Source of the DNA: Chryseobacterium phocaeense
GTDB taxonomy: Bacteria > Bacteroidota > Bacteroidia > Flavobacteriales > Weeksellaceae
NCBI RefSeq assembly: GCF_900169075.1
Contig: NZ_LT827014.1
Coordinates: forward strand, 310,001-374,000
DNA length: 64,000 bases
Direction of reading: 5' to 3'
In this document: piece after piece, positions 1 to 64,000 of the stretch
How positions within the stretch are numbered: position 1 is the stretch's first letter
How the letters are laid out: each line of letters opens with the position of its first letter
Position numbers and translations under genes: made by a program
Notes under the pieces: model-generated
Told to the model about the DNA's origin: nothing
What the model saw: the letters and a program-made list of their open reading frames with translations, nothing else
The model's database searches: none

Positions 1-2
1 GT

Positions 3-431
3 AAAATTGACGACAAAGGCCGGTTAAAAGTTCCCTCCTCCCTGATCAAACAGATGGAAAACTTCGACGATAAGGCGTTTGTAGTCAAGAGATCTGTGTT
101 CCAACCCTGCCTCGAAGTCTATCCCATGAACGCATGGGACAAACTGATGGGCAAAATAAATAAGCTAAACAGATTCATTAAAAAGAATGCTGATTTCATC
201 CGGATGTTTACGGCAGGTGTAAAAACGGTGGAACTGGACAATGCAGGAAGGCTTCAGATCTCAAAAGACCTGGTGCATTTTGCAAACCTTCAGAAAGACA
301 CCGTGATTACCAGCGCAGGAGAGCTTTTTGAAATTTGGGATAAAGAAGCCTATGAAAAGGTGATTTCTACCAACGAAGCTGATTTTGCGAGCCTTGCCGA
401 AGATGTAATGGGCGCTTTTGATGAGGAATAA
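3..431 (+). CDS. mraZ: MraZ transcriptional regulator / division protein (5' partial)
   Basis: MraZ is the DNA-binding ring protein that opens dcw clusters and represses or tunes them. The reading frame is open to the left edge: the residues before the first internal ATG read KIDDKGRLKVPSSLIKQ, the conserved DxKGRxxxPxxxR-type MraZ motif, so the true start lies outside the window. The second MraZ repeat is visible further on (VELDNAGRLQISKDL, then GELFEIWDKEAYE). The gene lies 43 bp before rsmH, the standard order. The promoter and MraZ-box operators cannot be seen here. Confidence 0.93.
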   Translation, partial: KIDDKGRLKVPSSLIKQMENFDDKAFVVKRSVFQPCLEVYPMNAWDKLMGKINKLNRFIKKNADFIRMFTAGVKTVELDNAGRLQISKDLVHFANLQKDTVITSAGELFEIWDKEAYEKVISTNEADFASLAEDVMGAFDEE

Positions 432-474
432 ACCACTATTGCTGTAAAAAGCAAGGTAAAAAACACAATTAAGT

Positions 475-1368
475 ATGTACCACAACCCCGTTTTATTGAA
501 GCAGAGCGTTGATGATTTGGTGACGAATCCTGACGGAATTTACGTGGACTGCACTTTTGGAGGAGGGGGCCACTCAAGGGAAATCCTGAGCAGGCTTTCT
601 GAGAAAGGAAAACTTTTCAGTTTTGACCAGGACTTAGATGCTCTTAAAAATACCATTGATGATCCCAGATTTACCCTGGTGAATCAGAATTTCAGGTTTC
701 TGGAAAATTCTATGCTGATGTATGGGATTTCACAGGTTGACGGTGTTTTGGCAGACCTTGGGGTATCATCCCACCAGTTTGACGAAGCAGAAAGAGGTTT
801 TTCCACAAGAAATAATGCGCCTCTGGACATGAGGATGAACGTGATGCAGAACCTTGATGCCAAAAGAGTGATCAATGAATATGAGGAAACCGAACTGGCA
901 GATATTTTTTATCACTACGGTGAACTGAGAGAAGCAAGAAAACTGGCAAGAGACATCGTTCACCACAGAAAAGCAAAGCCTATCAACACTACCGAGGATC
1001 TGAAGAAGCTTTTCAGCTACCTTCCCCCTCACAAGGTAAATAAGTTTTATGCACAGCTTTTCCAGGCGATAAGGATAGAAGTGAATCAGGAACTGGAAGC
1101 CCTGAAAGAAATGCTGGTTCAGGCACTGCAGGTGTTAAAACCCGAAGGAAGACTGGTTGTGATCTCCTATCATTCATTGGAAGACCGTCTGGTAAAGAGA
1201 TTCCTTAAAAACGGAATGTTTGAAGGAGAGCAGGAAAGAGATATCTACGGAAACTATAAAAAGGTATTTGAACTGCTTAAGAGCAAAGCCATTATTCCGG
1301 ATGATAAGGAAATTGAAGAAAACTCCAGAGCAAGGAGTGCAAAAATGAGAACAGGAATAAAGGTGTGA
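475..1368 (+). CDS. rsmH: 16S rRNA (cytosine(1402)-N(4))-methyltransferase RsmH
   Basis: SAM-dependent methyltransferase that modifies C1402 of 16S rRNA. The 297 residues include the SAM loop FGGGGHS at about 28-34 and the family signature LADLGVSSHQFD near residue 91. The C-terminal part carries the usual VISYHSLEDRLVK segment. Length and position after mraZ are typical (the old name is mraW). The 100 bp after it hold an imperfect palindrome before the ftsL-like gene. Confidence 0.97.
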   Translation: MYHNPVLLKQSVDDLVTNPDGIYVDCTFGGGGHSREILSRLSEKGKLFSFDQDLDALKNTIDDPRFTLVNQNFRFLENSMLMYGISQVDGVLADLGVSSHQFDEAERGFSTRNNAPLDMRMNVMQNLDAKRVINEYEETELADIFYHYGELREARKLARDIVHHRKAKPINTTEDLKKLFSYLPPHKVNKFYAQLFQAIRIEVNQELEALKEMLVQALQVLKPEGRLVVISYHSLEDRLVKRFLKNGMFEGEQERDIYGNYKKVFELLKSKAIIPDDKEIEENSRARSAKMRTGIKV

Positions 1369-1383
1369 AAGTGAATGGTGAGT

Positions 1384-1456
1384 AATCAATTGTGAATATG
1401 AAGTTTATAAAAACTGACAATTGACAAACGAAGTAAATTCACTGCAAAGCAAACTG
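1384..1456. repeat. Imperfect palindrome in the rsmH-ftsL gap
   Basis: The sequence starting AGTGAATGGTGAG near 1369 and CAATTGTGAA near 1388 is mirrored by ACAATTGACA and ATTCACT at about 1420-1445. Reading the right side in reverse complement gives AGTGAAT then TCAATTGTC in the same order as the left side. It can fold into one long bulged hairpin. Function is unknown; it is one of many such junction elements in this cluster. Confidence 0.55.
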
Positions 1457-1468
1457 ACATAAAAGATT

Positions 1469-1834
1469 TTGGCAAAAAGAACAACAAACCGCCCTCAGAA
1501 GAAGCTCACTTTTATAGACATTATAAAAGGAAACTTTCTGAACCGTGATGAGATCAAAACTCATTACAAGTATTTTTTACTGTTGTTTGTTCTGATGATG
1601 GCGATGATTTACAGCAATCACCTCGTCAATAAGAAAATTAAAATTGTCAACGCTTTAAAAGAAGAAACAGAAGAATATAAATCAAGAAACGCTTACGCCC
1701 AGAGTAAGCTGATCAAAGTAAAAATGGAATCCGAACTGGGGAAGGAAGTAGCAAGGGACTCATTGATGACCCTGGAAAACCATCCTCATAAACTACTGAT
1801 AAAACTAGACAGTACAGATGCAAAAACAAAATGA
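1469..1834 (+). CDS. FtsL-like cell division membrane protein
   Basis: Small bitopic protein of 121 residues: a basic cytoplasmic N-terminus, one transmembrane segment at about 36-53 (YFLLLFVLMMAMIYS) and a periplasmic coiled-coil-like tail. Size, topology and position between rsmH and ftsI match FtsL, which pairs with FtsB/FtsQ in the divisome; sequence identity to FtsL is always weak. The start is a TTG at 1469: there is no in-frame ATG before the membrane segment. Its end overlaps ftsI by 17 bp, suggesting translational coupling. Confidence 0.8.
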   Translation: MAKRTTNRPQKKLTFIDIIKGNFLNRDEIKTHYKYFLLLFVLMMAMIYSNHLVNKKIKIVNALKEETEEYKSRNAYAQSKLIKVKMESELGKEVARDSLMTLENHPHKLLIKLDSTDAKTK

Positions 1835-3809
1835 ATACGATAACAAACGTAAAAAAACGTTAAGGTGGGGCTACCTCTTCGCAGTGGGAGCTCTGTGCGT
1901 ATTTGTGATGTTTCTTACCCGGATTGTAATCCTGCAGAACACTAACGTTCAGGAAATTAAGGACGATTACATTAATAAAAACTACCGTGAAGCTACGTTG
2001 AAAGCGGCCCGCGGAAACCTGTTTGCATCAGACGGCTCCATTCTTGCCACAACCGTGATGCGCTATGATATCTACCTTGATTTTAAAACCATGAAGGATA
2101 CCATCTACAGCAACAATATCGGGGCTTTGACGGATTCTTTAAGCAAAATGTTCGGAAAATCAAGAGGAGAATTCAGACAGAAATTTGACCAGCAGAAGAA
2201 AAAGAAAAATCAGTACTACACCTTAGTGAAAGGCCTTGATTTTGACCAATACGACAGAATCAGAAACTTCCCGATCTTCAAAAAAGGTAAAAACAAAGGA
2301 GGTTTTATCGTAGACCGGAATTATAAGCGTGAGCTTGCCACTTCAGAGATTGGCTCCGGAACAATTGGTGTAGACAATGGAGAAGTGAAAGCCGGACTTG
2401 AAGGTGCTTTTTCAAAACACCTTACAGGAACAGACGGGAAAAGACTGGAGCAAAGAATCAACTCATCCCAGTGGAAGCCCATCGATTACTGGAAAGTAAA
2501 AGAACCGGTAGACGGAGAAGATGTCTACACCACCTTAGACCTTAGAATCCAGGATATTGCCCACTCTGCGTTAGAAAAGCAGCTGATCACTTTTGAAGCT
2601 AAACACGGAACCGTGATCGTAATGGAAACCGAAACCGGAAAAGTTAGAGCACTGGTGAATCTGAGAAGAACAGATGACGGAGAGTATGAAGATTCCTACA
2701 ACTATGCTTTAAAGGATAATATTGAGCCCGGGTCTACCTTCAAAACCATTTCTCTTCTGGCTGCCATGGACGATGGTTTCATTGATGAAAATACAACGGT
2801 AGATGTAGGAGGAGGCGTATGGACCTATGCAAAACAGAGAATATCAGACGGCCATGGCGGAGGAACCTACGACATCAGTGATGTTCTGGCGAAGTCAAGT
2901 AACGTGGGAACGGCAAAACTGATCACAAAATATTATGCAGACAAGCCGCAAATATTCCTGGACCACCTGAAAAGATGGAAATTATTTGATAAAATGGATA
3001 TCGAGCTTCCGGGTATCACAAAACCGAAGATCGTAACGCCACAAAATAAAAGATGGAATGCCGCAACACTGGCCTCCATTTCTTACGGATATTCATCAAA
3101 TATCAACCTTTTACAGTTGACTACCTTTTATAACGGGGTTGCCAACGGTGGCAAAATGCTTAAACCGCTCTTCATCGACAAGATCATGAAAGACGGAAAA
3201 GTAATGTACAGCGCAAAACCTGAGGTTATGGTGAATAAAATGGCTTCAGAAAAAGCCATTAAGATGATGACCAGCGCCCTGACCAAGGCCGTAGAAAAAG
3301 GAACCGGACGAAGCATCTTCACACCCAACCTGAAAATGGCCGGAAAAACAGGAACTGCAAGGTTTGAGTACTGGCTTCCGGGACCTATGAAATACCGCGC
3401 CTCATTTGCCGGATTCTATCCCGCAGATCATCCCAAGTACACCTGTTACGTCATGATCAGCGAACCGAATACTGCAAAAGGCTTTTACGGAGGATCCGTT
3501 TCAGCTCCGGTGTTTAAAGAGATTGCAGGAAAAACATTCCTTAAAACGCCACAGAACATAGAAAAAGAAATGCTGGTAGACAGAAAGGTGAACCTTAGCA
3601 AAATGGTTGAACCTAATGTAAAAATAGTTGTCAATAATAAACAAATGCCTAATGTAGTAGGACTTATCGGTAAAAATATAATTCCTCAACTGGAAAACCT
3701 TGGTTACCGGGTAGACTACAAAGGCGTAGGCAGGATCAAAGAACAATTTCCACTGGAAGGCACCTCGATCAGCAAAAACCAGAGAATATATTTGTCTCTG
3801 CAAAATTAA
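1818..3809 (+). CDS. ftsI: Penicillin-binding protein FtsI / PBP3-type transpeptidase with PASTA tail
   Basis: Septal peptidoglycan transpeptidase of 663 residues. One membrane anchor lies near residues 16-35, followed by the PBP dimerisation domain and the transpeptidase domain. Catalytic motifs are visible: STFK (Ser306), SSN (360-362) and KTGT (510-513). A C-terminal PASTA-like segment (from about residue 605, PNVVGLIGKNIIPQLENLGY) is present, as in many Bacteroidetes FtsI proteins. It overlaps the ftsL-like gene and is followed by a hairpin repeat before murE. Confidence 0.95.
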   Translation: MQKQNEYDNKRKKTLRWGYLFAVGALCVFVMFLTRIVILQNTNVQEIKDDYINKNYREATLKAARGNLFASDGSILATTVMRYDIYLDFKTMKDTIYSNNIGALTDSLSKMFGKSRGEFRQKFDQQKKKKNQYYTLVKGLDFDQYDRIRNFPIFKKGKNKGGFIVDRNYKRELATSEIGSGTIGVDNGEVKAGLEGAFSKHLTGTDGKRLEQRINSSQWKPIDYWKVKEPVDGEDVYTTLDLRIQDIAHSALEKQLITFEAKHGTVIVMETETGKVRALVNLRRTDDGEYEDSYNYALKDNIEPGSTFKTISLLAAMDDGFIDENTTVDVGGGVWTYAKQRISDGHGGGTYDISDVLAKSSNVGTAKLITKYYADKPQIFLDHLKRWKLFDKMDIELPGITKPKIVTPQNKRWNAATLASISYGYSSNINLLQLTTFYNGVANGGKMLKPLFIDKIMKDGKVMYSAKPEVMVNKMASEKAIKMMTSALTKAVEKGTGRSIFTPNLKMAGKTGTARFEYWLPGPMKYRASFAGFYPADHPKYTCYVMISEPNTAKGFYGGSVSAPVFKEIAGKTFLKTPQNIEKEMLVDRKVNLSKMVEPNVKIVVNNKQMPNVVGLIGKNIIPQLENLGYRVDYKGVGRIKEQFPLEGTSISKNQRIYLSLQN

Positions 3810-3822
3810 AATAAGAAAAACC

Positions 3823-3867
3823 AGTCCCGAAGGGACGATTTAACAAAGGATAGGATAAAATCCTATC
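3823..3867. repeat. 45-bp double-hairpin repeat, copy 1 (ftsI-murE gap)
   Basis: Contains two inverted repeats joined by a short spacer: GTCCC-GAA-GGGAC, then GATAGGAT-AAA-ATCCTATC. Near-identical 45-bp copies occur at 9789-9833 and 13429-13473, each placed 4-40 bp before the start region of a dcw gene. Transcribed as RNA it would give two adjacent stem-loops. No transposase is associated. Confidence 0.85.
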
Positions 3868-3886
3868 AATTATCGATTGATAAAAA

Positions 3887-5347
3887 ATGATAATAACAGA
3901 ATTATTAAAAAGGATCCCAATTTTAGAAATTCATGGTGATGATACCCGTGAGATTTCAGAATTGGTATTGGATAGCAGGAAGATCACGGAAAACTCACTC
4001 TATGTAGCAGTGAGAGGAACCGTTGCAGACGGACATTCATACATTGCATCATCTGTTGAAAAAGGTGCAAAAGCGGTGGTGTGCGAAGAGTTCCCTGAAA
4101 CTTTGAATGACAATGTAACCTACATCAGGGTAAAAGATTCATCCAAAGCATTGGGACATCTTGCTTCTAATTTTTACGGAAATCCTTCCCAAAAACTTAA
4201 ATTAATTGGAGTTACGGGAACCAACGGAAAAACCTCTGTGTCTACCCTTCTTTTTGATGTCTTCAAAAATCTGGGCTATGATTCTGCATTGCTTTCCACA
4301 GTAGAAATCCGTATCGGGGAGAAAATTATTCCGGCCACTCATACCACTCCGGATGTTATTACCATTAATAAAATCCTGGCTCAGGCGGTTGAGGAGGGCT
4401 GTGAATTTGCCTTTATGGAAGTAAGTTCCCATGGAATTGCCCAAAACAGGATTGAAGGTCTCCATTTTAAAGTGGCAGGCTTTACCAATCTTACCCACGA
4501 TCATCTGGATTATCATAAAACATTTGATGAATACCTGAAAACGAAGAAAAGATTCTTCGATGAGTTAGAAGATACCGCCGTTGCCATCACCAATGTGGAT
4601 GATAAAAACGGAATGGTAATGCTTCAGAATACAAAGGCAGCAAAAAAGTCTTATGCCCTGAAAACTATGGCGGACTATCATGGAAAATCCCTAGAAATTG
4701 ATTTTAACGGAATGCTGCTGAATTTCAATGGAAAAGAATTCTGGACCACATTAACGGGAAGATTCAATGTTTACAATCTTTTGCTGGTGTTTGGAATTGC
4801 TGCGGAACTGGGCTTTGAGCAGGATGAAATCTTGCAGGCCATCAGCAAACTGAAAAGAGTTTCCGGAAGGTTCGAGACATTCAAATCAGACGGTGGAATT
4901 TTCTTCATCGTGGATTATGCACACACTCCGGACGCTTTGGAAAACATCCTGGACAGCATCAATGACATCAGAACGAAGAATGAAAGACTCATCACTGTTT
5001 TTGGATGCGGAGGAGACAGGGATCACTCCAAAAGACCTGAAATGGGGAATATTGCCACTAAAAAATCCACACTGGCAATCATCACTTCAGATAATCCGAG
5101 AACGGAAGATCCGGCGCAGATCATTAAAGATATTGAAGCAGGTGTTGAACCTCAGAACTTCAGCAAATACACTTCAATTCCGGACAGAAAAGAGGCAATA
5201 AAAATGGCAATCAGGTTCGCAGAACCCAAAGATATAGTGTTGGTTGCCGGAAAAGGCCACGAAACCTACCAGGACATTAATGGCGTAAAACACCATTTTG
5301 ACGACAAAGAAACGATCAATGAACTTTGGAAGTTAATGAGTAAGTGA
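3887..5347 (+). CDS. murE: UDP-N-acetylmuramoyl-tripeptide synthetase MurE
   Basis: Cytoplasmic Mur ligase that adds the third amino acid to UDP-MurNAc-L-Ala-D-Glu. The 486 residues contain the ATP-binding loop GVTGTNGKTS (108-117) and the central-domain signature DHLDYH. The substrate motif is DNPR (402-405), which in characterised MurE enzymes accompanies meso-diaminopimelate rather than lysine, in line with the DAP-type wall of Flavobacteria. The start ATG follows 20 bp after the double-hairpin repeat. Confidence 0.97.
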   Translation: MIITELLKRIPILEIHGDDTREISELVLDSRKITENSLYVAVRGTVADGHSYIASSVEKGAKAVVCEEFPETLNDNVTYIRVKDSSKALGHLASNFYGNPSQKLKLIGVTGTNGKTSVSTLLFDVFKNLGYDSALLSTVEIRIGEKIIPATHTTPDVITINKILAQAVEEGCEFAFMEVSSHGIAQNRIEGLHFKVAGFTNLTHDHLDYHKTFDEYLKTKKRFFDELEDTAVAITNVDDKNGMVMLQNTKAAKKSYALKTMADYHGKSLEIDFNGMLLNFNGKEFWTTLTGRFNVYNLLLVFGIAAELGFEQDEILQAISKLKRVSGRFETFKSDGGIFFIVDYAHTPDALENILDSINDIRTKNERLITVFGCGGDRDHSKRPEMGNIATKKSTLAIITSDNPRTEDPAQIIKDIEAGVEPQNFSKYTSIPDRKEAIKMAIRFAEPKDIVLVAGKGHETYQDINGVKHHFDDKETINELWKLMSK

Positions 5348-5366
5348 TTTAGATTGAAAGATTGAA

Positions 5367-5383
5367 TTATTTAAAGATTTAAA
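5367..5383. repeat. Left arm of a 17-bp perfect inverted repeat bracketing the four-helix-bundle gene
   Basis: The sequence TTATTTAAAGATTTAAA is matched by its exact reverse complement at 5766-5782. The two arms lie immediately outside and at the end of the four-helix-bundle ORF; the right arm contains its TAA stop codon (5768-5770). The arms are AT-rich, so part of the match could be compositional, but 17 contiguous matches at the two ends of one ORF are unlikely by chance. Confidence 0.75.
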
Positions 5384-5389
5384 AATTTG

Positions 5390-5770
5390 ATGATGACTAA
5401 AAATTTTGAAAATTTCCCTGTTTATGTCAAGAGTTTAGATCTTATTGAAAAAATATATCAGTTTATTGGAAGCGAAAACCTAGAAAAAGAATTTGAATTC
5501 AATAACCAAATAAAAAGAGCCGGATTTTCAATACCCAACAATATTGCAGAAGGCTCTGAATATAATAATAACAGACAATTTATTAAATATTTAAAAATTG
5601 CAAAAGGCAGTTGTGCCGAAGTTAGAAGTATGATGATTGTAAGTAAAAGATTAAAATTGGGAGACGAAAATAAAGCAGAAGAAATCATTAATCTTTCACG
5701 TGAAGTTTCTTCTAATATTTCAAACTTTATTAAGTATTTAAGTGAAAATATGGAGAAACCCCATCTTTAA
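5390..5770 (+). CDS. Four-helix-bundle protein (23S rRNA intervening-sequence protein family)
   Basis: A 126-residue protein of the S23/TIGR02436 four-helix-bundle family, recognised by QIKRAGFSIPNNIAEGS followed by FIKYLKIAKGSCAE. Relatives are encoded inside intervening sequences of 23S rRNA in spirochaetes, and Avd of diversity-generating retroelements has the same fold; the biochemical role of stand-alone members is unknown. It interrupts the dcw cluster between murE and mraY, is more AT-rich than its neighbours and is flanked by 17-bp inverted repeats, pointing to a late insertion. Two tandem ATGs (5390, 5393) are possible starts. It probably has no role in wall synthesis. Confidence 0.88.
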   Translation: MMTKNFENFPVYVKSLDLIEKIYQFIGSENLEKEFEFNNQIKRAGFSIPNNIAEGSEYNNNRQFIKYLKIAKGSCAEVRSMMIVSKRLKLGDENKAEEIINLSREVSSNISNFIKYLSENMEKPHL

Positions 5771-5782
5771 ATCTTTAAATAA
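5766..5782. repeat. Right arm of the inverted repeat bracketing the four-helix-bundle gene
   Basis: TTTAAATCTTTAAATAA is the exact reverse complement of 5367-5383. The arm overlaps the last codon and stop of the ORF and is followed 26 bp later by the mraY start. Confidence 0.75.
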
Positions 5783-5808
5783 ATTAAATTTTTAAATTAA
5801 AAAAAGAC

Positions 5809-7050
5809 ATGCTATACTATCTATACGAATATCTAACCAGTCAGGGAATCCATATACCGGGATTGGGAATGCTGAAATACATTTCTTTCCGTGCCGGTAT
5901 TGCCGTGCTGTTTTCTCTTGTGATCGCCCTGGTCTATGGTAAGAGGATCATCAACTATCTTCGCACAAGACAGATGGGTGAGCTGGTGCGTGACCTTGGA
6001 TTAGACGGGCAGAAGCAGAAAGAAGGAACCCCTACCATGGGAGGGTTGATTATTATTATCGCAACCATCATTCCTGTCCTGCTTTTTACTCGCATTACCA
6101 ACGTCTATATTGTGCTTTTGCTGGTTTCAATGTTATGGATGGGTGCTATAGGTTTTGTAGATGATTATTTGAAGAAAGTCAAAAAAAATAAAGACGGACT
6201 GAGCGGAAAATTTAAAATTGTTGGTCAGGTTGGATTAGGGCTAATTGTCGGAATTACAATGTATTTCCATCCCGATATTACAGTGAAAAGAAAATATGCC
6301 GATGCCAAAGTGGTGAACAGAAACAATGTAGAGCAGAATTTTATGCCTACCGAGAAGATCACTGTTTCCACCGTTCCGTTTGCTAAAAACAACGAGTTCG
6401 ACTACAGCGGAATTTTATTCTGGATGAATGATAAAGATGCCCACGAATGGGCATGGATTGTCTTTATTCCGATCGTTATTTTTATCGTAACAGCCGTATC
6501 CAACGGAGCCAATATCACGGACGGAATTGATGGACTCGCCGCGGGAACCAGCGCAGTCATACTGCTTACCCTGGCCCTGTTTGCCTACCTTTCCGGGAAC
6601 ATCATCTTTGCGGACTACCTCAATATCATGTTCCTGCCCAATATGGGAGAAACCACCATTTTTGCCGTAGCCATGGTAGGGGCCGTAATCGGATTTTTCT
6701 GGTACAATACCTATCCTGCACAGGTTTTCATGGGCGATACCGGAAGTTTAATGCTGGGGGGGGTGATTGCCGTTTTAGCCATTATATTAAGAAAAGAGTT
6801 GCTGATTCCTGTTTTATGCGGAATCTTCCTGATTGAAAACATATCAGTTATGCTTCAGGTAGTAGTCTTCAAATACAGGAAAAGAAAATACGGTCTGGAA
6901 TATGCCCAGAATAACAGGTTTTTCAGAATGTCACCATTACACCATCATTATCAGAAAGGAGGTTTTCACGAAAGCAAAATCGTAAACAGGATGATCATCA
7001 TCGGTGTAATACTGGCTATTGTATGCCTGATCACATTAAAAATGAGATAA
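5809..7050 (+). CDS. mraY: Phospho-N-acetylmuramoyl-pentapeptide-transferase MraY
   Basis: Polytopic inner-membrane enzyme that moves phospho-MurNAc-pentapeptide to undecaprenyl phosphate, giving lipid I. Family motifs are visible: the Asp pair of FVDDYLKK (118-119), [15 protein letters not shown] (about 232-246), MGDTGSL (about 309-315) and the HHHY motif near residue 378. At 413 residues it is about 50 longer than the E. coli enzyme; the extra length is a soluble loop at about 155-212, a feature I know from Bacteroidetes MraY. About ten membrane segments are evident. Confidence 0.96.
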
Positions 7051-7059
7051 AAATTTTGT

Positions 7060-7126
7060 GTAAAGTATGATGTATTAATACAAAACCAAATTACATTAAT
7101 ACATTTTACATACTACATTTTACAAA
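7060..7126. repeat. Imperfect palindrome in the mraY-murD gap
   Basis: The left half (TTTTGTGTAAAGTATG, TGTATTAATAC) is mirrored by the right half (ATTAATACATTTTAC, TACATTTTACAAAA) in reverse order, separated by a short A-rich loop. The gap is 85 bp and is almost fully occupied by the palindrome. Confidence 0.6.
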
Positions 7127-7135
7127 AGAATAAAT

Positions 7136-8461
7136 ATGAAAATAGTTGTTTTAGGAGGTGGAGAGAGCGGATGCGGAGCTGCTTATTTAGCGAAAAAACA
7201 AGGTCTGGAGGTTTTTCTTTCAGACAAAGGAGCTATTAAGGATAACTATAAGCAGTTTTTAGCCGAAAATGAAATTGAATTTGAAGAAGGAAACCACAAC
7301 GAAGAAAAAATATTAAATGCCGACTGGATTGTAAAAAGCCCGGGAATACCGAAAAAAGCAGAGATCGTAAACAAAATTCATGAAAAGGGAATAAGACTTT
7401 CCTCTGAAATTGAATTCGCTTCAGAATTTACGGATGCCAAGATCATTGCAATTACAGGAAGCAACGGAAAAACCACCACCACTTCCCTGATCTATTATAT
7501 CCTGAAAAATGACGGACTGAATGTAGGATTAGGCGGAAATATCGGTTACAGCTTTGCAAAACAGGTTGCTGACGAAAACCATGAATATTATGTGCTGGAA
7601 GTAAGCTCTTTCCAATTGGATGATATCCAGAATTTCAGGCCTTATATTTCCTTACTGCTGAACCTGTCACAGGATCACCTGGATCAGTATAACTACAATT
7701 ATGAAGAATATGCTCTGGCTAAATTCAGAATTGCAGAAAATCAGGAAAATGACAATTTCTTCATCTATAACAAAGATGATGAAATGAGTAAAAATATTTT
7801 GGAGAAACTGGAAATAAAGGCGAAAATGATTCCTTTTTCCACCAAAGAAAAATTATCCGAAGGAGGTTTTATCAGCGATGATGAGATCGTAGTAAAAATG
7901 AAGGACGGGTTTTCAATGAAAATTGATAAGCTTTCCCTTCTCGGAAACCATAACGTAGCCAATAGCTTAGCCGCTTCAATAGCCGGTAAGATATTGGAAA
8001 TCAACAACGAAAGCATCAGAAATTCCCTGATGACCTTCCAGGCGGTGGAACACAGACTGGAATTTGTTACAGAAACCGATGGGGTAAAATACATCAACGA
8101 CAGTAAGGCAACGAATGTAAATGCCACTTATTACGCTCTGGAAAGCATGAAAACTCCAACGGTCTGGATCGTAGGAGGATTAGATAAAGGAAACGATTAC
8201 TCAGAAATTGAGGAGCTCGTTAAAAGAAAAGTAAAAGCCATTGTCTGCCTTGGAATTGACAATACGAAGATCATAGACTTCTTTAAAGACAAAAAAGAAT
8301 TCATCTACGATACTTCAAGCATGGAAGAAGCCGTGAAAATATCAAAGTCACTGGCCAAAAGCGGAGATACCGTGCTGCTTTCCCCATGCTGCGCAAGCTT
8401 TGACCTTTTCAAAAGCTATGAAGATAGGGGAAGACAGTTTAAAGAACAGGTATTAAAGTAA
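7136..8461 (+). CDS. murD: UDP-N-acetylmuramoyl-L-alanine--D-glutamate ligase MurD
   Basis: Cytoplasmic Mur ligase adding D-Glu to UDP-MurNAc-L-Ala. The 441 residues start with a Rossmann-like segment VVLGGGESGCGAA, followed by the ATP loop TGSNGKTTTT (about 107-116), the SQDHLDQY central motif and VEHRLEFV at the start of the C-terminal domain. The closing LLSPCCASFDLFKSYEDRG segment is diagnostic of MurD. It lies between mraY and ftsW, the usual order. Confidence 0.97.
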   Translation: MKIVVLGGGESGCGAAYLAKKQGLEVFLSDKGAIKDNYKQFLAENEIEFEEGNHNEEKILNADWIVKSPGIPKKAEIVNKIHEKGIRLSSEIEFASEFTDAKIIAITGSNGKTTTTSLIYYILKNDGLNVGLGGNIGYSFAKQVADENHEYYVLEVSSFQLDDIQNFRPYISLLLNLSQDHLDQYNYNYEEYALAKFRIAENQENDNFFIYNKDDEMSKNILEKLEIKAKMIPFSTKEKLSEGGFISDDEIVVKMKDGFSMKIDKLSLLGNHNVANSLAASIAGKILEINNESIRNSLMTFQAVEHRLEFVTETDGVKYINDSKATNVNATYYALESMKTPTVWIVGGLDKGNDYSEIEELVKRKVKAIVCLGIDNTKIIDFFKDKKEFIYDTSSMEEAVKISKSLAKSGDTVLLSPCCASFDLFKSYEDRGRQFKEQVLK

Positions 8462-8474
8462 ATGTAGAAAAAGT

Positions 8475-8526
8475 AAAATGTCGGATGTAAAAAGTATATT
8501 GTACACTATACATTTTACTTTTTACA
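8475..8526. repeat. Imperfect palindrome in the murD-ftsW gap
   Basis: GTAAAATGT and TAAAAAGTATA on the left are mirrored by TATACATTTTAC and TTTTTAC on the right, around TTGTACAC. The words resemble those in the murC-ftsQ junction, suggesting the same repeat family. Confidence 0.55.
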
Positions 8527-8542
8527 GGAATACAGAAACAAT

Positions 8543-9781
8543 ATGGACGAACAGAACACAGAAAACAGAATTGAATTGCTAAAGGGCGATAAAGTACTTT
8601 GGATGGTCATCCTTGTGATCTCCATTTTCTCTATCTTCCCGGTATATTCTGCAAGTTCAAATCTGGAATATATCGTTAATAACGGGACCACTACCGGTCA
8701 CGTGATCAAACATATGTTCTTTGTGGTTCTTGGTCTTGTGATCATGAGAGTGGTGGGAATGATAAAATACGAATACATCGGAAAGCTCAGCAGCATTCTG
8801 CTCGGCTTAATGATTGTCCTTCTCGTAGTCACCATGTTTACAGGTCAGACCATCGATGGAGCCAGTGCTTCCAGATGGCTGAAAATCCCTGGAACGCCCA
8901 TTTCATTCCAGCCGTCATCATTTGCCTTCCTGATGCTCATCATCTATCTCTGCAGGTATCTCACCAAAAAGATAACCAGAGAAAGGCTTCCCATTGAGAA
9001 CGTAATGTACATCTTCGGCCCTATCCTGCTGGTTTTTGTACTGGTTGCCAAAGATAACGGGTCCACAGCCTTGATGATCCTGATGGTCTCAGTAATTGTC
9101 CTCATTATAGGTCAGCTTCACTGGAAGTATATTGCAGGGTTTATTTCCTCATCAGTGGTTGCTATTGTCTTGTTTCTGATTATAGCACTTAACACCAACC
9201 TCATTGGAGGAAACCGTGTACACACCTGGATGAGCCGTATAGAAACCTTTACATCCAGCAAGGCAAAAACAGCCGACGTAGATGATGAAAGCGTAAAAGC
9301 CAAAAATTATCAGGTCATGCAGGCCACAGCAGCCATCGTACACGGCAGTGTTACAGGAATGGGACCGGGAAAAAGCGCACTGAAGCAAATGCTTCCCCAG
9401 TCCGCCTCCGACTTTATTTTTGCAGTTATTGTAGAAGAATACGGATTAATTGGGGCAGCCTTCCTTATCAGTCTTTATCTCATAATGATCATAAGGATTG
9501 TGATGATCGCCAGCAAAATGCCCGCCTTTTTCGGGTCTTTGCTCGTGCTCAGCCTCGGGGTAATGATTTTTGTACAGCTCTCAGTGAATATCGCCGTTGC
9601 CGTCAACCTCATCCCGGTTACAGGACAGCCGCTGCCACTGATAAGCTATGGAGGAACCTCCATGCTGGTTACCTACCTCCAGCTTGGAATAATTTTAAAT
9701 ATAAGCTCAAGGATACAGATATATGATGAAGAAGGAATGGGCAAAAAACAAAGTGTAGCAGAAATTAACGATATCGCATAA
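8543..9781 (+). CDS. ftsW: FtsW/RodA/SpoVE family glycosyltransferase FtsW
   Basis: SEDS-family polytopic membrane protein that polymerises lipid II at the septum with FtsI. It has 412 residues and about ten membrane segments. SEDS landmarks are seen, including the extracellular loop with SASDFIFAVIVEEYGLIGA and the NLIPVTGQPLPLISYGGTS signature near the C-terminus. It sits between murD and murG and is followed by copy 2 of the double-hairpin repeat. Confidence 0.96.
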   Translation: MDEQNTENRIELLKGDKVLWMVILVISIFSIFPVYSASSNLEYIVNNGTTTGHVIKHMFFVVLGLVIMRVVGMIKYEYIGKLSSILLGLMIVLLVVTMFTGQTIDGASASRWLKIPGTPISFQPSSFAFLMLIIYLCRYLTKKITRERLPIENVMYIFGPILLVFVLVAKDNGSTALMILMVSVIVLIIGQLHWKYIAGFISSSVVAIVLFLIIALNTNLIGGNRVHTWMSRIETFTSSKAKTADVDDESVKAKNYQVMQATAAIVHGSVTGMGPGKSALKQMLPQSASDFIFAVIVEEYGLIGAAFLISLYLIMIIRIVMIASKMPAFFGSLLVLSLGVMIFVQLSVNIAVAVNLIPVTGQPLPLISYGGTSMLVTYLQLGIILNISSRIQIYDEEGMGKKQSVAEINDIA

Positions 9782-9788
9782 ACCAAAG

Positions 9789-9833
9789 AGTCCCAACGGG
9801 ACGATTTAACAAAGGGTAGGATAAAATCCTATC
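9789..9833. repeat. 45-bp double-hairpin repeat, copy 2 (ftsW-murG gap)
   Basis: Same element as 3823-3867. The first hairpin keeps its GTCCC/GGGAC stem while the loop changes from GAA to AAC. The second stem has GGTAGGAT against ATCCTATC, a change that in RNA still pairs as G-U. Stem-preserving changes suggest the element acts as folded RNA or is maintained as a palindrome. Confidence 0.85.
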
Positions 9834-9867
9834 TAAAATGAAAAAAGATATCAAACGTATAGACGAA

Positions 9868-10977
9868 ATGAACAAAAAATTAAAAGTAGTATTATCAGGC
9901 GGCGGAACAGGAGGACACATCTTTCCGGCCATTGCCATTGCAGATGAAATCAGAAAAAGATTTCCTGATGCAGAGTTTTTGTTCATCGGAGCCAACGGAA
10001 AAATGGAAATGGAAAAAGTTCCGCAGGCTGGTTATATGATTGAAGGAATAGATATCGCCGGAATCGACAGGGGAAATATATTATCCAATTTAGGACTTCC
10101 TTTTAAAATCCTGAAAAGCTTATCAAGATCAAAGAAGCTGATTAAAAACTTCGCACCGGATTTTGCAGTGGGTACCGGAGGTTTTGCAAGCGGGCCGGCT
10201 TTGTATGAAGCCAACAGACTTGGGATCCCAATTTTCATCCAGGAGCAGAATGCCCACGCCGGGGTAACCAATAAAATATTAAGTAAGAAAGCCAAAGCTG
10301 TATTTACGGCTTATCCGAAAGTGGAAGGCTTCCCTGCCGACAAAATAAAATTCCTGGGAAATCCTATCCGTGAAAATATCATCACAGGAATGCAGGAAAC
10401 CGGTCAGGCCAAAGAAAAAATGGGACTGAACAAAGACAAGCTGACCATTCTATCTGTTGGTGGCTCTTTAGGTTCAAGAACATTAAATAACGGATGGAAA
10501 GATAACCTTGAAAAGCTAAAAGAAAAAGGGTATCAACTGATCTGGCAGACCGGAAAGCTGGATTATAAAGAACTGAGCAATGAATCCCGGATCTCAGATC
10601 TCGGAGTTCAGGTTCAGTTAAAGGAATTCATCAAGGATATGGAACTGGCCTACTCTGCGGCTGATATTATTGTTTCAAGAGCAGGTGCCATTGCCATTTC
10701 AGAGCTGGCAGTTGCCAGAAAACCGGTTCTCCTGGTGCCCTTCCCGTTTGCAGCGGAAGACCATCAGACCAAAAATGCCATGAATCTGGTTGAAAAAAAT
10801 GCAGCCAGAATGGTAAAAGACTCTGAAATGCAGGAAAAATTCTGGAACACCCTGGAAGAAATCTGCAGCAGTGAAAATGTAAGAAATGAAATGTCTCAGA
10901 ATCTGGAATATTTTGCCAAGCCAAACGCCGCAAAAGAAATTGTAGATGAGATATTTAAAACTGTAAAAAGTACATAA
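9868..10977 (+). CDS. murG: UDP-N-acetylglucosamine--lipid I GlcNAc transferase MurG
   Basis: Peripheral membrane glycosyltransferase that converts lipid I to lipid II. The N-terminal GGGTGGHIFPA glycine loop is diagnostic, and the C-terminal half carries SRAGAIAISEL and the AAEDHQTKNA motif used for UDP-GlcNAc binding. I chose ATG 9868, which begins MNKKLKVVLSGGG, the usual MurG start; an in-frame ATG at 9838 would add ten residues and lies only 4 bp past the repeat. Confidence 0.96.
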   Translation: MNKKLKVVLSGGGTGGHIFPAIAIADEIRKRFPDAEFLFIGANGKMEMEKVPQAGYMIEGIDIAGIDRGNILSNLGLPFKILKSLSRSKKLIKNFAPDFAVGTGGFASGPALYEANRLGIPIFIQEQNAHAGVTNKILSKKAKAVFTAYPKVEGFPADKIKFLGNPIRENIITGMQETGQAKEKMGLNKDKLTILSVGGSLGSRTLNNGWKDNLEKLKEKGYQLIWQTGKLDYKELSNESRISDLGVQVQLKEFIKDMELAYSAADIIVSRAGAIAISELAVARKPVLLVPFPFAAEDHQTKNAMNLVEKNAARMVKDSEMQEKFWNTLEEICSSENVRNEMSQNLEYFAKPNAAKEIVDEIFKTVKST

Positions 10978-11009
10978 ATACATTGTACATAATACATTAA
11001 TACAAATAA

Positions 11010-12383
11010 ATGAATATTTTAGAAACATATCAGAATTATTACTTCGTAGGAATCGGAGGTATCGGAATGAGTGCTTTGGCACGCTATTTCAATGCTTCCG
11101 GTAAGAAAGTGCTGGGCTATGACAAAACCAACACCAAGCTTACCGAACAGTTAATGAAAGAAGGAATTGATATTGTTTTCGAAGATCATATTGACAGGAG
11201 GATTACCGGGCTTCAAAAAGAAGATACATTGGTGATCTATACGCCAGCGATCAAAACACTGGGAATCCTGGATTATTTCAATAACAATCAGTTTGAAGTT
11301 TTAAAACGTGCAAAAGTTTTAGGCCTGATCACTGAAAATACAGCCTGTATCGCCATAGCCGGAACCCATGGAAAAACAACAACCTCTACATTGGTTTCAC
11401 ACCTTTGTAAAGAAGCCAACCTTCCATTCTCATGCTTTTTAGGAGGTATTTCTGAGAATTTCAGATCAAACTTCCTGTATAACGGGACAAAATATTCAGT
11501 GGTGGAAGCCGATGAGTATGACAGAAGCTTCCTGAACCTTTCTCCGGACTGGGCTGTGGTAACCTCTACCGATGCAGACCATTTGGATATTTACGGTGAT
11601 AAAAGCCATATTGAAGAAGGTTTCAAGCAGTTTGCTGCACTCGTTCCTGATGACAAACAGCTTTTTGTAAGAAAAGGACTGGAAATCGGACGGGCTCACA
11701 AAACATATGCGGTGAATGAAACAGCAGATTATTATTCCGATAATCTCCGCATGGATCATGATAAGATCTACTTTGATTTCCACACCCCATTCGAAACCAT
11801 AAAAGATTTTGTTTGGGAAATTCCGGGAATTCATAATGTGGAAAATGCTACGGCAGCTTTGGCGATTCTTCACAATTTAGGAGTAGATTTTGAAACCCTG
11901 AAAAAAGCAATTGCCAATTTTAAAGGAATTAAAAGAAGATATACCAAACATATTTATCCGAACGGTAAAATTTATATTGATGATTATGCCCACCACCCGA
12001 CTGAAATTAATGCAGTGGTAAGCTCCATCAAAACCTTTTATCCCGATAAAAAACTATTGGTAGTTTTCCAGCCCCATCTTTTCAGCAGAACAAGAGACTT
12101 CGCTGACGGATTTGCAGAAAGCCTGAGCAAAGCAGACGAACTGATTCTTCTGGACATCTATCCTGCAAGAGAACTTCAGGAAAATTTTGAAGGAATAACC
12201 TCCGGCTGGCTGCTGGAAAAAGTAGACTTAGATAAAAAAGAAAGATCGGACCTGTCCGGTGCTTTCGAAAAAATAAAAGAAAAAGATTTTGATATCCTCC
12301 TCACAGTAGGTGCAGGAAACATTGACACCCTGTATGACCCTGTTTGTGAATGGATAAGTTCTTCTGTACAAAGTAAAATGTAA
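11010..12383 (+). CDS. murC: UDP-N-acetylmuramate--L-alanine ligase MurC
   Basis: First Mur ligase of the pathway, adding L-Ala to UDP-MurNAc in the cytoplasm. The 457 residues show the N-terminal GIGGIGMSALA loop (about 14-24), the ATP loop AGTHGKTTT (117-125), the EADEYDRSF motif and DDYAHHPTEI in the C-terminal domain. The last codons (SSVQSKM) and the stop lie inside the left arm of the following palindrome, so the repeat appears to have shaped the end of the protein. Confidence 0.97.
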   Translation: MNILETYQNYYFVGIGGIGMSALARYFNASGKKVLGYDKTNTKLTEQLMKEGIDIVFEDHIDRRITGLQKEDTLVIYTPAIKTLGILDYFNNNQFEVLKRAKVLGLITENTACIAIAGTHGKTTTSTLVSHLCKEANLPFSCFLGGISENFRSNFLYNGTKYSVVEADEYDRSFLNLSPDWAVVTSTDADHLDIYGDKSHIEEGFKQFAALVPDDKQLFVRKGLEIGRAHKTYAVNETADYYSDNLRMDHDKIYFDFHTPFETIKDFVWEIPGIHNVENATAALAILHNLGVDFETLKKAIANFKGIKRRYTKHIYPNGKIYIDDYAHHPTEINAVVSSIKTFYPDKKLLVVFQPHLFSRTRDFADGFAESLSKADELILLDIYPARELQENFEGITSGWLLEKVDLDKKERSDLSGAFEKIKEKDFDILLTVGAGNIDTLYDPVCEWISSSVQSKM

Positions 12384-12466
12384 AAAGTACTAAGTACAGA
12401 AATCATTTAAGAGAATAACTAGTTAAAATACAATAGTACATTGTACTTTTTACATTGTACAAAAAA
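12368..12466. repeat. Long imperfect palindrome in the murC-ftsQ gap
   Basis: AATGTAAAAAGTACTAAGTAC at about 12377-12397 is mirrored by GTACATTGTACTTTTTACAT at about 12434-12455, giving a bulged stem of roughly 20 bp. The left arm includes the murC stop codon and the right arm ends just before the ftsQ start. Confidence 0.7.
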
Positions 12467-12467
12467 T

Positions 12468-13421
12468 ATGAAAAATAAATACAGAATATTAAAAATTGCT
12501 GTCACAGTGATCATCCTTGGATTACTGCTGAGTTTCTCATTGAAGAGATTCAGCGGCCAGAAGATCACGGACAATAAGATTTCTGTAAAAATGAATGAAA
12601 AAACACCCGTATACTTCATTGATGAAAAAGATATCCGGGAAATTGTAAAAAAAGAAAACCCTTCAGGAAAGGTTGGGGACCTGAATATTCCGGTGCTCGA
12701 AAAGAAAATTAATGCCCTTCCGGCTGTAGATAGTGCCAATGTCTACTTAAACCTCAACGGAAAGCTGTATCTGGACATCAAGCAAAGAGTGCCTGCATTC
12801 AGATTAAATAAAGATGGAAGAGACTTCTATGTAGACGAAAAAGGAACCGAGTTTCCTATTTCAAAAACTTATTCCCATCCATGCATGCTCGTAACAGGAA
12901 ATGTAAAGCCTGACGAATACGAGAAACTAGCCGAGCTGGTCAAGAAAATTGATAAAGATGATTTCAGTAAAAAATTCTTTATTGGAATTTCAAAAAGCAA
13001 AGACAGTTATAATCTCCTTACAAGTGATGGAAATTATAAAGTAGAAATAGGAGATCTGGATAATATAGAATTTAAAGTTAAAGGCCTCAAAACCTTTGTA
13101 GAAAAGTATCTGGTGTTCCAGGACCCTCAAAAATACAGTATGGTTTCCGTAAAATACCAGAACCAGATTGTAACCACTTTAAATCCTTATTTCAAAGAAA
13201 ACGACAGTATTCTGAAAGCAGGAAATAAAGAACTGGCAAAAACTCCGGTCCTGGCAGCAGCAAAGAAACCGGAAATACTGCCTAAAATGGCTGACACCAA
13301 GAAAGCAAAAACCCCACCCGCAAAAGCGAAGGAAAAGCCTAAACCCAGGGCAGCAGCCAAACCAAAGGAAACGAAAAAGCCCACAGCCGCAAAGCCCAGG
13401 GCAAAAGTGAAAATAGAATAG
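12468..13421 (+). CDS. ftsQ: FtsQ-like cell division protein with basic Lys/Ala/Pro tail
   Basis: Bitopic divisome protein of 317 residues. It has a short cytoplasmic N-terminus, one membrane segment (about residues 6-22, ILKIAVTVIILGLLLSF) and a periplasmic POTRA/FtsQ-type domain with IDEKDIREIVKKENP. An ATG at 12441 lies inside the preceding palindrome and would place ten odd residues before the anchor, so 12468 is preferred. The last 60 or so residues are a low-complexity, strongly basic tail rich in KPK, AKA and PPAK that would face the periplasm. No ddl gene lies between murC and ftsQ. Confidence 0.88.
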   Translation: MKNKYRILKIAVTVIILGLLLSFSLKRFSGQKITDNKISVKMNEKTPVYFIDEKDIREIVKKENPSGKVGDLNIPVLEKKINALPAVDSANVYLNLNGKLYLDIKQRVPAFRLNKDGRDFYVDEKGTEFPISKTYSHPCMLVTGNVKPDEYEKLAELVKKIDKDDFSKKFFIGISKSKDSYNLLTSDGNYKVEIGDLDNIEFKVKGLKTFVEKYLVFQDPQKYSMVSVKYQNQIVTTLNPYFKENDSILKAGNKELAKTPVLAAAKKPEILPKMADTKKAKTPPAKAKEKPKPRAAAKPKETKKPTAAKPRAKVKIE

Positions 13422-13428
13422 CAGAAAG

Positions 13429-13473
13429 AGTCCCGAAGGGACGATTTAATAAAAGATAGGATAAAATCCTATC
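13429..13473. repeat. 45-bp double-hairpin repeat, copy 3 (ftsQ-ftsA gap)
   Basis: Third copy of the element at 3823-3867, with both stems intact (GTCCC-GAA-GGGAC and GATAGGAT-AAA-ATCCTATC). It starts 8 bp after the ftsQ stop codon. Differences from copy 1 fall in the linker (TTTAATAAAA against TTTAACAAAG). Confidence 0.85.
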
Positions 13474-13509
13474 AATGGATAAAAAGAAAAAAAATCAAAT
13501 CGACATAAA

Positions 13510-14892
13510 ATGGAAAATCAAGAGTATTCAGTAGGTCTGGACATCGGGACAACAAAGATTGTCGCGATTGTCGGAAGGAGGAATGCACACGGGAAAATAG
13601 AAGTTCTCGGGGTTGGAAAGGCCAAAAGTCTTGGAGTTCATAAAGGAATTGTGAATAATATTTCACAGACCATTAATTCAATCAAGGCCGCCGTTTCAGA
13701 AGCACAATCCAGCGCAGGAGTTCCTATCCGTAAAGTTACGGTAGGTATCGCGGGAAAACATATCCGTTCCCTGCAGCATTCCGACTATATCATGCGTGAG
13801 CATCCGGATAAATTTATCACAGATGATGACATCGAAGCCCTGAAAGACCAGGTAAAAAAACTGGTGATGCTTCCCGGAGAAGAAATCATCCACGTTCTTC
13901 CACAGGAATACAAAGTGGATTCCGAGGGTGAAATTCAGGAGCCGGTAGGAATGCACGGAAAACGCCTGGAAGCCAATTTCCACGTGGTAGTAGGCCAGAT
14001 GGGCAGCATCAGAAACATCGCAAGATGTGTAAGAGAAGCCGGTCTTGAAATGGAGGCCCTTACCCTGGAACCTCTGGCTTCTTCAGAAGCGGTGCTTACC
14101 AAAGAAGAAAAAGAAGCAGGTGTTGCTATTGTAGATATCGGAGGCGGTACCACAGACATTGCCATCTTCAAAGATAACATCATTCGTCATACCTGCGTCA
14201 TTCCTTACGGAGGAGGTATTATTACGGAAGATATCAAAGAAGGTTGTTCCATCATAGAAAAACATGCAGAACAGCTGAAAGTAAAATTTGGTTCTGCCGT
14301 TCCTGAACTGGAAAAAGACAGTACATTCGTAACCATTCCTGGCCTTCACGGAAGACCGGATAAGGAAATTTCACTTAAAACTTTGGCTCAGATCATTAAT
14401 GCCAGAGTAGAAGAAATCCTGGAAATGGTGAATACAGAACTTAAAGCCTACGGCGCATTCGAGCAAAAGAAAAAACTGATCGCAGGAATTGTCCTTACGG
14501 GTGGTGGATCCAATCTGAAGCATCTTCGCCAGCTGGCCAATTATACCACTGGTTTTGACAGCAGAATCGGTTTTGCCAACGAATATATAGCCAACGATAA
14601 AAACCAGTACCTGAAAGGCCCGGAATTTGCTACTTCAATCGGTTTACTGATGGAGAGTTTAAAGATCCGCGACAAAAAGCAGGGAGCAGAAGCAGAACCG
14701 GTTGTAGAAGAGCAGCCAGCCAAAACGGAAGCTACTGTAACACAGGCAGAAACAGCTCAGCCCATACAGCCGGCAGCGGTGGTTCAGGAGCAGGCCGCTG
14801 TGAGTGAGCAGCAGGAAAACAGAAGAGCGAAGCTCACGTTCGGGCAGTCGCTGATGGAAAAAGTTAAAAAATTCTTTGAAGAAGTAGAATAA
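13510..14892 (+). CDS. ftsA: Cell division protein FtsA
   Basis: Actin-like ATPase that tethers FtsZ to the membrane. The 460 residues show the phosphate-1 loop GLDIGTTKIVAIVG near the N-terminus, the IVDIGGGTTDIAIF phosphate-2 motif and LTGGGSNLKHL. A disordered Glu/Ala/Gln-rich linker of about 60 residues follows the core. The final KLTFGQSLMEKVKKFFEEV can form an amphipathic helix, as expected for the FtsA membrane anchor. Confidence 0.96.
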   Translation: MENQEYSVGLDIGTTKIVAIVGRRNAHGKIEVLGVGKAKSLGVHKGIVNNISQTINSIKAAVSEAQSSAGVPIRKVTVGIAGKHIRSLQHSDYIMREHPDKFITDDDIEALKDQVKKLVMLPGEEIIHVLPQEYKVDSEGEIQEPVGMHGKRLEANFHVVVGQMGSIRNIARCVREAGLEMEALTLEPLASSEAVLTKEEKEAGVAIVDIGGGTTDIAIFKDNIIRHTCVIPYGGGIITEDIKEGCSIIEKHAEQLKVKFGSAVPELEKDSTFVTIPGLHGRPDKEISLKTLAQIINARVEEILEMVNTELKAYGAFEQKKKLIAGIVLTGGGSNLKHLRQLANYTTGFDSRIGFANEYIANDKNQYLKGPEFATSIGLLMESLKIRDKKQGAEAEPVVEEQPAKTEATVTQAETAQPIQPAAVVQEQAAVSEQQENRRAKLTFGQSLMEKVKKFFEEVE

Positions 14893-14894
14893 AG

Positions 14895-14985
14895 CATAAA
14901 TGATAAAAGATGATTGATTATTGATAAATACCATTTATCACACATCAGGTATCATTCATCAATTATCATTCATCAATTATAAAAA
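14895..14985. repeat. Nested imperfect palindromes in the ftsA-ftsZ gap
   Basis: GATAAATACCATTTATC forms a compact hairpin, and ATGATAAAAGATGATTGAT on its left is partly mirrored by ATCATTCATCAATTATCATT on its right. The words differ from those of other junction repeats, so this is a different family. Confidence 0.5.
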
Positions 14986-14993
14986 GCATAGTT

Positions 14994-16913
14994 ATGGAAA
15001 ATATAGGTACACAAGGATTTTCATTTGATTTGCCAAAAGGAAATTCATCCATTATAAAAGTTATCGGTGTAGGGGGCGGTGGAAACAATGCCCTGAAACA
15101 CATGTACGAAAAAGGTATTTACGGAGTCGATTTCGTGATCTGTAATACCGATGCCCAAACTCTCGACAATAATCCTGTTGCCAATAAAGTGCAGCTTGGT
15201 ACTACGATTACAGAAGGGCTTGGTGCAGGAGCAGATCCTGAAGTAGGGGAAAAATCTGCCATTGAAAGCATCGAAGAAATCAAGGCCGCTATGGGTCAGA
15301 ATACCAAAATGGTATTCATCACTGCCGGAATGGGTGGTGGTACGGGAACCGGAGCAGCTCCGGTGATCGCAAAAGTAGCCAAAGACATGGGAATTCTTAC
15401 GGTAGGTATCGTTACCGTTCCTTTCAGCTTTGAAGGAAAAAGAAGACTTGAGCAGGCAGAAAACGGTCTTGAAAAATTAAGAAATAATGTTGATTCACTG
15501 ATTGTGATCAATAATGATAAATTAAGACAGCAGTTCGGAAACCTTGGATTCAAACAGGGATTCTCAAAAGCCGATGAAGTGTTAACCAATGCCGCAAAAG
15601 GAATGGCAGAAGTTATTACCGGTTACTTTGATGTAAACATTGACTTCAGAGATGCTAAATCTGTTCTTCAGAACTCCGGAACTGCACTGATGTCTACAGG
15701 GATCGCTTCCGGGGAAAACAAAGCCGAAGAAGCCGTTAAAAAGGCCCTTGATTCTCCGTTGTTGAATGACAATAAGATCACCGGTGCTAAAAACGTCCTT
15801 CTGTTGATCAGAAGTGGTGCGGAAGAAGTGACCATGGACGAGATTGGGGTAATTATGGACCATATCCAGAAAGAAGCCGGAAATACCGCTGATATCATCT
15901 TCGGGGTAGGTGCGGATGAGGAACTTGGAGATTCTGTAAGCGTTCTTGTAATTGCTACAGGTTTTTCAAATGACAGCAAAAAGTTTGCAGGTCCTACTGA
16001 AAAGATCAGAATCAGTCTTAATGACAGCATGGAGGCTCCAAAAGCATCCCCTTTCAAAACAAGGGAAGAAAGAGAAACTCATGAAACCACTCATGATTTC
16101 GGAGGAAAACATACCTTCAGACTGGATGACGAGGACAGTGATGTTCCACAGTTCGGAATGAAGTCTTCTGAAAAAAAAATGATTATTGAGGAAGAAGAGA
16201 TCAAAAAGGAAGTAAAATTCTTTGATAAAGAGGAAGATACACAAAACAGCCCTGTTAACAGCTGGAGAAACGAAGAAGAATCTGCAGAGGAATCTTACAG
16301 CCTATTCTCTTATGACGAAGAAGCAGAAGATCCTAATGACCTGGAAATTGAGTCTTTTAAATTTGACTTCGATGCCAGAAAAGACGAAGCTCCTTCTACA
16401 CCGGCATCCAGCGCTTTCTCAGAAGAAAAACCTATTGAGTTCAGCTTCTTTGTTAACAATCAGCCTTCTTCCAATGAGCCTAAGACAGATTTCGGGCAGC
16501 CAAAGGCAGAATTTACAGCACCAGTAAGTGCCGTAACTGAAATTCCGGTTCAGGCTGTTGAAGCCATCTTCCAGACCAAACAGGAAGAGCCGAAAGCTGA
16601 AACAAAACCTGCTTTTGAAGAAAAAACAGAAATTGAAGCTCCGAAATCCACTGAATCTGAATTCACGTTTGTGAATAAAGCTGTAGATCAGGACAGAATT
16701 CTGGAGAGAAGAAATAAACTGAAAGAGTTCAATTCCCGCTATCAGAGCTTCGACAGCACCAGCGAATTCGAATCTGTACCGGCTTTCAAAAGAAAGAATA
16801 TTGCCATAGACGGAACCAATGCATCAGATCAGAACATCAATACCTATCTGTCTGATAACAACGGATCCATGCAGGTAAGAGAAAACAGATTCTTAAACAA
16901 AGACGTAGACTAA
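14994..16913 (+). CDS. ftsZ: Cell division protein FtsZ (long C-terminal linker form)
   Basis: Tubulin-like GTPase that forms the division ring. The GTPase core fills about residues 15-335, with GVGGGGNNAL, the tubulin signature GGGTGTGAAP and NIDFRDAKSVL of the catalytic T7 loop. At 639 residues it is much longer than the 383 of E. coli because a Glu/Ser/Pro-rich linker of about 280 residues separates the core from the conserved end (QVRENRFLNKDVD). Long linkers are known in Bacteroidetes FtsZ. Confidence 0.97.
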   Translation: MENIGTQGFSFDLPKGNSSIIKVIGVGGGGNNALKHMYEKGIYGVDFVICNTDAQTLDNNPVANKVQLGTTITEGLGAGADPEVGEKSAIESIEEIKAAMGQNTKMVFITAGMGGGTGTGAAPVIAKVAKDMGILTVGIVTVPFSFEGKRRLEQAENGLEKLRNNVDSLIVINNDKLRQQFGNLGFKQGFSKADEVLTNAAKGMAEVITGYFDVNIDFRDAKSVLQNSGTALMSTGIASGENKAEEAVKKALDSPLLNDNKITGAKNVLLLIRSGAEEVTMDEIGVIMDHIQKEAGNTADIIFGVGADEELGDSVSVLVIATGFSNDSKKFAGPTEKIRISLNDSMEAPKASPFKTREERETHETTHDFGGKHTFRLDDEDSDVPQFGMKSSEKKMIIEEEEIKKEVKFFDKEEDTQNSPVNSWRNEEESAEESYSLFSYDEEAEDPNDLEIESFKFDFDARKDEAPSTPASSAFSEEKPIEFSFFVNNQPSSNEPKTDFGQPKAEFTAPVSAVTEIPVQAVEAIFQTKQEEPKAETKPAFEEKTEIEAPKSTESEFTFVNKAVDQDRILERRNKLKEFNSRYQSFDSTSEFESVPAFKRKNIAIDGTNASDQNINTYLSDNNGSMQVRENRFLNKDVD

Positions 16914-16919
16914 ATAATG

Positions 16920-16992
16920 TGACGATGGTTTGATTTGATTATGTGATGATTCATAGTCAAATCAACTCATCAGCATATCATCAAATTATCAA
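16920..16992. repeat. Imperfect palindrome in the ftsZ-yqeY gap
   Basis: GATTTGATTATGTGATGATT on the left is mirrored by CATCAGCATATCATCAAATT on the right, filling most of the 83-bp gap. Confidence 0.55.
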
Positions 16993-16996
16993 AACC

Positions 16997-17443
16997 ATGA
17001 GTTTAGAAAATACCATCAGTGAAGCAATAAAAACAGCGATGAGGGAAAAAGACAGAGTTGCTCTGGACTCCCTGAGAGCTGTAAAGGCACAGATTTTACT
17101 CCTGCAGACCGAAGCAAGAGGTACTGAAGTGACGGAAGAGCAGGAAATTGCCATTCTGCAGAGAATGATCAAGCAGCGTAAAGACTCCTTCGAACAGTTT
17201 ACCGCACAGGGAAGAAATGACCTTGCAGAAGTGGAGGAAGCTCAAATGAAAGTGATTGAGAAGTTTTTACCAAAGCAGCTTAGTCCCGAAGAACTGGAAG
17301 CCGAAATCAGGAATATTATTGCACAAACCGGAGCTGAGTCTGCCAAAGACTTAGGGAAGGTAATGGGAGCCGCTTCAAAAGCCCTTGCTGGAAAGTCTGA
17401 CGGAAAGAGTATTTCCGAGATGGCGAAGAAGCTTCTTTCATAA
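16997..17443 (+). CDS. GatB/YqeY domain-containing protein
   Basis: A 148-residue YqeY-type protein related to the tRNA-binding tail domain of the amidotransferase subunit GatB. Typical segments are KDRVALDSLRAVKAQI, the Gln/Arg-rich IAILQRMIKQRKDS and FLPKQLSPEELE. The in-frame ATG at 16943 lies in the palindrome and gives an atypical leader, so 16997 (MSLENTISEAIK) is preferred. It is the last gene before the terminator at 17549. Function is not established; it may act in tRNA amidation or translation. Confidence 0.9.
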   Translation: MSLENTISEAIKTAMREKDRVALDSLRAVKAQILLLQTEARGTEVTEEQEIAILQRMIKQRKDSFEQFTAQGRNDLAEVEEAQMKVIEKFLPKQLSPEELEAEIRNIIAQTGAESAKDLGKVMGAASKALAGKSDGKSISEMAKKLLS

Positions 17444-17548
17444 AACGGGCTGCGTGCTCCGGCATCCGGAATCTATTTAGTTCCGGATCATGAGACATAA
17501 ACCCATAAAAACAGGATATCCAACCTTTGCATATCGATTTGATTAAAG

Positions 17549-17586
17549 AAGCCCGGAACAGATTGTTCCGGGCTTCATTTTTTTGG
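17549..17586 (+). terminator. Rho-independent terminator closing the dcw cluster
   Basis: A 12-bp stem (GAAGCCCGGAAC paired with GTTCCGGGCTTC) with a 5-base loop is followed by a T-rich tract ending in seven T. The about 270 bp from here to the bacilliredoxin promoter are AT-rich and hold no gene I can support. Confidence 0.92.
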
Positions 17587-17851
17587 ATATTTTCATAATT
17601 ATTAATTCAGTTCATTATAAGGACTGAATAAATGCTGGTTTAACAACTGTAAATCACGTTGTGTTAAATAATTTGAGTGCTTGAGGGAAAGCAGTAAATG
17701 TTTTTTTCATGGTCGGTTGTTTTCAGAATCATTTCAAATTTAATAAAATTTTCTCTTTATTCATAGTTTTATTTTATATTTTTTATAATATTATTGAAAT
17801 ATTAATATTGCATTAATTTTATCTGACTAAACCATTGATAGTTTTTATATA

Positions 17852-17882
17852 TTGAACAAAAGCTAAGAATTGTTTAACTTTG
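17852..17882 (+). promoter_or_regulatory. Bacteroidetes-type promoter of the bacilliredoxin gene
   Basis: The -7 element TAACTTTG (17875-17882) fits TAnnTTTG exactly, with TTG at 17852-17854 and 20 bp between. The start codon follows 22 bp downstream. Confidence 0.7.
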
Positions 17883-17904
17883 TAGTGATAAAAAAACAAA
17901 ATAT

Positions 17905-18315
17905 ATGTATCCAACAGATTTAGTAATGCCTATGAAGGCAGAACTTACAGATAAAGGTTTCGAAGATTTAACATCTCCTGCACAGGTAGAAGAGGCTCTA
18001 AAGCAGCCGGGAACTACCCTATTGGTTATTAATTCAGTTTGCGGTTGTGCAGCAGGAGCAGCAAGACCGGGTGTAGTATATTCTTTAACCGGAGAAAAAA
18101 AACCGGATCATTTAACAACGGTTTTTGCAGGATATGATACCGAAGCGGTAGCAGAAGCAAGAAAACATCTTGCCCCATTCCCTCCGAGCTCCCCATGTGT
18201 AGCGCTTTTCAAGGATGGAGAACTGGTTCATATGCTGGAAAGACACCACATCGAAGGAAACCCTGCAGGCGCCATTGCAGCAAATCTTCAGGCTGCTTTT
18301 GATGAGTATTGCTAA
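17905..18315 (+). CDS. BrxA/BrxB (YphP/YqiW) family bacilliredoxin
   Basis: A 136-residue thioredoxin-fold protein. The family redox motif is CGC (Cys46-Gly47-Cys48) within VINSVCGCAAGAARPG, and the opening MYPTDLVMPMKAEL is characteristic. In Bacillus relatives such proteins reverse bacillithiol adducts; in Bacteroidetes the thiol partner is an inference. It has its own promoter and terminator, so it is probably a single-gene unit. There is an extra terminal Cys136. Confidence 0.93.
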   Translation: MYPTDLVMPMKAELTDKGFEDLTSPAQVEEALKQPGTTLLVINSVCGCAAGAARPGVVYSLTGEKKPDHLTTVFAGYDTEAVAEARKHLAPFPPSSPCVALFKDGELVHMLERHHIEGNPAGAIAANLQAAFDEYC

Positions 18316-18337
18316 AAAACAATAATTTCAAATACAG

Positions 18338-18368
18338 AACCGTTACATAATTTGTAACGGTTTTTTTA
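18338..18368 (+). terminator. Rho-independent terminator after the bacilliredoxin gene
   Basis: AACCGTTAC pairs with GTAACGGTT around a 6-8 base loop and runs straight into a T tract. It ends 52 bp before the GH3 start. Confidence 0.9.
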
Positions 18369-18407
18369 TTTAATACGATAAAAATTCTCTGAAAATCCAA
18401 ATATTGT

Positions 18408-18415
18408 TATATTTG
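18408..18415 (+). promoter_or_regulatory. Candidate -7 element for the GH3 gene, almost at the start codon
   Basis: TATATTTG fits TAnnTTTG and ends 5 bp before the ATG at 18421. A transcript from it would start at or next to the initiation codon. No clear TTTG box is seen about 20 bp upstream, so the assignment is tentative. Confidence 0.45.
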
Positions 18416-18420
18416 TTGGA

Positions 18421-19935
18421 ATGGCAACAAAGGCACTTTTCAATACGGTCGTCAACTGGTTTATCCGCCAAAGGATAGATCAGATTCAGAATTTCATGGA
18501 CCACCCCATTGAAACCCAGAAAGGTATACTTTTCTCACAGCTGTTTCATGCGGAAGACACCGAATACGGCAAAGCCCACGGCTTCAATTCTATTTCCAGC
18601 TATCAGGACTTTAAAAATAAAGTTCCGATCGTTGCATATGAAGATTTTGAGCCTTACATCGAAAAAGCCAGACAAGGGCATAAAGATGTAAGCTGGCCTG
18701 GCTACATCAAGCATTTTGCAAAATCCTCCGGAACCACCAATGCCAAGAGCAAGTTTATTCCTATCTCCACAGAAAGCCTTGAATACTGCCATATGAAGGC
18801 AGGAAAAGACATGGTTTCCATTTACGCCAATAACCATCCGGAAAATCAGCTGTTCACCAATAAAAACCTTCGTCTGGGCGGCAGCTCTGAACTTCACGCA
18901 GATTTTAACACCAAATTCGGGGATCTTTCAGCTATTTTAATTGATAACCTCCCTTTCTGGGTAGAGATCACCACCACACCAAGCAAAAAGGTTTCCCTGA
19001 TGTCCGAATGGGAAAGCAAGCTTAAAGCCATCACTTCCGAAGTAAAAAATGAAGATGTGGGAAGTATCCTTGGTGTACCGAGCTGGATGATGGTTTTGCT
19101 TCAAAGGGTTTTAAAAGAAACCGGCAGCGGAAGTATTTCTGAGCTGTGGCCTAATTTAGAGGTATTTTTTCACGGTGGAATCAGTTTTAAGCCCTATAGG
19201 GAACAATACAGGCAGATCATAGGAAAAAAGATCAATTACTACGAAATTTACAATGCCTCCGAAGGCTTTTTCGGGATACAGGACAGATCGGACAGTGACG
19301 AGATCCTGCTGATGCTTGATTACGGAATTTTCTATGAATTTATCCCGATGGATCAGTTTCATTTTTCCAACCCCAAAGTGGTAAGCCTGGAAGATGTGGA
19401 AACCGGGAAAAATTATGCAATGGTCATCACCACCAACGGCGGCCTCTGGAGATACCTCATCGGCGACACTGTTATATTTACTTCAACCAATCCTTTCAGA
19501 ATAAAGATTACAGGAAGAACCAAGCATTATATCAATGCATTCGGGGAAGAACTGATGATCACCAATGTGGAATCTGCCTTATCCAAAGCCTGTGAGCTTA
19601 CCGGAGCACGGGTGACAGACTTTACAGGAGCACCGGTCTTTATGAAAGAAAACGAAGGAGGCGCCCACGAATGGATCTTTGAATTCAGCCACCAGCCGGA
19701 CGACCTGGAGCGATTTACCGATGCTTTTGATCTTCATCTTAAAACCATCAATTCAGATTACGAAGCAAAAAGATATAACAACCTGACCCTGAAAAGACCG
19801 ATCATCCATATTGCAAAACCGGATCTCTTCTATCACTGGCTGGAATCCAAAGGAAAACTGGGCGGCCAGAATAAAGTCCCGAGACTAAGCAATGACCGGG
19901 AATATATAGACCCGCTGCTGGAACTGAACAGATGA
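18421..19935 (+). CDS. GH3 auxin-responsive promoter family protein (acyl-acid amido synthetase fold)
   Basis: A 504-residue protein of the ANL-related GH3 family, which in plants adenylates a carboxylate and joins it to an amino acid. The N-terminal FNTVVNWFIRQRIDQI, the early FAKSSGTTNAKSKFIPIS nucleotide loop, EIYNASEGFFGIQ, and TGRTKHYINAFGEEL are the conserved elements of the bacterial branch. The substrates of bacterial members are not known. It is flanked by a terminator upstream and a convergent terminator downstream. Confidence 0.93.
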   Translation: MATKALFNTVVNWFIRQRIDQIQNFMDHPIETQKGILFSQLFHAEDTEYGKAHGFNSISSYQDFKNKVPIVAYEDFEPYIEKARQGHKDVSWPGYIKHFAKSSGTTNAKSKFIPISTESLEYCHMKAGKDMVSIYANNHPENQLFTNKNLRLGGSSELHADFNTKFGDLSAILIDNLPFWVEITTTPSKKVSLMSEWESKLKAITSEVKNEDVGSILGVPSWMMVLLQRVLKETGSGSISELWPNLEVFFHGGISFKPYREQYRQIIGKKINYYEIYNASEGFFGIQDRSDSDEILLMLDYGIFYEFIPMDQFHFSNPKVVSLEDVETGKNYAMVITTNGGLWRYLIGDTVIFTSTNPFRIKITGRTKHYINAFGEELMITNVESALSKACELTGARVTDFTGAPVFMKENEGGAHEWIFEFSHQPDDLERFTDAFDLHLKTINSDYEAKRYNNLTLKRPIIHIAKPDLFYHWLESKGKLGGQNKVPRLSNDREYIDPLLELNR

Positions 19936-19945
19936 TAAAAAAGGT

Positions 19946-20075
19946 ACGAAGTCTGATGTCTGAAGATGAAAGTTACTGGTAGTATGAAGACCAATATCTG
20001 GTTTTTAAAATCCTGATACCTGGTTGACAATTAAGACAAAGATAACTCCTTCCTTCCATCTTCCTTCCCCCATCA
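19946..20075. repeat. Imperfect inverted repeat of the GAAGATGGAAGTTA family, copy 1
   Basis: The left arm (TGAAGATGAAAGTTACTGG) is mirrored by AGATAACTCC-TTCC-TTCCATCTTCC at 20037-20065. Related elements lie at 51821-51982, 56698-56836 and 62385-62514, always intergenic and always with the same arm vocabulary but unrelated centres. Confidence 0.6.
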
Positions 20076-20090
20076 AAAATATAAATAAAA

Positions 20091-20116
20091 AACGCAGCCG
20101 AACTCACGACTGCGTT
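20091..20116. terminator. Bidirectional terminator between GH3 and the lipoprotein gene
   Basis: AACGCAG pairs with CTGCGTT around a 12-base loop, with an A tract on the left and T residues on the right. It lies between two convergent genes. Confidence 0.75.
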
Positions 20117-20138
20117 TTCTGTATACTGTAATATTTCA

Positions 20139-20519
20139 CTATTTATTTAAATCTTCCTTCAGCTTTTTAGCTCCTTCTTCCACTTTGGCAGCTCCTTTTG
20201 CTGCTGCATCTTTCACGTCCTGTCCAACCTCTTTTGCCCCTGCTTTAATATCTTTTCCGGCTTTATTAAGGTCTTCTTTCGCTTTCTGGGCAGCATCATC
20301 TATTTTGTTCCCGGCAGCATCCATTTTAGTCTTTACATCTTCTTTAGTCTTATCTATCTTGGCCGTATCCACAATGTTAGCCGAGGTTTCGGAAACTGTG
20401 GTAGTGGTAGTAGTCACTGATCCGTCGGCATTTTCAACCTGTTCTGTTTTTGTAGTTGATTTTGTGCATGATACCACCAATAATGTGGCTGCAGCCACGG
20501 CAAAAATTTGTTTTTTCAT
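20139..20519 (-). CDS. Small helical lipoprotein
   Basis: A 126-residue protein with a lipoprotein signal peptide (lipobox LVVSC, Cys18). The mature part is Lys/Ala/Glu/Asp-rich with heptad- or undecad-like repeats (KAKEDLNKAGKDIKAG, GAKEVGQDVKDAAAKG), resembling LEA/apolipophorin-like or YtxH-like amphipathic helices. No enzyme function is suggested. It is the last gene of the minus-strand run that begins with mutL, 30 bp after another lipoprotein gene. Similar proteins are often linked to stress, which is only a guess here. Confidence 0.82.
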   Translation of the reverse strand: MKKQIFAVAAATLLVVSCTKSTTKTEQVENADGSVTTTTTTVSETSANIVDTAKIDKTKEDVKTKMDAAGNKIDDAAQKAKEDLNKAGKDIKAGAKEVGQDVKDAAAKGAAKVEEGAKKLKEDLNK

Positions 20520-20549
20520 ATTTTATATTTTTTTAAATGTTTTTTAATC

Positions 20550-20912
20550 TTATTCTGTTTTTGTTCCGGCAGCCGGTGAATTATCCATTGATTTCTGCTT
20601 TTTCTCGGCTTCCGTTTTTTTCTTTTCCTCTTCCAGCTTCTTCTTGTTCTCTTTTTCCAGCTCTTCCTTGAGTTTCTGTTCTTCTTTTTGAAGTCTTTCA
20701 GCCTCTTTTACGGAATCCTGGTATTTTTGTGAAGACATCCTGATCTGGCGGACAATATCAATAGAGGTTGCCCCGGGTGAAAACGAATCTACAGCGGCCG
20801 TATCATAATGCATTTTCACATTCTGTTCTGTTGCGAAACCCGGAGTTTCCTTCTTTGAACAGGCCGATAACAACAGGATGATGACAAAAACCGCAGATAG
20901 TAAATTTTTCAT
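20550..20912 (-). CDS. Lipoprotein with charged coiled-coil region
   Basis: A 120-residue protein with a signal peptide and lipobox (LLSAC, Cys18). After a region with two predicted strands, residues 65-110 are a single Lys/Glu-rich helix (RLQKEEQKLKEELEKENKKK). I do not recognise a family. It starts 4 bp after the stop of the upstream EEP gene, so co-transcription and possibly translational coupling are likely. Confidence 0.78.
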   Translation of the reverse strand: MKNLLSAVFVIILLLSACSKKETPGFATEQNVKMHYDTAAVDSFSPGATSIDIVRQIRMSSQKYQDSVKEAERLQKEEQKLKEELEKENKKKLEEEKKKTEAEKKQKSMDNSPAAGTKTE

Positions 20913-20916
20913 GGAT

Positions 20917-21900
20917 CTAATTTAGCAGAAATTCTGCAATTACAGGATAGTGGTCCGATAATTTTACAGATTGATCTACTTTATAGCTCAAAGGAATAAT
21001 GGATTTTGAACTGAAGATATAATCTATCCTCAAGGGAACTTTATAATCGTGGAAACTGGAAGAACCACCATTTCCAACGGTAAGGAAAGCGTCTTGAAGA
21101 TCTTTACCCAGACTGTAGTATTCATATGAATTGGGAACGGAATTAAAATCCCCGGCAAGAATTACCGGATACGGTGAAAAGTCGATGACTTTCCTGATCT
21201 TTTTAATCTGTTCTTCATGGGCTTTAAAAGTCGGGGTCATATGGGAAAGAAGTGTTGCAATCTTTCCTCCTTCTTTCGCTAAGCCATCAAATTTAAACAT
21301 TGATTTATGAAGTCTGAACGGCTCCAGATATACATTCACCACTCGGATGATCTTTCCGTTGATATCTACATCTGCAAAGAAAGAATTTCCCCTCGCCTGA
21401 TCTTCAATCAGGGCTTCCTGTCTTAAAATCTTATGCTTTGTTTTCAGAATTACAGAAGGATATTTTATCATGTCCTTTCTGATGACCTTGTTGGTATCTT
21501 TTTCCTGAACAAGAATAATATCAGCATCCTGATCTGTGATGTATTTTTTTACTTTATCCCAGCCGAAATCCCCATATTTTACATTAAAAGTGAGTACTTT
21601 AATATTTCTTATGGTTTTAAAGTTCTCAGCTTTCTCTGTTTTGGGCGAGATATTAACCCATCTTCTCACCGGATTATAAAAAAGCAGAGTCCCTGCTACG
21701 AAAGCAATTGCTATTTTTTTTCTTTGAAATACCCAGACTAAAGTAAGCAGAACATATAACGCAATAAGGTATGGGAAGCCAAGGGAAAGTAAATTAAGCC
21801 CTCCTATAAAGTTAGGCGGGATCCAGGCATTTCCCAGTGTGCATAACAGCAGCACGGCTACAACAATATGAACAAATAGCAGTAATTGATTCGGCTTCAT
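20917..21900 (-). CDS. Endonuclease/exonuclease/phosphatase family membrane protein (paralogue A)
   Basis: A 327-residue protein with three N-terminal membrane segments (to about residue 80) followed by an EEP-superfamily catalytic domain. Visible motifs are LTFNVKYG, the Glu of ILVQEKD, VILAGDFNSVPNS (Asp and Asn for metal and phosphate) and the closing LSDHYPVIAEF. Members hydrolyse phosphodiester bonds in nucleic acids, phosphoinositides or other phosphoesters; the substrate here is unknown. The catalytic domain should face the side opposite the membrane anchor loops. It is a tandem paralogue of the gene at 21980-22969. Confidence 0.9.
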   Translation of the reverse strand: MKPNQLLLFVHIVVAVLLLCTLGNAWIPPNFIGGLNLLSLGFPYLIALYVLLTLVWVFQRKKIAIAFVAGTLLFYNPVRRWVNISPKTEKAENFKTIRNIKVLTFNVKYGDFGWDKVKKYITDQDADIILVQEKDTNKVIRKDMIKYPSVILKTKHKILRQEALIEDQARGNSFFADVDINGKIIRVVNVYLEPFRLHKSMFKFDGLAKEGGKIATLLSHMTPTFKAHEEQIKKIRKVIDFSPYPVILAGDFNSVPNSYEYYSLGKDLQDAFLTVGNGGSSSFHDYKVPLRIDYIFSSKSIIPLSYKVDQSVKLSDHYPVIAEFLLN

Positions 21901-21979
21901 GAAAGACAGTCTAGGGGTACGACTACTTTTTCATCAAAAATCCTACCAACCAGGACCTATTTAACTAATTTTATGATTA

Positions 21980-22969
21980 TTAATTGTTTAACGAAAAAGT
22001 TCCGATCACCGGGTAATGGTCTGAACGCTTGATAGTACGGTCCACTTTATAAGTGACAGGCTGTATCGTTTTTGAAGTAAAAATATAGTCAATTCTGATC
22101 GGAAATTTATAGTCGTGAAAGCTTGTTCCACTGCCTTTTCCAGCTTTTACAAAGGCATCCTCCAACCCATCGGAAAGTTGAAAATATTCGTAAGAATTCG
22201 GTACAGAATTCAAGTCTCCCATCAGAATCACCGGGTAGGGTGAGTTTTTAATTCCTTCTCTGATGCTTGCTACCTGATCCTGGTGTTTTTTAAAAACAGG
22301 AATCAACCGCTTAACAATATTTTTCAGTTTTTGCTCATCTTCTTCCTGTACGCCATCCATTTTGATCATTCCTTTTTCAAATTTAAAAGGTTCCAGATAA
22401 ACATTGATAAAACGGTATATCTTTCCTCTGATCTCAATGTCTGCCTGGGAGGCATAAGCATTATTGGTTTCGTAATCACTTTTGATGAGCTCTTTGGAGT
22501 CTATAATTTTATGTTTTGAAAAAGTTTTAAGAATTCCGTTGTTATCAACGACTTTCATCCCCTTGACTGATATTTTTTTCCCTGATTCCTGCAACATTAC
22601 AACATCCGCATTGGCATTATTCAGGTATTCATTAATATAGGAAGCGCCTAAAGAACCTCCTTTTACATTAAAAGAAATTAACTTGAGGTCTGCGGTTTGC
22701 TTTTTAGCGGTAGAATAATTCACCCATCGCTGTACAGGATTCATAAATATAAGCCCGGCCAGCATAAAGGCAAAAGTTCTTTTTTTCCAGCTGAAAAGCC
22801 AGAAAAGGATAAAAACCACATACATAACCATGAGAATGGGAAAACCCAGCGAAAGCAGATTGAACCACGGAAATATTTTAGGCGGAACATAAGCATTCAA
22901 CAGGGTACAAAGCAACAGGAGCAAGGTCCCCAGATGCAGGATGAATATGATAAGACGGAAAACTTTCAC
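21980..22969 (-). CDS. Endonuclease/exonuclease/phosphatase family membrane protein (paralogue B)
   Basis: Closely related to the next gene: three membrane segments, ISFNVKGG, the Glu of VMLQESG, VILMGDLNSVPNS and RSDHYPVIGTF. I chose a GTG start at 22969 (329 residues) because VKVFRLIIFIL aligns with the N-terminus of paralogue A and the GTG lies 8 bp after the rhomboid stop. The upstream ATG at 23029 would add 20 residues inside the rhomboid gene. The pair suggests a local duplication. Confidence 0.88.
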   Translation of the reverse strand: MKVFRLIIFILHLGTLLLLLCTLLNAYVPPKIFPWFNLLSLGFPILMVMYVVFILFWLFSWKKRTFAFMLAGLIFMNPVQRWVNYSTAKKQTADLKLISFNVKGGSLGASYINEYLNNANADVVMLQESGKKISVKGMKVVDNNGILKTFSKHKIIDSKELIKSDYETNNAYASQADIEIRGKIYRFINVYLEPFKFEKGMIKMDGVQEEDEQKLKNIVKRLIPVFKKHQDQVASIREGIKNSPYPVILMGDLNSVPNSYEYFQLSDGLEDAFVKAGKGSGTSFHDYKFPIRIDYIFTSKTIQPVTYKVDRTIKRSDHYPVIGTFSLNN

Positions 22970-22976
22970 AAACTTT

Positions 22977-23705
22977 TTAATTGAATCTATAGAGATGTTT
23001 TTTCCATATCCTGGCAAGAATCCAGCCAATTAATGCGCCTCCTACGTGAGCAAGATGGGCAATACCTCCTCCGTTTCCGGACACTCCAAGGTAAATGGAA
23101 ACCACAATAACAATAGGCATCAGGTATTTTACCTTCATAGGAACCGGGATAAACATCAGCATAATCTTTGAGTCCGGATACAGTGTAGCAAAAGCGGTCA
23201 CAACCCCGAAAATAGCTCCGGAAGCGCCCACCATTGGTGTTGCAACAATACCGTCCAGATTCCCAACCAACTCTTTCTGTTTGATGATAGATTCAGCATT
23301 TCCGCTAAAGTTGACATTCGCACCGGATAAGTACGCGTTCACGTTGAATCCAAGTTGCTTCAGCTCACCTGTAATCTGTTGAGCTTCAACAAAATTCCAC
23401 AAATTAAAAAGGAAAAAAGCACCTAACCCACTCAGAAAATAAAGGATCAGATATTTTTTGTCTCCCAATGTCTGTTCCAGAATAGGTCCGAAGCTATACA
23501 GCGTCAGCATATTAAACAGAATATGCATAATGCTCCCATGCATAAACATATGAGTAATGATCTGCCAAGAATGGAAAAACGGAGAAAAGGGATAAAATCC
23601 GGCAAGATAACCGATGACCTGGTTTCCGAGAAAATAAGTTCCGATAAATACGATCACGTTAATGATGATGATATTCCTGGTGATCGGCGGTATATTGTTG
23701 AACAT
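22977..23705 (-). CDS. Rhomboid family intramembrane serine protease
   Basis: A 242-residue polytopic protease with the catalytic Ser162 in GASGAIFG and catalytic His220 in HLAHVGGALIG. The GSIMHILFNM motif supplies His61 and Asn65 of the oxyanion region. A soluble insertion of about 50 residues (105-155) separates two membrane helices, longer than in E. coli GlpG. It starts 3 bp after the mutL stop, so it is co-transcribed with mutL. Confidence 0.93.
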   Translation of the reverse strand: MFNNIPPITRNIIIINVIVFIGTYFLGNQVIGYLAGFYPFSPFFHSWQIITHMFMHGSIMHILFNMLTLYSFGPILEQTLGDKKYLILYFLSGLGAFFLFNLWNFVEAQQITGELKQLGFNVNAYLSGANVNFSGNAESIIKQKELVGNLDGIVATPMVGASGAIFGVVTAFATLYPDSKIMLMFIPVPMKVKYLMPIVIVVSIYLGVSGNGGGIAHLAHVGGALIGWILARIWKKHLYRFN

Positions 23706-23708
23706 TTT

Positions 23709-25508
23709 TTAAAATTTGTTTTTAAAATCATTAAACGGAACTTCATAAAAGCATCTTTTACCATCCGGTAAAAATTCCGGAAAGCCAAGGGCTGTAAAAT
23801 CTTTAATCATCTGTTCCGCATCTTTTTTGTAGATAAAATCAAATCTGGATTTCGACTGCATTTTGTTCCACTGGTTGAGATAGAACTGCATAAATTCTTC
23901 TTCCGTTTTATAATCCAGGATCTCAAAAAGGTTTTCCAGGAACTTCATGGCCTGTGTTTCTTTCAGTCCTTCAGGAAGAGCGTCTATCCTCAGTACGCTT
24001 TCATGTGCAATTTTCATGTCAAACCCGAGTTCAGGAAGAAATTTTTTAAAAGAATTGTATTTGGTCTTCTCAATTTCGTTCATGTGATACTCCAGGGAAA
24101 ACAGTAATGCATGGCTGTTTGGATTGGTGTTGACGTTTGTTTTCTTTGAAGTTTTATTGTTCTCGGAAACCACCAATCTGTGCATCCTTCCCAGATCCAG
24201 CATCAGGGTTACATCTCCTTTGTTGAAAAGCCAGTAGCCGTTGGGCAGCCTCATCAGATCCTCATCAAAATCTTCATCTTCAAATAAATTGATTTTAGAA
24301 GGCTCTGCGGTAATATTCTGGTGATACATTTCCGTTAGGTTCTGAATTTCTTCCGGACGTACATTTCTCTCTTCAATAAACGGATTATAGTCTTTATCTA
24401 CAATAATTTCCGGCATTTTAATCACATTTCCCCCACTTCCGTTGCTCTTGCTTGGCAGTGGCCTGTTCATCATGGCATCCAGATCCGGATCTTTATCAAA
24501 ATCAAGACTTGGGGACACATTATAAATTCCCAGGGATCTTTTAATAGTAGAACGGAGAAGAGCAAAGATAAGATGCTCGTCCTCAAATTTTACCTCCGTC
24601 TTTTGCGGATGGATATTCACATCTATTTTTTCCGGATCCAGCTCCAGGAAAAGGAAAAATGTAGGCACATAACCCGGCAGAAGCAGTCCTTCAAAGGCTT
24701 CCTGAACCGCTTTATTAAAATACGGGCTTCTGAAATATCTTCCATTGACAAACAGAAACTGCTCACCTCTTGACTTTTTCGCTCCTTCAGGTTTTGCCAC
24801 AAATCCGTGAAGCTTACACCAGATAATATCTTCTTTGATGGGAATAAGCTGCGGTTGAAGCTTACGTCCAAAAACATCCACGATACGCTGCATCTGACTT
24901 CCTTTTCTCAGTCTGAAAACCGCTTCATCATCATGAAACAGGGAAAATTCCAGATTTTCGTGTGCCAGTGCAACGCGCTGGAATTCATCTATGACATGCC
25001 TGAATTCAACATTATTGTTTTTAAGAAATTTCCTTCTGGCGGGAACGTTATAAAACAGATTCTTCACCAGAAAATTGGATCCGTCTGCCGTCTGTATAGG
25101 ATCCTGAAACTGAAATACGCCACCTTCAATGTAGATATTGGTCCCTATTTTAGCATCATTCTGCTTCGTCCTCAGTTCCACCTGGGAAACAGCTGCAATA
25201 GAAGCCAGCGCTTCTCCCCTGAATCCTTTGGTAGCAATCCTGAAGATATCTTCCGTACCTCTGATTTTGGACGTAGCATGTCTCTCAAACGCCATTCTGG
25301 CATCTGTTTCAGACATTCCTTTGCCGTCATCCACCACCTGGATCAGGTTTTTTCCGGCATCCCTGATGATCAGTTCTATCTTGGACGCATCTGCATCAAT
25401 AGCATTTTCCAAAAGTTCTTTCACAATGGATGCAGGTCTCTGCACCACCTCTCCTGCCGCTATTTGGTTGGCTACATGATCCGGTAAAAGCTGAATAATA
25501 TCTGACAT
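23709..25508 (-). CDS. mutL: DNA mismatch repair protein MutL
   Basis: GHKL ATPase that couples mismatch recognition to downstream repair. The 599 residues show the ATPase motifs ELLENAIDADAS, DDGKGM and TKGFRGEALASI, plus NVPARRKFLK and NVHPQKTEVKF of the N-terminal domain. The start MSDIIQLLPDHVANQIAAGEVV at 25508 is preferred over an ATG 15 bp upstream. The C-terminal domain is present, but where endonuclease-type MutL proteins have DQHAAHERI-like residues this one reads LDLGRMHRLVVSE. First gene of a probable six-gene operon. Confidence 0.95.
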   Translation of the reverse strand: MSDIIQLLPDHVANQIAAGEVVQRPASIVKELLENAIDADASKIELIIRDAGKNLIQVVDDGKGMSETDARMAFERHATSKIRGTEDIFRIATKGFRGEALASIAAVSQVELRTKQNDAKIGTNIYIEGGVFQFQDPIQTADGSNFLVKNLFYNVPARRKFLKNNNVEFRHVIDEFQRVALAHENLEFSLFHDDEAVFRLRKGSQMQRIVDVFGRKLQPQLIPIKEDIIWCKLHGFVAKPEGAKKSRGEQFLFVNGRYFRSPYFNKAVQEAFEGLLLPGYVPTFFLFLELDPEKIDVNIHPQKTEVKFEDEHLIFALLRSTIKRSLGIYNVSPSLDFDKDPDLDAMMNRPLPSKSNGSGGNVIKMPEIIVDKDYNPFIEERNVRPEEIQNLTEMYHQNITAEPSKINLFEDEDFDEDLMRLPNGYWLFNKGDVTLMLDLGRMHRLVVSENNKTSKKTNVNTNPNSHALLFSLEYHMNEIEKTKYNSFKKFLPELGFDMKIAHESVLRIDALPEGLKETQAMKFLENLFEILDYKTEEEFMQFYLNQWNKMQSKSRFDFIYKKDAEQMIKDFTALGFPEFLPDGKRCFYEVPFNDFKNKF

Positions 25509-25527
25509 AAAACGTATAATCAACTTA

Positions 25528-25535
25528 CAAAAATA
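25528..25535 (-). promoter_or_regulatory. Candidate -7 element for the mutL operon
   Basis: On the minus strand TATTTTTG fits TAnnTTTG and lies 20 bp before the mutL start. No perfect TTTG box at the best spacing, so this is a moderate call. Confidence 0.5.
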
Positions 25536-25918
25536 GTCAATGGAATTGGTAATTAAAACAATAAAACCGTGAATTAAAATTTAATTATCAACATTTTCAC
25601 CACAATGGGTTCCTCTGTTCTGCTTTTAACCCAGGGGTATTTTTTGATTGAAAATAACTTTAAATATAAATTTCACGAATGAATCCATGGATAACACTAA
25701 TAAAATAGGCAAAAAATCTATGGAATTCACTTGATCTGTGGAAGATATTTAAGCAAAGTTTAAAAATAAAACGTATTTGATATCACCTTTGCGTCAAAAA
25801 CCTTATAAAAAGTGACTTTACAGAATAAGCAACACCCTTTTTCTACCATCGAAAAAGGGTGTTTCACAGCTAGTTTACACAAAAATAATACTGATATTTA
25901 TTTTTATTTCCTGATCAC
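25536..25918. other. Gene-free interval with one strong hairpin
   Basis: No reading frame in these 383 bp looks real. The only clear structure is a 13-bp stem, AACACCCTTTTTC (25831-25843) paired with GAAAAAGGGTGTT (25851-25863), with a 7-base loop. It could be a terminator for the DUF1275 transcript, which ends at 25919 on the minus strand, or part of a small RNA. Confidence 0.5.
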
Positions 25919-26746
25919 TTATTCATCAAAAACAAGTGTTCTTTTCTCTTTTCTTTTAGGAATTCCATGCACCTTATCGTACAGATAAGCCAATACATTC
26001 GGCTTTTTATAGATCCTGCTGTGGCGGTATCTGGTGTTAAAGTGTCTGATATGAATTTTATAGGCATCATACCCAATCACCACCAGCAAACAGAAGCTGA
26101 TCACATAAAACACCCTGAATTCAAGATAATAATAGGTAAGTCCTGAGAATACGGCTCCTAAAACATAGGCTGCCATAATACTCATCAGGAGTTTCGCCCT
26201 TGCAATCAGTTCACCGTTCTTTCTGTATTTCTTCTGCGTAAACATGGAAAACAGGATTCCAAGGTCGGTAGTGGTTCCCGTAAGGTGGGTAGTTTTCACT
26301 GCGAAATTGGAGATACTTGCCGTAAGACCATTCTGAAGCCCGGTGGCAAAAAGCATCAGCGCTACCAGATATTCGGTTTCTTCCAGTGTTTTCTGATAAT
26401 AAAACTGTCCGTATATCCCTACAAAAAGCAAGCAGATAATCTCCAGAACAATCGGCATGGCATGGGCAAAATACTTACTCCTTTTATTGAAGTTGATCAC
26501 AATAAAATTGGACAAAAAGCTTCCGAAGAAGAACAGAAAGATCCATGCACCCACCACAGCCACCTGCGACCAGTTTCCTTTACTGATTTCTGCAGCAAAT
26601 ACTGCATAATGTCCCGTTACGTTTGACGTGAAAGAGAGAAATATTAACAGAGAGGCAATATTTATAGTACCCGCAGTAAATGCAGTCAGCGTCCCCAATC
26701 TGATATTGTCTCCCAACGTTCGGCTGTTACTATAATTTCTTAACAT
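25919..26746 (-). CDS. DUF1275 (YoaK-like) membrane protein
   Basis: A 275-residue protein with six or seven hydrophobic helices. Early segments TAFTAGTINIASLL and SFTSNVTGHYA, followed by a central FATGLQNGLTASIS and TTHLTGTTTDLG, are the hallmarks of the DUF1275 family. Function is not established; transport has been proposed for the family. A basic C-terminal tail (GIPKRKEKRTLVFDE) would be cytoplasmic. It follows the UspA-like gene by 31 bp on the same strand. Confidence 0.88.
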   Translation of the reverse strand: MLRNYSNSRTLGDNIRLGTLTAFTAGTINIASLLIFLSFTSNVTGHYAVFAAEISKGNWSQVAVVGAWIFLFFFGSFLSNFIVINFNKRSKYFAHAMPIVLEIICLLFVGIYGQFYYQKTLEETEYLVALMLFATGLQNGLTASISNFAVKTTHLTGTTTDLGILFSMFTQKKYRKNGELIARAKLLMSIMAAYVLGAVFSGLTYYYLEFRVFYVISFCLLVVIGYDAYKIHIRHFNTRYRHSRIYKKPNVLAYLYDKVHGIPKRKEKRTLVFDE

Positions 26747-26777
26747 TTTCTTATTCTTTTAATTGATAATAAATTCT

Positions 26778-27272
26778 TTAGACCTCAACGAAGATCTCAG
26801 CCAGTCTTCCTCTTTCCGGAAGTGTTTCAGCAATTTCCACATGAATTTCCTGAACCTGGAGCTCTTTGCATTTTTTAATATAAGGGGCAATATCAAATTT
26901 TCCTTTACCCTTACTTACAATGGATGGAGAATAATAAGCCTCCACGATATCCGCCGCTTTCACATAATTGTTGAATGTTCTCTGAAAGCTGCCCGTGAAG
27001 ATATCGCAGATGATCTTGTTCACTAGGTGTGGGTATTTATTCCTGATGATCCCATATGCATCACAGAACTCCTGGGGTCTTATTTTATTGAAAATTGTGC
27101 TTTTTGTATTAAACAGGAGGTCTCTGATGGAATCCCCGGCCTCATATCCTGAAACCAAAAGAATATTATACTGGTTCTGGTCTTCCGATGCTTCTTTCTC
27201 TTTAAGTACTTTTTTTAATATATTAAGTGATTCCAGAGAATAGTCTGTTGCGATTAAGATTGTTTTGGTCAT
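26778..27272 (-). CDS. Hypothetical protein with UspA-like N-terminus
   Basis: A 164-residue soluble protein beginning MTKTILIATDYSLESLNILKKVL, the beta-strand/loop start of universal-stress-protein folds. The usual UspA C-terminal ATP motif (G2xG9xGS) is not visible, so assignment to UspA is uncertain. No signal peptide or membrane segment. It probably forms a two-gene unit with the DUF1275 gene downstream. Confidence 0.75.
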   Translation of the reverse strand: MTKTILIATDYSLESLNILKKVLKEKEASEDQNQYNILLVSGYEAGDSIRDLLFNTKSTIFNKIRPQEFCDAYGIIRNKYPHLVNKIICDIFTGSFQRTFNNYVKAADIVEAYYSPSIVSKGKGKFDIAPYIKKCKELQVQEIHVEIAETLPERGRLAEIFVEV

Positions 27273-27313
27273 ATCTATTAGATTTAGGTTTGCGTTATCT
27301 TATTTTGATGATA

Positions 27314-27321
27314 CAAAACTA
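27314..27321 (-). promoter_or_regulatory. Candidate -7 element for the UspA-like gene
   Basis: Minus strand TAGTTTTG fits TAnnTTTG, 41 bp before the start codon. No good TTTG partner was found upstream. Confidence 0.45.
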
Positions 27322-27412
27322 AAGCGGTAAGATTAGAAGCCTTTTGGAATGGAATTAAAATGTGATTAAAGAGATTAGAATGAGATTAGAATATTGTTAA
27401 GGGGTGTTAATA

Positions 27413-27760
27413 TGCGGAAAGGCGAAGGAAGCTGAAAAGGCTAAGAGGGCAAAAGGGTTAAAAAGCAAAATCGCAAAAAGGCTGATTTGCGAATGAGCGA
27501 ATGTACTTTCAGGCCATTGAAAATTAATGGTCTTCAAATTATCGGTGAAATTTTTTTGAGTCTAATCTAAAAGCAGTTGTGTGGCACGTTTATTCTAATT
27601 AATTCAAGATAGTCGTGCGCTAAGTTTATTCCAACAAGTACTTATATCATCATAAAAAGCAAATCCGCTCATTTGTAAATAAGCTTATTTGCCATCTTAG
27701 CCTTCTCTGCTTCCTTAGCATTTTCGCCTTTTTGCCTTTTCGCGATTTAGCCTTTCCCCT
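27413..27760. repeat. Large imperfect inverted repeat of the GGCTAAATCGCGAAA family, copy 1
   Basis: The left arm (27413-27500) contains GCGGAAAGGCGAAGGAAGC, GAAAAGGCTAAGAGGGCAAA and GCGAATGAGCG. The right arm (27657-27760), in reverse complement, has AAAGGCTAAATCGCGAAAA, GGAAGCAGAGAAGGCTAAGA and AATGAGCGGATTT in the same order. The loop is about 150 bp. It fills the space downstream of the sensor kinase gene; a related pair lies upstream of the response regulator. Confidence 0.65.
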
Positions 27761-29163
27761 CAAACCTCCTCCGGTCTCGTGCTGTAGAAATTCGGGAACC
27801 TCATCTGTACCGTAGTTCCCTGGTTCTCATAAGAGCTCACAATCAGTTCGCCCTGATGCATTCTTACAATATTTCTGGCCAGAGGAAGCCCGATTCCGTA
27901 GCCTTCGTAGTTTTTGGTATTGGAGGCCCTGAAGAATGGGTCATAGATTTTGTTCATTTCTTCCTCAGGAATCCCGATTCCGAAATCTTTTACAATAATA
28001 TAGACATCTGTATCTGTGGCACCCAGCGAAACTTTTACCTGCTGGAAATTAGAATATTTGCAGCCGTTATTGATGATATTGGCTACCGCAAGATGCAGCA
28101 ACTGCTCGTTGCCCTGTACTTTTAGTTTTTTGGGATTATCAGGAAGCATGCTGATATCCAGATAAATATTGTTACGTGAGTCTATTTTCCGTAAAGTCTC
28201 AATTACATCCCAAAGCAGCTGGTCTATTCTTACCTTATCCATTTTCTGGATTTTTCCGTCGAAACCGGTCTGCGCGATCATCAATAAGGCTTTGATCTTT
28301 TTATCAAGCTTCTCCGCTTCATCCAGGATAATTTCCAGGGTATCTTTGTATTCATCTGTCGTTCTGTTGATAGAAAGCGCTACGTCTGCTTCCCCCATGA
28401 TGGAAGTCAGGGGTGTTCTCAGTTCATGGGAAACATTTCCGATCAGATGGTTCTGGGTTTCAAATGACGTTTCTATGCGGTTCAGCATTCCGTTAAAAGT
28501 ATCCACCAGTTCATTCAGCTCTTTATTATCAGGCTGGGGTTCCAATCTCAGGTGAAGATTTTCGGAGCTGATCTCTTTTACTTTTCCTGTAATTTTTAAA
28601 ATAGGTTTAAACAAGGTTTTAGACAGATAAAAAGAAAAGATCATACTGAAAAACAGGGAAAGTACGATGCAGGTCACCAGCGTTCTCTTTAAAAACCCGA
28701 GATAATAGATTACGTAATGGTTCTTGGCAGAAGCGATGGCAATATAATCTTTATCATCATATTTAAAAGTCTGGCCGATATAATAAAATTCTTTATCATT
28801 ATAATTGGCTTCTCCTTTTTTCACGATACTTTTAAAGAAATAATCCGGGATATGGACTTCCTGTGAAATCTTTTTGAAATTGGAATCCGTGGGAATGGCA
28901 AAAACATAATCCCTTTCCATCGGAAGTTCTTCGTCGTTCAGACTGTTGAGGATGTAGTTTTCCGGAAGATCCAGATGGTCTTTGCTCTTTTCAATCTGAA
29001 CAATGGTGGCCGTACGGATCTTCAGCAGTTCATAAAATCTCTGATGTGAAAAGTTGACAATAGAGAAGTAAACCAATCCACTGAACAGCAGAATGATGAC
29101 CGTAAATACCAGCATCAGGAGCACCATGGTTTTGGTCTGGTTGGTGATCACTTTGTTAAACAT
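27760..29163 (-). CDS. Sensor histidine kinase (HAMP-HisKA-HATPase)
   Basis: A 467-residue membrane kinase: membrane segments at about 15-37 and 155-180 enclose a periplasmic sensor domain of about 115 residues, followed by HAMP, a HisKA domain with the phospho-acceptor His246 (NVSHELRTPLTSI) and an HATPase_c domain (NIINNGCKYS, VKDFGIGIP, GYGIGLPLARNIV). It starts 3 bp after the response regulator stop, forming one operon. The layout resembles metal- or envelope-responsive CusS-type kinases; the signal is not deducible. Confidence 0.94.
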   Translation of the reverse strand: MFNKVITNQTKTMVLLMLVFTVIILLFSGLVYFSIVNFSHQRFYELLKIRTATIVQIEKSKDHLDLPENYILNSLNDEELPMERDYVFAIPTDSNFKKISQEVHIPDYFFKSIVKKGEANYNDKEFYYIGQTFKYDDKDYIAIASAKNHYVIYYLGFLKRTLVTCIVLSLFFSMIFSFYLSKTLFKPILKITGKVKEISSENLHLRLEPQPDNKELNELVDTFNGMLNRIETSFETQNHLIGNVSHELRTPLTSIMGEADVALSINRTTDEYKDTLEIILDEAEKLDKKIKALLMIAQTGFDGKIQKMDKVRIDQLLWDVIETLRKIDSRNNIYLDISMLPDNPKKLKVQGNEQLLHLAVANIINNGCKYSNFQQVKVSLGATDTDVYIIVKDFGIGIPEEEMNKIYDPFFRASNTKNYEGYGIGLPLARNIVRMHQGELIVSSYENQGTTVQMRFPNFYSTRPEEV

Positions 29164-29166
29164 CCG

Positions 29167-29874
29167 TTAAGGTTTTTTCATTACGTATCCCATTCCTATT
29201 ACGGTATGGATCAGCTTATTATCTTCCTGGCTATCCAGTTTTTTTCTTAAATAATTTACATACACATCCACCACATTGGTTCCCAGCTCATAATTCACGC
29301 CCCATACCGCATCCAGGATTTCAGCCCGGGAAATTACTTTCTCGGGGTTGTTCAGAAAATAGAGCAGAAGTTTATATTCTGTAGAAGTCAGTGTAATTTC
29401 CTCTCCCGCACGGGTCACCTTTTTCGTATAGTCGTTAAGGATCAGATCTGAGAACTGAAACACATGTTCATTATCCGGTTCAGGTTCAATAATTTCCTGG
29501 GAACCATTCCCGTTACTTCTTCTCAAAAGCGATTTTACCCGGGCTACCAGTTCAATAAATTTGAACGGTTTTACCAGATAATCATCTCCGCCACTTTCCA
29601 GGCCCAGAACAATATTTTCAGAAGTTCCCAGTGCAGTTAAAAAAAGTATAGGAACATGCTGATTGGTCTTCCTGATTTCTTTGCATACATCCAGCCCATT
29701 CATTTCCGGAAGCATAATATCCAGAACCACAAGATCAAAATCATTGGCCTGTACCAGCTGCACGCCTGTACGCCCGTCAAAAGCTACGGAAACTTCATAA
29801 CCACTTTCCTGAAGTCCTTTCTTAATAAAGGAGACTACACTGGTTTCGTCTTCAATAAGGATAATTTTTTTCAT
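29167..29874 (-). CDS. OmpR/PhoB-type response regulator
   Basis: A 235-residue two-domain regulator: receiver domain with acidic pair Glu8/Asp9, phospho-acceptor Asp52 (VVLDIMLPE) and Lys in YLVKPF, then a winged-helix Trans_reg_C domain (LTSTEYKLLLYFLNNPEKVISR, VVDVYVNYLRKKL). The start MKKIILIEDE at 29874 is preferred to an ATG 18 bp upstream. A promoter with both elements is visible just upstream. Confidence 0.95.
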   Translation of the reverse strand: MKKIILIEDETSVVSFIKKGLQESGYEVSVAFDGRTGVQLVQANDFDLVVLDIMLPEMNGLDVCKEIRKTNQHVPILFLTALGTSENIVLGLESGGDDYLVKPFKFIELVARVKSLLRRSNGNGSQEIIEPEPDNEHVFQFSDLILNDYTKKVTRAGEEITLTSTEYKLLLYFLNNPEKVISRAEILDAVWGVNYELGTNVVDVYVNYLRKKLDSQEDNKLIHTVIGMGYVMKKP

Positions 29875-29891
29875 GAGGATGAGGAATTTCA

Positions 29892-29922
29892 CAAAAATAA
29901 GGGAAAAGGGTGAGAAGGCAAA
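29892..29922 (-). promoter_or_regulatory. Bacteroidetes-type promoter of the two-component operon
   Basis: On the minus strand TTTG (29919-29922), 19 bp, then TATTTTTG (29892-29899), ending 17 bp before the regulator start. The upstream box falls within the edge of a repeat element. Confidence 0.72.
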
Positions 29923-30150
29923 ATGGATTGAAAAGCGGAAAGGCTAAATCGCGAAAGGGCAAAAAGGCGAAGGGAGCGAAGAAGGCAAATAAGTGGCTTA
30001 TTATTTCTGCAGCTTGGATATTTACAGAAGCTGTTTAATCCTCAACCCAAATTTCAATTAATTGCACCCATCCATTTGCAAATTTGCCCTTTCGCGATTT
30101 AGCCTTTTCTCCCCTTTGCCATCTCAGCCTTCTTCGCTTCCTTCGTCTTC
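29905..30150. repeat. Imperfect inverted repeat of the GGCTAAATCGCGAAA family, copy 2
   Basis: The left arm (29905-30000) holds GGCTAAATCGCGAAAGGGCA and GCGAAGAAGGCAAATAAG. The right arm (30058-30150), in reverse complement, holds GGCTAAATCGCGAAAGGGCA and GCGAAGAAGGC as well. The same words occur in the element at 27413-27760, so the two copies bracket the two-component operon. Confidence 0.68.
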
Positions 30151-30210
30151 CCCAATAACAATTTTCAATGAATTGATTCCCCACCATACCCAAGCTATAT
30201 AGAATAATAT

Positions 30211-30218
30211 TAACTTTG
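30211..30218 (+). promoter_or_regulatory. Candidate -7 element for the XRE-cupin regulator
   Basis: TAACTTTG fits TAnnTTTG and lies 56 bp before the start codon. No TTTG box at the usual distance. Confidence 0.5.
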
Positions 30219-30274
30219 CTTTTCATCATACATATATAATGAAGAAAAATAATTTAGGTTAAATTGTAAACACT

Positions 30275-30844
30275 ATGAATGATTTTTTAATAGGTATCGG
30301 TAAAAGACTGAAAGATATCAGGAAAAAGAATAATTTAACCATCAACGAGCTGGCTTCCAAAGCCAATGTGAGCAACGGCCTTGTTTCCAGGATTGAGAAT
30401 GGAAGAACAATTCCGTCACTTCCGGTATTGCTTGATATGATCCAGTCGCTGGAAATTGATGCCAGTTATTTCTTTGAAGGCGTTGAGAAGAAATCCAGCG
30501 CCAAGTTCATCTATCTCCCGAAGGACAGCCAGCAGTTTATTGAAAAGGAAGTGGAAGCTGAGGGGTTTAAATATATGCATATCTTCAGCAAAAGCCTCCA
30601 TTCTTTAGGATTCGAAGCGGTGTTGCTTACCCTGGAGCCCAATTCCAAAAGGGAAAAAGTGATTACTGATGCCTGGGAATTCAAATATGTTCTCAAAGGA
30701 GAAGTAAAATATATCATAGATAATGAGGAAATTATTTTAGAAGAAGGAGATTCGCTTTATTTTAACGGAAAATTTCCACACGTTCCGGTGAGCATCAGTA
30801 ATGAAAGCTGTGTAATGCTTGTTCTTTATTTTTATACGGCATAG
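30275..30844 (+). CDS. XRE-family transcriptional regulator with C-terminal cupin domain
   Basis: A 189-residue regulator: HTH_XRE at about residues 8-62 (LTINELASKANVSNGLVSRIENGRTIPSL) joined to a small cupin-2 barrel at about 110-185 (EFKYVLKGEVKYIIDNEEI, LEEGDSLYFNGKFPH). Such proteins sense a small ligand in the cupin and repress or activate neighbouring transport and catabolic genes. It stands 548 bp before the TonB-receptor operon in the same direction and is the obvious candidate regulator of it. Confidence 0.9.
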   Translation: MNDFLIGIGKRLKDIRKKNNLTINELASKANVSNGLVSRIENGRTIPSLPVLLDMIQSLEIDASYFFEGVEKKSSAKFIYLPKDSQQFIEKEVEAEGFKYMHIFSKSLHSLGFEAVLLTLEPNSKREKVITDAWEFKYVLKGEVKYIIDNEEIILEEGDSLYFNGKFPHVPVSISNESCVMLVLYFYTA

Positions 30845-31392
30845 AACTGTTTATTTTTCAAACGTAAAGATTTACATGTATGATCTATTATTTCAGGGGG
30901 TAAAGATTTCACCTACCTTTAATTAATCTATGCTTATACGTTTTCTTGATCAGATCAATCAAAGATTGATTCTTTCTTTGTAACCTTAAATATCAAGTGG
31001 CAGGATTAATCTTGGTGTATTTTAAAAGACTTCCCATTTTAATATTTTGACTTCTTACTTCTCATCTATTTTGTGCTTCACCGGTGCATAATTTTACAAA
31101 TATGCAACTTTTGATATTCCGGTTTTTCCGAAAATGAACGGAATATTAATCAAAATACATCTGTTTTCTAAAAATTTCTTATCTCAATTATGTAAAGAAT
31201 TATTTACAAAAACGTCAAAATAACGACTTATAAGCCTGTTTCCCCTGTTTTTCACACGATAATTTCTACCTTCTTCAAAGTAAAATACAGGTAACAAACA
31301 GAGCTTATTTGTTAAACAATACTTAATACGAAATATTTATATATATTAAAATTATTAGCTTGTTTTGCAATGAAAATTTAATATATGTAAAA
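30845..31392 (+). promoter_or_regulatory. Long regulatory interval before the TonB-receptor operon, with candidate operator
   Basis: 548 bp without a supportable gene. It contains an exact 13-base palindrome TTGATC-A-GATCAA (30946-30958), followed at once by AATCA-AAGAT-TGATT. XRE proteins bind such dyads, so these are candidate operators for the cupin regulator; this is inference. I found no exact TAnnTTTG match near the receptor start. Confidence 0.4.
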
Positions 31393-34218
31393 ATGAAGAC
31401 CCAATTAGAGAAATTACTTACCCTTGCTTTTTTGTGTTTGATCTTTTTTGTGTCAGCACAAAAGCAGTTAATTATAGGAACTGTTTTTGACGACAACCAG
31501 CCTCTTCCCGGCGCGTCAGTTAAAATAAACGGTTTATCAAAAAATACAGCAACTGATATCGATGGAAAATTTACATTCAATGATATCAAAGAAGGACAAT
31601 ATCATCTACAGATCAGTTATATTGGTTATGAAACGTCTGATATTGACATAGAAGTGAAATCCGGGGAAACGGTGGATCTTGGAGCTGTAAAACTATCCCA
31701 GCAGAGAAAAAACATTGACGAAGTTGTCGTAACCGGAACTTTGAAAAATACGGAAGCGAGAGCTTTAAATCTTCAAAAAAACGCGGTAAATATCACCAAT
31801 GTCATTGCATCAGACGGAATCGGAAAGCTTCCGGACAGAAATGCGGCTGAAACGGTTCAGCGTGTTCAGGGTGTTTCTATTGAACGGGATCAGGGCGAAG
31901 GAAGATTTGTTTCACTAAGAGGACTTCCGCCATTCTGGGCCTCTACTACCATCAACGGAAACAGACTTCCTACCGCAGAAGAAGAAACCACATCCAGAGC
32001 AACAGCTTTTGATTTTTTCCCTACTGAACTCATTTCCTACGTTCATGTCAACAAGTCTTTCACTCCGGATATGGAAGCCGATGGAATAGGTGGCGGCGTG
32101 AACTTCATTACCAAAACACCACCGATGAAAACAGAGTTCAAAGCAACGCTGGGAAGCGGTTACAATGCTAAATCTGACAAAGGTGTTTATAACCTTGGTT
32201 TACTTTACGGAGGCAGGACAAAGGATAAAAAATTCGGGTACTTATTCAATGTGGCCCACTTTATCAGAAACTGGTCTACCGATAATTTTGAAGCGAGAAG
32301 AAGCGGTGATGAAGGTGTTTTCAGAATGGAACTTCGTGATTATAACGGAGTCAGAAAAACAACCGGTGTAAATGCGGCTTTTGAATACGTGCTTTCTCCA
32401 AAGAATACATTTTATCTGAAGGGAATGTACGGAACGCTTTCAGATGATGAAACCCACTATAAACACAGGATCAGATTTGATAAATTCAGTGCAGCCAATA
32501 ATACGGCAAGAGTAGAGCTTCAGAATATCCATAACCTTCTGATCACAGAGCTTACTTCTGTTTCACTAGGTGGAATCCATACTTTAAACAAAGGGAAAAT
32601 CGACTGGGATTTATCCTATTATGACAACCGCTTTAAATACGGAAATATTCCGGATAAGCAGAACAATTCTTATTATGTGATCAAATACACCCAATCCGGT
32701 GTAGGCATCAATCCTGATTATATTTCCGATCATGGAAACGGTCCAAGAGCCTATTGGAAAGCAGACGGCGGAAAATTAGACTATAAAAACCCGGATGCCT
32801 TATTTGGATTCTACAGCGATCCGAATTTTAAAATGGATGCTTCCCAGATGAGATTTACCGACCTTGAATTCTACAAAGTTTTTGTGGAGGAAAAAGACAA
32901 GATTGTCGCAGCTTTCAACCACGAAATCAATACGTCTGATAAGCTGACCTTAAAATACGGTTTCAAATACAGGGACAAGGAAAGAAATGCAAGATTCTCC
33001 GATATTTTCTACAACTGGAACGGAGGAACTGCCCCGCTGCTTTCGGATTACGCTCCCTATATCACCACTCAGCCGAATGGTCCAAAATACTTAAGCGAAA
33101 TGAACGCCCACATCGGAAATACATTCGGGCCTGTATTGTCTACTACAGGAATGGATCAGTTCTGGTTCCAGAACCAGGGAAACCTGAAGATCAACCCGGC
33201 AGATTCCGAAGCACTGGAATACAATAAGGCATTGGGTAGAAACTTCGATGTTTTTGAAAAGCATGCTGATGCGTATGGAATGGGAACTTATAAACTGAAT
33301 GACAAGATCATTATTTTAGGAGGAATCAGGTTATCCAATACCAATACAAAAGTACAGGGTTATAATGTGATAGACAATGTTCCTACTCCGGTAGAGCACA
33401 CCAAGAATTATCTCGCCGTACTTCCAATGTTACATATTAAATACACCTTAAACGATAAAACCAATCTGCGTTTTGCCGCCACACGGACTTTTTCAAGACC
33501 CAATTTCGGGGATCTGACGCCAGGTGGAACTTATATTGAAGCGGATAATGAATTCAAAGGAGGGAATCCCAACCTTAATCCAACCTATTCTTTAAACTTT
33601 GACCTGATGGGAGAATATTATTTCTCAAATGTGGGGATTGTAAGCGGAGGTGTTTTCTATAAATCCATCACAGATCCTATTTTTCAGGATTCCTTTATCG
33701 GAAGCTACAACGGGATGAACGGGGTGCAGTTTACAGCACCGAACAATGGAAAAGCAGCCTGGCTGGGAGGTATTGAACTTGGAATCAATAAGAGATTTGA
33801 TTTCCTTCCGGGATTCCTGCAATATTTCGGATCCCAGGTGAATGCCACTTTCATGACTTCTGAAATGGAAAAGCCAAGCGGAAGAACAGTAGCACTTCCT
33901 TATCAGGCCAAAGAGCTTTATAACGTACAGCTTTTCTTTGAGAAGAAAGGATTCAATGCGAGGCTTGCATACAATTACAAAGGAAAGTATGCGGTAGAAT
34001 ATGCAGAGGATGATATCAATGATTCTTACTATGGAAAATACAGCAGTCTGGATTTCGGAGGATCTTATCAGTTCACCAAACACCTGATGCTCTATGCTGA
34101 TGTAAACAATATCCTGAACAAACCATTAATCTATCATTTCGGGAAGAACGAAGAACGTCCGGAGCAGGTAGAATATTATGGCGTACGATGTAACCTGGGA
34201 ATAAAACTGAACTTTTAA
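31393..34218 (+). CDS. TonB-dependent outer-membrane receptor (TIGR01782-like)
   Basis: A 941-residue receptor. After a signal peptide (about 1-23, ending VSAQ) come a carboxypeptidase-regulatory-like domain (GTVFDDNQPLPGASVKI) at 25-105, a plug domain (VVVTGTLKNTEARAL; RNAAETVQRVQGVSIERDQ; ADGIGGGVNFITKTP), and a long beta barrel ending in GIKLNF with a terminal Phe. An ATG at 31360 would place 11 polar residues before the signal peptide, so 31393 is chosen. It is first in a tight operon with a transporter, an oxidase and a HAD hydrolase, which suggests its ligand is an organophosphonate or a conjugate of one. Confidence 0.92.
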   Translation: MKTQLEKLLTLAFLCLIFFVSAQKQLIIGTVFDDNQPLPGASVKINGLSKNTATDIDGKFTFNDIKEGQYHLQISYIGYETSDIDIEVKSGETVDLGAVKLSQQRKNIDEVVVTGTLKNTEARALNLQKNAVNITNVIASDGIGKLPDRNAAETVQRVQGVSIERDQGEGRFVSLRGLPPFWASTTINGNRLPTAEEETTSRATAFDFFPTELISYVHVNKSFTPDMEADGIGGGVNFITKTPPMKTEFKATLGSGYNAKSDKGVYNLGLLYGGRTKDKKFGYLFNVAHFIRNWSTDNFEARRSGDEGVFRMELRDYNGVRKTTGVNAAFEYVLSPKNTFYLKGMYGTLSDDETHYKHRIRFDKFSAANNTARVELQNIHNLLITELTSVSLGGIHTLNKGKIDWDLSYYDNRFKYGNIPDKQNNSYYVIKYTQSGVGINPDYISDHGNGPRAYWKADGGKLDYKNPDALFGFYSDPNFKMDASQMRFTDLEFYKVFVEEKDKIVAAFNHEINTSDKLTLKYGFKYRDKERNARFSDIFYNWNGGTAPLLSDYAPYITTQPNGPKYLSEMNAHIGNTFGPVLSTTGMDQFWFQNQGNLKINPADSEALEYNKALGRNFDVFEKHADAYGMGTYKLNDKIIILGGIRLSNTNTKVQGYNVIDNVPTPVEHTKNYLAVLPMLHIKYTLNDKTNLRFAATRTFSRPNFGDLTPGGTYIEADNEFKGGNPNLNPTYSLNFDLMGEYYFSNVGIVSGGVFYKSITDPIFQDSFIGSYNGMNGVQFTAPNNGKAAWLGGIELGINKRFDFLPGFLQYFGSQVNATFMTSEMEKPSGRTVALPYQAKELYNVQLFFEKKGFNARLAYNYKGKYAVEYAEDDINDSYYGKYSSLDFGGSYQFTKHLMLYADVNNILNKPLIYHFGKNEERPEQVEYYGVRCNLGIKLNF

Positions 34219-34228
34219 AATCTCCTTA

Positions 34229-35527
34229 ATGACTCAAGGCATCAACAAAAAAACACTGGTAACACTGAAGGCTGCATTAGCCGCTTTCGGTGTTTACTTC
34301 TGCATGTATGGTTTCCGCAAGCCTTTTACGGTAGCTTCTTTTGAAGGGCTCTCCTATTTTGGGGTAGATTATAAGATCCTGATCATCATAGCCCAGGCGG
34401 TCGGTTATTTTATTTCAAAATTCATAGGGATTAAATTTATTTCGGAGCTGAAACCGGAAAAAAGAATTACGTACTTATTGGCAAGTATTGCCGTGGCAGA
34501 GCTGGCTTTACTTGGATTTGCAGCAGTTCCTGCTCCTTATAATATTGTTTTCATGTTCATCAATGGTATTCCCCTTGGTATGATTTGGGGCATTGTATTC
34601 TCTTATATTGAGGGGCGGAAAACCACAGAGATTATCGGGCTTTTCCTATGTTCAAGCTTTGTGGTATCGTCCGGATTTACAAAATCTACAGGGAAATTCT
34701 TAATGGATCATTTTCCGGTGTCAGAGTTCTGGATGCCCTTCTGCACAGGATTAGTATTTATCATTCCTTTAATTATTTTTGCTTTTCTTCTGGAAAGAAT
34801 TCCCAGGCCTACGGAAGAAGATATTCTGCTTAAAACCAAAAGGCAGCCTTTAAACGGGATGGAAAGAAAAAAGCTGATCCGCCGGTTTTTCGTTCCTATT
34901 GTCTGCATTATCTTCCTGTACGTCTGTTTAACTATTTTAAGAGATTTCAGGGATAATTTTAACCGGGAGATCTGGGACGGGCTGAATTTTACGCTGGATA
35001 GTTCTATTTTCACCTTAACAGAGATTCCTATTGCCGTTATGGTTCTTCTGATCCTAAGCTTTATGGTTAAAGTGAAAAACAACAAAAAGGCTTTTGCCTA
35101 TTACCATTATATCTTATTTGGTGGTATTCTGATGGTCGGTCTTTCAACCTACTTATTCCAAAACGGAGCTTTATCTCCGTTCCTGTGGATGATGGTTTCC
35201 GGATTTGGAATGTATATCTGCTACATTCCTTTTAACGGAATTTATTTTGACCGGATGATCGCTGCTTTCGATATCAAAGGAAATGTAGGATTTCTGACCT
35301 ATACCGTAGATTCTTTTGGCTATCTGGGAAGCGTCCTCATCCTGCTTTACAAAAACTTTGGATCATCACAGACTTCCTGGCTTAATTTTTATATTCATCT
35401 GAATTATATTATCACAGCCGTTGTTTTTATACTTTCGGTTACGGCTTTTTTAGCCTTCAGGAAAAAAGAAAAACCGAAATCAAACTCTAACCCATTCATT
35501 AATTTCGATACGTCGAAAATTTTATAA
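34229..35527 (+). CDS. DUF5690 family MFS-type transporter
   Basis: A 432-residue polytopic protein with 11-12 membrane segments. It opens with KAALAAFGVYFCMYGFRKPF, the same MYxFRKPF-type motif seen in organophosphate:phosphate antiporters, and matches the DUF5690 family as I know it from Bacteroidetes. Placed 10 bp after the receptor and 12 bp before the oxidase, it probably carries the ligand across the inner membrane. No ABC phosphonate transporter is present in the window. Confidence 0.82.
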   Translation: MTQGINKKTLVTLKAALAAFGVYFCMYGFRKPFTVASFEGLSYFGVDYKILIIIAQAVGYFISKFIGIKFISELKPEKRITYLLASIAVAELALLGFAAVPAPYNIVFMFINGIPLGMIWGIVFSYIEGRKTTEIIGLFLCSSFVVSSGFTKSTGKFLMDHFPVSEFWMPFCTGLVFIIPLIIFAFLLERIPRPTEEDILLKTKRQPLNGMERKKLIRRFFVPIVCIIFLYVCLTILRDFRDNFNREIWDGLNFTLDSSIFTLTEIPIAVMVLLILSFMVKVKNNKKAFAYYHYILFGGILMVGLSTYLFQNGALSPFLWMMVSGFGMYICYIPFNGIYFDRMIAAFDIKGNVGFLTYTVDSFGYLGSVLILLYKNFGSSQTSWLNFYIHLNYIITAVVFILSVTAFLAFRKKEKPKSNSNPFINFDTSKIL

Positions 35528-35539
35528 ACTCAAGTAACA

Positions 35540-36694
35540 ATGACAACAAAATTTGATTTAATCGTTGTAGGAGGAGGTATTTTAGGTACATTTCATGCCT
35601 ATCATGCCCTAAATAAAGGTCTTTCGGTAGCTTTACTGGAAAGAAACTCCGTGCCACAAGGAGCAACGGTAAGAAATTTCGGCCAGGTGGTTCCCTCCGG
35701 AATGGATCTTAAATGGCAGAACTTCGGAAGAGAAAGTCTCGCTATCTACAATGAACTCCATGATCAGGCAGATCTTACCATAAGAAAAAACGGTTCCGTA
35801 TATATCGCCTCTAATGATGAGGAAATTCAGCTTATTGAAGAGCTGTACGAAATCAACAGAAATAATGATTACGAATCGGTTCTGTTATCAAAGAACGACT
35901 GCATCAAGAAATTCGACGGGCTCCGTTCGGATTATTGTAAAGCCGGTCTCTTTTTCCCGCAGGAACTTTCGGTGGATTCGGCAGATATGATTGTAAAGCT
36001 TCATCAGCTTCTCCGCGAGAAACTGGGATTGCAGATTTACTACAATACCACCATCATCGAAACCGGGGAAAACGGGCAGCACTGTACCGCCATAAGTTCG
36101 GAAGGAACTGAATTTACCGCATCGAAGATCATTATCTGTGGTGGTCATGAATTCAAAACATTATATCCTAAAGTATTTGACGAGAGCGATTTAGAAGTGA
36201 GTAAGCTGCAGATGCTGCAGACGAAGCCGCAGGGTATTTATTCGCTTCAGGGAAATATCCTTACCGGGCTTTCCATCAGAAGATATGAGTCATTCAGTGA
36301 ATGTGCTTCCTATCAGAAAATCAAATCATCAGAAGACCCGAAATCATTTGAGAAAAAGTTCGGGGTACATATTTTATTCAAACAGGCCCTTGACGGCTCT
36401 GTTATCCTGGGAGATTCCCATGAATATGCGGATGCTAAAAATGCAGATGATCTGGGCTATGACCTGAATATGGAAATCGATGAATTCATGATCCATGAAG
36501 CTAAGAAAATCATTGATCTTCCAACCTATGAAATCCAGAGAAGATGGTTCGGGGTGTATTCCCAGTGCAAAACGAAAGATATTTTTGAGCACAGCCCTTC
36601 CGCGAATATCCACATTGTAACGGGTATCGGAGGGAAAGGAATGACGGGAAGCGGTGGCTTTTCAAAATTTAATATAGATAAAATTTACGCATAA
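35540..36694 (+). CDS. TIGR03364-type FAD-dependent oxidoreductase (aminophosphonate oxidase candidate)
   Basis: A 384-residue DAO-type flavoenzyme with the dinucleotide loop VVGGGILG (about 9-16), the family-typical QGATVRNFGQVVPSG at about 39-53 and a C-terminal GIGGKGMTGSGG that closes on FAD. TIGR03364 proteins are known to occur beside TIGR03351 phosphonatase-like hydrolases, and related enzymes oxidise 2-aminoethylphosphonate-type amines to phosphonoacetaldehyde. Whether this one prefers the free, N-methyl or hydroxy form cannot be read from sequence. It lies 7 bp before the hydrolase gene. Confidence 0.9.
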   Translation: MTTKFDLIVVGGGILGTFHAYHALNKGLSVALLERNSVPQGATVRNFGQVVPSGMDLKWQNFGRESLAIYNELHDQADLTIRKNGSVYIASNDEEIQLIEELYEINRNNDYESVLLSKNDCIKKFDGLRSDYCKAGLFFPQELSVDSADMIVKLHQLLREKLGLQIYYNTTIIETGENGQHCTAISSEGTEFTASKIIICGGHEFKTLYPKVFDESDLEVSKLQMLQTKPQGIYSLQGNILTGLSIRRYESFSECASYQKIKSSEDPKSFEKKFGVHILFKQALDGSVILGDSHEYADAKNADDLGYDLNMEIDEFMIHEAKKIIDLPTYEIQRRWFGVYSQCKTKDIFEHSPSANIHIVTGIGGKGMTGSGGFSKFNIDKIYA

Positions 36695-36701
36695 AAATTC
36701 A

Positions 36702-37370
36702 ATGAAGAATATAGAATTACTGGTTCTGGATATGGCCGGAACAACAATTAATGAAGATAATGTAGTGTATAAAACTTTAACGGCTGCTGTTAATAACCAC
36801 GGCTACCAGGTGACGTTGGATAAGGTTCTTTCCAGCTGTGCGGGGATGGAGAAGCTGGAAGCCATCACCAGCCTGCTGAAGGAAATCAACGGCAATGAAG
36901 CAGATGCTCCCGTTATTTTCCAAGACTTTTCAGAACAGCTAAAGGAAGCTTACCGGGGTCTTGATGTAAAACCTATCAATGGGACTGAAAATTTTCTGCT
37001 GAAAATGAAATCCATGAACAAAATAGTGGTCCTGAATACTGGTTATACATCCGAAATCGCCCGTCAGCTTTTAGATAAATTACAGTGGAAGGAATCTATC
37101 CATTTTGATGCACTGATTACGGCTGATGATGTTTCTGAAAGCCGTCCAAGTCCTGAAATGATCTATCTTGCCATGAAGAAATTCAATATCAGTGAACCTG
37201 GTAACGTTTTAAAAGCCGGTGATTCTGTTATAGATATTGAAGAGGGAAAAAATGCAGGCTGCGGACTTACGGTTGCGGTTCTTTCCGGCGCACAAAACAG
37301 GACTGAACTGGAAACCGCACATCCGGATTATATTTTTAATACAATTTCTGAGGCTGAAGATATACTTTAA
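36702..37370 (+). CDS. Phosphonatase-like HAD hydrolase (TIGR03351 type)
   Basis: A 222-residue HAD hydrolase. The first motif is LDMAGTT: nucleophile Asp10, but Ala12 where phosphatases of the family have a second Asp. Phosphonoacetaldehyde hydrolase (PhnX) shows the same Asp-x-Ala-Gly-Thr pattern. Lys51 in CAGMEKLEAI sits where PhnX has its Schiff-base lysine in the cap domain. Further motifs are LNTGYT (motif II) and KAGDSVIDIEEGKNAGC (motif IV). It probably splits the C-P bond of the aldehyde made by the upstream oxidase. Confidence 0.88.
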   Translation: MKNIELLVLDMAGTTINEDNVVYKTLTAAVNNHGYQVTLDKVLSSCAGMEKLEAITSLLKEINGNEADAPVIFQDFSEQLKEAYRGLDVKPINGTENFLLKMKSMNKIVVLNTGYTSEIARQLLDKLQWKESIHFDALITADDVSESRPSPEMIYLAMKKFNISEPGNVLKAGDSVIDIEEGKNAGCGLTVAVLSGAQNRTELETAHPDYIFNTISEAEDIL

Positions 37371-37698
37371 ACTCTTCTTTCAAATTATACTTACTTTATT
37401 TCAGCCTCATTTTTTAATTTTTAAAAATCAGTCACCTTAATGTCGTGATGTTTAGTTCTACTGTAAATTAAGACTGCAAATGAACCACTAATGGCACTAA
37501 TATATTCACAAATATCACCAATATTAGTCGTGTAATTCGTGAATACATTAGTGCTATTTGTTTTTTAAAACATATAATGATTTAATTATCAATTAATTAA
37601 CTTTAAATTCACATATGTTTACAAATAGTAAATTAATTTTACAACAGTTAAAAATAAATTACTATTTGTAAATATTCTTTTTTAAATCATTTATCCCC
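37371..37698. repeat. Intergenic interval with imperfect inverted repeat before the phosphodiesterase gene
   Basis: No gene is seen. CACTAATGGCACTAATATATT, with CACAAATATCACCAATATTAGT (about 37488-37530), is mirrored by ATTAGTCGTGTAATTCGTG and AATACATTAGTGCTATTTG (about 37525-37562). The remaining bases up to 37698 are AT-rich and probably contain the promoter of the next gene, though no exact TAnnTTTG was found. Confidence 0.55.
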
Positions 37699-39552
37699 AT
37701 GAAAACAAAACTCTTCTCAATGGCCGTTCTTGTGAGCTGTTTATTTAGTGCTCAGAAGAAAAAAGTTCTTTTTATCGGTATCGACGGATGCCGGGCAGAT
37801 GTTATGATGTCCAGCAACATTCCAAACATCCAAAGTCTTGTTAACCAATCCATTTACTCGATAGATGGACTCTGTGCAGCCACTACATGGAGCGGAAACG
37901 GATGGAGCACCATGCTTACAGGCGTATGGCATACCAAGCACAACGTTCAGGACAATAGCTTTACGAGTCCGAACTATGCAAACTATCCTGATTTTTTAAC
38001 CCGGGCAGAAACGTACAACCCGAACTTAAAGACCATTTCTCTGGCTCACTGGGCACCCATTAACGACAAAATAGTACAGAATGCAGATGTGCAAACCAAC
38101 CTGGATTCAGACCTGGCGGTTAAAAATGCAGCCGTTTCTGCGCTCCAGACTGACAATCCTGATATTCTTTTTGTAGATTTTGATGATGTAGACCACGCCG
38201 GACATTCCTACGGCTTTGCCTCTACTGTTCCGCAGTATGTTTCTGCGATCCAGACAACCGATTCATATATTGGTGCAATCGTGTCTGCCATGAAAAACAG
38301 ACCAACCTATAACAATGAAGACTGGCTTGTGGTTTTAACGACGGATCATGGTGCCATTCAAAGTTCCCATGGCGGCGGAAACCTTTCTGAACGTAATATT
38401 TTCACAGTATATTCCAATCCGGGATTCACGCCACAGCAAATCAGCAAAACGGTTCTGGAATCCAGTAAAACCTTTAACCAGCTGAGCTTTCCGGCAGGCA
38501 CTTACGCAAAACCGGCCAACCAGACGCCATTCAATTTCGGAGCCAATCAGGACTTCACCGTTGAATTCTGGGTGAAACCTAATGCCTCCTACTCCAGCGA
38601 CCCCGTAATGATCAGCAATAAGAACTGGGCCAACGGAAAAAATAAAGGTTTTGTGATTTCTGGATATTCCGGGCAGACTTTTAAACTGAATATCGGAGAT
38701 GGAACCAACAGAATTGATCTTGTTGGCGGAAAAGTGGAAACCAATAAATGGAAGCATATTGCGGTGAGCTTCGATCGTGATGGGCTTGTTACCTTGTATG
38801 AAGACGGAGTTCCGGTAACATTCGCTAAAATGAATACGATCGGAAACATTGACTCCGGCCTGCCTCTGACGATCAACCAGGATGGAACCAATACCTACGG
38901 TGAAAATCTTGCGGCAGCATACAAAGACATCAGGATCTGGAAATCCTCCCTTCCTAATTCTGTAATTGTGAACTGGGCGAATCAAAATATTACTTCTTCA
39001 CATCCATATTATGCGCAGCTACTGGCTGACTGGAAATGTAATGGAACCTCAGGAAACACGGTAGCAGATTCAGGCCCGAATGCGAATAACCTTGCAATAA
39101 CTGGATCTCCTGCTTATGCTGCCGGAACAACGAACACATTTAAAATTTATGATTATACCTCAACCACAAGAGAAACGGACCATCTTCCGACGGTTCTCAA
39201 CTGGATGTGTATTCCTGTACAGGCATCATGGGGTATTGACGGGGTAAACAGAATTCCTGTATGTACCAACGGAAGCTTATCTGCCAAAGAAACCATTAAA
39301 ACAGCTGATGATTTTAAGATTTATCCCAATCCGGCTTCTGAGACTTTACATATACAGTATCAGTCTGATGAAAAGGAAGTTAAAGCAGAAATCATTGATG
39401 GTAAGGGACTCACGGTTTCAGTAAAGAATCTAAAATCAGGTAACGGATCATTTAACGAAAAAATGGATATCCGCGGGCTTCCGGCAGGAGTGTATTTCCT
39501 TAAAATGACGGGAAGTAATAAGTCTCAGACTAAATCCTTCATCAGGAAATAA
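37699..39552 (+). CDS. Secreted alkaline-phosphatase-superfamily phosphodiesterase with internal LamG domain and T9SS tail
   Basis: A 617-residue exported enzyme. Signal peptide about 1-18; then a type I phosphodiesterase/nucleotide pyrophosphatase core with metal Asp29 (IGIDGCRAD), a nucleophile region TTWSGNGWSTMLTG (Thr63 or Ser65), DFDDVDHAGHSYG and LTTDHGA. A LamG-like domain (about 265-450) is followed by TRETDHLPTVLNWM, which looks like the last metal-His segment of the same catalytic domain, so LamG is inserted inside it. A type IX sorting domain (KIYPNPASETLHI) ends the protein. It may free phosphonate from lipids or glycans at the cell surface. Confidence 0.88.
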   Translation: MKTKLFSMAVLVSCLFSAQKKKVLFIGIDGCRADVMMSSNIPNIQSLVNQSIYSIDGLCAATTWSGNGWSTMLTGVWHTKHNVQDNSFTSPNYANYPDFLTRAETYNPNLKTISLAHWAPINDKIVQNADVQTNLDSDLAVKNAAVSALQTDNPDILFVDFDDVDHAGHSYGFASTVPQYVSAIQTTDSYIGAIVSAMKNRPTYNNEDWLVVLTTDHGAIQSSHGGGNLSERNIFTVYSNPGFTPQQISKTVLESSKTFNQLSFPAGTYAKPANQTPFNFGANQDFTVEFWVKPNASYSSDPVMISNKNWANGKNKGFVISGYSGQTFKLNIGDGTNRIDLVGGKVETNKWKHIAVSFDRDGLVTLYEDGVPVTFAKMNTIGNIDSGLPLTINQDGTNTYGENLAAAYKDIRIWKSSLPNSVIVNWANQNITSSHPYYAQLLADWKCNGTSGNTVADSGPNANNLAITGSPAYAAGTTNTFKIYDYTSTTRETDHLPTVLNWMCIPVQASWGIDGVNRIPVCTNGSLSAKETIKTADDFKIYPNPASETLHIQYQSDEKEVKAEIIDGKGLTVSVKNLKSGNGSFNEKMDIRGLPAGVYFLKMTGSNKSQTKSFIRK

Positions 39553-39581
39553 GACAGTAAAGCAATTAGATTTAATTTTTT

Positions 39582-39629
39582 GATATTAGAACAAGGATAT
39601 TTTCATCCGAGTTCTAATATCTTTTTTTT
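39582..39629 (+). terminator. Rho-independent terminator after the phosphodiesterase gene
   Basis: An 11-bp stem (GATATTAGAAC with GTTCTAATATC) and an 18-base loop run into eight or nine T. It lies between convergent genes and touches the stop of the GNAT gene. Confidence 0.88.
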
Positions 39630-40114
39630 TAACCATTAAGTTCCAGGAGCATTTGTGTATCACAGCGGGCATACGCTGAATCTGAAACGGGCATATGCTT
39701 AAAACCTAATTTTTCATACAGTTTAATTGCAGGAACCAGTACGGAATTGGCTTCCAGGAAAATGCTTTCCGCCTCTAATTCCCGGGCTTTATCTACCAGC
39801 GCCTGCCCTACCAGATAACCAATCTTCTTTCCCTGCGCCTTAGGACTTACCGCCATTTTTGACAGTTCAAACTTCAGAGGTTCATCAGACAGTTTCACCA
39901 AAGCGCAGGTTCCTACGGGCTCATTATTTAAAAGGGCAAAGACAATGTGTCCTCCTTTATGGATAATATGTTCTTCCGGGTGGTCCAGCAGTTTATAATC
40001 ACCTTCCTCCATCCTGAAAAAAGTTTTGATCCATTCCTCATTTAATGCTTTGAAAGCTTCTTTATACTGGGGATCATAGTTTATAATTTGTACTTCATTA
40101 TTCATTTCATTCAT
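39629..40114 (-). CDS. GNAT family N-acetyltransferase
   Basis: A 161-residue acetyltransferase with the acetyl-CoA motif A (LSKMAVSPKAQGKKIGYLVGQAL, giving the Q/R-x-x-G-x-G/A-like loop QGKKIG) and the motif B segment ANSVLVPAIKLYEKLGF. Acetylates an unknown amine. A second ATG at 40105 is an equal start candidate. It is a single-gene unit between two terminator or repeat-like regions. Confidence 0.9.
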   Translation of the reverse strand: MNEMNNEVQIINYDPQYKEAFKALNEEWIKTFFRMEEGDYKLLDHPEEHIIHKGGHIVFALLNNEPVGTCALVKLSDEPLKFELSKMAVSPKAQGKKIGYLVGQALVDKARELEAESIFLEANSVLVPAIKLYEKLGFKHMPVSDSAYARCDTQMLLELNG

Positions 40115-40335
40115 CCTTATAAGGTTTAATTTACGTTACTATATATTTTCCAGAGGTTTCTCCACGTTCTTCATGTTCTCCACTTAAAGCGAAGCTCATC
40201 TTAATATTCTTAAAACCTTAAAACTCCTTAATGTTTCAAAACCAAATAAATAATATTAAGACTAAAGTGCCCTTCTGTTTTCAATATGAGCCTCCTAAAA
40301 TCATTAAAGTGTTCAAAATTTTTGCAATTTTCAGG

Positions 40336-41760
40336 TCAATTCCCCGAAATCCTGTTTTTCACCAGTTTTGCTAATTTTTCAAGATCACTTTCCACCCTGT
40401 CCGTCCATTCCAGGGCATAATTCAACCGCATACAGTTCTGGTACTGGTTATACTGTGAAAACATTCTCCCCGGCGCAAAACTTATGTTGTGGCTCATCGC
40501 CTCGTCATACAGGTCTTCCGTACAGATCCTTTTATCCAGTTCCAGCCAGAGCATAAATCCTCCTTTGGGTTCTGAAATTTTGGTATTATCCGGGAAATAC
40601 TGGGTAACCGACTTCTGGATCTGGAGATAATTGGCATACAGCTTTTTCCGGAATGTCCTCAGGTGATGGTCATAGCGCCCGTGCTCAAGAAAATCCGCAA
40701 TCACATCTGAATACAGTGAAGGGCTGCAGACGGTCTGTACCAGCTTCTGCCGGATCACTTTTTCCTTGAACTTTCCGGGAGCCACCCATCCTACACGGTA
40801 ACCCGGCGCCAGTGCTTTTGACACAGATCCTATCCACATTACAAGCCCGGCTTCATCATAGAATTTACACGGTTTAGGTCTTTCCGCTCCGAAATACAGG
40901 TTGCCATAAATATCATCCTCAATCAGAGGAACATTGTATTCAGTGATCAGTCTTACCAGTTCTTTTTTCTTATCATCCGGCATCTGGAATCCCAGCGGGT
41001 TATTGAAATTCGTTACAAAACAGCAGGCAGAAAGAGAGGGCAGCGCTTTTTTCAGTGCGTCAAGATCTACCCCGTAAATAGGGTGGGTGGGAATTTCCAC
41101 CACTTTCAGCCCCAATTGCTGGATGGCCTGAAGTACTCCAAAATAAACAGGGCTTTCCACTGCTACGGAATCTCCGGGTTTCGTTACCGCCATAAGGCAG
41201 GTATACACCGCATTCATCGCTCCTGAGGTGATCACCAGATCATCTTCTGAGATTTTTCCTTCCAGCACCATAGCCCATTTGGCCGCTTCCCGGCGGAGGT
41301 ACTCATTTCCCTGTACCGGCTCATAATCTGTGCCGCTGTCATTTTTTCTTTTGATCACATTGATCATGCATTTCTTCAGCTTAGCGAGAGGAAGGAAACT
41401 CTTTCCCGGAATTCCCAGTGCAAACTGGGTAACATCCGTCCCGTCAATGGTTCCGAATACTTTAGTGATGAGATCTTCAGGGGTATTTTTCTTTTCCGCC
41501 AGTTTGATCTGGGCTACAGATGGCAGGGCCAGTTTTCTTTGTGAGGTCTGACTTACAAAATACCCGTATTTCGGGCGTGATTCCACCAGAGAACGGCTTT
41601 CCAGCTCCATATAGGCCTGCTTTACCGTGTTCAGGCTTACATTGTACAGTTTCTGGGCACTTCTCAACGATGGCAGCCTGTCGCCAAACTGCAGCGTATC
41701 GCTTTTAATCTGTTCTGTAACAGATTTTGCTATTTTAAGGTAGAGAACATCTTTTGACAT
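40336..41760 (-). CDS. MocR-type regulator (GntR HTH fused to PLP aminotransferase domain)
   Basis: A 474-residue fusion of an N-terminal GntR winged helix (LPSLRSAQKLYNVSLNTVKQAY) with a fold-type I aminotransferase domain; the PLP lysine is in GSVSKALAPGYRVGW and the substrate-binding motifs TSGAMNAVYTCL and DDIYGNLYF are present. Family members such as PdxR and GabR sense PLP or amino acids to control adjacent genes. The gene upstream on the same strand is an orphan, so the target is unclear. Confidence 0.93.
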   Translation of the reverse strand: MSKDVLYLKIAKSVTEQIKSDTLQFGDRLPSLRSAQKLYNVSLNTVKQAYMELESRSLVESRPKYGYFVSQTSQRKLALPSVAQIKLAEKKNTPEDLITKVFGTIDGTDVTQFALGIPGKSFLPLAKLKKCMINVIKRKNDSGTDYEPVQGNEYLRREAAKWAMVLEGKISEDDLVITSGAMNAVYTCLMAVTKPGDSVAVESPVYFGVLQAIQQLGLKVVEIPTHPIYGVDLDALKKALPSLSACCFVTNFNNPLGFQMPDDKKKELVRLITEYNVPLIEDDIYGNLYFGAERPKPCKFYDEAGLVMWIGSVSKALAPGYRVGWVAPGKFKEKVIRQKLVQTVCSPSLYSDVIADFLEHGRYDHHLRTFRKKLYANYLQIQKSVTQYFPDNTKISEPKGGFMLWLELDKRICTEDLYDEAMSHNISFAPGRMFSQYNQYQNCMRLNYALEWTDRVESDLEKLAKLVKNRISGN

Positions 41761-41801
41761 ACAGCATTGGTTTTAAGTAAATGTACAATTTTATGGAGAC
41801 C

Positions 41802-42170
41802 TTATCCAATAGTCTGCCAGCCTACCATTCTGCTGATACTGCTTTTCAGCTGCTCTGTATTCCGGAAATTGGCGGTATTGTTTTTTCTGAAATATTTTTC
41901 TGCCTGAAAAGTAAAATTCTGTTTTTCAGTATCTGTCAGTCTGTTTTTTCCATGGATTTTAAATGAAATTTCTCCCTTTTCATTAATTACCAGGCTGGCA
42001 AAAGCCAAGACTTTATTTTTCTTTTTAGCCAATAAGAAAGGCAGACCGAAATCCTGGTTTAATCCCGACAGATTCTGAGACTGCAGAAAGATGTTTTTTA
42101 AGGACAGCATATCTGAAATATAAACTTCAGCATATTGAAGCTGTTCGTGGTTTTGAACGGTAGTTTCCAT
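41802..42170 (-). CDS. Hypothetical protein
   Basis: A 122-residue soluble protein that I do not recognise. The pattern of beta strands LPFLLAKKKNKVLAFASLVINEKGEISFKIHG followed by a helix is compatible with a small GNAT-like or cystatin-like fold, but no motif supports a function. It precedes the MocR gene by 41 bp on the same strand. A -7 element (TAATTTTG) lies 21 bp before its start. Confidence 0.6.
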   Translation of the reverse strand: METTVQNHEQLQYAEVYISDMLSLKNIFLQSQNLSGLNQDFGLPFLLAKKKNKVLAFASLVINEKGEISFKIHGKNRLTDTEKQNFTFQAEKYFRKNNTANFRNTEQLKSSISRMVGWQTIG

Positions 42171-42190
42171 AATACTCTGTTTTAGCAGAA

Positions 42191-42198
42191 CAAAATTA
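42191..42198 (-). promoter_or_regulatory. Candidate -7 element for the orphan/MocR unit
   Basis: Minus strand TAATTTTG fits TAnnTTTG. It lies inside a small dyad, AATACTC (42173-42179) with GAGTATT (42201-42207), which might be an operator. Confidence 0.45.
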
Positions 42199-42207
42199 TG
42201 GAGTATT

Positions 42208-42808
42208 CCGGTCAGGATACAGATACAGAAGTTATATTTATTATGGGTACAGGGAAACTATTCCATCCCTAAAAAGATTTATCTATCAATTTCACCATGC
42301 AGAATTTTGAATGTATTAAATTCTCTACATCTGAATTATTAGCAAAAAAAATTCTTTTAGTTCTGGTAAGACATATTTTCAGTAATATTTTAAAGTATGT
42401 ATAAACCGTCAATAGCGATAAGTAACACTTTTGGAAATTTAAGTTTCTGAATAATAATGTAAAAACAAAATTAAACTTAACAAAAAAGTATATGAAATCA
42501 ATTTTCAATTAACAAAAATTTAACAGAAAAATTATCCGGACAGTTTTCTTACCTCTACTTTTATACAAAACTCACAAAAACATGAAATACATCGATTCAT
42601 TATCCGCTTAAATTAAGATAATTACGATCAATTCATTTGTTTTAAAATCATTCCAAAGTAATAAAAAAGTACTGATCCTGTTTTATAAAAATTTTTCCAG
42701 TCCATCTTTCTTTGTATTAATCTAACTAAACATTTTTTTTAATCAGGCTAAAGATACCCACCCCAGAAACAAAAATTAAAAGTAACAATTATAAAAAATC
42801 CGAAATCT
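42208..42808. other. AT-rich gene-free interval
   Basis: About 600 bp with no convincing reading frame, tRNA or strong hairpin. It separates divergent genes and should contain the promoter of the repeat protein, but no exact promoter match was found. Confidence 0.5.
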
Positions 42809-45346
42809 ATGAGAAAACATTTTACTACGATCAGTATGCTTATTTTATCCTCCTGGGGCTATTCACAGGTAGGAATAAATAACTCAAATCCGCACGCTAC
42901 TTTTGATATTACCGCCAAAACAACGGACGGAAGTAAGCCAGAAGGATTCTTACCTCCCCGTTTAAGCGGAGATGAGATTAAAGCAGGAGATGCCTTATAT
43001 ACCTCACAGCAGACCGGCACAATAGTGTATGCTACGGCTGCCGTTTCTGCTTCTTCCACAAAGACGGTCAATATAACCAGTGCAGGATATTATTATTACG
43101 ACGGAAATCTATGGCAGAAAATATCAACAGGAGGCGCCTATACTGCGAATAACGGATTAACATTATCCGGAGCCAGTCTTTCATTGGGAGGACAACTGAC
43201 CGGAAATACAACTATTAATCAGAATGGCAGCCAGATTATTTTTTCCGGACAGGGCAGTATGGGTATTGGAGCTACTAGTCCGGATAATTCTGCAAGATTG
43301 GATGTTTCCAGCACAACGCAGGGGTTTTTGCCTCCAAGAATGACTACCACAGAGCGGGATGCTATTTCCAGCCCGGCTGCCGGACTGATTGTTTATAATA
43401 CCACGGAGAACTGTATTAATTACAGAGGAAGTAATAACTGGCAGAGTTTATGCGGAGTGCAGCCGGTAGTGGTGACTGCTCTTACCTGTGGTTCTGCTGT
43501 AACATCCGGAACTTTAACCTCAGGATCTCCGGCTTCAGGGGTTTCGTCTTCGGTTCCCTACACCGGTGGAAATGGAGCCGCTTATGCAAGTCAGTCTGTT
43601 ACTTCAACAGGCGTAACAGGTTTAACCGCAACACTTTCAGCCGGAACTCTGAATAATGGTAACGGAAATGTGACCTATACAATAACCGGGACAGCTGCGT
43701 CATCAGGAACTGCAAGTTTTGCCATCAGCCTAGGAGGCCAAGGCTGTACGCTGAATATTCCAGTCAGTGAATCGGCACCAGTTGTAACAAATCTTAATTG
43801 TGGATCTGCTACAACAACCGGAACTTTAACATCTGGATCTGCAGCTTCGGGTGTTTCCTCTTCGGTTCCCTACACAGGAGGGAACACAGGCACCTACACA
43901 AGCCAATCCTTCAGCTCAACAGGAGTAACAGGTTTAACCGCAACACTTTCAGCTGGAAATCTGAATAACGGTAATGGAAATGTGACCTACAGCATTACGG
44001 GAATACCTGCTTCGGCTGGAACCGCAGCTTTTGTTATTAGTTTAGGAGGAAAAAGCTGCACTCTGAATATCCCTGTAAATGCCGCACCACATGTAACAGC
44101 TCTTAATTGCGGTTCTGCAACAAGATCGGGAACTTTAACATCTGGATCTGCAGCTTCGGGTGTTTCCTCTTCGGTTCCCTACACAGGAGGAAATGGAATT
44201 GCCTATGCGGGACAATCTTTCAACTCAACAGGAGTAACAGGCTTAACAGCTACGCTTTCAGCTGGAACTCTGAATAACGGTAACGGAAATGTAAACTATA
44301 TCATAAGCGGAACACCCACTTCGTCAGGAACTGCAAGTTTTGTAATTAGCTTAGGCGGACAAAACTGTCAATTGAATATTCCTGTAAATGCACCATCTCC
44401 GCTTGTAACGGCTCTTAATTGTGGATCTGCAATAACATCAGGAACTCTAACATCTGGATCTGCAGCTTCAGGAGTTTCTTCTTCAGTTCCTTACACAGGA
44501 GGAAATGGAATTGCCTATGCGGGACAGTCTGTCAACTCAACAGGGATAACAGGCTTAACAGCTACAATTTCAGCTGGAACTCTGAATAACGGTAACGGAA
44601 ATGTAACTTATACCATAACCGGAACACCATCCTCTTCGGGAACCGCTCATTTTCAAATAAGTTTAGGTGGTAAAAGCTGCCAACTGGACGTTCCTGTAAA
44701 TGCTCCGCCACGTGTAACAGCTTTTAATTGTGGATCTGCAATAACATCAGGAACGTTAACATCAGGATCAGACGCTTCAGGAGTGTCATCCACTGTTTCT
44801 TATACAGGAGGAAACGGCGCTCCATATGTAGGACAGTCCATCAATTCAACGGGGGTAACAGGTTTGACAGCAGTACTTTCAGGAGGAACTTTAAATAGCG
44901 GTAACGGAAATGTAAGCTATATTATAACCGGAACTCCAACCTCTTCAGGAACTGCTCATTTTCAAATAAGCTTAGGTGGACAAAGCTGCCAACTGAATAT
45001 ACCTGTAAATATGCCACCACCTTTTGTAACAGCTCTTAATTGCGATTCTGCTACAACAACTGGACAGCTACACACTAACTCGCAATACAATGCTTCTTCC
45101 GGAATGACATTTACAGTTCCGTATACGGGAGGTAATACTGGTGCTTATGGAAGTGAATCCGTTTCTGCTTATGGAGCTGATTCGACTTTAATAGCAACAC
45201 GACCAGCAGGTACACTTGCAAATGGTAACGGAAGTGTAACTTACACGATAACAGGGCAAACTTATAATGTCGGAGGAACCCTAGCTTTTAATATTAATTT
45301 AGGAGGGAAATCATGTACTGTATCATTGTTTGTTAGCCCTTTTTAA
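42809..45346 (+). CDS. Secreted protein with six tandem about 104-residue repeats
   Basis: An 845-residue exported protein with a signal peptide ending GYSQ. Residues 20-220 resemble the N-terminal part of Bacteroidetes surface proteins (QVGINNSNPHATFDI; SMGIGATSPDNSARLDV; FLPPRMTTTERDAIS; GLIVYNTTENCINYRG), the kind seen in tail-fibre-like or adhesin proteins. Six repeats follow from about residue 222, each with VTALNCGSA, SGTLTSGS, SSVPYTGGNG, LSAGTLNNGNGNVTYTITG and ISLGGKSCQLNIPVN. Each repeat has two conserved Cys, presumably a disulfide. There is no T9SS tail. It is likely a surface adhesin or stalk; the role is inferred. Confidence 0.85.
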   Translation: MRKHFTTISMLILSSWGYSQVGINNSNPHATFDITAKTTDGSKPEGFLPPRLSGDEIKAGDALYTSQQTGTIVYATAAVSASSTKTVNITSAGYYYYDGNLWQKISTGGAYTANNGLTLSGASLSLGGQLTGNTTINQNGSQIIFSGQGSMGIGATSPDNSARLDVSSTTQGFLPPRMTTTERDAISSPAAGLIVYNTTENCINYRGSNNWQSLCGVQPVVVTALTCGSAVTSGTLTSGSPASGVSSSVPYTGGNGAAYASQSVTSTGVTGLTATLSAGTLNNGNGNVTYTITGTAASSGTASFAISLGGQGCTLNIPVSESAPVVTNLNCGSATTTGTLTSGSAASGVSSSVPYTGGNTGTYTSQSFSSTGVTGLTATLSAGNLNNGNGNVTYSITGIPASAGTAAFVISLGGKSCTLNIPVNAAPHVTALNCGSATRSGTLTSGSAASGVSSSVPYTGGNGIAYAGQSFNSTGVTGLTATLSAGTLNNGNGNVNYIISGTPTSSGTASFVISLGGQNCQLNIPVNAPSPLVTALNCGSAITSGTLTSGSAASGVSSSVPYTGGNGIAYAGQSVNSTGITGLTATISAGTLNNGNGNVTYTITGTPSSSGTAHFQISLGGKSCQLDVPVNAPPRVTAFNCGSAITSGTLTSGSDASGVSSTVSYTGGNGAPYVGQSINSTGVTGLTAVLSGGTLNSGNGNVSYIITGTPTSSGTAHFQISLGGQSCQLNIPVNMPPPFVTALNCDSATTTGQLHTNSQYNASSGMTFTVPYTGGNTGAYGSESVSAYGADSTLIATRPAGTLANGNGSVTYTITGQTYNVGGTLAFNINLGGKSCTVSLFVSPF
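43472..45346 (+). repeat. Six tandem coding repeats of 309-312 bp
   Basis: Repeat units begin at 43472, 43784, 44093, 44405, 44714 and 45026, alternating 312 and 309 bp. Units 2-5 are most alike, with long identical stretches; the sixth has diverged. The array is a candidate for copy-number change by recombination. Confidence 0.92.
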
Positions 45347-45483
45347 CAATTTCATTTATTTTAAAATTTCCCTTTAAACAATTTTACCTCGTGCGCTAGC
45401 CACGAGGTAATATAATTAAATAACATTGCTTGTTTCTTTTATACTGTTTGGAAAATAACCGATGATTTCCAGGCATAAAACAA

Positions 45484-45517
45484 AAAACTCTCCATTGAAT
45501 TCAATAGAGAGTTTTTT
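45484..45517 (-). terminator. Terminator after the distal tRNA-Leu
   Basis: ACTCTC pairs with GAGAGT around a loop containing TTGAATTCAA, flanked by A and T runs. It is immediately 3' of the tRNA on the minus strand. Confidence 0.78.
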
Positions 45518-45525
45518 TCGCAAAG

Positions 45526-45607
45526 TGCGGATGAAGGGACTCGAACCCCCACGCCTCGCGGCACCAGATCCTAAGTCTGGCGTGGCTACCAATTACACCA
45601 CATCCGC
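45526..45607 (-). tRNA. tRNA-Leu (anticodon TAG), copy A
   Basis: 82 nt including the discriminator base. Acceptor GCGGATG/CATCCGC, anticodon stem CCAGA/TCTGG with loop CTTAGGA, a long class II variable arm and T loop GTTCGAGTC. It differs from copy B at one position in the variable arm. It has its own promoter and terminator. Confidence 0.96.
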
Positions 45608-45645
45608 AGAATTTTAATAAAAGAACTGTTTTCTTTTTGTGGCTA

Positions 45646-45676
45646 CAAATATATAACTTTTCGCCGGAAAACAAAA
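45646..45676 (-). promoter_or_regulatory. Promoter of tRNA-Leu copy A
   Basis: Minus strand TTTG (45672-45675), 18 bp, TATATTTG (45646-45653), 38 bp before the tRNA. Confidence 0.75.
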
Positions 45677-45726
45677 TAAATCTCAGCAAACATGCCTTAA
45701 TAAACAAATTTAAACCTTTTAAACTA

Positions 45727-45757
45727 AAAAACTCTCTATTTAAAAAACAGAGAGTTT
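45727..45757 (-). terminator. Terminator after the three-tRNA cluster
   Basis: AAAACTCTC pairs with GAGAGTTTT, A/T-rich flanks, located 3 bp after tRNA-Leu (TAA) on the minus strand. It separates this cluster from the distal tRNA-Leu. Confidence 0.78.
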
Positions 45758-45759
45758 TA

Positions 45760-45844
45760 GTACCCCAGACGGGACTTGAACCCGTACGTCCTTACGGACA
45801 CAGGATTTTAAGTCCTGCGTGTCTACCAGTTCCACCACCAGGGC
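45760..45844 (-). tRNA. tRNA-Leu (anticodon TAA)
   Basis: 85 nt with the discriminator. Anticodon stem CAGGA/TCCTG with loop CTTAAAA, long variable arm (GTCCGTAAGGAC), T arm ACGGGTTCAAGTCCCGT. The acceptor stem contains several G-U pairs (GCCCTGG with CTGGGGT). Confidence 0.95.
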
Positions 45845-45853
45845 ATGGTGTGG

Positions 45854-45926
45854 AGCGAAAAACGGGATTCGAACCCGCGACCCCAACCTTGGCAAGGTTG
45901 TGCTCTACCAGCTGAGCTATTTTCGC
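45854..45926 (-). tRNA. tRNA-Gly (anticodon GCC)
   Basis: 73 nt. Acceptor GCGAAAA/TTTTCGC, D arm with AGCTCAGCTGGTAGAGC, anticodon stem CAACC/GGTTG with loop TTGCCAA, T arm GCGGGTTCGAATCCCGT. Confidence 0.96.
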
Positions 45927-45930
45927 ATAG

Positions 45931-46012
45931 TGCGGATGAAGGGACTCGAACCCCCACGCCTCACGGCACCAGATCCTAAGTCTGGCGTGGCTACCAATTA
46001 CACCACATCCGC
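45931..46012 (-). tRNA. tRNA-Leu (anticodon TAG), copy B
   Basis: 82 nt, nearly identical to 45526-45607 and first in the three-tRNA transcript. Same TAG anticodon loop and class II arm. Confidence 0.96.
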
Positions 46013-46054
46013 TGGTTTGTTTATTTTAAAGATCTCGCTTCGTTTTTGTGAGTG

Positions 46055-46085
46055 CAAATATAGGACTTTTTCCCTTCTCTCCAAA
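46055..46085 (-). promoter_or_regulatory. Promoter of the three-tRNA cluster
   Basis: Minus strand TTTG (46082-46085), 19 bp, TATATTTG (46055-46062), 43 bp before the first tRNA. Same -7 octamer as the other tRNA-Leu promoter. Confidence 0.77.
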
Positions 46086-46182
46086 CTTTTCAGAGAAAAA
46101 AATTAAAATTGTCACATTTTTTTTCCGCCCGCCCTGATATTACATTTCATTTTCTTACTTTTACAACGTTAATAATTACAAT

Positions 46183-46560
46183 ATGGAATTACAAGGAACG
46201 GTAAAGAAACTTTTTGATGCTCAGACATTTGCAAGCGGCTTTCAAAAAAGAGAAATGGTTATTCTAACTCAGGAACAGTATCCACAGCCTATAAACATAG
46301 AATTTTTGTCTGATAAAATCAGTTTATTAGATAATCTTAAAGAAGGTGAAACGGTAAAAGTAGGCATCAACATCAGAGGAAGAGAATGGGTGTCTCCACA
46401 GGGCGAAACCAAATATTTTAACTCTATTACAGGATGGAGAATAGAAAAAGTTTCAGATATGGCATCTGAGCCTACACAGGCTTCTCCTTCCCAATCTGCA
46501 TCACCGGTTTCCAATGAAAATCCTTTTGCGGGTGACGATGATGATGATTTGCCTTTCTAA
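46183..46560 (+). CDS. DUF3127 domain protein with SSB-like acidic tip
   Basis: A 125-residue protein. The first 90 residues are a beta-rich DUF3127 domain (ELQGTVKKLFDAQTFASGFQKREMVI; FNSITGWRIEKV) that looks like a small OB fold. A Ser/Pro/Gln linker follows, and the C-terminus is NPFAGDDDDDLPF, very like the DDDIPF tip by which single-strand-binding protein recruits partners. A role in DNA metabolism is therefore inferred. It is divergent from the tRNA cluster. Confidence 0.88.
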   Translation: MELQGTVKKLFDAQTFASGFQKREMVILTQEQYPQPINIEFLSDKISLLDNLKEGETVKVGINIRGREWVSPQGETKYFNSITGWRIEKVSDMASEPTQASPSQSASPVSNENPFAGDDDDDLPF

Positions 46561-46618
46561 TTAAACAATAAGATCAAATATAAATCCTGCTTATTCAAGT
46601 GGGATTTTTTTTCAAAAA

Positions 46619-47272
46619 ATGGTCCGATTAGACGAAAACGAGATTTCATTTCCCGATCCTGAGCTTTACGATGGGCATGACGGTCTGATTGCATTCGGAG
46701 GCGATCTGTCTGTAGAACGGATCTGGTTCGCTTATCAGCTGGGTATTTTTCCGTGGTTTAATCCCGGAGAAGAAATATTATGGTGGTCACCGGACCCCAG
46801 ATTTGTTCTGTTTCCTGATGAGCTGAAAGTTTCAAAATCGATGCGTAAAATTCTGAATAAAGGAATTTTCACTTTTTCAGAGAACAAAAGCTTTAGGGAA
46901 GTGATCCTGAACTGTCAGCAGACCAGCAGAAAAGGACAGACGGGAACGTGGCTTTCCGATGAACTCATGGAATCTTTTATCAGGCTTCACGAATACGGTC
47001 TGGCCAAAAGTATTGAAGTATGGCAGAACGGTGAACTGGTCGGCGGTTTTTATGGGCTGATGATCGGGAATGTATTCTGCGGCGAAAGCATGTTTGCAAA
47101 AGTGAGCAATGCTTCCAAAGCAGGTTTTATTCATTTCGTGGAAACCAACAGAGAAAACCTGAATCTTATTGACTGCCAGTCGCATACGGAGCATCTTGAA
47201 AGCCTAGGGGCAAAAATGATTCCTAAAAAAGAATTTTTAAAAATCTTACACCAAAACAATGAACGCAGATAA
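46619..47272 (+). CDS. aat: Leucyl/phenylalanyl-tRNA--protein transferase
   Basis: N-end rule enzyme that moves Leu or Phe from tRNA to proteins with N-terminal Lys or Arg, marking them for ClpSAP. The 217 residues include the signature WFNPGEEILWWSPDPR at about 42-57 and GLYGL-type GGFYGLMIGNVFCGESMF, with LIDCQ near the end. Length matches the family. It overlaps the EamA gene by 14 bp. Three tRNA-Leu genes lie about 1 kb upstream, probably coincidence. Confidence 0.95.
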   Translation: MVRLDENEISFPDPELYDGHDGLIAFGGDLSVERIWFAYQLGIFPWFNPGEEILWWSPDPRFVLFPDELKVSKSMRKILNKGIFTFSENKSFREVILNCQQTSRKGQTGTWLSDELMESFIRLHEYGLAKSIEVWQNGELVGGFYGLMIGNVFCGESMFAKVSNASKAGFIHFVETNRENLNLIDCQSHTEHLESLGAKMIPKKEFLKILHQNNERR

Positions 47273-48149
47273 AGAAAAATGGATCCTCCTGATTGTCCTG
47301 ACTGTAATTTGGGGATCTTCATTTATTTTAATCAAAAAATCGCTGGAGCATTTTAATCCCTATCAGGTGGGAGCCCTCCGGGTTTTGATTGCCGGAATTA
47401 TTCTGATGCCGGTTGCCATTTCAAAATATAAACTGTTTCCGAAAGAACACCTGAAGTGGCTTATCCTGGCTGCTTTTACAGGAAATTTCATTCCTATGTT
47501 CCTGTTTCCAATTGCGGAAACCGAAGTGAGCAGCAGTATTGCGGGAATCATTAACTCTATGATGCCTATTTTCGTGATTATTGTGGGGGCGCTGGTCTGG
47601 AAATTTGATACAACAAAGAAACAGATCATTGGAACGATGATCAGCTTTGCAGGGGTCTGCCTGCTGGCTTTCGGGGGCGACGGTGAAGGAGGAAAATTCA
47701 AGCTGATCCCGATCCTGCTTCTGTTACTGGCCACATTATGCTATGCCGTGAGTACCACCACCGTAAAATCAAAGCTGATGGGAGTTTCCTCTACCATTTT
47801 ATCCGCGTTTGTATTTTCTTTTGTCCTGTTTCTCCCGTCTATTATCTCTTTGGCTTTTACCGGTTTTTTTTCAACCTTCAGTTTTAATGAAGACCATATG
47901 ATGGGACTGATGTTTGTAAGCCTTTTATCAATTTTCGGAACGGGGCTGGCGATGACGCTAAATTACAGGCTTCTGAAGGTCTCTACTCCTTTATTCGCTT
48001 CTACCGTAACCCTTTTGATGCCGATTGTGGCTATTATCTGGGGCTTTCTGGATGGTGAAAAACTGAGCATTATGCAGTTTGTGGGGGCGGCTGTTATAAT
48101 CGGCGGGCTGATCTTTTTGAGATCTAAACCGAACGCTGTTAAAAAATAA
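47259..48149 (+). CDS. EamA/DMT family transporter
   Basis: A 296-residue membrane protein with ten predicted helices in two EamA repeats (about 8-140 and 150-290). Typical segments are LTVIWGSSFILIKKSL, GALRVLIAGIILMP and a second-half WGFLDGEKLS with AAVIIGGLIF. Probably exports a metabolite; substrate unknown. Translationally coupled to aat by overlap. Confidence 0.92.
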   Translation: MNADKEKWILLIVLTVIWGSSFILIKKSLEHFNPYQVGALRVLIAGIILMPVAISKYKLFPKEHLKWLILAAFTGNFIPMFLFPIAETEVSSSIAGIINSMMPIFVIIVGALVWKFDTTKKQIIGTMISFAGVCLLAFGGDGEGGKFKLIPILLLLLATLCYAVSTTTVKSKLMGVSSTILSAFVFSFVLFLPSIISLAFTGFFSTFSFNEDHMMGLMFVSLLSIFGTGLAMTLNYRLLKVSTPLFASTVTLLMPIVAIIWGFLDGEKLSIMQFVGAAVIIGGLIFLRSKPNAVKK

Positions 48150-48619
48150 ACCCTTTTTTTTGAGGTTAAAATAAAAATCCTGCATAATTATTTAAACCAT
48201 TAAGAATTTTTAAGGGGATAAGAAAAGTTAAGATGAATCTTTGATTGTAAGACTTTCTGAAACTTCTTTCTTATTCTTTTTTTGACGCAAAGTTTTATTG
48301 AAAAAACCTTTTATTGGAGGCAGCAAAGGTACGGCTTAGCCGTTACTAAGCTTATGGAAAAAACAGACACCTCATCAAATCAATGAAATTTCTTCTTTGC
48401 CTCCTTAAAATTTCCGGGATCAAAGTTAGACTTTGTGTCAAAATAAATATGCTTTGAGCTTAAAAATAAAATCCTGCATGGCTGCAGGATTTATTATTAT
48501 GATTGTTAATTATTTTAAAACCATTAAGAATTTTTAAGAGGATAAGGAAAGTTAAGACTAATCTTCGATTGTAAGACTTTCTGGAAACTTCGTTCTTCCA
48601 GCTTCCCTCTTCCAGCTCC
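48150..48619. repeat. Repeat-filled interval: about 80-bp direct repeat around a palindromic core
   Basis: Two copies of a unit starting AATAAAAATCCTGCAT and continuing CCATTAAGAATTTTTAAG, AAAGTTAAGA and GATTGTAAGACTTTCTG lie at about 48169-48262 and 48463-48593. Between them, TTTTTGACGCAAAGTTTTA and GGAGGCAGCAAAGG are mirrored by CTTTGCCTCC and TAGACTTTGTGTCAAAA. A terminator-like hairpin AAATCCTGCA/TGCAGGATTT sits at 48468-48492. No gene is supported. Confidence 0.65.
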
Positions 48620-50002
48620 TTAAGAATTCTTCTTTTTCACTTTTGCTTTGACTTTTTTCACCTCATCTTTAATGAACGGATACTTTTTCTGCATATCTGT
48701 GGCCAGTGATGAATCAATACTTAAGGCTTTCTGAAGGGATTCGGTTCCTTTTTCCTGGTTTCTCAGGTTAAAATAGCAATTGCTCAGCTGATAATACAGC
48801 TCCGCCCTGTCGTGTACCTTAATGGCTTTATCCAGAATAGTCACCGCTTCTTCATATTCCCCGAGAAGCATCAATACTTCCGAGTAGGCATACCAGTTAT
48901 AAAATCTTGAAGGTTCAGCATCTACCAGCTTTTTCAGGCAGCCTAAGCTTTCTTCAAATTTCCCTGAATCTATGAAGAGAAACGCCAGTCTTTTCTGATA
49001 GTCAAGATTGCTGTCATTCAGCTGGGTGGCTTCTTTTGCAAAATGCAGGGCCTCTTTCATACCTCCCATTTCTTCATACAGATAAGACTGCTCCATCATG
49101 GCCAGATAAAACTGAGGATCTTCCCGCAGCGATTTCTGGAATGAATTGAGTGCCATAATCGACTGTTTCTGCGCTTTATAGCATAATCCTATTTTATAAA
49201 ATGTAAATGCTTTGGTATATTCCAGCTCCAGCATTTCCTCATATACTTCCACCGCCTTCTGATATTGGCCCAGGGCTTCATAACAGGCCGCTTTATTGGC
49301 ATATACGCCTACTGATTTTGAATTGATGGCCAAAAGATAGTCATATCCTTTGATGGCTTCTTCAAAATTCTTTCTGTTGAAATAAAACTGTCCATACTCA
49401 AACCATGCGGTTTCGGAGTAGGCAAATTCATCCAGGTATTCATTAAGAAAGGCAATAGCCTCCTCGCTCTTATTCAGATCGCTGAAGCATATCATACAGT
49501 TTTCCAGTGAATATTCGTCTGTAGGATCTTCTTTCAGGGCTTTTCTGTAGTGTTTAAGAGCGTTAAATGGGTCTCCCAGGTTGACAAATTCGTCCGCAAT
49601 AAAGTTGTGAAGGAAGTTTTCTTCTTCTTTCAGTTCCAGGGCTTTTTTGCAGATGTCAATGGCTTTTCTGGGGTTTCCCAGGTTCGAATAATACTTCGCA
49701 TAGCAGACCAGAAAGTCTGTGTTTTCCATGGATGAACCTTTGAGTTCGTCTATGAGTTCTTTTGCGGTATTATAGTCTTCCCATTCCAGCAGGATTTCAA
49801 GTCTTTTGATTTTGATATCCAGTGAATTGGGATGGAGCTTCAGGCCATAATTAACAGCATTGTCTGCGTAGTTAAAATCTCCCAGCTCCAGATAATAAAC
49901 AATAATGTCTTCCAGCTCTTCGGTATCGAAGTAGAATTCATCATTATTTTCCATCATTTCCTCGAACTTTTTTACAAGTTCATTTCCAAAATACTCTTCC
50001 AA
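48620..50002 (-). CDS. Tetratricopeptide repeat protein
   Basis: A 460-residue protein made of about ten TPR units (for example YYSNLGNPRKAIDICKKALEL, ANKAACYEALGQYQKAVEVYEEMLEL, LAFLFIDSGKFEESLGCLKKLV), with an acidic N-terminus and a short Lys-rich tail. No signal peptide. It probably acts as a protein-interaction scaffold; the partner is unknown. The frame is open upstream without any ATG, so the TTG at 50002 or another non-ATG codon must serve as start; the N-terminus is uncertain. Confidence 0.88.
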   Translation of the reverse strand: MEEYFGNELVKKFEEMMENNDEFYFDTEELEDIIVYYLELGDFNYADNAVNYGLKLHPNSLDIKIKRLEILLEWEDYNTAKELIDELKGSSMENTDFLVCYAKYYSNLGNPRKAIDICKKALELKEEENFLHNFIADEFVNLGDPFNALKHYRKALKEDPTDEYSLENCMICFSDLNKSEEAIAFLNEYLDEFAYSETAWFEYGQFYFNRKNFEEAIKGYDYLLAINSKSVGVYANKAACYEALGQYQKAVEVYEEMLELEYTKAFTFYKIGLCYKAQKQSIMALNSFQKSLREDPQFYLAMMEQSYLYEEMGGMKEALHFAKEATQLNDSNLDYQKRLAFLFIDSGKFEESLGCLKKLVDAEPSRFYNWYAYSEVLMLLGEYEEAVTILDKAIKVHDRAELYYQLSNCYFNLRNQEKGTESLQKALSIDSSLATDMQKKYPFIKDEVKKVKAKVKKKNS

Positions 50003-50352
50003 TAGTGTCTTCTCTGTCAGCCTGATGTCTGAATATGCTTTACAAACCCCGGCAAACTTTTTAATTAATAATAACTTCTGAAACTGAAATTCAAATGTTT
50101 ATGCAAAGTTGCAACTTTTTTTTGAATTAATTTTTCATAATTTTCTATATTAAAGATAGTAAAAAAAGAAAACAGATAAAAGAATTGTGGATAAAAACCC
50201 GGAATTGTGGTTAAATTGTTATGATAAGTCTTTTTAAGCCGGAAATTCATCATTCCTGAACGGTTCTGTTTCTTTATTATTTTTATGTTAAAATTCATTC
50301 ATCTTTATTTCACAAAAAAAGAACGGAGCATTTCTGTTCCGTTCCTATATAT
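50003..50352. other. Interval between glmM and the TPR gene
   Basis: 350 bp with no gene. On the minus strand GCAACTTTG near 50105 is one base from a TAnnTTTG element and may be the TPR promoter. The right end holds the glmM terminator. Confidence 0.45.
50314..50344 (-). terminator. Rho-independent terminator of glmM
   Basis: On the minus strand GAACGGA pairs with TCCGTTC around a 10-base loop and is followed by seven T. It begins 9 bp after the glmM stop. Confidence 0.88.
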
Positions 50353-51735
50353 TTAGATTAAGCTTTTAATTTTTGCGATGATATCGTCTCCAAGCTGATC
50401 TGCTTCTTCCTGTGAATGGGCTTCGGTATAGATCCTGATGATGGGCTCCGTATTGGATTTTCTAAGGTGGACCCAGTTCTTTTCAAAATCTATTTTCACT
50501 CCATCAACGGTAGAAACCTGCTCGCTCCGGTATTCCTGTTCCATTCTGGCTAAAATAGCATCCACATCAATCTCGGGAGTGAGTTCTATTTTCTTTTTTC
50601 CCATAAAGTATTCCGGATATCCGGCTCTTAATTCGGATACGGTTTTGTTTTCTTTGGCCAGATGCGTTAAAAACAGGGCAGCCCCTACTAAAGAATCTCT
50701 TCCGTAGTGAAGGTCAGGATAGATGATTCCTCCGTTTCCTTCCCCTCCGATCACTACATTTTTCTCTTTCATTAAATTTACCACATTCACCTCTCCTACA
50801 GCGCTTGCAAAATACTCTGAACCATGGCTCTGTGCCACATCTCTCAGGGCACGGCTTGAGGAGAGATTGGAAACTGCCGCTCCTTTTTTATGCTTTAACA
50901 GATAATCTGCCACGGCAACCAGTGTATATTCTTCCCCGAACATTTCTCCTTTCTCGTCAATCAGGGCCAGTCTGTCCACATCCGGATCTACCACGATTCC
51001 CAGGTCTGCATTTTCTTTTTTCACCAGTTCACAGATATCACCCAGATGCTCTTTTAAAGGCTCAGGGTTGTGCGGGAAGTGTCCGTTCGGTTCACAGTAT
51101 AATTTTACGGTTTCGCAGCCTAGTTTATCCAGAAGCATCGGAATTGCGATTCCTCCTGTAGAATTTACCGCATCCAGAACCACTTTAAATTTTTTAGCTT
51201 TAATGGCATCCACATCCACCATCGGCAGGTCAAGAATCTGCTGAATATGAATATCGAATGCGTCATTTCTGGTTTCATATGTTCCAAGATCATCAACCTC
51301 TGCGTAGTTGAAGTCTTCACTTTCAGCAAGAGCCAATACTTTTGCCCCGTCCTCTCCATTGATAAATTCTCCTTTACCATTCAATAATTTCAGAGCATTC
51401 CACTGTTTTGGATTGTGAGAAGCAGTAAGGATAATTCCTCCGTCTGCGTTGAGTTCCGGAACCATCACTTCCACGGTTGGAGTTGTGGAAAGTCCTAAAT
51501 CTACTACATTAATTCCCAGTCCCTGTAAAGTAGCGGTAACCAGAGAAGATACCATTTCGCCTGAAATTCTGGCATCTCTTCCTATAACAAGGGTTAAATT
51601 CTTTTTATTTTGTGTATTCTGTAGCCAGGTTCCAAATGCGGATGCGAATTTCACCACATCCAGAGGGGTCAGGTTATCATTTACTTTTCCCCCGATAGTT
51701 CCTCTGATCCCGGAAATTGATTTAATTAACGACAT
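50353..51735 (-). CDS. glmM: Phosphoglucosamine mutase GlmM
   Basis: Alpha-D-phosphohexomutase of 460 residues, probably converting GlcN-6-P to GlcN-1-P for UDP-GlcNAc synthesis. The phosphoserine loop is TASHNPKQWNALK (Ser near 104), the metal loop is VDPDVDRLA, and the sugar-binding segment is GGEGNGG. The N-terminal GIRGTIGG is typical. The closing RKSNTEPIIRIY is the phosphate-binding site. Phosphomannomutase activity cannot be excluded by sequence alone. A promoter lies 35 bp upstream. Confidence 0.93.
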   Translation of the reverse strand: MSLIKSISGIRGTIGGKVNDNLTPLDVVKFASAFGTWLQNTQNKKNLTLVIGRDARISGEMVSSLVTATLQGLGINVVDLGLSTTPTVEVMVPELNADGGIILTASHNPKQWNALKLLNGKGEFINGEDGAKVLALAESEDFNYAEVDDLGTYETRNDAFDIHIQQILDLPMVDVDAIKAKKFKVVLDAVNSTGGIAIPMLLDKLGCETVKLYCEPNGHFPHNPEPLKEHLGDICELVKKENADLGIVVDPDVDRLALIDEKGEMFGEEYTLVAVADYLLKHKKGAAVSNLSSSRALRDVAQSHGSEYFASAVGEVNVVNLMKEKNVVIGGEGNGGIIYPDLHYGRDSLVGAALFLTHLAKENKTVSELRAGYPEYFMGKKKIELTPEIDVDAILARMEQEYRSEQVSTVDGVKIDFEKNWVHLRKSNTEPIIRIYTEAHSQEEADQLGDDIIAKIKSLI

Positions 51736-51769
51736 TCTATACTATATTTTAAATTGGTTGTATTCCGGG

Positions 51770-51777
51770 CAAAGATA
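51770..51777 (-). promoter_or_regulatory. Candidate -7 element for glmM
   Basis: Minus strand TATCTTTG fits TAnnTTTG and lies 35 bp before the start codon. No clear TTTG partner. Confidence 0.55.
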
Positions 51778-51820
51778 CTTAAAAGACTTTATACCCTGAT
51801 GCGGGCTTTAGGAAATTAAG

Positions 51821-51982
51821 GCGAAGTCCGGAAGATGGAAGAATGGAGATGGAAGTTACTATCAGTCTGATTATTTCTTCTGGTTATTGTAAATTAATTG
51901 ATCAATCAAGGTTATAAAAGATATAGAATATGCCTTTTTACAACGACAATATCTTCCCTCTTCCCACCTCAGGCTTCCCTAC
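51821..51982. repeat. Imperfect inverted repeat of the GAAGATGGAAGTTA family, copy 2
   Basis: The left arm (GTCCGGAAGATGGAAG, GAGATGGAAGTTAC, 51826-51859) is mirrored by ATATCTTCCCTCTTCCCACC and AGGCTTCC (51950-51979). The right arm ends 3 bp before the DUF4421 stop codon. Confidence 0.6.
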
Positions 51983-51984
51983 TT

Positions 51985-53013
51985 TTACAATATGGGAATT
52001 TTTTTCTGCACCCTGTCATAATTCCTTTCCACCACTTTTGGAGGCGGAAAACGGTAGCCTATATAAAGCAGCCCGTAGATATTGTTATTCTGGACCGTCT
52101 GGTTTCTTGTTTCGTTATAGGTGGTGGCATTGACGTTGAATTTTCCTCCAAACAGAATCCTGTCTGTATTATATCCGATGTGAAGTCCTGTTGTAAACCT
52201 GAAGGTGAAATACTGAGTATTTTCTTTGTTCATTTTTGAACCATCCCTGCTAATATCCCAGCTGCTGGAAAACAGTCCTCCAACTCCCAGCGATACATTG
52301 GGAGCAATATTTACTCTCTTTTTGGCACCAATTACCCAATTGTAAAAATAGCCCATGCTACCTGCGAAACTGTATTGGGTTTCCTTGCTTTTCTGTCCGT
52401 TCAGCATATCCCTGAATATGGAAAGGTCATAATCTAAAATTGGCACCCAACTTCCCCGGCTTTGTTTCTGCCACTCCCCCTGGGTGTAAATACTTTTGAG
52501 GGAGAAATTATCTTTCAGCACATAAGCGGTAGATCCACCGAAACTTTGTATCCTGAGATCAGGAAACTGAAGATACGGATCTATTCCCTCTCTCCAGCCC
52601 GGATAGAGTTCGCTCATATTTTCCACATAAAACCCTTTTACATTTTTGTAGTAAACGGTCTGGATAAATTTTTTAGGAAAAAAACGGAATCTCAGGTCTG
52701 TGTAAGAACTGCTGCCCTTCAGTGCATCGTCATTATTCCCCGGAAGAAAGCTCGGAGTAAATGAAAGGGTGGCACTTATGATCCTGTAATCTATAGAAAA
52801 AGAAGCCCTGGTTTTGTTGTTGATGGTAAAAATGGTTTCCAGTGGTTTGTCTTCCGGGCCTTCTGTATATATATAATTTTCAATATTGGTATCCAGATTC
52901 ACCCGGACCATAACCTGATCTGCGTAAGATTTGATTTTGGCGGAATCAGTCTGGGCTTTTACCAGAACGGCTGTAAGAGAACACAAAAAGACGATGGCGG
53001 ATTTCGGTCTCAA
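51985..53013 (-). CDS. DUF4421 family outer-membrane protein
   Basis: A 342-residue exported protein: signal peptide about 1-20 (LCSLTAVLVKAQ), then alternating strands with many aromatic residues, which suggests a beta barrel. I place it in DUF4421, a Bacteroidetes family of unknown function, from SFSIDYRIISATLSFTPSFL and the RFRFFPKKF segment. The start is a TTG at 53013; no in-frame ATG precedes the signal peptide. Confidence 0.8.
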   Translation of the reverse strand: MRPKSAIVFLCSLTAVLVKAQTDSAKIKSYADQVMVRVNLDTNIENYIYTEGPEDKPLETIFTINNKTRASFSIDYRIISATLSFTPSFLPGNNDDALKGSSSYTDLRFRFFPKKFIQTVYYKNVKGFYVENMSELYPGWREGIDPYLQFPDLRIQSFGGSTAYVLKDNFSLKSIYTQGEWQKQSRGSWVPILDYDLSIFRDMLNGQKSKETQYSFAGSMGYFYNWVIGAKKRVNIAPNVSLGVGGLFSSSWDISRDGSKMNKENTQYFTFRFTTGLHIGYNTDRILFGGKFNVNATTYNETRNQTVQNNNIYGLLYIGYRFPPPKVVERNYDRVQKKIPIL

Positions 53014-53080
53014 TTGAAGTAGTTTTAGTTTTCAGGGATGAAATTACTACAATTTTTCCAATTATAAGCCTAAAAAAGGA

Positions 53081-53233
53081 TCATGAGCAGCCGCAATCTT
53101 TGTCGCAGTTGGTTCTTTTCGAACTGAATTTTTTCGGTGCAAAATTCTTCCTGAGCACTTTAAACAAAGAGTAGCAGGCAAATGCAACGATCAGCACAAT
53201 GATGACGTACTGAAAAATCAATGAAGTATCCAT
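53081..53233 (-). CDS. FeoB-associated Cys-rich membrane protein
   Basis: A 50-residue protein: one membrane helix (FQYVIIVLIVAFACYSLF) followed by a basic stretch and a C-terminal CDKDCGCS cluster. This is the FeoB-associated Cys-rich family, found at the end of feo operons and possibly playing the part of FeoC. Its ATG overlaps the TAA stop of feoB by one base, so it is translationally coupled. A longer frame starting inside feoB is not real. Confidence 0.88.
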   Translation of the reverse strand: MDTSLIFQYVIIVLIVAFACYSLFKVLRKNFAPKKFSSKRTNCDKDCGCS

Positions 53234-55266
53234 TATTTTAAAATCTGATAAGCTATCAACGACACAAAATATGCCAAACCGGTCATCATTACTACCTGAA
53301 AGCCGGTCCATTTCCAGCTTTTGGTTTCTCTGTAGACTACTGCCAGTGTGGAAACACACTGCATTGCAAATGCGTAAAATAAAAGTACTGAAATCCCGGT
53401 AGCAAAGCTGAACACCTTTTCACCGTTGGGCTTCACATCTCTTCTCATTTTGTCAATCACTTTCACTTCCGGAGCATCATCTTCCAGGCTGTACAGGGTA
53501 GACATGGTTCCTACAAAAACTTCTCTCGCCACAAAGCTGGTTAGGATTCCCACTCCCATTTTCCAATCGTAACCCAGAGGTTCGATAAGAGGCTCTATTC
53601 CTTTACCCATCTTAGCGAGATAAGAATGATCCAGCTCCACATTGGTAGCTACAAACTGATCCGGGTTCTGTTTAGGCCCGAAATAGCTCAGAAACCAGAT
53701 GATGATACTTACGATAAAAATAATCTTTCCTGCTCCTGTAATGAAATCCCAGACTTTCCCCAGAACCATCTTCAGATCATATCCGAAAAGCGGCTTTTTA
53801 TAGGTTGGAAGGTCCATTACCAGATAGGTTTTTCCTTCATTTTTGATAAATCTTTTCAGAATAGCTGCTGAAAATAATGCGACAAGGAAACCGAGAAGAT
53901 ACATTCCCATCAGCACCAGTGCTTTATATTTAATTCCAAGGAAGGTTCCTTCTGAAATAATAAGCCCGATAATGATGCTGTACACCGGAAGCCTTGCCGA
54001 GCAGGTCATAAAAGGGGTTACAAGTATCGTCAGAAGCCTTTCTCTTAAGTTCTCAATATTTCTTGTGGAAATCACGGCTGGAATAGCACAGGCCGTTCCT
54101 GATACCAGCGGCACAATACTTTTTCCATTCAGTCCGAACGGGCGCAGCAGCCTGTCCATGAGGAAAACAACCCTTGCCATATATCCTGAATCCTCCAATA
54201 AATAAAGGAAATATAATAAAATCCCGATCTGCGGTGCAAAGACTACAATTCCCCCGACACCGGGAACAATTCCATTCGAGATCAAAGAATTGATGGGTCC
54301 TTCCGGCAAATGTTCCGCAGTAAATGCTGCCAGCCATGAGAAAAGGTCTTCAATCCAGGTCATCGGATATTCTGCCAGGAAGAATACACTCTGGAAAATA
54401 ACCAGTAGAATAGCCAGGAACACCACGTAGCCCCAGAATTTGTGAACCAGGACTTTGTCCAGCTTTTCGGTCAGAAGTTCCTTAAACTGGGCTTTTTTAG
54501 AGATCACATCTGCCAGTATTTTATCTACTTTCTGGTATCTTCTTACGGTTTCCTGCACCTGAAGTCTTTTGGGAACCAGACTTTTGGAATCCGGTTCATT
54601 CATCATATCCTTAATGGATTCTATCCTTCCCAGGTCTGTTCCCAGAGAAAGGCTCATCCAGGCTTTATATTCATTGTCCAGACCTTTATGGGCCGCCAAT
54701 TTCTGAATAAAATCTTTATGTTCGTTCGGAGTTTCGAAAGAGTTTTTGTCTGCCTTCACAAAACTGTTCTTGAGGACAGCTTCTTTGATCTGATCTATTC
54801 CCACATGCTCTTTGGCATTGGTTTGAATGATCTGAATTCCCAAGGCATCAGAAAACTTCTGAATATCAATAGTGATTCCGCGTCTTTCTGCCTGGTCGAT
54901 CTGGTTCACCACCAGAATCATTGGAACTCCCAGATCCTGTATCTGCTGAAACAAAAGCAATCCTCTCTTTAAACTGAGAGCTTCCAGAATATAGATGACG
55001 CCGGCATAATTTTTTTGTTCGTCAATAAGAAATTTAGAAAAAATAGCTTCATCCTCAGAGCTTGGGTATACGCTGTATGAACCCGGAAGATCGATCACCT
55101 CAACCTCTTCGTTCTTATAGGTATAATTCCCGGAATGGCTGGCAACGGTAACTCCTGCATAATTTCCGGTTTTCTGCTTTTTGTTGCACAGTGCATTGAA
55201 AACCGTAGACTTTCCTACATTAGGATTTCCGACTAAAAGGACCTGTTTTTTCTTATTTTCCTGCAT
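53233..55266 (-). CDS. feoB: Ferrous iron transport protein FeoB
   Basis: A 677-residue Fe(II) transporter: cytosolic G domain with GNPNVGKST (13-21), DLPGSYS and the NQID G4 motif, a helical GDI-like spacer, then a membrane part of about ten helices in two Gate repeats (SGTACAIPAVISTRNIENLRERLL; GILTSFVAREVFVGTMSTLY). The conserved Cys of ACAIP and TCSARLPVY are present. The start overlaps the end of feoA by one base (TAATG). Confidence 0.97.
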   Translation of the reverse strand: MQENKKKQVLLVGNPNVGKSTVFNALCNKKQKTGNYAGVTVASHSGNYTYKNEEVEVIDLPGSYSVYPSSEDEAIFSKFLIDEQKNYAGVIYILEALSLKRGLLLFQQIQDLGVPMILVVNQIDQAERRGITIDIQKFSDALGIQIIQTNAKEHVGIDQIKEAVLKNSFVKADKNSFETPNEHKDFIQKLAAHKGLDNEYKAWMSLSLGTDLGRIESIKDMMNEPDSKSLVPKRLQVQETVRRYQKVDKILADVISKKAQFKELLTEKLDKVLVHKFWGYVVFLAILLVIFQSVFFLAEYPMTWIEDLFSWLAAFTAEHLPEGPINSLISNGIVPGVGGIVVFAPQIGILLYFLYLLEDSGYMARVVFLMDRLLRPFGLNGKSIVPLVSGTACAIPAVISTRNIENLRERLLTILVTPFMTCSARLPVYSIIIGLIISEGTFLGIKYKALVLMGMYLLGFLVALFSAAILKRFIKNEGKTYLVMDLPTYKKPLFGYDLKMVLGKVWDFITGAGKIIFIVSIIIWFLSYFGPKQNPDQFVATNVELDHSYLAKMGKGIEPLIEPLGYDWKMGVGILTSFVAREVFVGTMSTLYSLEDDAPEVKVIDKMRRDVKPNGEKVFSFATGISVLLFYAFAMQCVSTLAVVYRETKSWKWTGFQVVMMTGLAYFVSLIAYQILK

Positions 55267-55520
55267 TAATTCAATTCTTCAACAATGATATAATTTCCTT
55301 CTTCTTCACGTAAAGCAATGCGGCTTTTTTCCTCCCCAAACTCTACATACATAGGACCATTGAACGGGGCCTGGTATAAGATCCTGAAAATGGTTTCCGG
55401 CAGAAGCCCCATTTCAATAATCTTATTGGGCATTTTAAGGTGATCATTATCATAACCCAAAATTTTCCCCATTTTGTTTTTTGGGAATCCGCTTAATTTA
55501 TGTAAGTCCTTCTCTTTCAA
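55266..55520 (-). CDS. feoA: FeoA-like ferrous iron transport accessory protein
   Basis: An 84-residue SH3-like FeoA-domain protein, first gene of the feo operon. Typical elements are the Leu-rich start LHKLSGFPKNKMGKILG, then KIIEMGLLPETIFRILYQAPFNGPMYVEFG and SRIALREEEGNYI. FeoA is thought to modulate the GTPase of FeoB. The operon has its own promoter and a palindromic operator just upstream. Confidence 0.9.
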   Translation of the reverse strand: MKEKDLHKLSGFPKNKMGKILGYDNDHLKMPNKIIEMGLLPETIFRILYQAPFNGPMYVEFGEEKSRIALREEEGNYIIVEELN

Positions 55521-55542
55521 AGCCTGCTTTTTTTTGTAAACG

Positions 55543-55550
55543 CAAATATA
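55543..55550 (-). promoter_or_regulatory. -7 element of the feo promoter
   Basis: Minus strand TATATTTG fits TAnnTTTG, 22 bp before feoA. A dyad lies immediately upstream, where a bound repressor would block polymerase. Confidence 0.65.
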
Positions 55551-55554
55551 CGCT

Positions 55555-55573
55555 ATTTAAATTTAATCTAAAT
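55555..55573. promoter_or_regulatory. 19-bp palindrome, candidate iron-responsive operator of feoAB
   Basis: ATTTAAATT-T-AATCTAAAT is a 9-1-9 dyad with 8 of 9 matching pairs, placed 4 bp upstream of the -7 element. Position and symmetry suit a Fur- or DtxR-type repressor. The regulator itself is not in the window. Confidence 0.6.
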
Positions 55574-55591
55574 AACAACAGGTATGAAAGA

Positions 55592-55626
55592 AATCAACCC
55601 GAATACATGTCTGTATCCGGGTTGAT
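55592..55626 (-). terminator. Terminator after the GLPGLI gene
   Basis: ATCAACCCG-AATAC pairs with GTAT-CCGGGTTGAT; on the minus strand a T-rich tract follows (TTTCTTTC). It lies 30 bp after the GLPGLI stop. Confidence 0.7.
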
Positions 55627-55655
55627 TCTGAATATAATTTAGTAGATATGAATGC

Positions 55656-56576
55656 TTATTTTTTCTTTTTGTCCTGACTGGTTTCTGCCGAAATTTCTAT
55701 CGGGTTGTCATTGGCACTGTAAAAGTCTTTGTATTGTTTTTCCTGTTTTTTAACCATATCTCCTACGGTACCATCCATTCCAGGAACTGTTTTAGAGAGC
55801 ATTTCCTGCGTCATCATGGGTCTGATAGAAGCGAAAGGATCTTTTTTGAAATCATTGAATGTTCTTTCGAATTTCTCTCTTGGAAGTTCATTTACTTTTC
55901 CTCCTTTTGCCTGCATCAGGTTTTCGATATAAGAATATTCTGTATAATCTTTTACTTTTTTATTCCCCTGCAGCACCCATGAATAGTTCTTCTGGTCATC
56001 TTCAATTTTCACGATCAGCCCCGGAAGTCCAAAGAATTTGTACGGTCCATCCTGAAACGGAAGGTCTGTACTGAACCATGCAGTCCATTTTCTTCCTCCA
56101 AATTCAGTGGTTGCCTTTTGGGTGTTATATTCTCCTATCTTTTGCTTGTCGTTAAGGATATTCCAGTTAAATTTCAGGTCTTCGCTGTAGCCAATATTGC
56201 TTGGGGTAAAACCGTTTGCGATTTTATCTACATACTGAACTTTCATACCTGGATACGACTTGTAGATTCTGGCAGAAATTTTCGGGCTTTTCAATGTTTT
56301 TGAAAGGTCTTTCATCATTCCCGCCTTCTGCATGGCTTCTATTTCAATTTTCATGATAGAATCCTGTGCAATGACCGTATAATCCTGGTACACAGATCTG
56401 TTTTTGTCTGTAATATCAAGAATGGTAATTACTTTATCTAGTTTGGTAGAATCTTTTTTCGGTTTAAAAGTCAATTCGTAAAAGAAACGGTTTGCTGTTT
56501 CTTTTGAATCTTTAGAATCCTGCGCCGATGCAAAGGCAAAAAGGGCGATAAAGAATACAGAAAATAGTTTTTTCAT
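55656..56576 (-). CDS. GLPGLI family protein
   Basis: A 306-residue exported protein with signal peptide 1-19 (FIALFAFASAQ). The family motif appears as KFFGLPGLIVKIEDDQ in mid-protein. GLPGLI proteins are frequent partners of TonB-receptor-like barrels in Bacteroidetes; their role is unknown. The C-terminus is charged and ends in KKKK. An upstream ATG (56636) adds 20 non-signal residues, so 56576 is used. Its promoter region matches that of the barrel gene at 57488-60163. Confidence 0.9.
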   Translation of the reverse strand: MKKLFSVFFIALFAFASAQDSKDSKETANRFFYELTFKPKKDSTKLDKVITILDITDKNRSVYQDYTVIAQDSIMKIEIEAMQKAGMMKDLSKTLKSPKISARIYKSYPGMKVQYVDKIANGFTPSNIGYSEDLKFNWNILNDKQKIGEYNTQKATTEFGGRKWTAWFSTDLPFQDGPYKFFGLPGLIVKIEDDQKNYSWVLQGNKKVKDYTEYSYIENLMQAKGGKVNELPREKFERTFNDFKKDPFASIRPMMTQEMLSKTVPGMDGTVGDMVKKQEKQYKDFYSANDNPIEISAETSQDKKKK

Positions 56577-56596
56577 TGTAATACTGTTTATATAAT

Positions 56597-56624
56597 TAGT
56601 TCCTGATTGATGAAATATGTTACA
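56597..56624 (-). promoter_or_regulatory. Shared ECF-type promoter motif, GLPGLI gene
   Basis: On the minus strand TGTAAC (56619-56624), 15 bp, GGAACTA (56597-56603), then ATTAT, 20 bp before the ATG. The arrangement is the same as at 60183-60210. It does not fit the housekeeping TAnnTTTG form and resembles promoters of ECF sigma factors. Confidence 0.62.
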
Positions 56625-56697
56625 GTTTTTTTTCAAAATTTTATTTATTCGTTTATAAACTACTGATGATCAGGATTCTATTTTATTTCAATCGTTA

Positions 56698-56836
56698 AGA
56701 GGATGGGAGATGGAGACTGGAAGTTACCAGCCCCACTACTATCAAATATTGTCTCAGAGTTTTGATAAACTTTTTTATACCGTTAAAGTTCTTCCTGAAC
56801 AACTATAACTTCCATCTTCGTACTTCACACTTCCCG
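56698..56836. repeat. Imperfect inverted repeat of the GAAGATGGAAGTTA family, copy 3
   Basis: The left arm (GAGATGGAGACTGGAAGTTACC) is mirrored by TATAACTTCCATCTTCGTAC at 56804-56823, with CACACTTCCC further out. The centre of about 75 bp is unrelated to other copies. Confidence 0.6.
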
Positions 56837-56934
56837 ACTATATCCTTCTCCCGGATTCAGATTAATTTATGATTCTCTTAAAACATTTTCTTTTGTAAAA
56901 GGCTTACCTTTAAGTGCTAAAAAACAAAAATAAT

Positions 56935-57432
56935 ATGGACACTTTATCACAATTCAAAGATGAACTTGAAACGGAGTACCAGACGACCCGAAAGTTTTTC
57001 GAAATCTATCCGGATGGACTGAACGACTATGCTCCTCACGAAAAAAGCATGAAAATGATGCATCTTGCGACCCACATTGCGGAGATCTTCGGGTGGGCGG
57101 ATACGATGCTGAAAACTTCCGACCTTGATTTTGCCAAAGGGGATTTCCAGCCCAAGCATCTTTCTACGAAAGAAGATCTTCTTGGGGTGCTTGATGAAAA
57201 TTACAAAAACTCACAGCTGGCACTTGATCATGCGAAGGAAGAGAACCTTAACGATTTCTGGGCGTTAAAGAACGATGGTCATGAATTGGCCAAATGGACC
57301 AAATACGGCTCTATCCGCCATTCATTAAACCAGATCACGCATCACCGCGCACAGCTTGGGGTTTATTACAGAATAAACGATATTCCGCTTCCCGGAAGCT
57401 ATGGCCCTTCTGCAGACCATCAGGGCTTTTAG
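56935..57432 (+). CDS. DinB family protein
   Basis: A 165-residue four-helix DinB/YfiT-like protein. The metal-binding histidines are His in HLATHIAEIFGW (first helix pair) and in LNQITHHRAQLGVYYR, the usual H-x3-H-like pattern at the end. Family members include thiol S-transferases and damage-induced proteins of unknown function. I prefer the ATG at 56935 (MDTLSQFKDEL); an ATG 21 bp upstream is also in frame. Confidence 0.9.
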   Translation: MDTLSQFKDELETEYQTTRKFFEIYPDGLNDYAPHEKSMKMMHLATHIAEIFGWADTMLKTSDLDFAKGDFQPKHLSTKEDLLGVLDENYKNSQLALDHAKEENLNDFWALKNDGHELAKWTKYGSIRHSLNQITHHRAQLGVYYRINDIPLPGSYGPSADHQGF

Positions 57433-57454
57433 AGAAACAGATTATTCCTAAAAT

Positions 57455-57485
57455 AAAAAAACCAATCCGCGGATTGGTTTTTTTA
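57455..57485. terminator. Bidirectional terminator between dinB-like and barrel genes
   Basis: AAACCAATCC and GGATTGGTTT form a perfect stem with a 2-base centre (GC), with an A run on the left and T run on the right. Located between convergent genes. Confidence 0.9.
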
Positions 57486-57487
57486 TT

Positions 57488-60163
57488 TTATTTAAAGTTG
57501 AATTTTACGGTAAACATCACTTGGCTTGGGCGGAGCTGATATCTTGTATAGGTTATGTTGGTCGTATTGATATCATAGGTTTCGAATACCTTCTTATTGG
57601 CAATGTTCATCCATTTAAGCTCGAAATCAATTTTCTTCTTAGCCCATGTAAACTGATAGGAAACGTCATAGAAGCCGTTGTGATATTTCTGATCTCCTGC
57701 ATTGGTATTCACCTGATCCCAGTTGAATCCAATGGTGTGGTCTTCCACAGGATAGAAGAATGCAGCCAGATTATGGGTAAATCCTGTTCTCACAGCATTG
57801 GAGTTAATACCTCCGGTACTGGTTTGCTTTGTTCTGGAAATACTTGCATTATAATCTATACTCATCCAGCTGAAATAAGAGTTGTTCAGTTTAATTCCAT
57901 AAGACTGGCCAATGTTCTTGTTGGTGTAAGCGTCATTATTCAGGAATGCATCAGATTTTGTTGTATTGTTGCTATAGCTAAGGGAAGCATTGGTTTTAAG
58001 TTTTGGGAAATATTTTCCGACTTCCATACTATAGCCATTACTTAAAATGTGGTTATCCTTTTCTATATATTTCATGATGCTGTACCCCGGTCCGTTGATG
58101 GTAGGATTAGCGATCAGGTTTCTTTTAGCATCGGAAAATCTGTAGTTGATATTAAAGAACAGATTATTCAGCGGGTTTCTGTATTCTATTCTTGTCCCTG
58201 CAGATTTGTTATTATTCTGAGGAATAGGATTGTTGATATCCATTGCATTAATTCCGCTTGGAGAAGTCATCAAGAATCCTGAATACGCTGTATTGATTTC
58301 CCCGAAGTTGTTATTAATATTCGCGTTTACCGAAGCTTTCCAGAAAGAGGCAAACGTGTACTGTGCAAAAACACTCGGTTCAAAAGTAACTTTATTGACT
58401 GTTTTCGATACATTTCTCAATGGATCCTCCGCTTTAATATTGTTCGAATTCACAGGGAAATTGGCATATAACATCCAGGCATCACTCTTATAGTTTACCC
58501 CTAAGCTTCCATAAGGAGTAGCTGTGGTATATCTTAAGTCATTGCTATACGCTGAAGGAGACACCCCTGTTGTGGTGATATTGTACAGATCTGTAACCAG
58601 ATCCGTTGTTTTAAAATTAAATCCAATTTCCGGTGTAAAGGTCCAGTTCTTTTTAGAAAAACCAATATTGGCAGAATGATTGGCTTCCAAAGTTTTAAGT
58701 CTTAAATTCTGGCGGACAAAATCTCCTGATCCGGGAGTGAATCCAGGAATCCCAAGATAAGATGACGGTGAGACCTCAAGGTTCTGTTTGTCGGTCTGGT
58801 AACTCACAAAAGATAACAGATTCACCATTTTTTCTTTCCATGGGATGATGGTACTTAATGAGTTCTGAAATGATGTGGTGGGAGATTCTACAGCTTCTTC
58901 CGCTTGTCTCAGTTTTCCGTCCTTCACATCAATCCTGTCAACCATTCCTCTGTCTGCATTCCAGTATTGGGAAAAGCTTGTTGTATTTTTAAAGAATCCT
59001 TTTTTAGCGTTCTTGGTGAATATCAATTCTCCTTTTGCTTTATCCGTATAGAAGTTGTTAAAAATATTCGTGTAGTTGGAACTTCCTCCAAAATAATCGG
59101 TCTGGCTGTAGGATTCTCTTTCAACGGCATTATTGGTATAATTGGCATTGGCTTTAAGCTCCCATTCTTTCTTTTTATCAATGTTCGTCAGGTAATTGGC
59201 AGAAAGATAATGCACGTTGTTCATCAGGTATCTTTTTACCGGCAGATTCGGTGTACTTGCATTTTCCACATTCAGCCAGTCATTTTGGGAGGCATTAATT
59301 CTTCTTCCTTCATATCTGCTTCCGAACGCGAGAATATTTCCCTCATTTTCCACCTGCTCACCCATATTGTTTGTTTTATAATTGACTACCCACTGGCTTT
59401 TCTGTCCGAAGAACATCGGGGTCAATTTCACATTCCATAACCATGGATCTCCAAATCCTGATCCTACTTCACCCCTTCCGGTCATGGTTACGGATTTTTT
59501 CAGTTTGATATTGATGGCCGCCTGCTCCGAAGGGACCTTGTCCTGAAGTATTTTTACCGGCTGGTGGTTTTCAAGAACCTCTACTTTCTGTACCGCATCT
59601 TTTGGAAGGGAATTATTGATGGTTCCGTAACCTCCTTCCATCAGGTCTTTTCCGTTGACATAAAATTTATTGATCGCATTTCCCTGATACAGGATGCTTC
59701 CGTCTTTATTCACCTCAATACCGGGGATTTTTCGCATGACATCGGCAAGCGTTCGGTCACTTTTACTGTCAAAAGCTTTAAGGTCATAGGCAATGGTATC
59801 CCCTCTGGCTGTGATCATCTTGGTTTTTAGCTGCACTTCTTTGATTTCTGTAGCCTCAGACTGCATTTTAAACGTCAGGGTCTGATCGCTGTTGCTGATC
59901 TGCTGAATCAGAGGTTTCTGATTGAAGGCTTTTACTTTCAGGTCTACGGCAGGTACCGAAGAAGTGAAGGTTACTTTATATTCTCCTTTGGAATTGGTAA
60001 TGCCGTACGCAAGGATAGCATCCTTTCCCGGTTCCTCTATAGTTACACTCGCACTTGGGATAGGGGATCCATCTTCATCGGTAATTTTCCCGGATACTGT
60101 TTTCTGTGCGAATGTAAGAACCGTAAAAAAGAGCATCATAAATAAGGAGATCTTTCTTTTCAT
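57488..60163 (-). CDS. TonB-dependent-receptor-like outer-membrane beta-barrel protein
   Basis: An 891-residue protein: signal peptide 1-19, a carboxypeptidase-regulatory-like domain (VSGKITDEDGSPIPSASVTI) at 20-100, a plug-like domain (ITARGDTIAYDL; TLADVMRKIPGIEVNKDG; FYVNGKDLMEGGYG; VEVLENHQPVKIL), then a barrel ending VMFTVKFNFK. This is the OMP_b-brl_3 branch that usually accompanies GLPGLI genes. The ligand is unknown. Its promoter motif is shared with the GLPGLI gene, so the two should be co-expressed although dinB lies between them. Confidence 0.9.
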   Translation of the reverse strand: MKRKISLFMMLFFTVLTFAQKTVSGKITDEDGSPIPSASVTIEEPGKDAILAYGITNSKGEYKVTFTSSVPAVDLKVKAFNQKPLIQQISNSDQTLTFKMQSEATEIKEVQLKTKMITARGDTIAYDLKAFDSKSDRTLADVMRKIPGIEVNKDGSILYQGNAINKFYVNGKDLMEGGYGTINNSLPKDAVQKVEVLENHQPVKILQDKVPSEQAAINIKLKKSVTMTGRGEVGSGFGDPWLWNVKLTPMFFGQKSQWVVNYKTNNMGEQVENEGNILAFGSRYEGRRINASQNDWLNVENASTPNLPVKRYLMNNVHYLSANYLTNIDKKKEWELKANANYTNNAVERESYSQTDYFGGSSNYTNIFNNFYTDKAKGELIFTKNAKKGFFKNTTSFSQYWNADRGMVDRIDVKDGKLRQAEEAVESPTTSFQNSLSTIIPWKEKMVNLLSFVSYQTDKQNLEVSPSSYLGIPGFTPGSGDFVRQNLRLKTLEANHSANIGFSKKNWTFTPEIGFNFKTTDLVTDLYNITTTGVSPSAYSNDLRYTTATPYGSLGVNYKSDAWMLYANFPVNSNNIKAEDPLRNVSKTVNKVTFEPSVFAQYTFASFWKASVNANINNNFGEINTAYSGFLMTSPSGINAMDINNPIPQNNNKSAGTRIEYRNPLNNLFFNINYRFSDAKRNLIANPTINGPGYSIMKYIEKDNHILSNGYSMEVGKYFPKLKTNASLSYSNNTTKSDAFLNNDAYTNKNIGQSYGIKLNNSYFSWMSIDYNASISRTKQTSTGGINSNAVRTGFTHNLAAFFYPVEDHTIGFNWDQVNTNAGDQKYHNGFYDVSYQFTWAKKKIDFELKWMNIANKKVFETYDINTTNITYTRYQLRPSQVMFTVKFNFK

Positions 60164-60182
60164 AATTTATTATTTGAATAAT

Positions 60183-60210
60183 TAGTTCGTAGGTTGCGAT
60201 TTTTGTTACA
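60183..60210 (-). promoter_or_regulatory. Shared ECF-type promoter motif, beta-barrel gene
   Basis: On the minus strand TGTAAC (60205-60210), 15 bp, CGAACTA (60183-60189), then ATTAT, 19 bp before the ATG. Identical spacing and nearly identical boxes to 56597-56624; both are preceded by a run of six A. Confidence 0.65.
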
Positions 60211-60620
60211 CTTTTTTAAAGATGCATTTTTAAGAAAAAGGTTAAACACCTTTTAACACTATAAAAATAGTGATAAAAATTTTTAATATTTTTTTCCTCT
60301 CCAAAATTTTATGAGCATTTATTATCCGAATCGCAGAAATTGGGATACCGTTGAGTTGATGCTCTGTCAATTTTATTTTAAATCTTGGTTTGGTATGAAG
60401 ATTCATTAAATCTATTTCCGAATTTTGACGATCATTGATTGGCTCTTTTTATCCGCATGTAACGTTTGCCGATAAAATACTGTCTTATTTAAAGCAAATA
60501 GTACTTCACTTATGCATAAAGACTTACTTTTTTAAATTCTTATTTAGTCTAAATAGTTAAAAGTGATTTGAATCATAGATTAAAAAAAAATTAAACACTG
60601 ATTCATATATATTTATTTAA
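60211..60620. other. Gene-free AT-rich interval
   Basis: About 410 bp between divergent genes with no credible reading frame or strong hairpin. Only the promoters at its two ends are assigned. Confidence 0.5.
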
Positions 60621-60628
60621 TAATTTTG
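60621..60628 (+). promoter_or_regulatory. Candidate -7 element for the cupin-like gene
   Basis: TAATTTTG fits TAnnTTTG and ends 18 bp before the start codon. No clear upstream box. Confidence 0.5.
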
Positions 60629-60646
60629 TAACATAAAATTTATAGA

Positions 60647-61528
60647 ATGGGAATTATTTTAAAGCCTATAGATGTTGTAGATGATATTACTCAGAAGGAG
60701 TTTACAGAAAAATATCTAAAGCCCAGAAGGCCCGTTGTCATCAAAAATATGGCAAGAAACTGGCCTGCTTACCAGAAATGGACGATGGATTATGTGAAGG
60801 AAGTGGTAGGTAATGTGGAAGTTCCTCTTTATGATTCTAAAAAAGCAGATCCTGCGGCTCCCATTAATACGCCTACTACGAAAATGAAGTTTGCAGATTA
60901 TATAGACCTCATCCAAAGAGAGCCTACTGATTTGAGAATTTTCTTTTTTGACCCAATAAAGCATGCCGGGAAGCTACTGGAAGATTATATCTCTCCTAAA
61001 GAACTTATGGGAGGCTTTCTGGATAAATATCCTTCTATGTTTTTTGGAGGAAAAGGATCTGTGACGTTCCTTCATTATGATATTGATATGGCTCACATTT
61101 TCCATACCCATTTCAACGGAAGAAAGCATGTAAAGCTTTTTGAATATAAATGGAAAGAAAGGCTGTATCAGCTTCCTTATGCGACCTATGCTCTGGAAGA
61201 TTATGATATTGATAATCCTGATTTCGAAAAATTTCCGGCCCTTGACGGGGTAGAAGGAATTGAATGTTTCCTGGAACATGGAGATACCCTTTTCATGCCT
61301 ACCGGATGGTGGCACTGGATGAAATACCTGGACGGAAGCTTCTCCATTTCTCTGAGAGCGTGGGACAAGTCCTGGGCGGTGAAAGCACACTCTTTGTGGA
61401 ACCTTACCGTACAGCGTAAATTCGACGATATTATGAAGTCCAATTTCAAAAAGAAATACATGGACTGGAAGGAAAAAGTAGCCATAAAAAGAGCAGAAAT
61501 TGCTTTAAAAAGAGGCTTACCAAGATAA
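60647..61528 (+). CDS. Cupin-like (JmjC/FIH-type) 2-oxoglutarate dioxygenase candidate
   Basis: A 293-residue cupin-like protein. The iron facial triad is visible as His143-x-Asp145 (FLHYDID) and His223 (PTGWWHWMKY), 80 residues apart as in FIH-type asparaginyl hydroxylases. Conserved RRPVVIKNMARNWPAYQKW at about 27-45 and FFGGKGSVT support the family. The C-terminus is a basic helix. It may hydroxylate a protein or small molecule; the substrate is unknown. It is a single-gene unit. Confidence 0.88.
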   Translation: MGIILKPIDVVDDITQKEFTEKYLKPRRPVVIKNMARNWPAYQKWTMDYVKEVVGNVEVPLYDSKKADPAAPINTPTTKMKFADYIDLIQREPTDLRIFFFDPIKHAGKLLEDYISPKELMGGFLDKYPSMFFGGKGSVTFLHYDIDMAHIFHTHFNGRKHVKLFEYKWKERLYQLPYATYALEDYDIDNPDFEKFPALDGVEGIECFLEHGDTLFMPTGWWHWMKYLDGSFSISLRAWDKSWAVKAHSLWNLTVQRKFDDIMKSNFKKKYMDWKEKVAIKRAEIALKRGLPR

Positions 61529-61532
61529 AACA

Positions 61533-61562
61533 AAAAGACGTTTCAGCTGAAGCGTCTTTTTT
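61533..61562. terminator. Bidirectional terminator
   Basis: AAAAGACG-TTTCAG pairs with CTGAAG-CGTCTTTT with almost no loop; A and T runs flank it. It serves the convergent cupin and Cys-rich genes. Confidence 0.88.
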
Positions 61563-61972
61563 TATGATTTTAAATTCAAAAGAAGTTCTTCCATATTCCT
61601 TGTTATCTCATTGCACGAAAAGCAGGCTTCTTTACCATCCTGCGAAAACCATCTGCAGTGTTCGCGGATCGGACAAAACATAAGCTCTGTTTCTTTATCG
61701 CTGTCTAAATTCTGAACCTTCCGGGACAGGGAGCATTTAGATTCTTCTTTATCCCATTGGGCACAGCCCTTTTCAACACATTTCCCTGTAAAACGGAACC
61801 TCTGCTCAAGACCGTTTTTATCATGATTCTGCTCCAGGAAATCTTCTGTAACGGTAAGGGGTGTGATAAAACTGACCTTACCGTCTTTTCCAACCACTCC
61901 AAAAAGCTGTGCCCCAACTTTTCCAAGATAACTGGGACACATCTTTTTTGAAGCAAAAGAATCAGCCTCCAT
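61562..61972 (-). CDS. Cys-rich hypothetical protein (possible metal or Fe-S binding)
   Basis: A 136-residue protein with eight cysteines at 12, 65, 70, 80, 100, 106, 117 and 120, in CVEKGCAQWDKEESKC and CPIREHCRWFSQDGKEACFSC. The spacing suggests zinc or an iron-sulfur cluster. I do not recognise a family. It overlaps the end of the upstream 93-residue gene by 11 bp, so the two are translationally coupled and probably act together. Confidence 0.75.
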   Translation of the reverse strand: MEADSFASKKMCPSYLGKVGAQLFGVVGKDGKVSFITPLTVTEDFLEQNHDKNGLEQRFRFTGKCVEKGCAQWDKEESKCSLSRKVQNLDSDKETELMFCPIREHCRWFSQDGKEACFSCNEITRNMEELLLNLKS

Positions 61973-62243
61973 ATCTTTTTATCTGGGACTGAATGTTCTG
62001 GATCTGGCTCTGGATATCAATTCCTGGTTTGAAAATAATGATTCCCCATGGAAACCAATCTTTTATTTTCATTGGTTTTAACAGTCCTTTGAAGTCTCTG
62101 TGCGCTCCGAAAGCCTGTGTATTGTCAATCTTTGAAAGTTCAGCAAGAACTACGCTCTGTATTCCCCTGTCGATGTTTTTCAGTTGTTCATCGGTAAGAT
62201 CTACCCCTTCCAATGAAACGAAAAATTGCTTTTTAGTGGCCAT
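61962..62243 (-). CDS. Small hypothetical protein paired with the Cys-rich protein
   Basis: A 93-residue soluble protein, MATKKQFFVSLEGVDLTDEQLKNIDRG and so on, ending SQIKRYGG. The first 45 residues form a likely helical leader-like segment and the rest has no known motif. The Gly-Gly end and small size next to a Cys-rich protein are noted, but nothing proves it is a precursor peptide. Upstream, GAACTTTG on the minus strand (62272-62279) is one base off a TAnnTTTG element. Confidence 0.7.
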   Translation of the reverse strand: MATKKQFFVSLEGVDLTDEQLKNIDRGIQSVVLAELSKIDNTQAFGAHRDFKGLLKPMKIKDWFPWGIIIFKPGIDIQSQIQNIQSQIKRYGG

Positions 62244-62384
62244 AACTATGGTTTTTATTGGTTTTATTAAGCAAAGTTCGCGGGAAATATTGTTGAAAAT
62301 TTAAGGAAAAACACCTTTATTGCATAAGTGGAAATCCGGGAAATTGATTTCTGGTTATCAGTATTTTAAATCATATTTCATGTA

Positions 62385-62514
62385 AGGAAGCACGAAGCTG
62401 GAAGATGGAAGTTATTGAACCCTTAAGAAGAGTTTTGTTCCTTTCTTATTCTTTTTTGACAAGAAATAATTAATCTAATATTAACTTCCGGCCTCCCTCT
62501 TCCAGCTTCAGTCC
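62385..62514. repeat. Imperfect inverted repeat of the GAAGATGGAAGTTA family, copy 4
   Basis: The left arm (GCACGAAGCTGGAAGATGG, then AAGTTA) is mirrored by TTAACTTCCGGCCTCCCTC, then TTCCAGCTTCAGTCC (62481-62514). It is the best preserved of the four copies and ends 10 bp before the M14 stop codon. Confidence 0.68.
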
Positions 62515-62523
62515 AATCTTAAA

Positions 62524-64000
62524 TCATAATATCCTGTAAATCGGGTACTGTCTGAATGTTTTTTCTTCGAAATAAGGAGAATTCCTGTAAATCCAGTCCA
62601 GCTGGGCCGTTCCGTCCTCCGAAAACTTTTTATCTGCTGATTTTTTAGCCTCAAAAGCGTCTTTCAGTTTTTTATCATTCTTCAGTAATTCTGAAGCGGT
62701 ATCTTCAAAAATATAAGCTGAATAATATTCTTTCTGGGCTAAAATTCCATCAAAAAAATTCCAGTTGAAAAATGAGTCTAATGCTTCAGGTTCAAGTGTT
62801 TCCACGATATACTTTACACCAGGCTGATCGGTTGAAACCAGATAATCTCCTGCCTGAAAAGCCATTTCCTTTTTTGCTGTGTCCACCGTGGTTTCATAAT
62901 GAAGGTAATGCCCTTCGTAAGGGTTTTTTACCGTTTTAAAATCTTTGATCTTATAGGATTCCACATGAGCAGTACTGTCTTTTTTAAGGACCGTTATCCT
63001 GATCCGGTTCCTTTTCAGTTCTTCAATAACACGGTATTGAGATTGAGGAACCACATAGTATTTAGGAATGGTAATATATCCTGTAGGCACCGCTGTGGTA
63101 AAGAGTTTGATCTTTTTCGTAAAAGGCTTATTCCTGTCGTAATACAACCTCGGTTTCCCGGAAATCTCACTGGGCTTATATTTTCCTTCATAGCCCTTGA
63201 AATCCATGGTAGAAAACTGTGTGGAATCTATTTTCCAACGAATTCCGTACTGCATCCCGACTTTGTATTGTTTTAAATTTTCAAGGCGAAGCTCTTTTAC
63301 TTTTTTATAATCTTTATCTAGTTTCTTAAGGTTGACCAGCATGTATCTGTAGGTAGCGTCCACCCTTTTGTCATAAGGCTTCAGCATGTGCGTTTCCGGA
63401 ACCGTTCCAAGGGAATTGAACAGTGAAGTATAGCCGGTAGAGTATCTGGGAGAATCCTCAAAAGCAGCAAATCCCTCATCCGGAACATCCCCGTGGATAT
63501 TGACGTAAGGTGTGCTTTCATAGCCCAGCTTTTTCATTTCTTCCAGATTCTGAGCCTGATAATCATTATAGAAATAATTCCCCAATGTTTTCCCAAGGCG
63601 TTCTTTAAAAGTTGAAATATAGGTAAAAGTATACTGATAATCAGCGCCGTTGCTTACATGATTGTCTATAAAAACATCCGGCTGCAGCCACTGATAAATT
63701 TCCTGAAAACTGCGGGCATTTTTAGAATCTGCTTTGATAAAATCCCGGTTCAGATCATAGTTTCTGAGATTCCCCCTGAAACCGTACTGCTCCGGGCCGT
63801 TCTGATTGGCCCTTGAGTGGGAACCTCTGTTCAGCATTCCGCTGACATTATATGCAGAAATAGCTGCGATGATGAAGTTCTGTGGTGTTTTTATTTTCTT
63901 TGCCGCCAGATCCCGCATAAGCATCATCGTGGCATCTATTCCGTCCGGTTCTCCGGGATGAATGCCGTTATTGACAAAAAGAACCGCCTTATTCTTCCTC
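62524..64000 (-). CDS. M14 family zinc metallopeptidase (5' partial)
   Basis: Carboxypeptidase-like enzyme whose start lies beyond the right edge. The frame is open to the edge, and its first visible residues are RKNKAVLFVNNGIHPGEPDGID, containing the zinc motif His-x-x-Glu. The third zinc ligand is His in VFIDNHVSNGADYQYTF, and NYDLNRDFIKADS supplies the substrate-binding Asn-x-x-Arg-like segment. The C-terminal half is a beta-rich region typical of longer Bacteroidetes M14 proteins. Probably exported, but the signal peptide is outside the window. Confidence 0.9.
   Translation of the reverse strand, partial: RKNKAVLFVNNGIHPGEPDGIDATMMLMRDLAAKKIKTPQNFIIAAISAYNVSGMLNRGSHSRANQNGPEQYGFRGNLRNYDLNRDFIKADSKNARSFQEIYQWLQPDVFIDNHVSNGADYQYTFTYISTFKERLGKTLGNYFYNDYQAQNLEEMKKLGYESTPYVNIHGDVPDEGFAAFEDSPRYSTGYTSLFNSLGTVPETHMLKPYDKRVDATYRYMLVNLKKLDKDYKKVKELRLENLKQYKVGMQYGIRWKIDSTQFSTMDFKGYEGKYKPSEISGKPRLYYDRNKPFTKKIKLFTTAVPTGYITIPKYYVVPQSQYRVIEELKRNRIRITVLKKDSTAHVESYKIKDFKTVKNPYEGHYLHYETTVDTAKKEMAFQAGDYLVSTDQPGVKYIVETLEPEALDSFFNWNFFDGILAQKEYYSAYIFEDTASELLKNDKKLKDAFEAKKSADKKFSEDGTAQLDWIYRNSPYFEEKTFRQYPIYRIL

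Follow-up and report, generated by a model that had tools for sequence, protein, structure and literature searches.

2-Aminoethylphosphonate (AEP) is called the most abundant natural phosphonate in the available passages of PMC10590968, which describe FAD oxidoreductases of the PbfD type (PbfD1 of Acinetobacter baumannii, PbfD2 of M. fucicola), present PhnW as replaceable and mention PbfD homologs in the FCB group. No word starting with Bacteroid, TonB or DUF5690 occurs in the main text of that paper. For uptake of AEP, AepP of Pseudomonas putida BIRD-1, a GlpT-related permease of the major facilitator superfamily (MFS), has been described and was reported from a Bacteroidetes strain as well (PMC8316502). 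Entry of phosphonates to the periplasm is presumed to proceed via porins such as PhoE in a figure legend of a 2023 review (PMC10574752, available in part), whose main text contains no word starting with TonB.

The window, i.e. the whole stretch of 64,000 nucleotides analysed here, contains a locus which we consider likely to be a substrate-induced aminophosphonate utilisation system, predicted from sequence to comprise a phosphodiesterase, a TonB receptor, a DUF5690 protein, a PbfD-type oxidase and a PhnX-like hydrolase. Like the phnWX and phnRSTUVWX operons it would end in phosphonoacetaldehyde hydrolysis, but it has neither PhnW nor an ABC transporter, an oxidase takes the place of the transaminase and a TonB receptor is added. 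With the PbfD systems it shares the family TIGR03364 (named for PbfD1), oxidative deamination and clustering with phnX without phnW, whereas a surface or DUF5690 step is absent from the available passages of PMC10590968. The Flavobacterium PusCD systems have a SusCD/TonB receptor and phosphoesterases in common with the window, yet they form a low-phosphate regulon, while the receptor found here is a lone TonB receptor without SusD; enzymes, DUF5690 and an XRE-cupin/palindrome pair are not worked out in the available passages on PusCD (PMC8115612). Polysaccharide utilisation loci likewise unite a secreted hydrolase, a TonB-dependent receptor, an inner-membrane permease, catabolic enzymes and a local regulator in one locus, whereas no glycoside hydrolase was found among the genes scanned around this one and its predicted substrate is a phosphorus compound. 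PbfD oxidases in place of PhnW, an AepP permease and PusCD beside phosphonate genes are thus already known; what is new is DUF5690 as a probable aminophosphonate permease, the shared palindrome and the architecture as a whole.

Layout and occurrence of the locus

Six genes lie on the plus strand at their predicted positions:

30275..30844, + strand: XRE-cupin transcriptional regulator, predicted local regulator (HTH_3 47.9 bits, Cupin_2 45.5 bits)
31360..34218, + strand: TonB-dependent outer-membrane receptor (TIGR01782 492.9 bits, cut-off 310; Plug and barrel Pfam domains)
34229..35527, + strand: DUF5690 protein with 12-helix MFS fold, predicted aminophosphonate permease (PF18943 550.1 bits, cut-off 25)
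35540..36694, + strand: TIGR03364 (PbfD/HpnW-type) FAD amine oxidase (399.9 bits, cut-off 285.1)
36702..37370, + strand: putative PhnX-like phosphonatase of the HAD superfamily (TIGR03351 201.3 bits, cut-off 218.9; conserved residues)
37699..39552, + strand: T9SS-tagged NPP-type phosphodiesterase with LamG_3 and DUF4983 (PF01663 65.9, PF13385 66.4, PF16356 45.0, TIGR04183 41.9 bits)

ORF coordinates and profile matches bear out the genes, the order and the spacings of 10, 12 and 7 bp (receptor to DUF5690, DUF5690 to oxidase, oxidase to hydrolase) given in the initial annotation; the phosphodiesterase gene starts 328 bp past the hydrolase gene. The receptor ORF begins at a TTG (31360), with an ATG at 31393 as the likely start, which gives a signal-peptide-like reading. 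A scan for sigma-70 promoters and terminators returned sites no commoner than in shuffles. Of 67 named loci (66 with Chryseobacterium in the title, one with Flavobacterium), 57 retain the order of the six genes, so the arrangement is more than chance. Among the ten deviating loci, L048, L061, L066 and L067 miss only the phosphodiesterase match, and L042, L059, L064 and L072, all cut by a contig end, are without the regulator and in part without further genes; in L071 (Flavobacterium) the regulator sits on the far side and opposite strand, and L075 has no receptor, DUF5690 or oxidase match over half length.

In a survey of 395 Bacteroidota genomes, the TIGR03364 oxidase was found in 33, the PhnX-like hydrolase in 29 and both in 27, in keeping with their earlier proposed co-occurrence, and DUF5690 accompanies the oxidase in 30 of 33 and the hydrolase in 28 of 29 genomes. 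The survey also covers the neighbourhoods that the initial annotation had suggested comparing: an aminophosphonate gene (TIGR03364, PhnX or PhnX-like, PhnW, PhnY, PhnA, PbfA or Phn-HD) lies near 33 of 46 called DUF5690 genes. A first count of 35/46 was lowered by rejecting L113, where the neighbour is a GABA transaminase, and L096, where it is PaaZ. DUF5690 matched over cut-off at 47 places, and the place not counted is L097 (G014), whose DUF5690 gene is uncalled and adjoined by PhnW and PbfA; two matches under cut-off (G272 and the second of G379) were left out. The hydrolase and PhnW genes of G179 (L130), uncalled by the ORF caller, are known from profile searches. The PbfA cluster is mixed: 12 of its 13 members were scanned (all but L130), with the following outcome:

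PbfA over cut-off (nine): L083 second copy, L094, L095, L097, L099, L102, L126, L128, L129 first copy
Cluster members that are not PbfA (three): L083 first copy, L113, L129 second copy

SusC/SusD or a TonB receptor is present in 24 of the 33 DUF5690-phosphonate loci (SusC and/or SusD in 18, the receptor type of the locus described here in 6), and phosphoesterase-type proteins in 22. For the locus in the window, the proposed lack of PhnW and of an ABC transporter holds in genome-wide searches: PhnW was not found at E 1e-60, nor was any PF13343 or PhnD-family binding protein at E 1e-3, and no PhnJ was found in the genome either.

The regulator and the shared palindrome

The XRE-cupin cluster is represented in 21 of the 33 DUF5690-phosphonate loci and in none of the 13 DUF5690 loci without phosphonate genes. 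The gaps before the receptor and phosphodiesterase genes contain candidate operators, all of which match the palindrome in the window at 13 of 18 positions only:

31089..31111, no strand: candidate operator before the receptor operon, degenerate copy (13/18) of AAAGTTTAC-N5-GTAAACTTT
37614..37636, no strand: candidate operator 1 before the phosphodiesterase (13/18)
37654..37676, no strand: candidate operator 2 before the phosphodiesterase (13/18)

The best site reaches at least 15/18 in 58 of 62 gaps between regulator and receptor, compared with 1 of 1240 shuffles, a count which is no independent test since the motif was derived from the same 62 gaps. Independent tests are provided by loci of other genera and by the gaps between hydrolase and phosphodiesterase. 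In the latter, within the Chryseobacterium set, a site of at least 14 occurs in 44 of 61 loci versus 28 of 1220 shuffles. Counted over loci with and without the regulator cluster, sites of at least 15 are present in 7 of 21 XRE loci (none in the other 14) and in 2 of the 36 that lack it. A shorter form of the palindrome is not enriched in the genome itself (7 sites versus 9 in the reversed control). An inverted repeat at 31085, TGCAT-N-ATGCA, was rejected as operator, being found in 1 of 62 aligned gaps and at 37 places in the genome. At the regulator position of L101, a 217-aa gene has no Pfam match at 1e-6.

The palindrome before the receptor and phosphodiesterase genes suggests that they form one regulon, and the XRE-cupin protein, linked to the palindrome by co-occurrence only, would control the receptor operon and the phosphodiesterase through it. 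Regulation by substrate competes here with a PUS-type response to phosphate starvation under PhoBR, for which the Flavobacterium PusCD clusters, low-phosphate induced and co-localised with phosphoesterases and phosphonate-degrading enzymes in the available part of PMC8115612, are the precedent. We regard this as unlikely, given that the locus comes with its own XRE-cupin gene and with a palindrome that is conserved, and that AepP supports phosphate-insensitive growth on AEP (PMC8316502).

Predicted permease and surface proteins

The AF2 model of the DUF5690 protein (pLDDT 90.7) has a 12-helix MFS fold and matches MFS structures over its whole length. Foldseek ranks 1–3 and VIA ranks 1–2 are G6PT/SLC37A4, with other MFS proteins within 1 to 2 Z units; the D-galactonate symporter, sialin and SPNS2 score at most 2 Z units below the top match. 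The model appears to resemble glucose-6-phosphate exchangers by a narrow lead over other MFS folds. By sequence, DUF5690 matched nothing in the PDB at E 10 and nothing in NCBIfam, and comparison with OPA proteins gives no join (hhalign probability 3%); one relative, P0004, bears the general MFS_1 domain. Two arginines, R30 and R238, are invariant in 46/46 and, through a weak alignment, pair with R46 and R268 in the OPA protein L128, which in turn align with R28 and K240 of SLC37A4. OPA transporters carry two phosphate-binding basic residues, on helices 1 and 7. Like AepP, DUF5690 is of the MFS type; what ties it to GlpT-like proteins is its fold, the aligned pair of arginines and its place in the cluster, not sequence search. 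From this fold, the invariant arginines and the swapping with PgtP/GlpT-like permeases, DUF5690 is probably an aminophosphonate permease, a new assignment; a full-text search, with most subscription papers and preprints outside its scope, found no paper on DUF5690 or PF18943. The protein would carry 2-aminoethylphosphonate or its N-methyl form over the inner membrane, possibly exchanging it for phosphate.

The family as a whole is not dedicated to phosphonates, since 13 of 46 DUF5690 genes, mostly from two subclades, lack a phosphonate gene in their neighbourhood, and in 7 of 42 DUF5690 genomes neither an oxidase (E 1e-50) nor a hydrolase (1e-30) nor an over-cut-off PhnW was found. These 13 genes, together with a fold match that gives no substrate, leave some room for DUF5690 carrying another organophosphate or exporting a product, with aminophosphonates entering by another route. 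Such a role seems to us improbable in view of the tight operon link (in 19/24, DUF5690 and oxidase share a strand and lie at most 200 bp apart) and the PgtP/GlpT-like permeases that occur in or beside the cluster in 4/4 genomes with over-cut-off PhnW and no DUF5690.

Of the predicted surface proteins, the phosphodiesterase carries a C-terminal sorting domain (TIGR04183 cut-off 23; PF18962 55.7 bits). S65, at the nucleophile position, and D29, D165, H169, D216, H217 and H224 are invariant in 16/16, with a weak N-terminal NPP alignment (9.3 bits); the model is poor (pLDDT 59.6), so its Foldseek matches to NPP enzymes are used solely as agreement with the sequence match. The earlier guess that the enzyme belongs to the system gains weight from its presence in 12 of the 33 DUF5690-phosphonate loci and from the shared palindrome. 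Given its NPP-type active site and this palindrome, it may hydrolyse phosphonate esters, e.g. a phosphonolipid head group or phosphonoglycan, and free the aminophosphonate. The receptor could then bring the product, or a small ester, over the outer membrane. The 10 genes scanned from 27760 to 41760 include no SusD, while 6 SusD-like genes elsewhere in the genome exceed the cut-off.

The enzymes and the pathway as a whole

The oxidase passes the curated cut-off of TIGR03364, as the initial annotation had it, and is clustered with a phosphonatase-type gene, 7 bp upstream of it. By analogy with the characterised PbfD enzymes, it is predicted to convert N-methyl-AEP and AEP with O2 to phosphonoacetaldehyde, methylamine or ammonia, and H2O2.

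The hydrolase remains below the cut-offs of both TIGR03351 and canonical PhnX (TIGR01422, 97.2 bits against 220), and is therefore described as a phosphonatase-like HAD instead of the TIGR03351 member first proposed; the TIGR03351 cut-off is passed in 9 of the 29 survey genomes whose hydrolase was found at 1e-30. Residues of PhnX are nevertheless kept: D10, T14, K51, R148, D174 and D178, aligned with PhnX of the PDB, are invariant in 29/29. We take D10 to be the nucleophile, K51 the Schiff-base lysine, R148 the arginine and D174/D178 the C-terminal Asp pair of the PhnX mechanism, all of which are thus present. From this likeness to PhnX, D10 and K51 would break the C–P bond of phosphonoacetaldehyde, yielding phosphate and acetaldehyde.

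The substrate may be AEP, M1AEP or another aminophosphonate, its specificity being predicted as a class only. A more particular version, in which 1-hydroxy-2-aminoethylphosphonate or another substituted aminophosphonate is oxidised to a hydroxyphosphonoacetaldehyde that the HAD enzyme splits, agrees with the TIGR03364 annotation text as quoted in the available part of PMC10590968 and with a hydrolase subclade unlike canonical PhnX, and the presence of PbfA and Phn-HD beside such loci in relatives suggests a use of hydroxy-AEP-type substrates as well. We think it doubtful nonetheless, since the PbfD enzymes characterised there turn M1AEP/AEP into phosphonoacetaldehyde and neither PbfA nor Phn-HD is among the 10 genes scanned here. 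That the pair is an ordinary amino-acid or sarcosine-type oxidase beside a generic HAD phosphatase, as weak matches of this DAO-fold protein to glycine oxidase and sarcosine oxidase might suggest, is highly improbable with a TIGR03364 score well above cut-off, the phosphonatase lysine kept in 29/29 hydrolases and PhnW, PhnY, PhnA, PbfA and PhnX as neighbours in relatives.

Comparative genomics thus upholds the phosphonate scavenging system first proposed as an aminophosphonate locus with outer-membrane, MFS, oxidase and phosphonatase-like steps, while the supposed novelty of an oxidase in place of PhnW falls away, the step having been published as PbfD (PMC10590968). This reading builds on gene content, co-occurrence, residue conservation, predicted fold, palindrome enrichment and recognised alternatives not found; from these, we infer that the system is complete and what its substrate is. 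More tentatively, and with less than even confidence, DUF5690 could be a so far unrecognised family, OPA-like, whose members exchange aminophosphonate for phosphate; together with receptors of the SusCD/TonB type, phosphodiesterases at the surface and an operator of the XRE-cupin protein, it would define a phylum-wide class of phosphonate utilisation loci, which remove phosphonate head groups at the cell surface and mineralise them whatever the phosphate supply.

If the proposed system is real, DUF5690 would acquire a function, and the locus signature would be a way to find phosphonate mineralisers without PhnW, C–P lyase or known binding-protein transporters. Soil and plant-associated Bacteroidota would then import phosphonates actively and release them at the surface from lipids or polymers.

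Gene content of the locus

The six genes at 30275..39552, their strands and their spacings agree with the initial annotation, as gene calls in the window confirmed, and family scans assigned them as follows.

Genes of the locus by family scan (30275..39552, forward strand)
XRE-cupin, regulator-type gene
TonB receptor, TIGR01782 over cut-off
DUF5690 protein, 550 bits
TIGR03364 oxidase, scoring 400 bits against a cut-off of 285
PhnX-like HAD hydrolase, TIGR03351 with 201 bits, below the cut-off of 219
Type I phosphodiesterase with T9SS tag, LamG_3 and DUF4983 domains

The closest relatives of the locus are found in Chryseobacterium, and the complete gene order is kept in 57 of 67 named loci. For the relative L075 (Chryseobacterium sp. 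E1), receptor, DUF5690 and oxidase lacked a match over half length, though the oxidase had recruited the locus; frameshifts in this record are possibly the cause. The locus is accessory, since of the seven same-genus genomes in our 395-genome survey, the window's own counted, two carry all three of DUF5690, oxidase and HAD while five carry none of them. The window additionally holds four consecutive tRNA genes (Leu, Leu, Gly, Leu) at 45525-46012, two of which share an anticodon.

Searches of the genome returned no PhnW reaching 1e-60, no PhnJ and no binding protein of the PF13343 or PhnD family at 1e-3, and nothing reached the PhnX cut-off, the window HAD being the better of two matches. HAD residues D10, T14, K51, R148, D174 and D178, whose roles we take from work on PhnX, align with PDB PhnX and are kept in 29/29 relatives. 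The phosphodiesterase matches NPP enzymes, and its S65 lines up, within a weakly aligned segment, with their catalytic threonine; S65, D29, D165, H169, D216, H217 and H224 are invariant in 16/16 relatives.

Co-occurrence and neighbourhoods across Bacteroidota

Four families were searched over one set of 395 Bacteroidota genomes. The number of genomes over cut-off was 42 for DUF5690 (43 at E 1e-3), 32 for TIGR03364 (33 at E 1e-50), 9 for TIGR03351 (29 at 1e-30) and 13 for PhnW (20 at 1e-60). Oxidase and HAD were found together in 27 genomes, DUF5690 with oxidase in 30, with HAD in 28 and with PhnW in 9, where Fisher tests on co-occurrence assume an independence that these genomes do not have. 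Among the 33 oxidase genomes, 26 lacked PhnW over cut-off, as would follow if the oxidase is able to take PhnW's place.

We then took 57 loci, comprising all 46 over-cut-off DUF5690 places outside the window and 11 further oxidase/HAD places, clustered their genes and identified representatives of recurring clusters.

Recurring neighbours (bits; cut-off)
Large TonB receptor with a SusD-like_2 partner
PhnW (485; 401)
PhnY phosphonoacetaldehyde dehydrogenase (665; 636)
PhnA phosphonoacetate hydrolase (496; 408)
PbfA (630; 525)
Phn-HD (214.1; slightly below 214.6)
Alkaline-phosphatase-superfamily metalloenzyme (Pfam Metalloenzyme, 32.6)
MFS permease, best match PgtP (163; below 408)

The HAD of locus L120 is a canonical PhnX (328, cut-off 220). 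After two false members were dropped, an aminophosphonate gene lay near 33 of the 46 called DUF5690 genes, window included, and these 33 loci were enriched, against the 13 others, in SusC/SusD/TonB genes (24/33 vs 1/13), phosphoesterase-type genes (22/33 vs 1/13) and XRE-cupin genes (21/33 vs 0/13). The Metalloenzyme-superfamily (alkaline-phosphatase) protein of about 361 aa, at L089:16653-17741 and in 12 relatives, occurs in 13 of the surveyed loci. At L118:7560-8786, DUF5690 adjoins a DAO-type FAD oxidoreductase which, having no NCBIfam match at 1e-40, is not a clear TIGR03364 member and possibly represents another aminophosphonate oxidase group. No phosphonate gene lies near the DUF5690 subclades of L080, L096, L100, L103, L104, L105 and L109 and of L108, L110, L113 and L115, whose substrate is probably another organophosphate; at the thresholds applied, 7 of the 42 DUF5690 genomes lacked oxidase and HAD as well as PhnW over cut-off.

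A palindrome recurring among XRE-cupin loci

Between the XRE and receptor genes lies a palindrome, AAAGTTTAC-N5-GTAAACTTT, of which a site matching at least 15/18 was present in 58 of 62 XRE-receptor gaps vs 1 of 1240 shuffles, the motif being derived from the same gaps. For 21 XRE-cupin loci, 20 of them from outside the genus, upstream regions of cluster genes held 9 such sites vs 0.07 expected, falling in 7 loci and leaving 14 without any. The remaining sequence of XRE loci, window included, held a single site in 388 kb, and 36 loci without the XRE cluster held two. We infer that the XRE-cupin protein binds this palindrome. In the Chryseobacterium set the palindrome also precedes the phosphodiesterase, with a site of at least 14/18 in 44 of 61 HAD-PDE gaps vs 28 of 1220 shuffles, and this links the separate gene with the operon. 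In the window itself the copies match at 13/18, and a shorter form of the palindrome was not enriched genome-wide. In survey genome G261, over 2 Mb separate the PhnX-like HAD (L131:8314-8994) from the DUF5690-oxidase cluster, yet a 15/18 palindrome stands 37 bp upstream of this HAD, as if it were a regulon member at a distance.

Relation to known phosphonate systems

According to PMC10590968, oxidation of N-methyl-AEP by PbfC or PbfD yields phosphonoacetaldehyde, PbfD2 uses AEP about 4-fold less efficiently and substitutes for PhnW, and A. baumannii PbfD1 is annotated as TIGR03364, the family to which the window oxidase belongs. An oxidase in PhnW's place is already known (PMC10590968). A GlpT-type AEP permease is likewise known (PMC8316502), and one sentence places Flavobacterium PusCD beside phosphonate-degrading enzymes (PMC8115612, section 19). 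Within the accessible parts of the literature searched, we found no description of DUF5690 as a phosphonate permease, of an XRE-cupin/palindrome regulon or of a surface-to-cytosol aminophosphonate locus. A bolder reading, which we offer tentatively and with some doubt, is that DUF5690 proteins might be OPA-like aminophosphonate:phosphate exchangers which, together with SusCD/TonB receptors, surface phosphodiesterases and an XRE-cupin operator, might define a phylum-wide class of loci that would remove phosphonate head groups at the cell surface and mineralise them whatever the phosphate supply.
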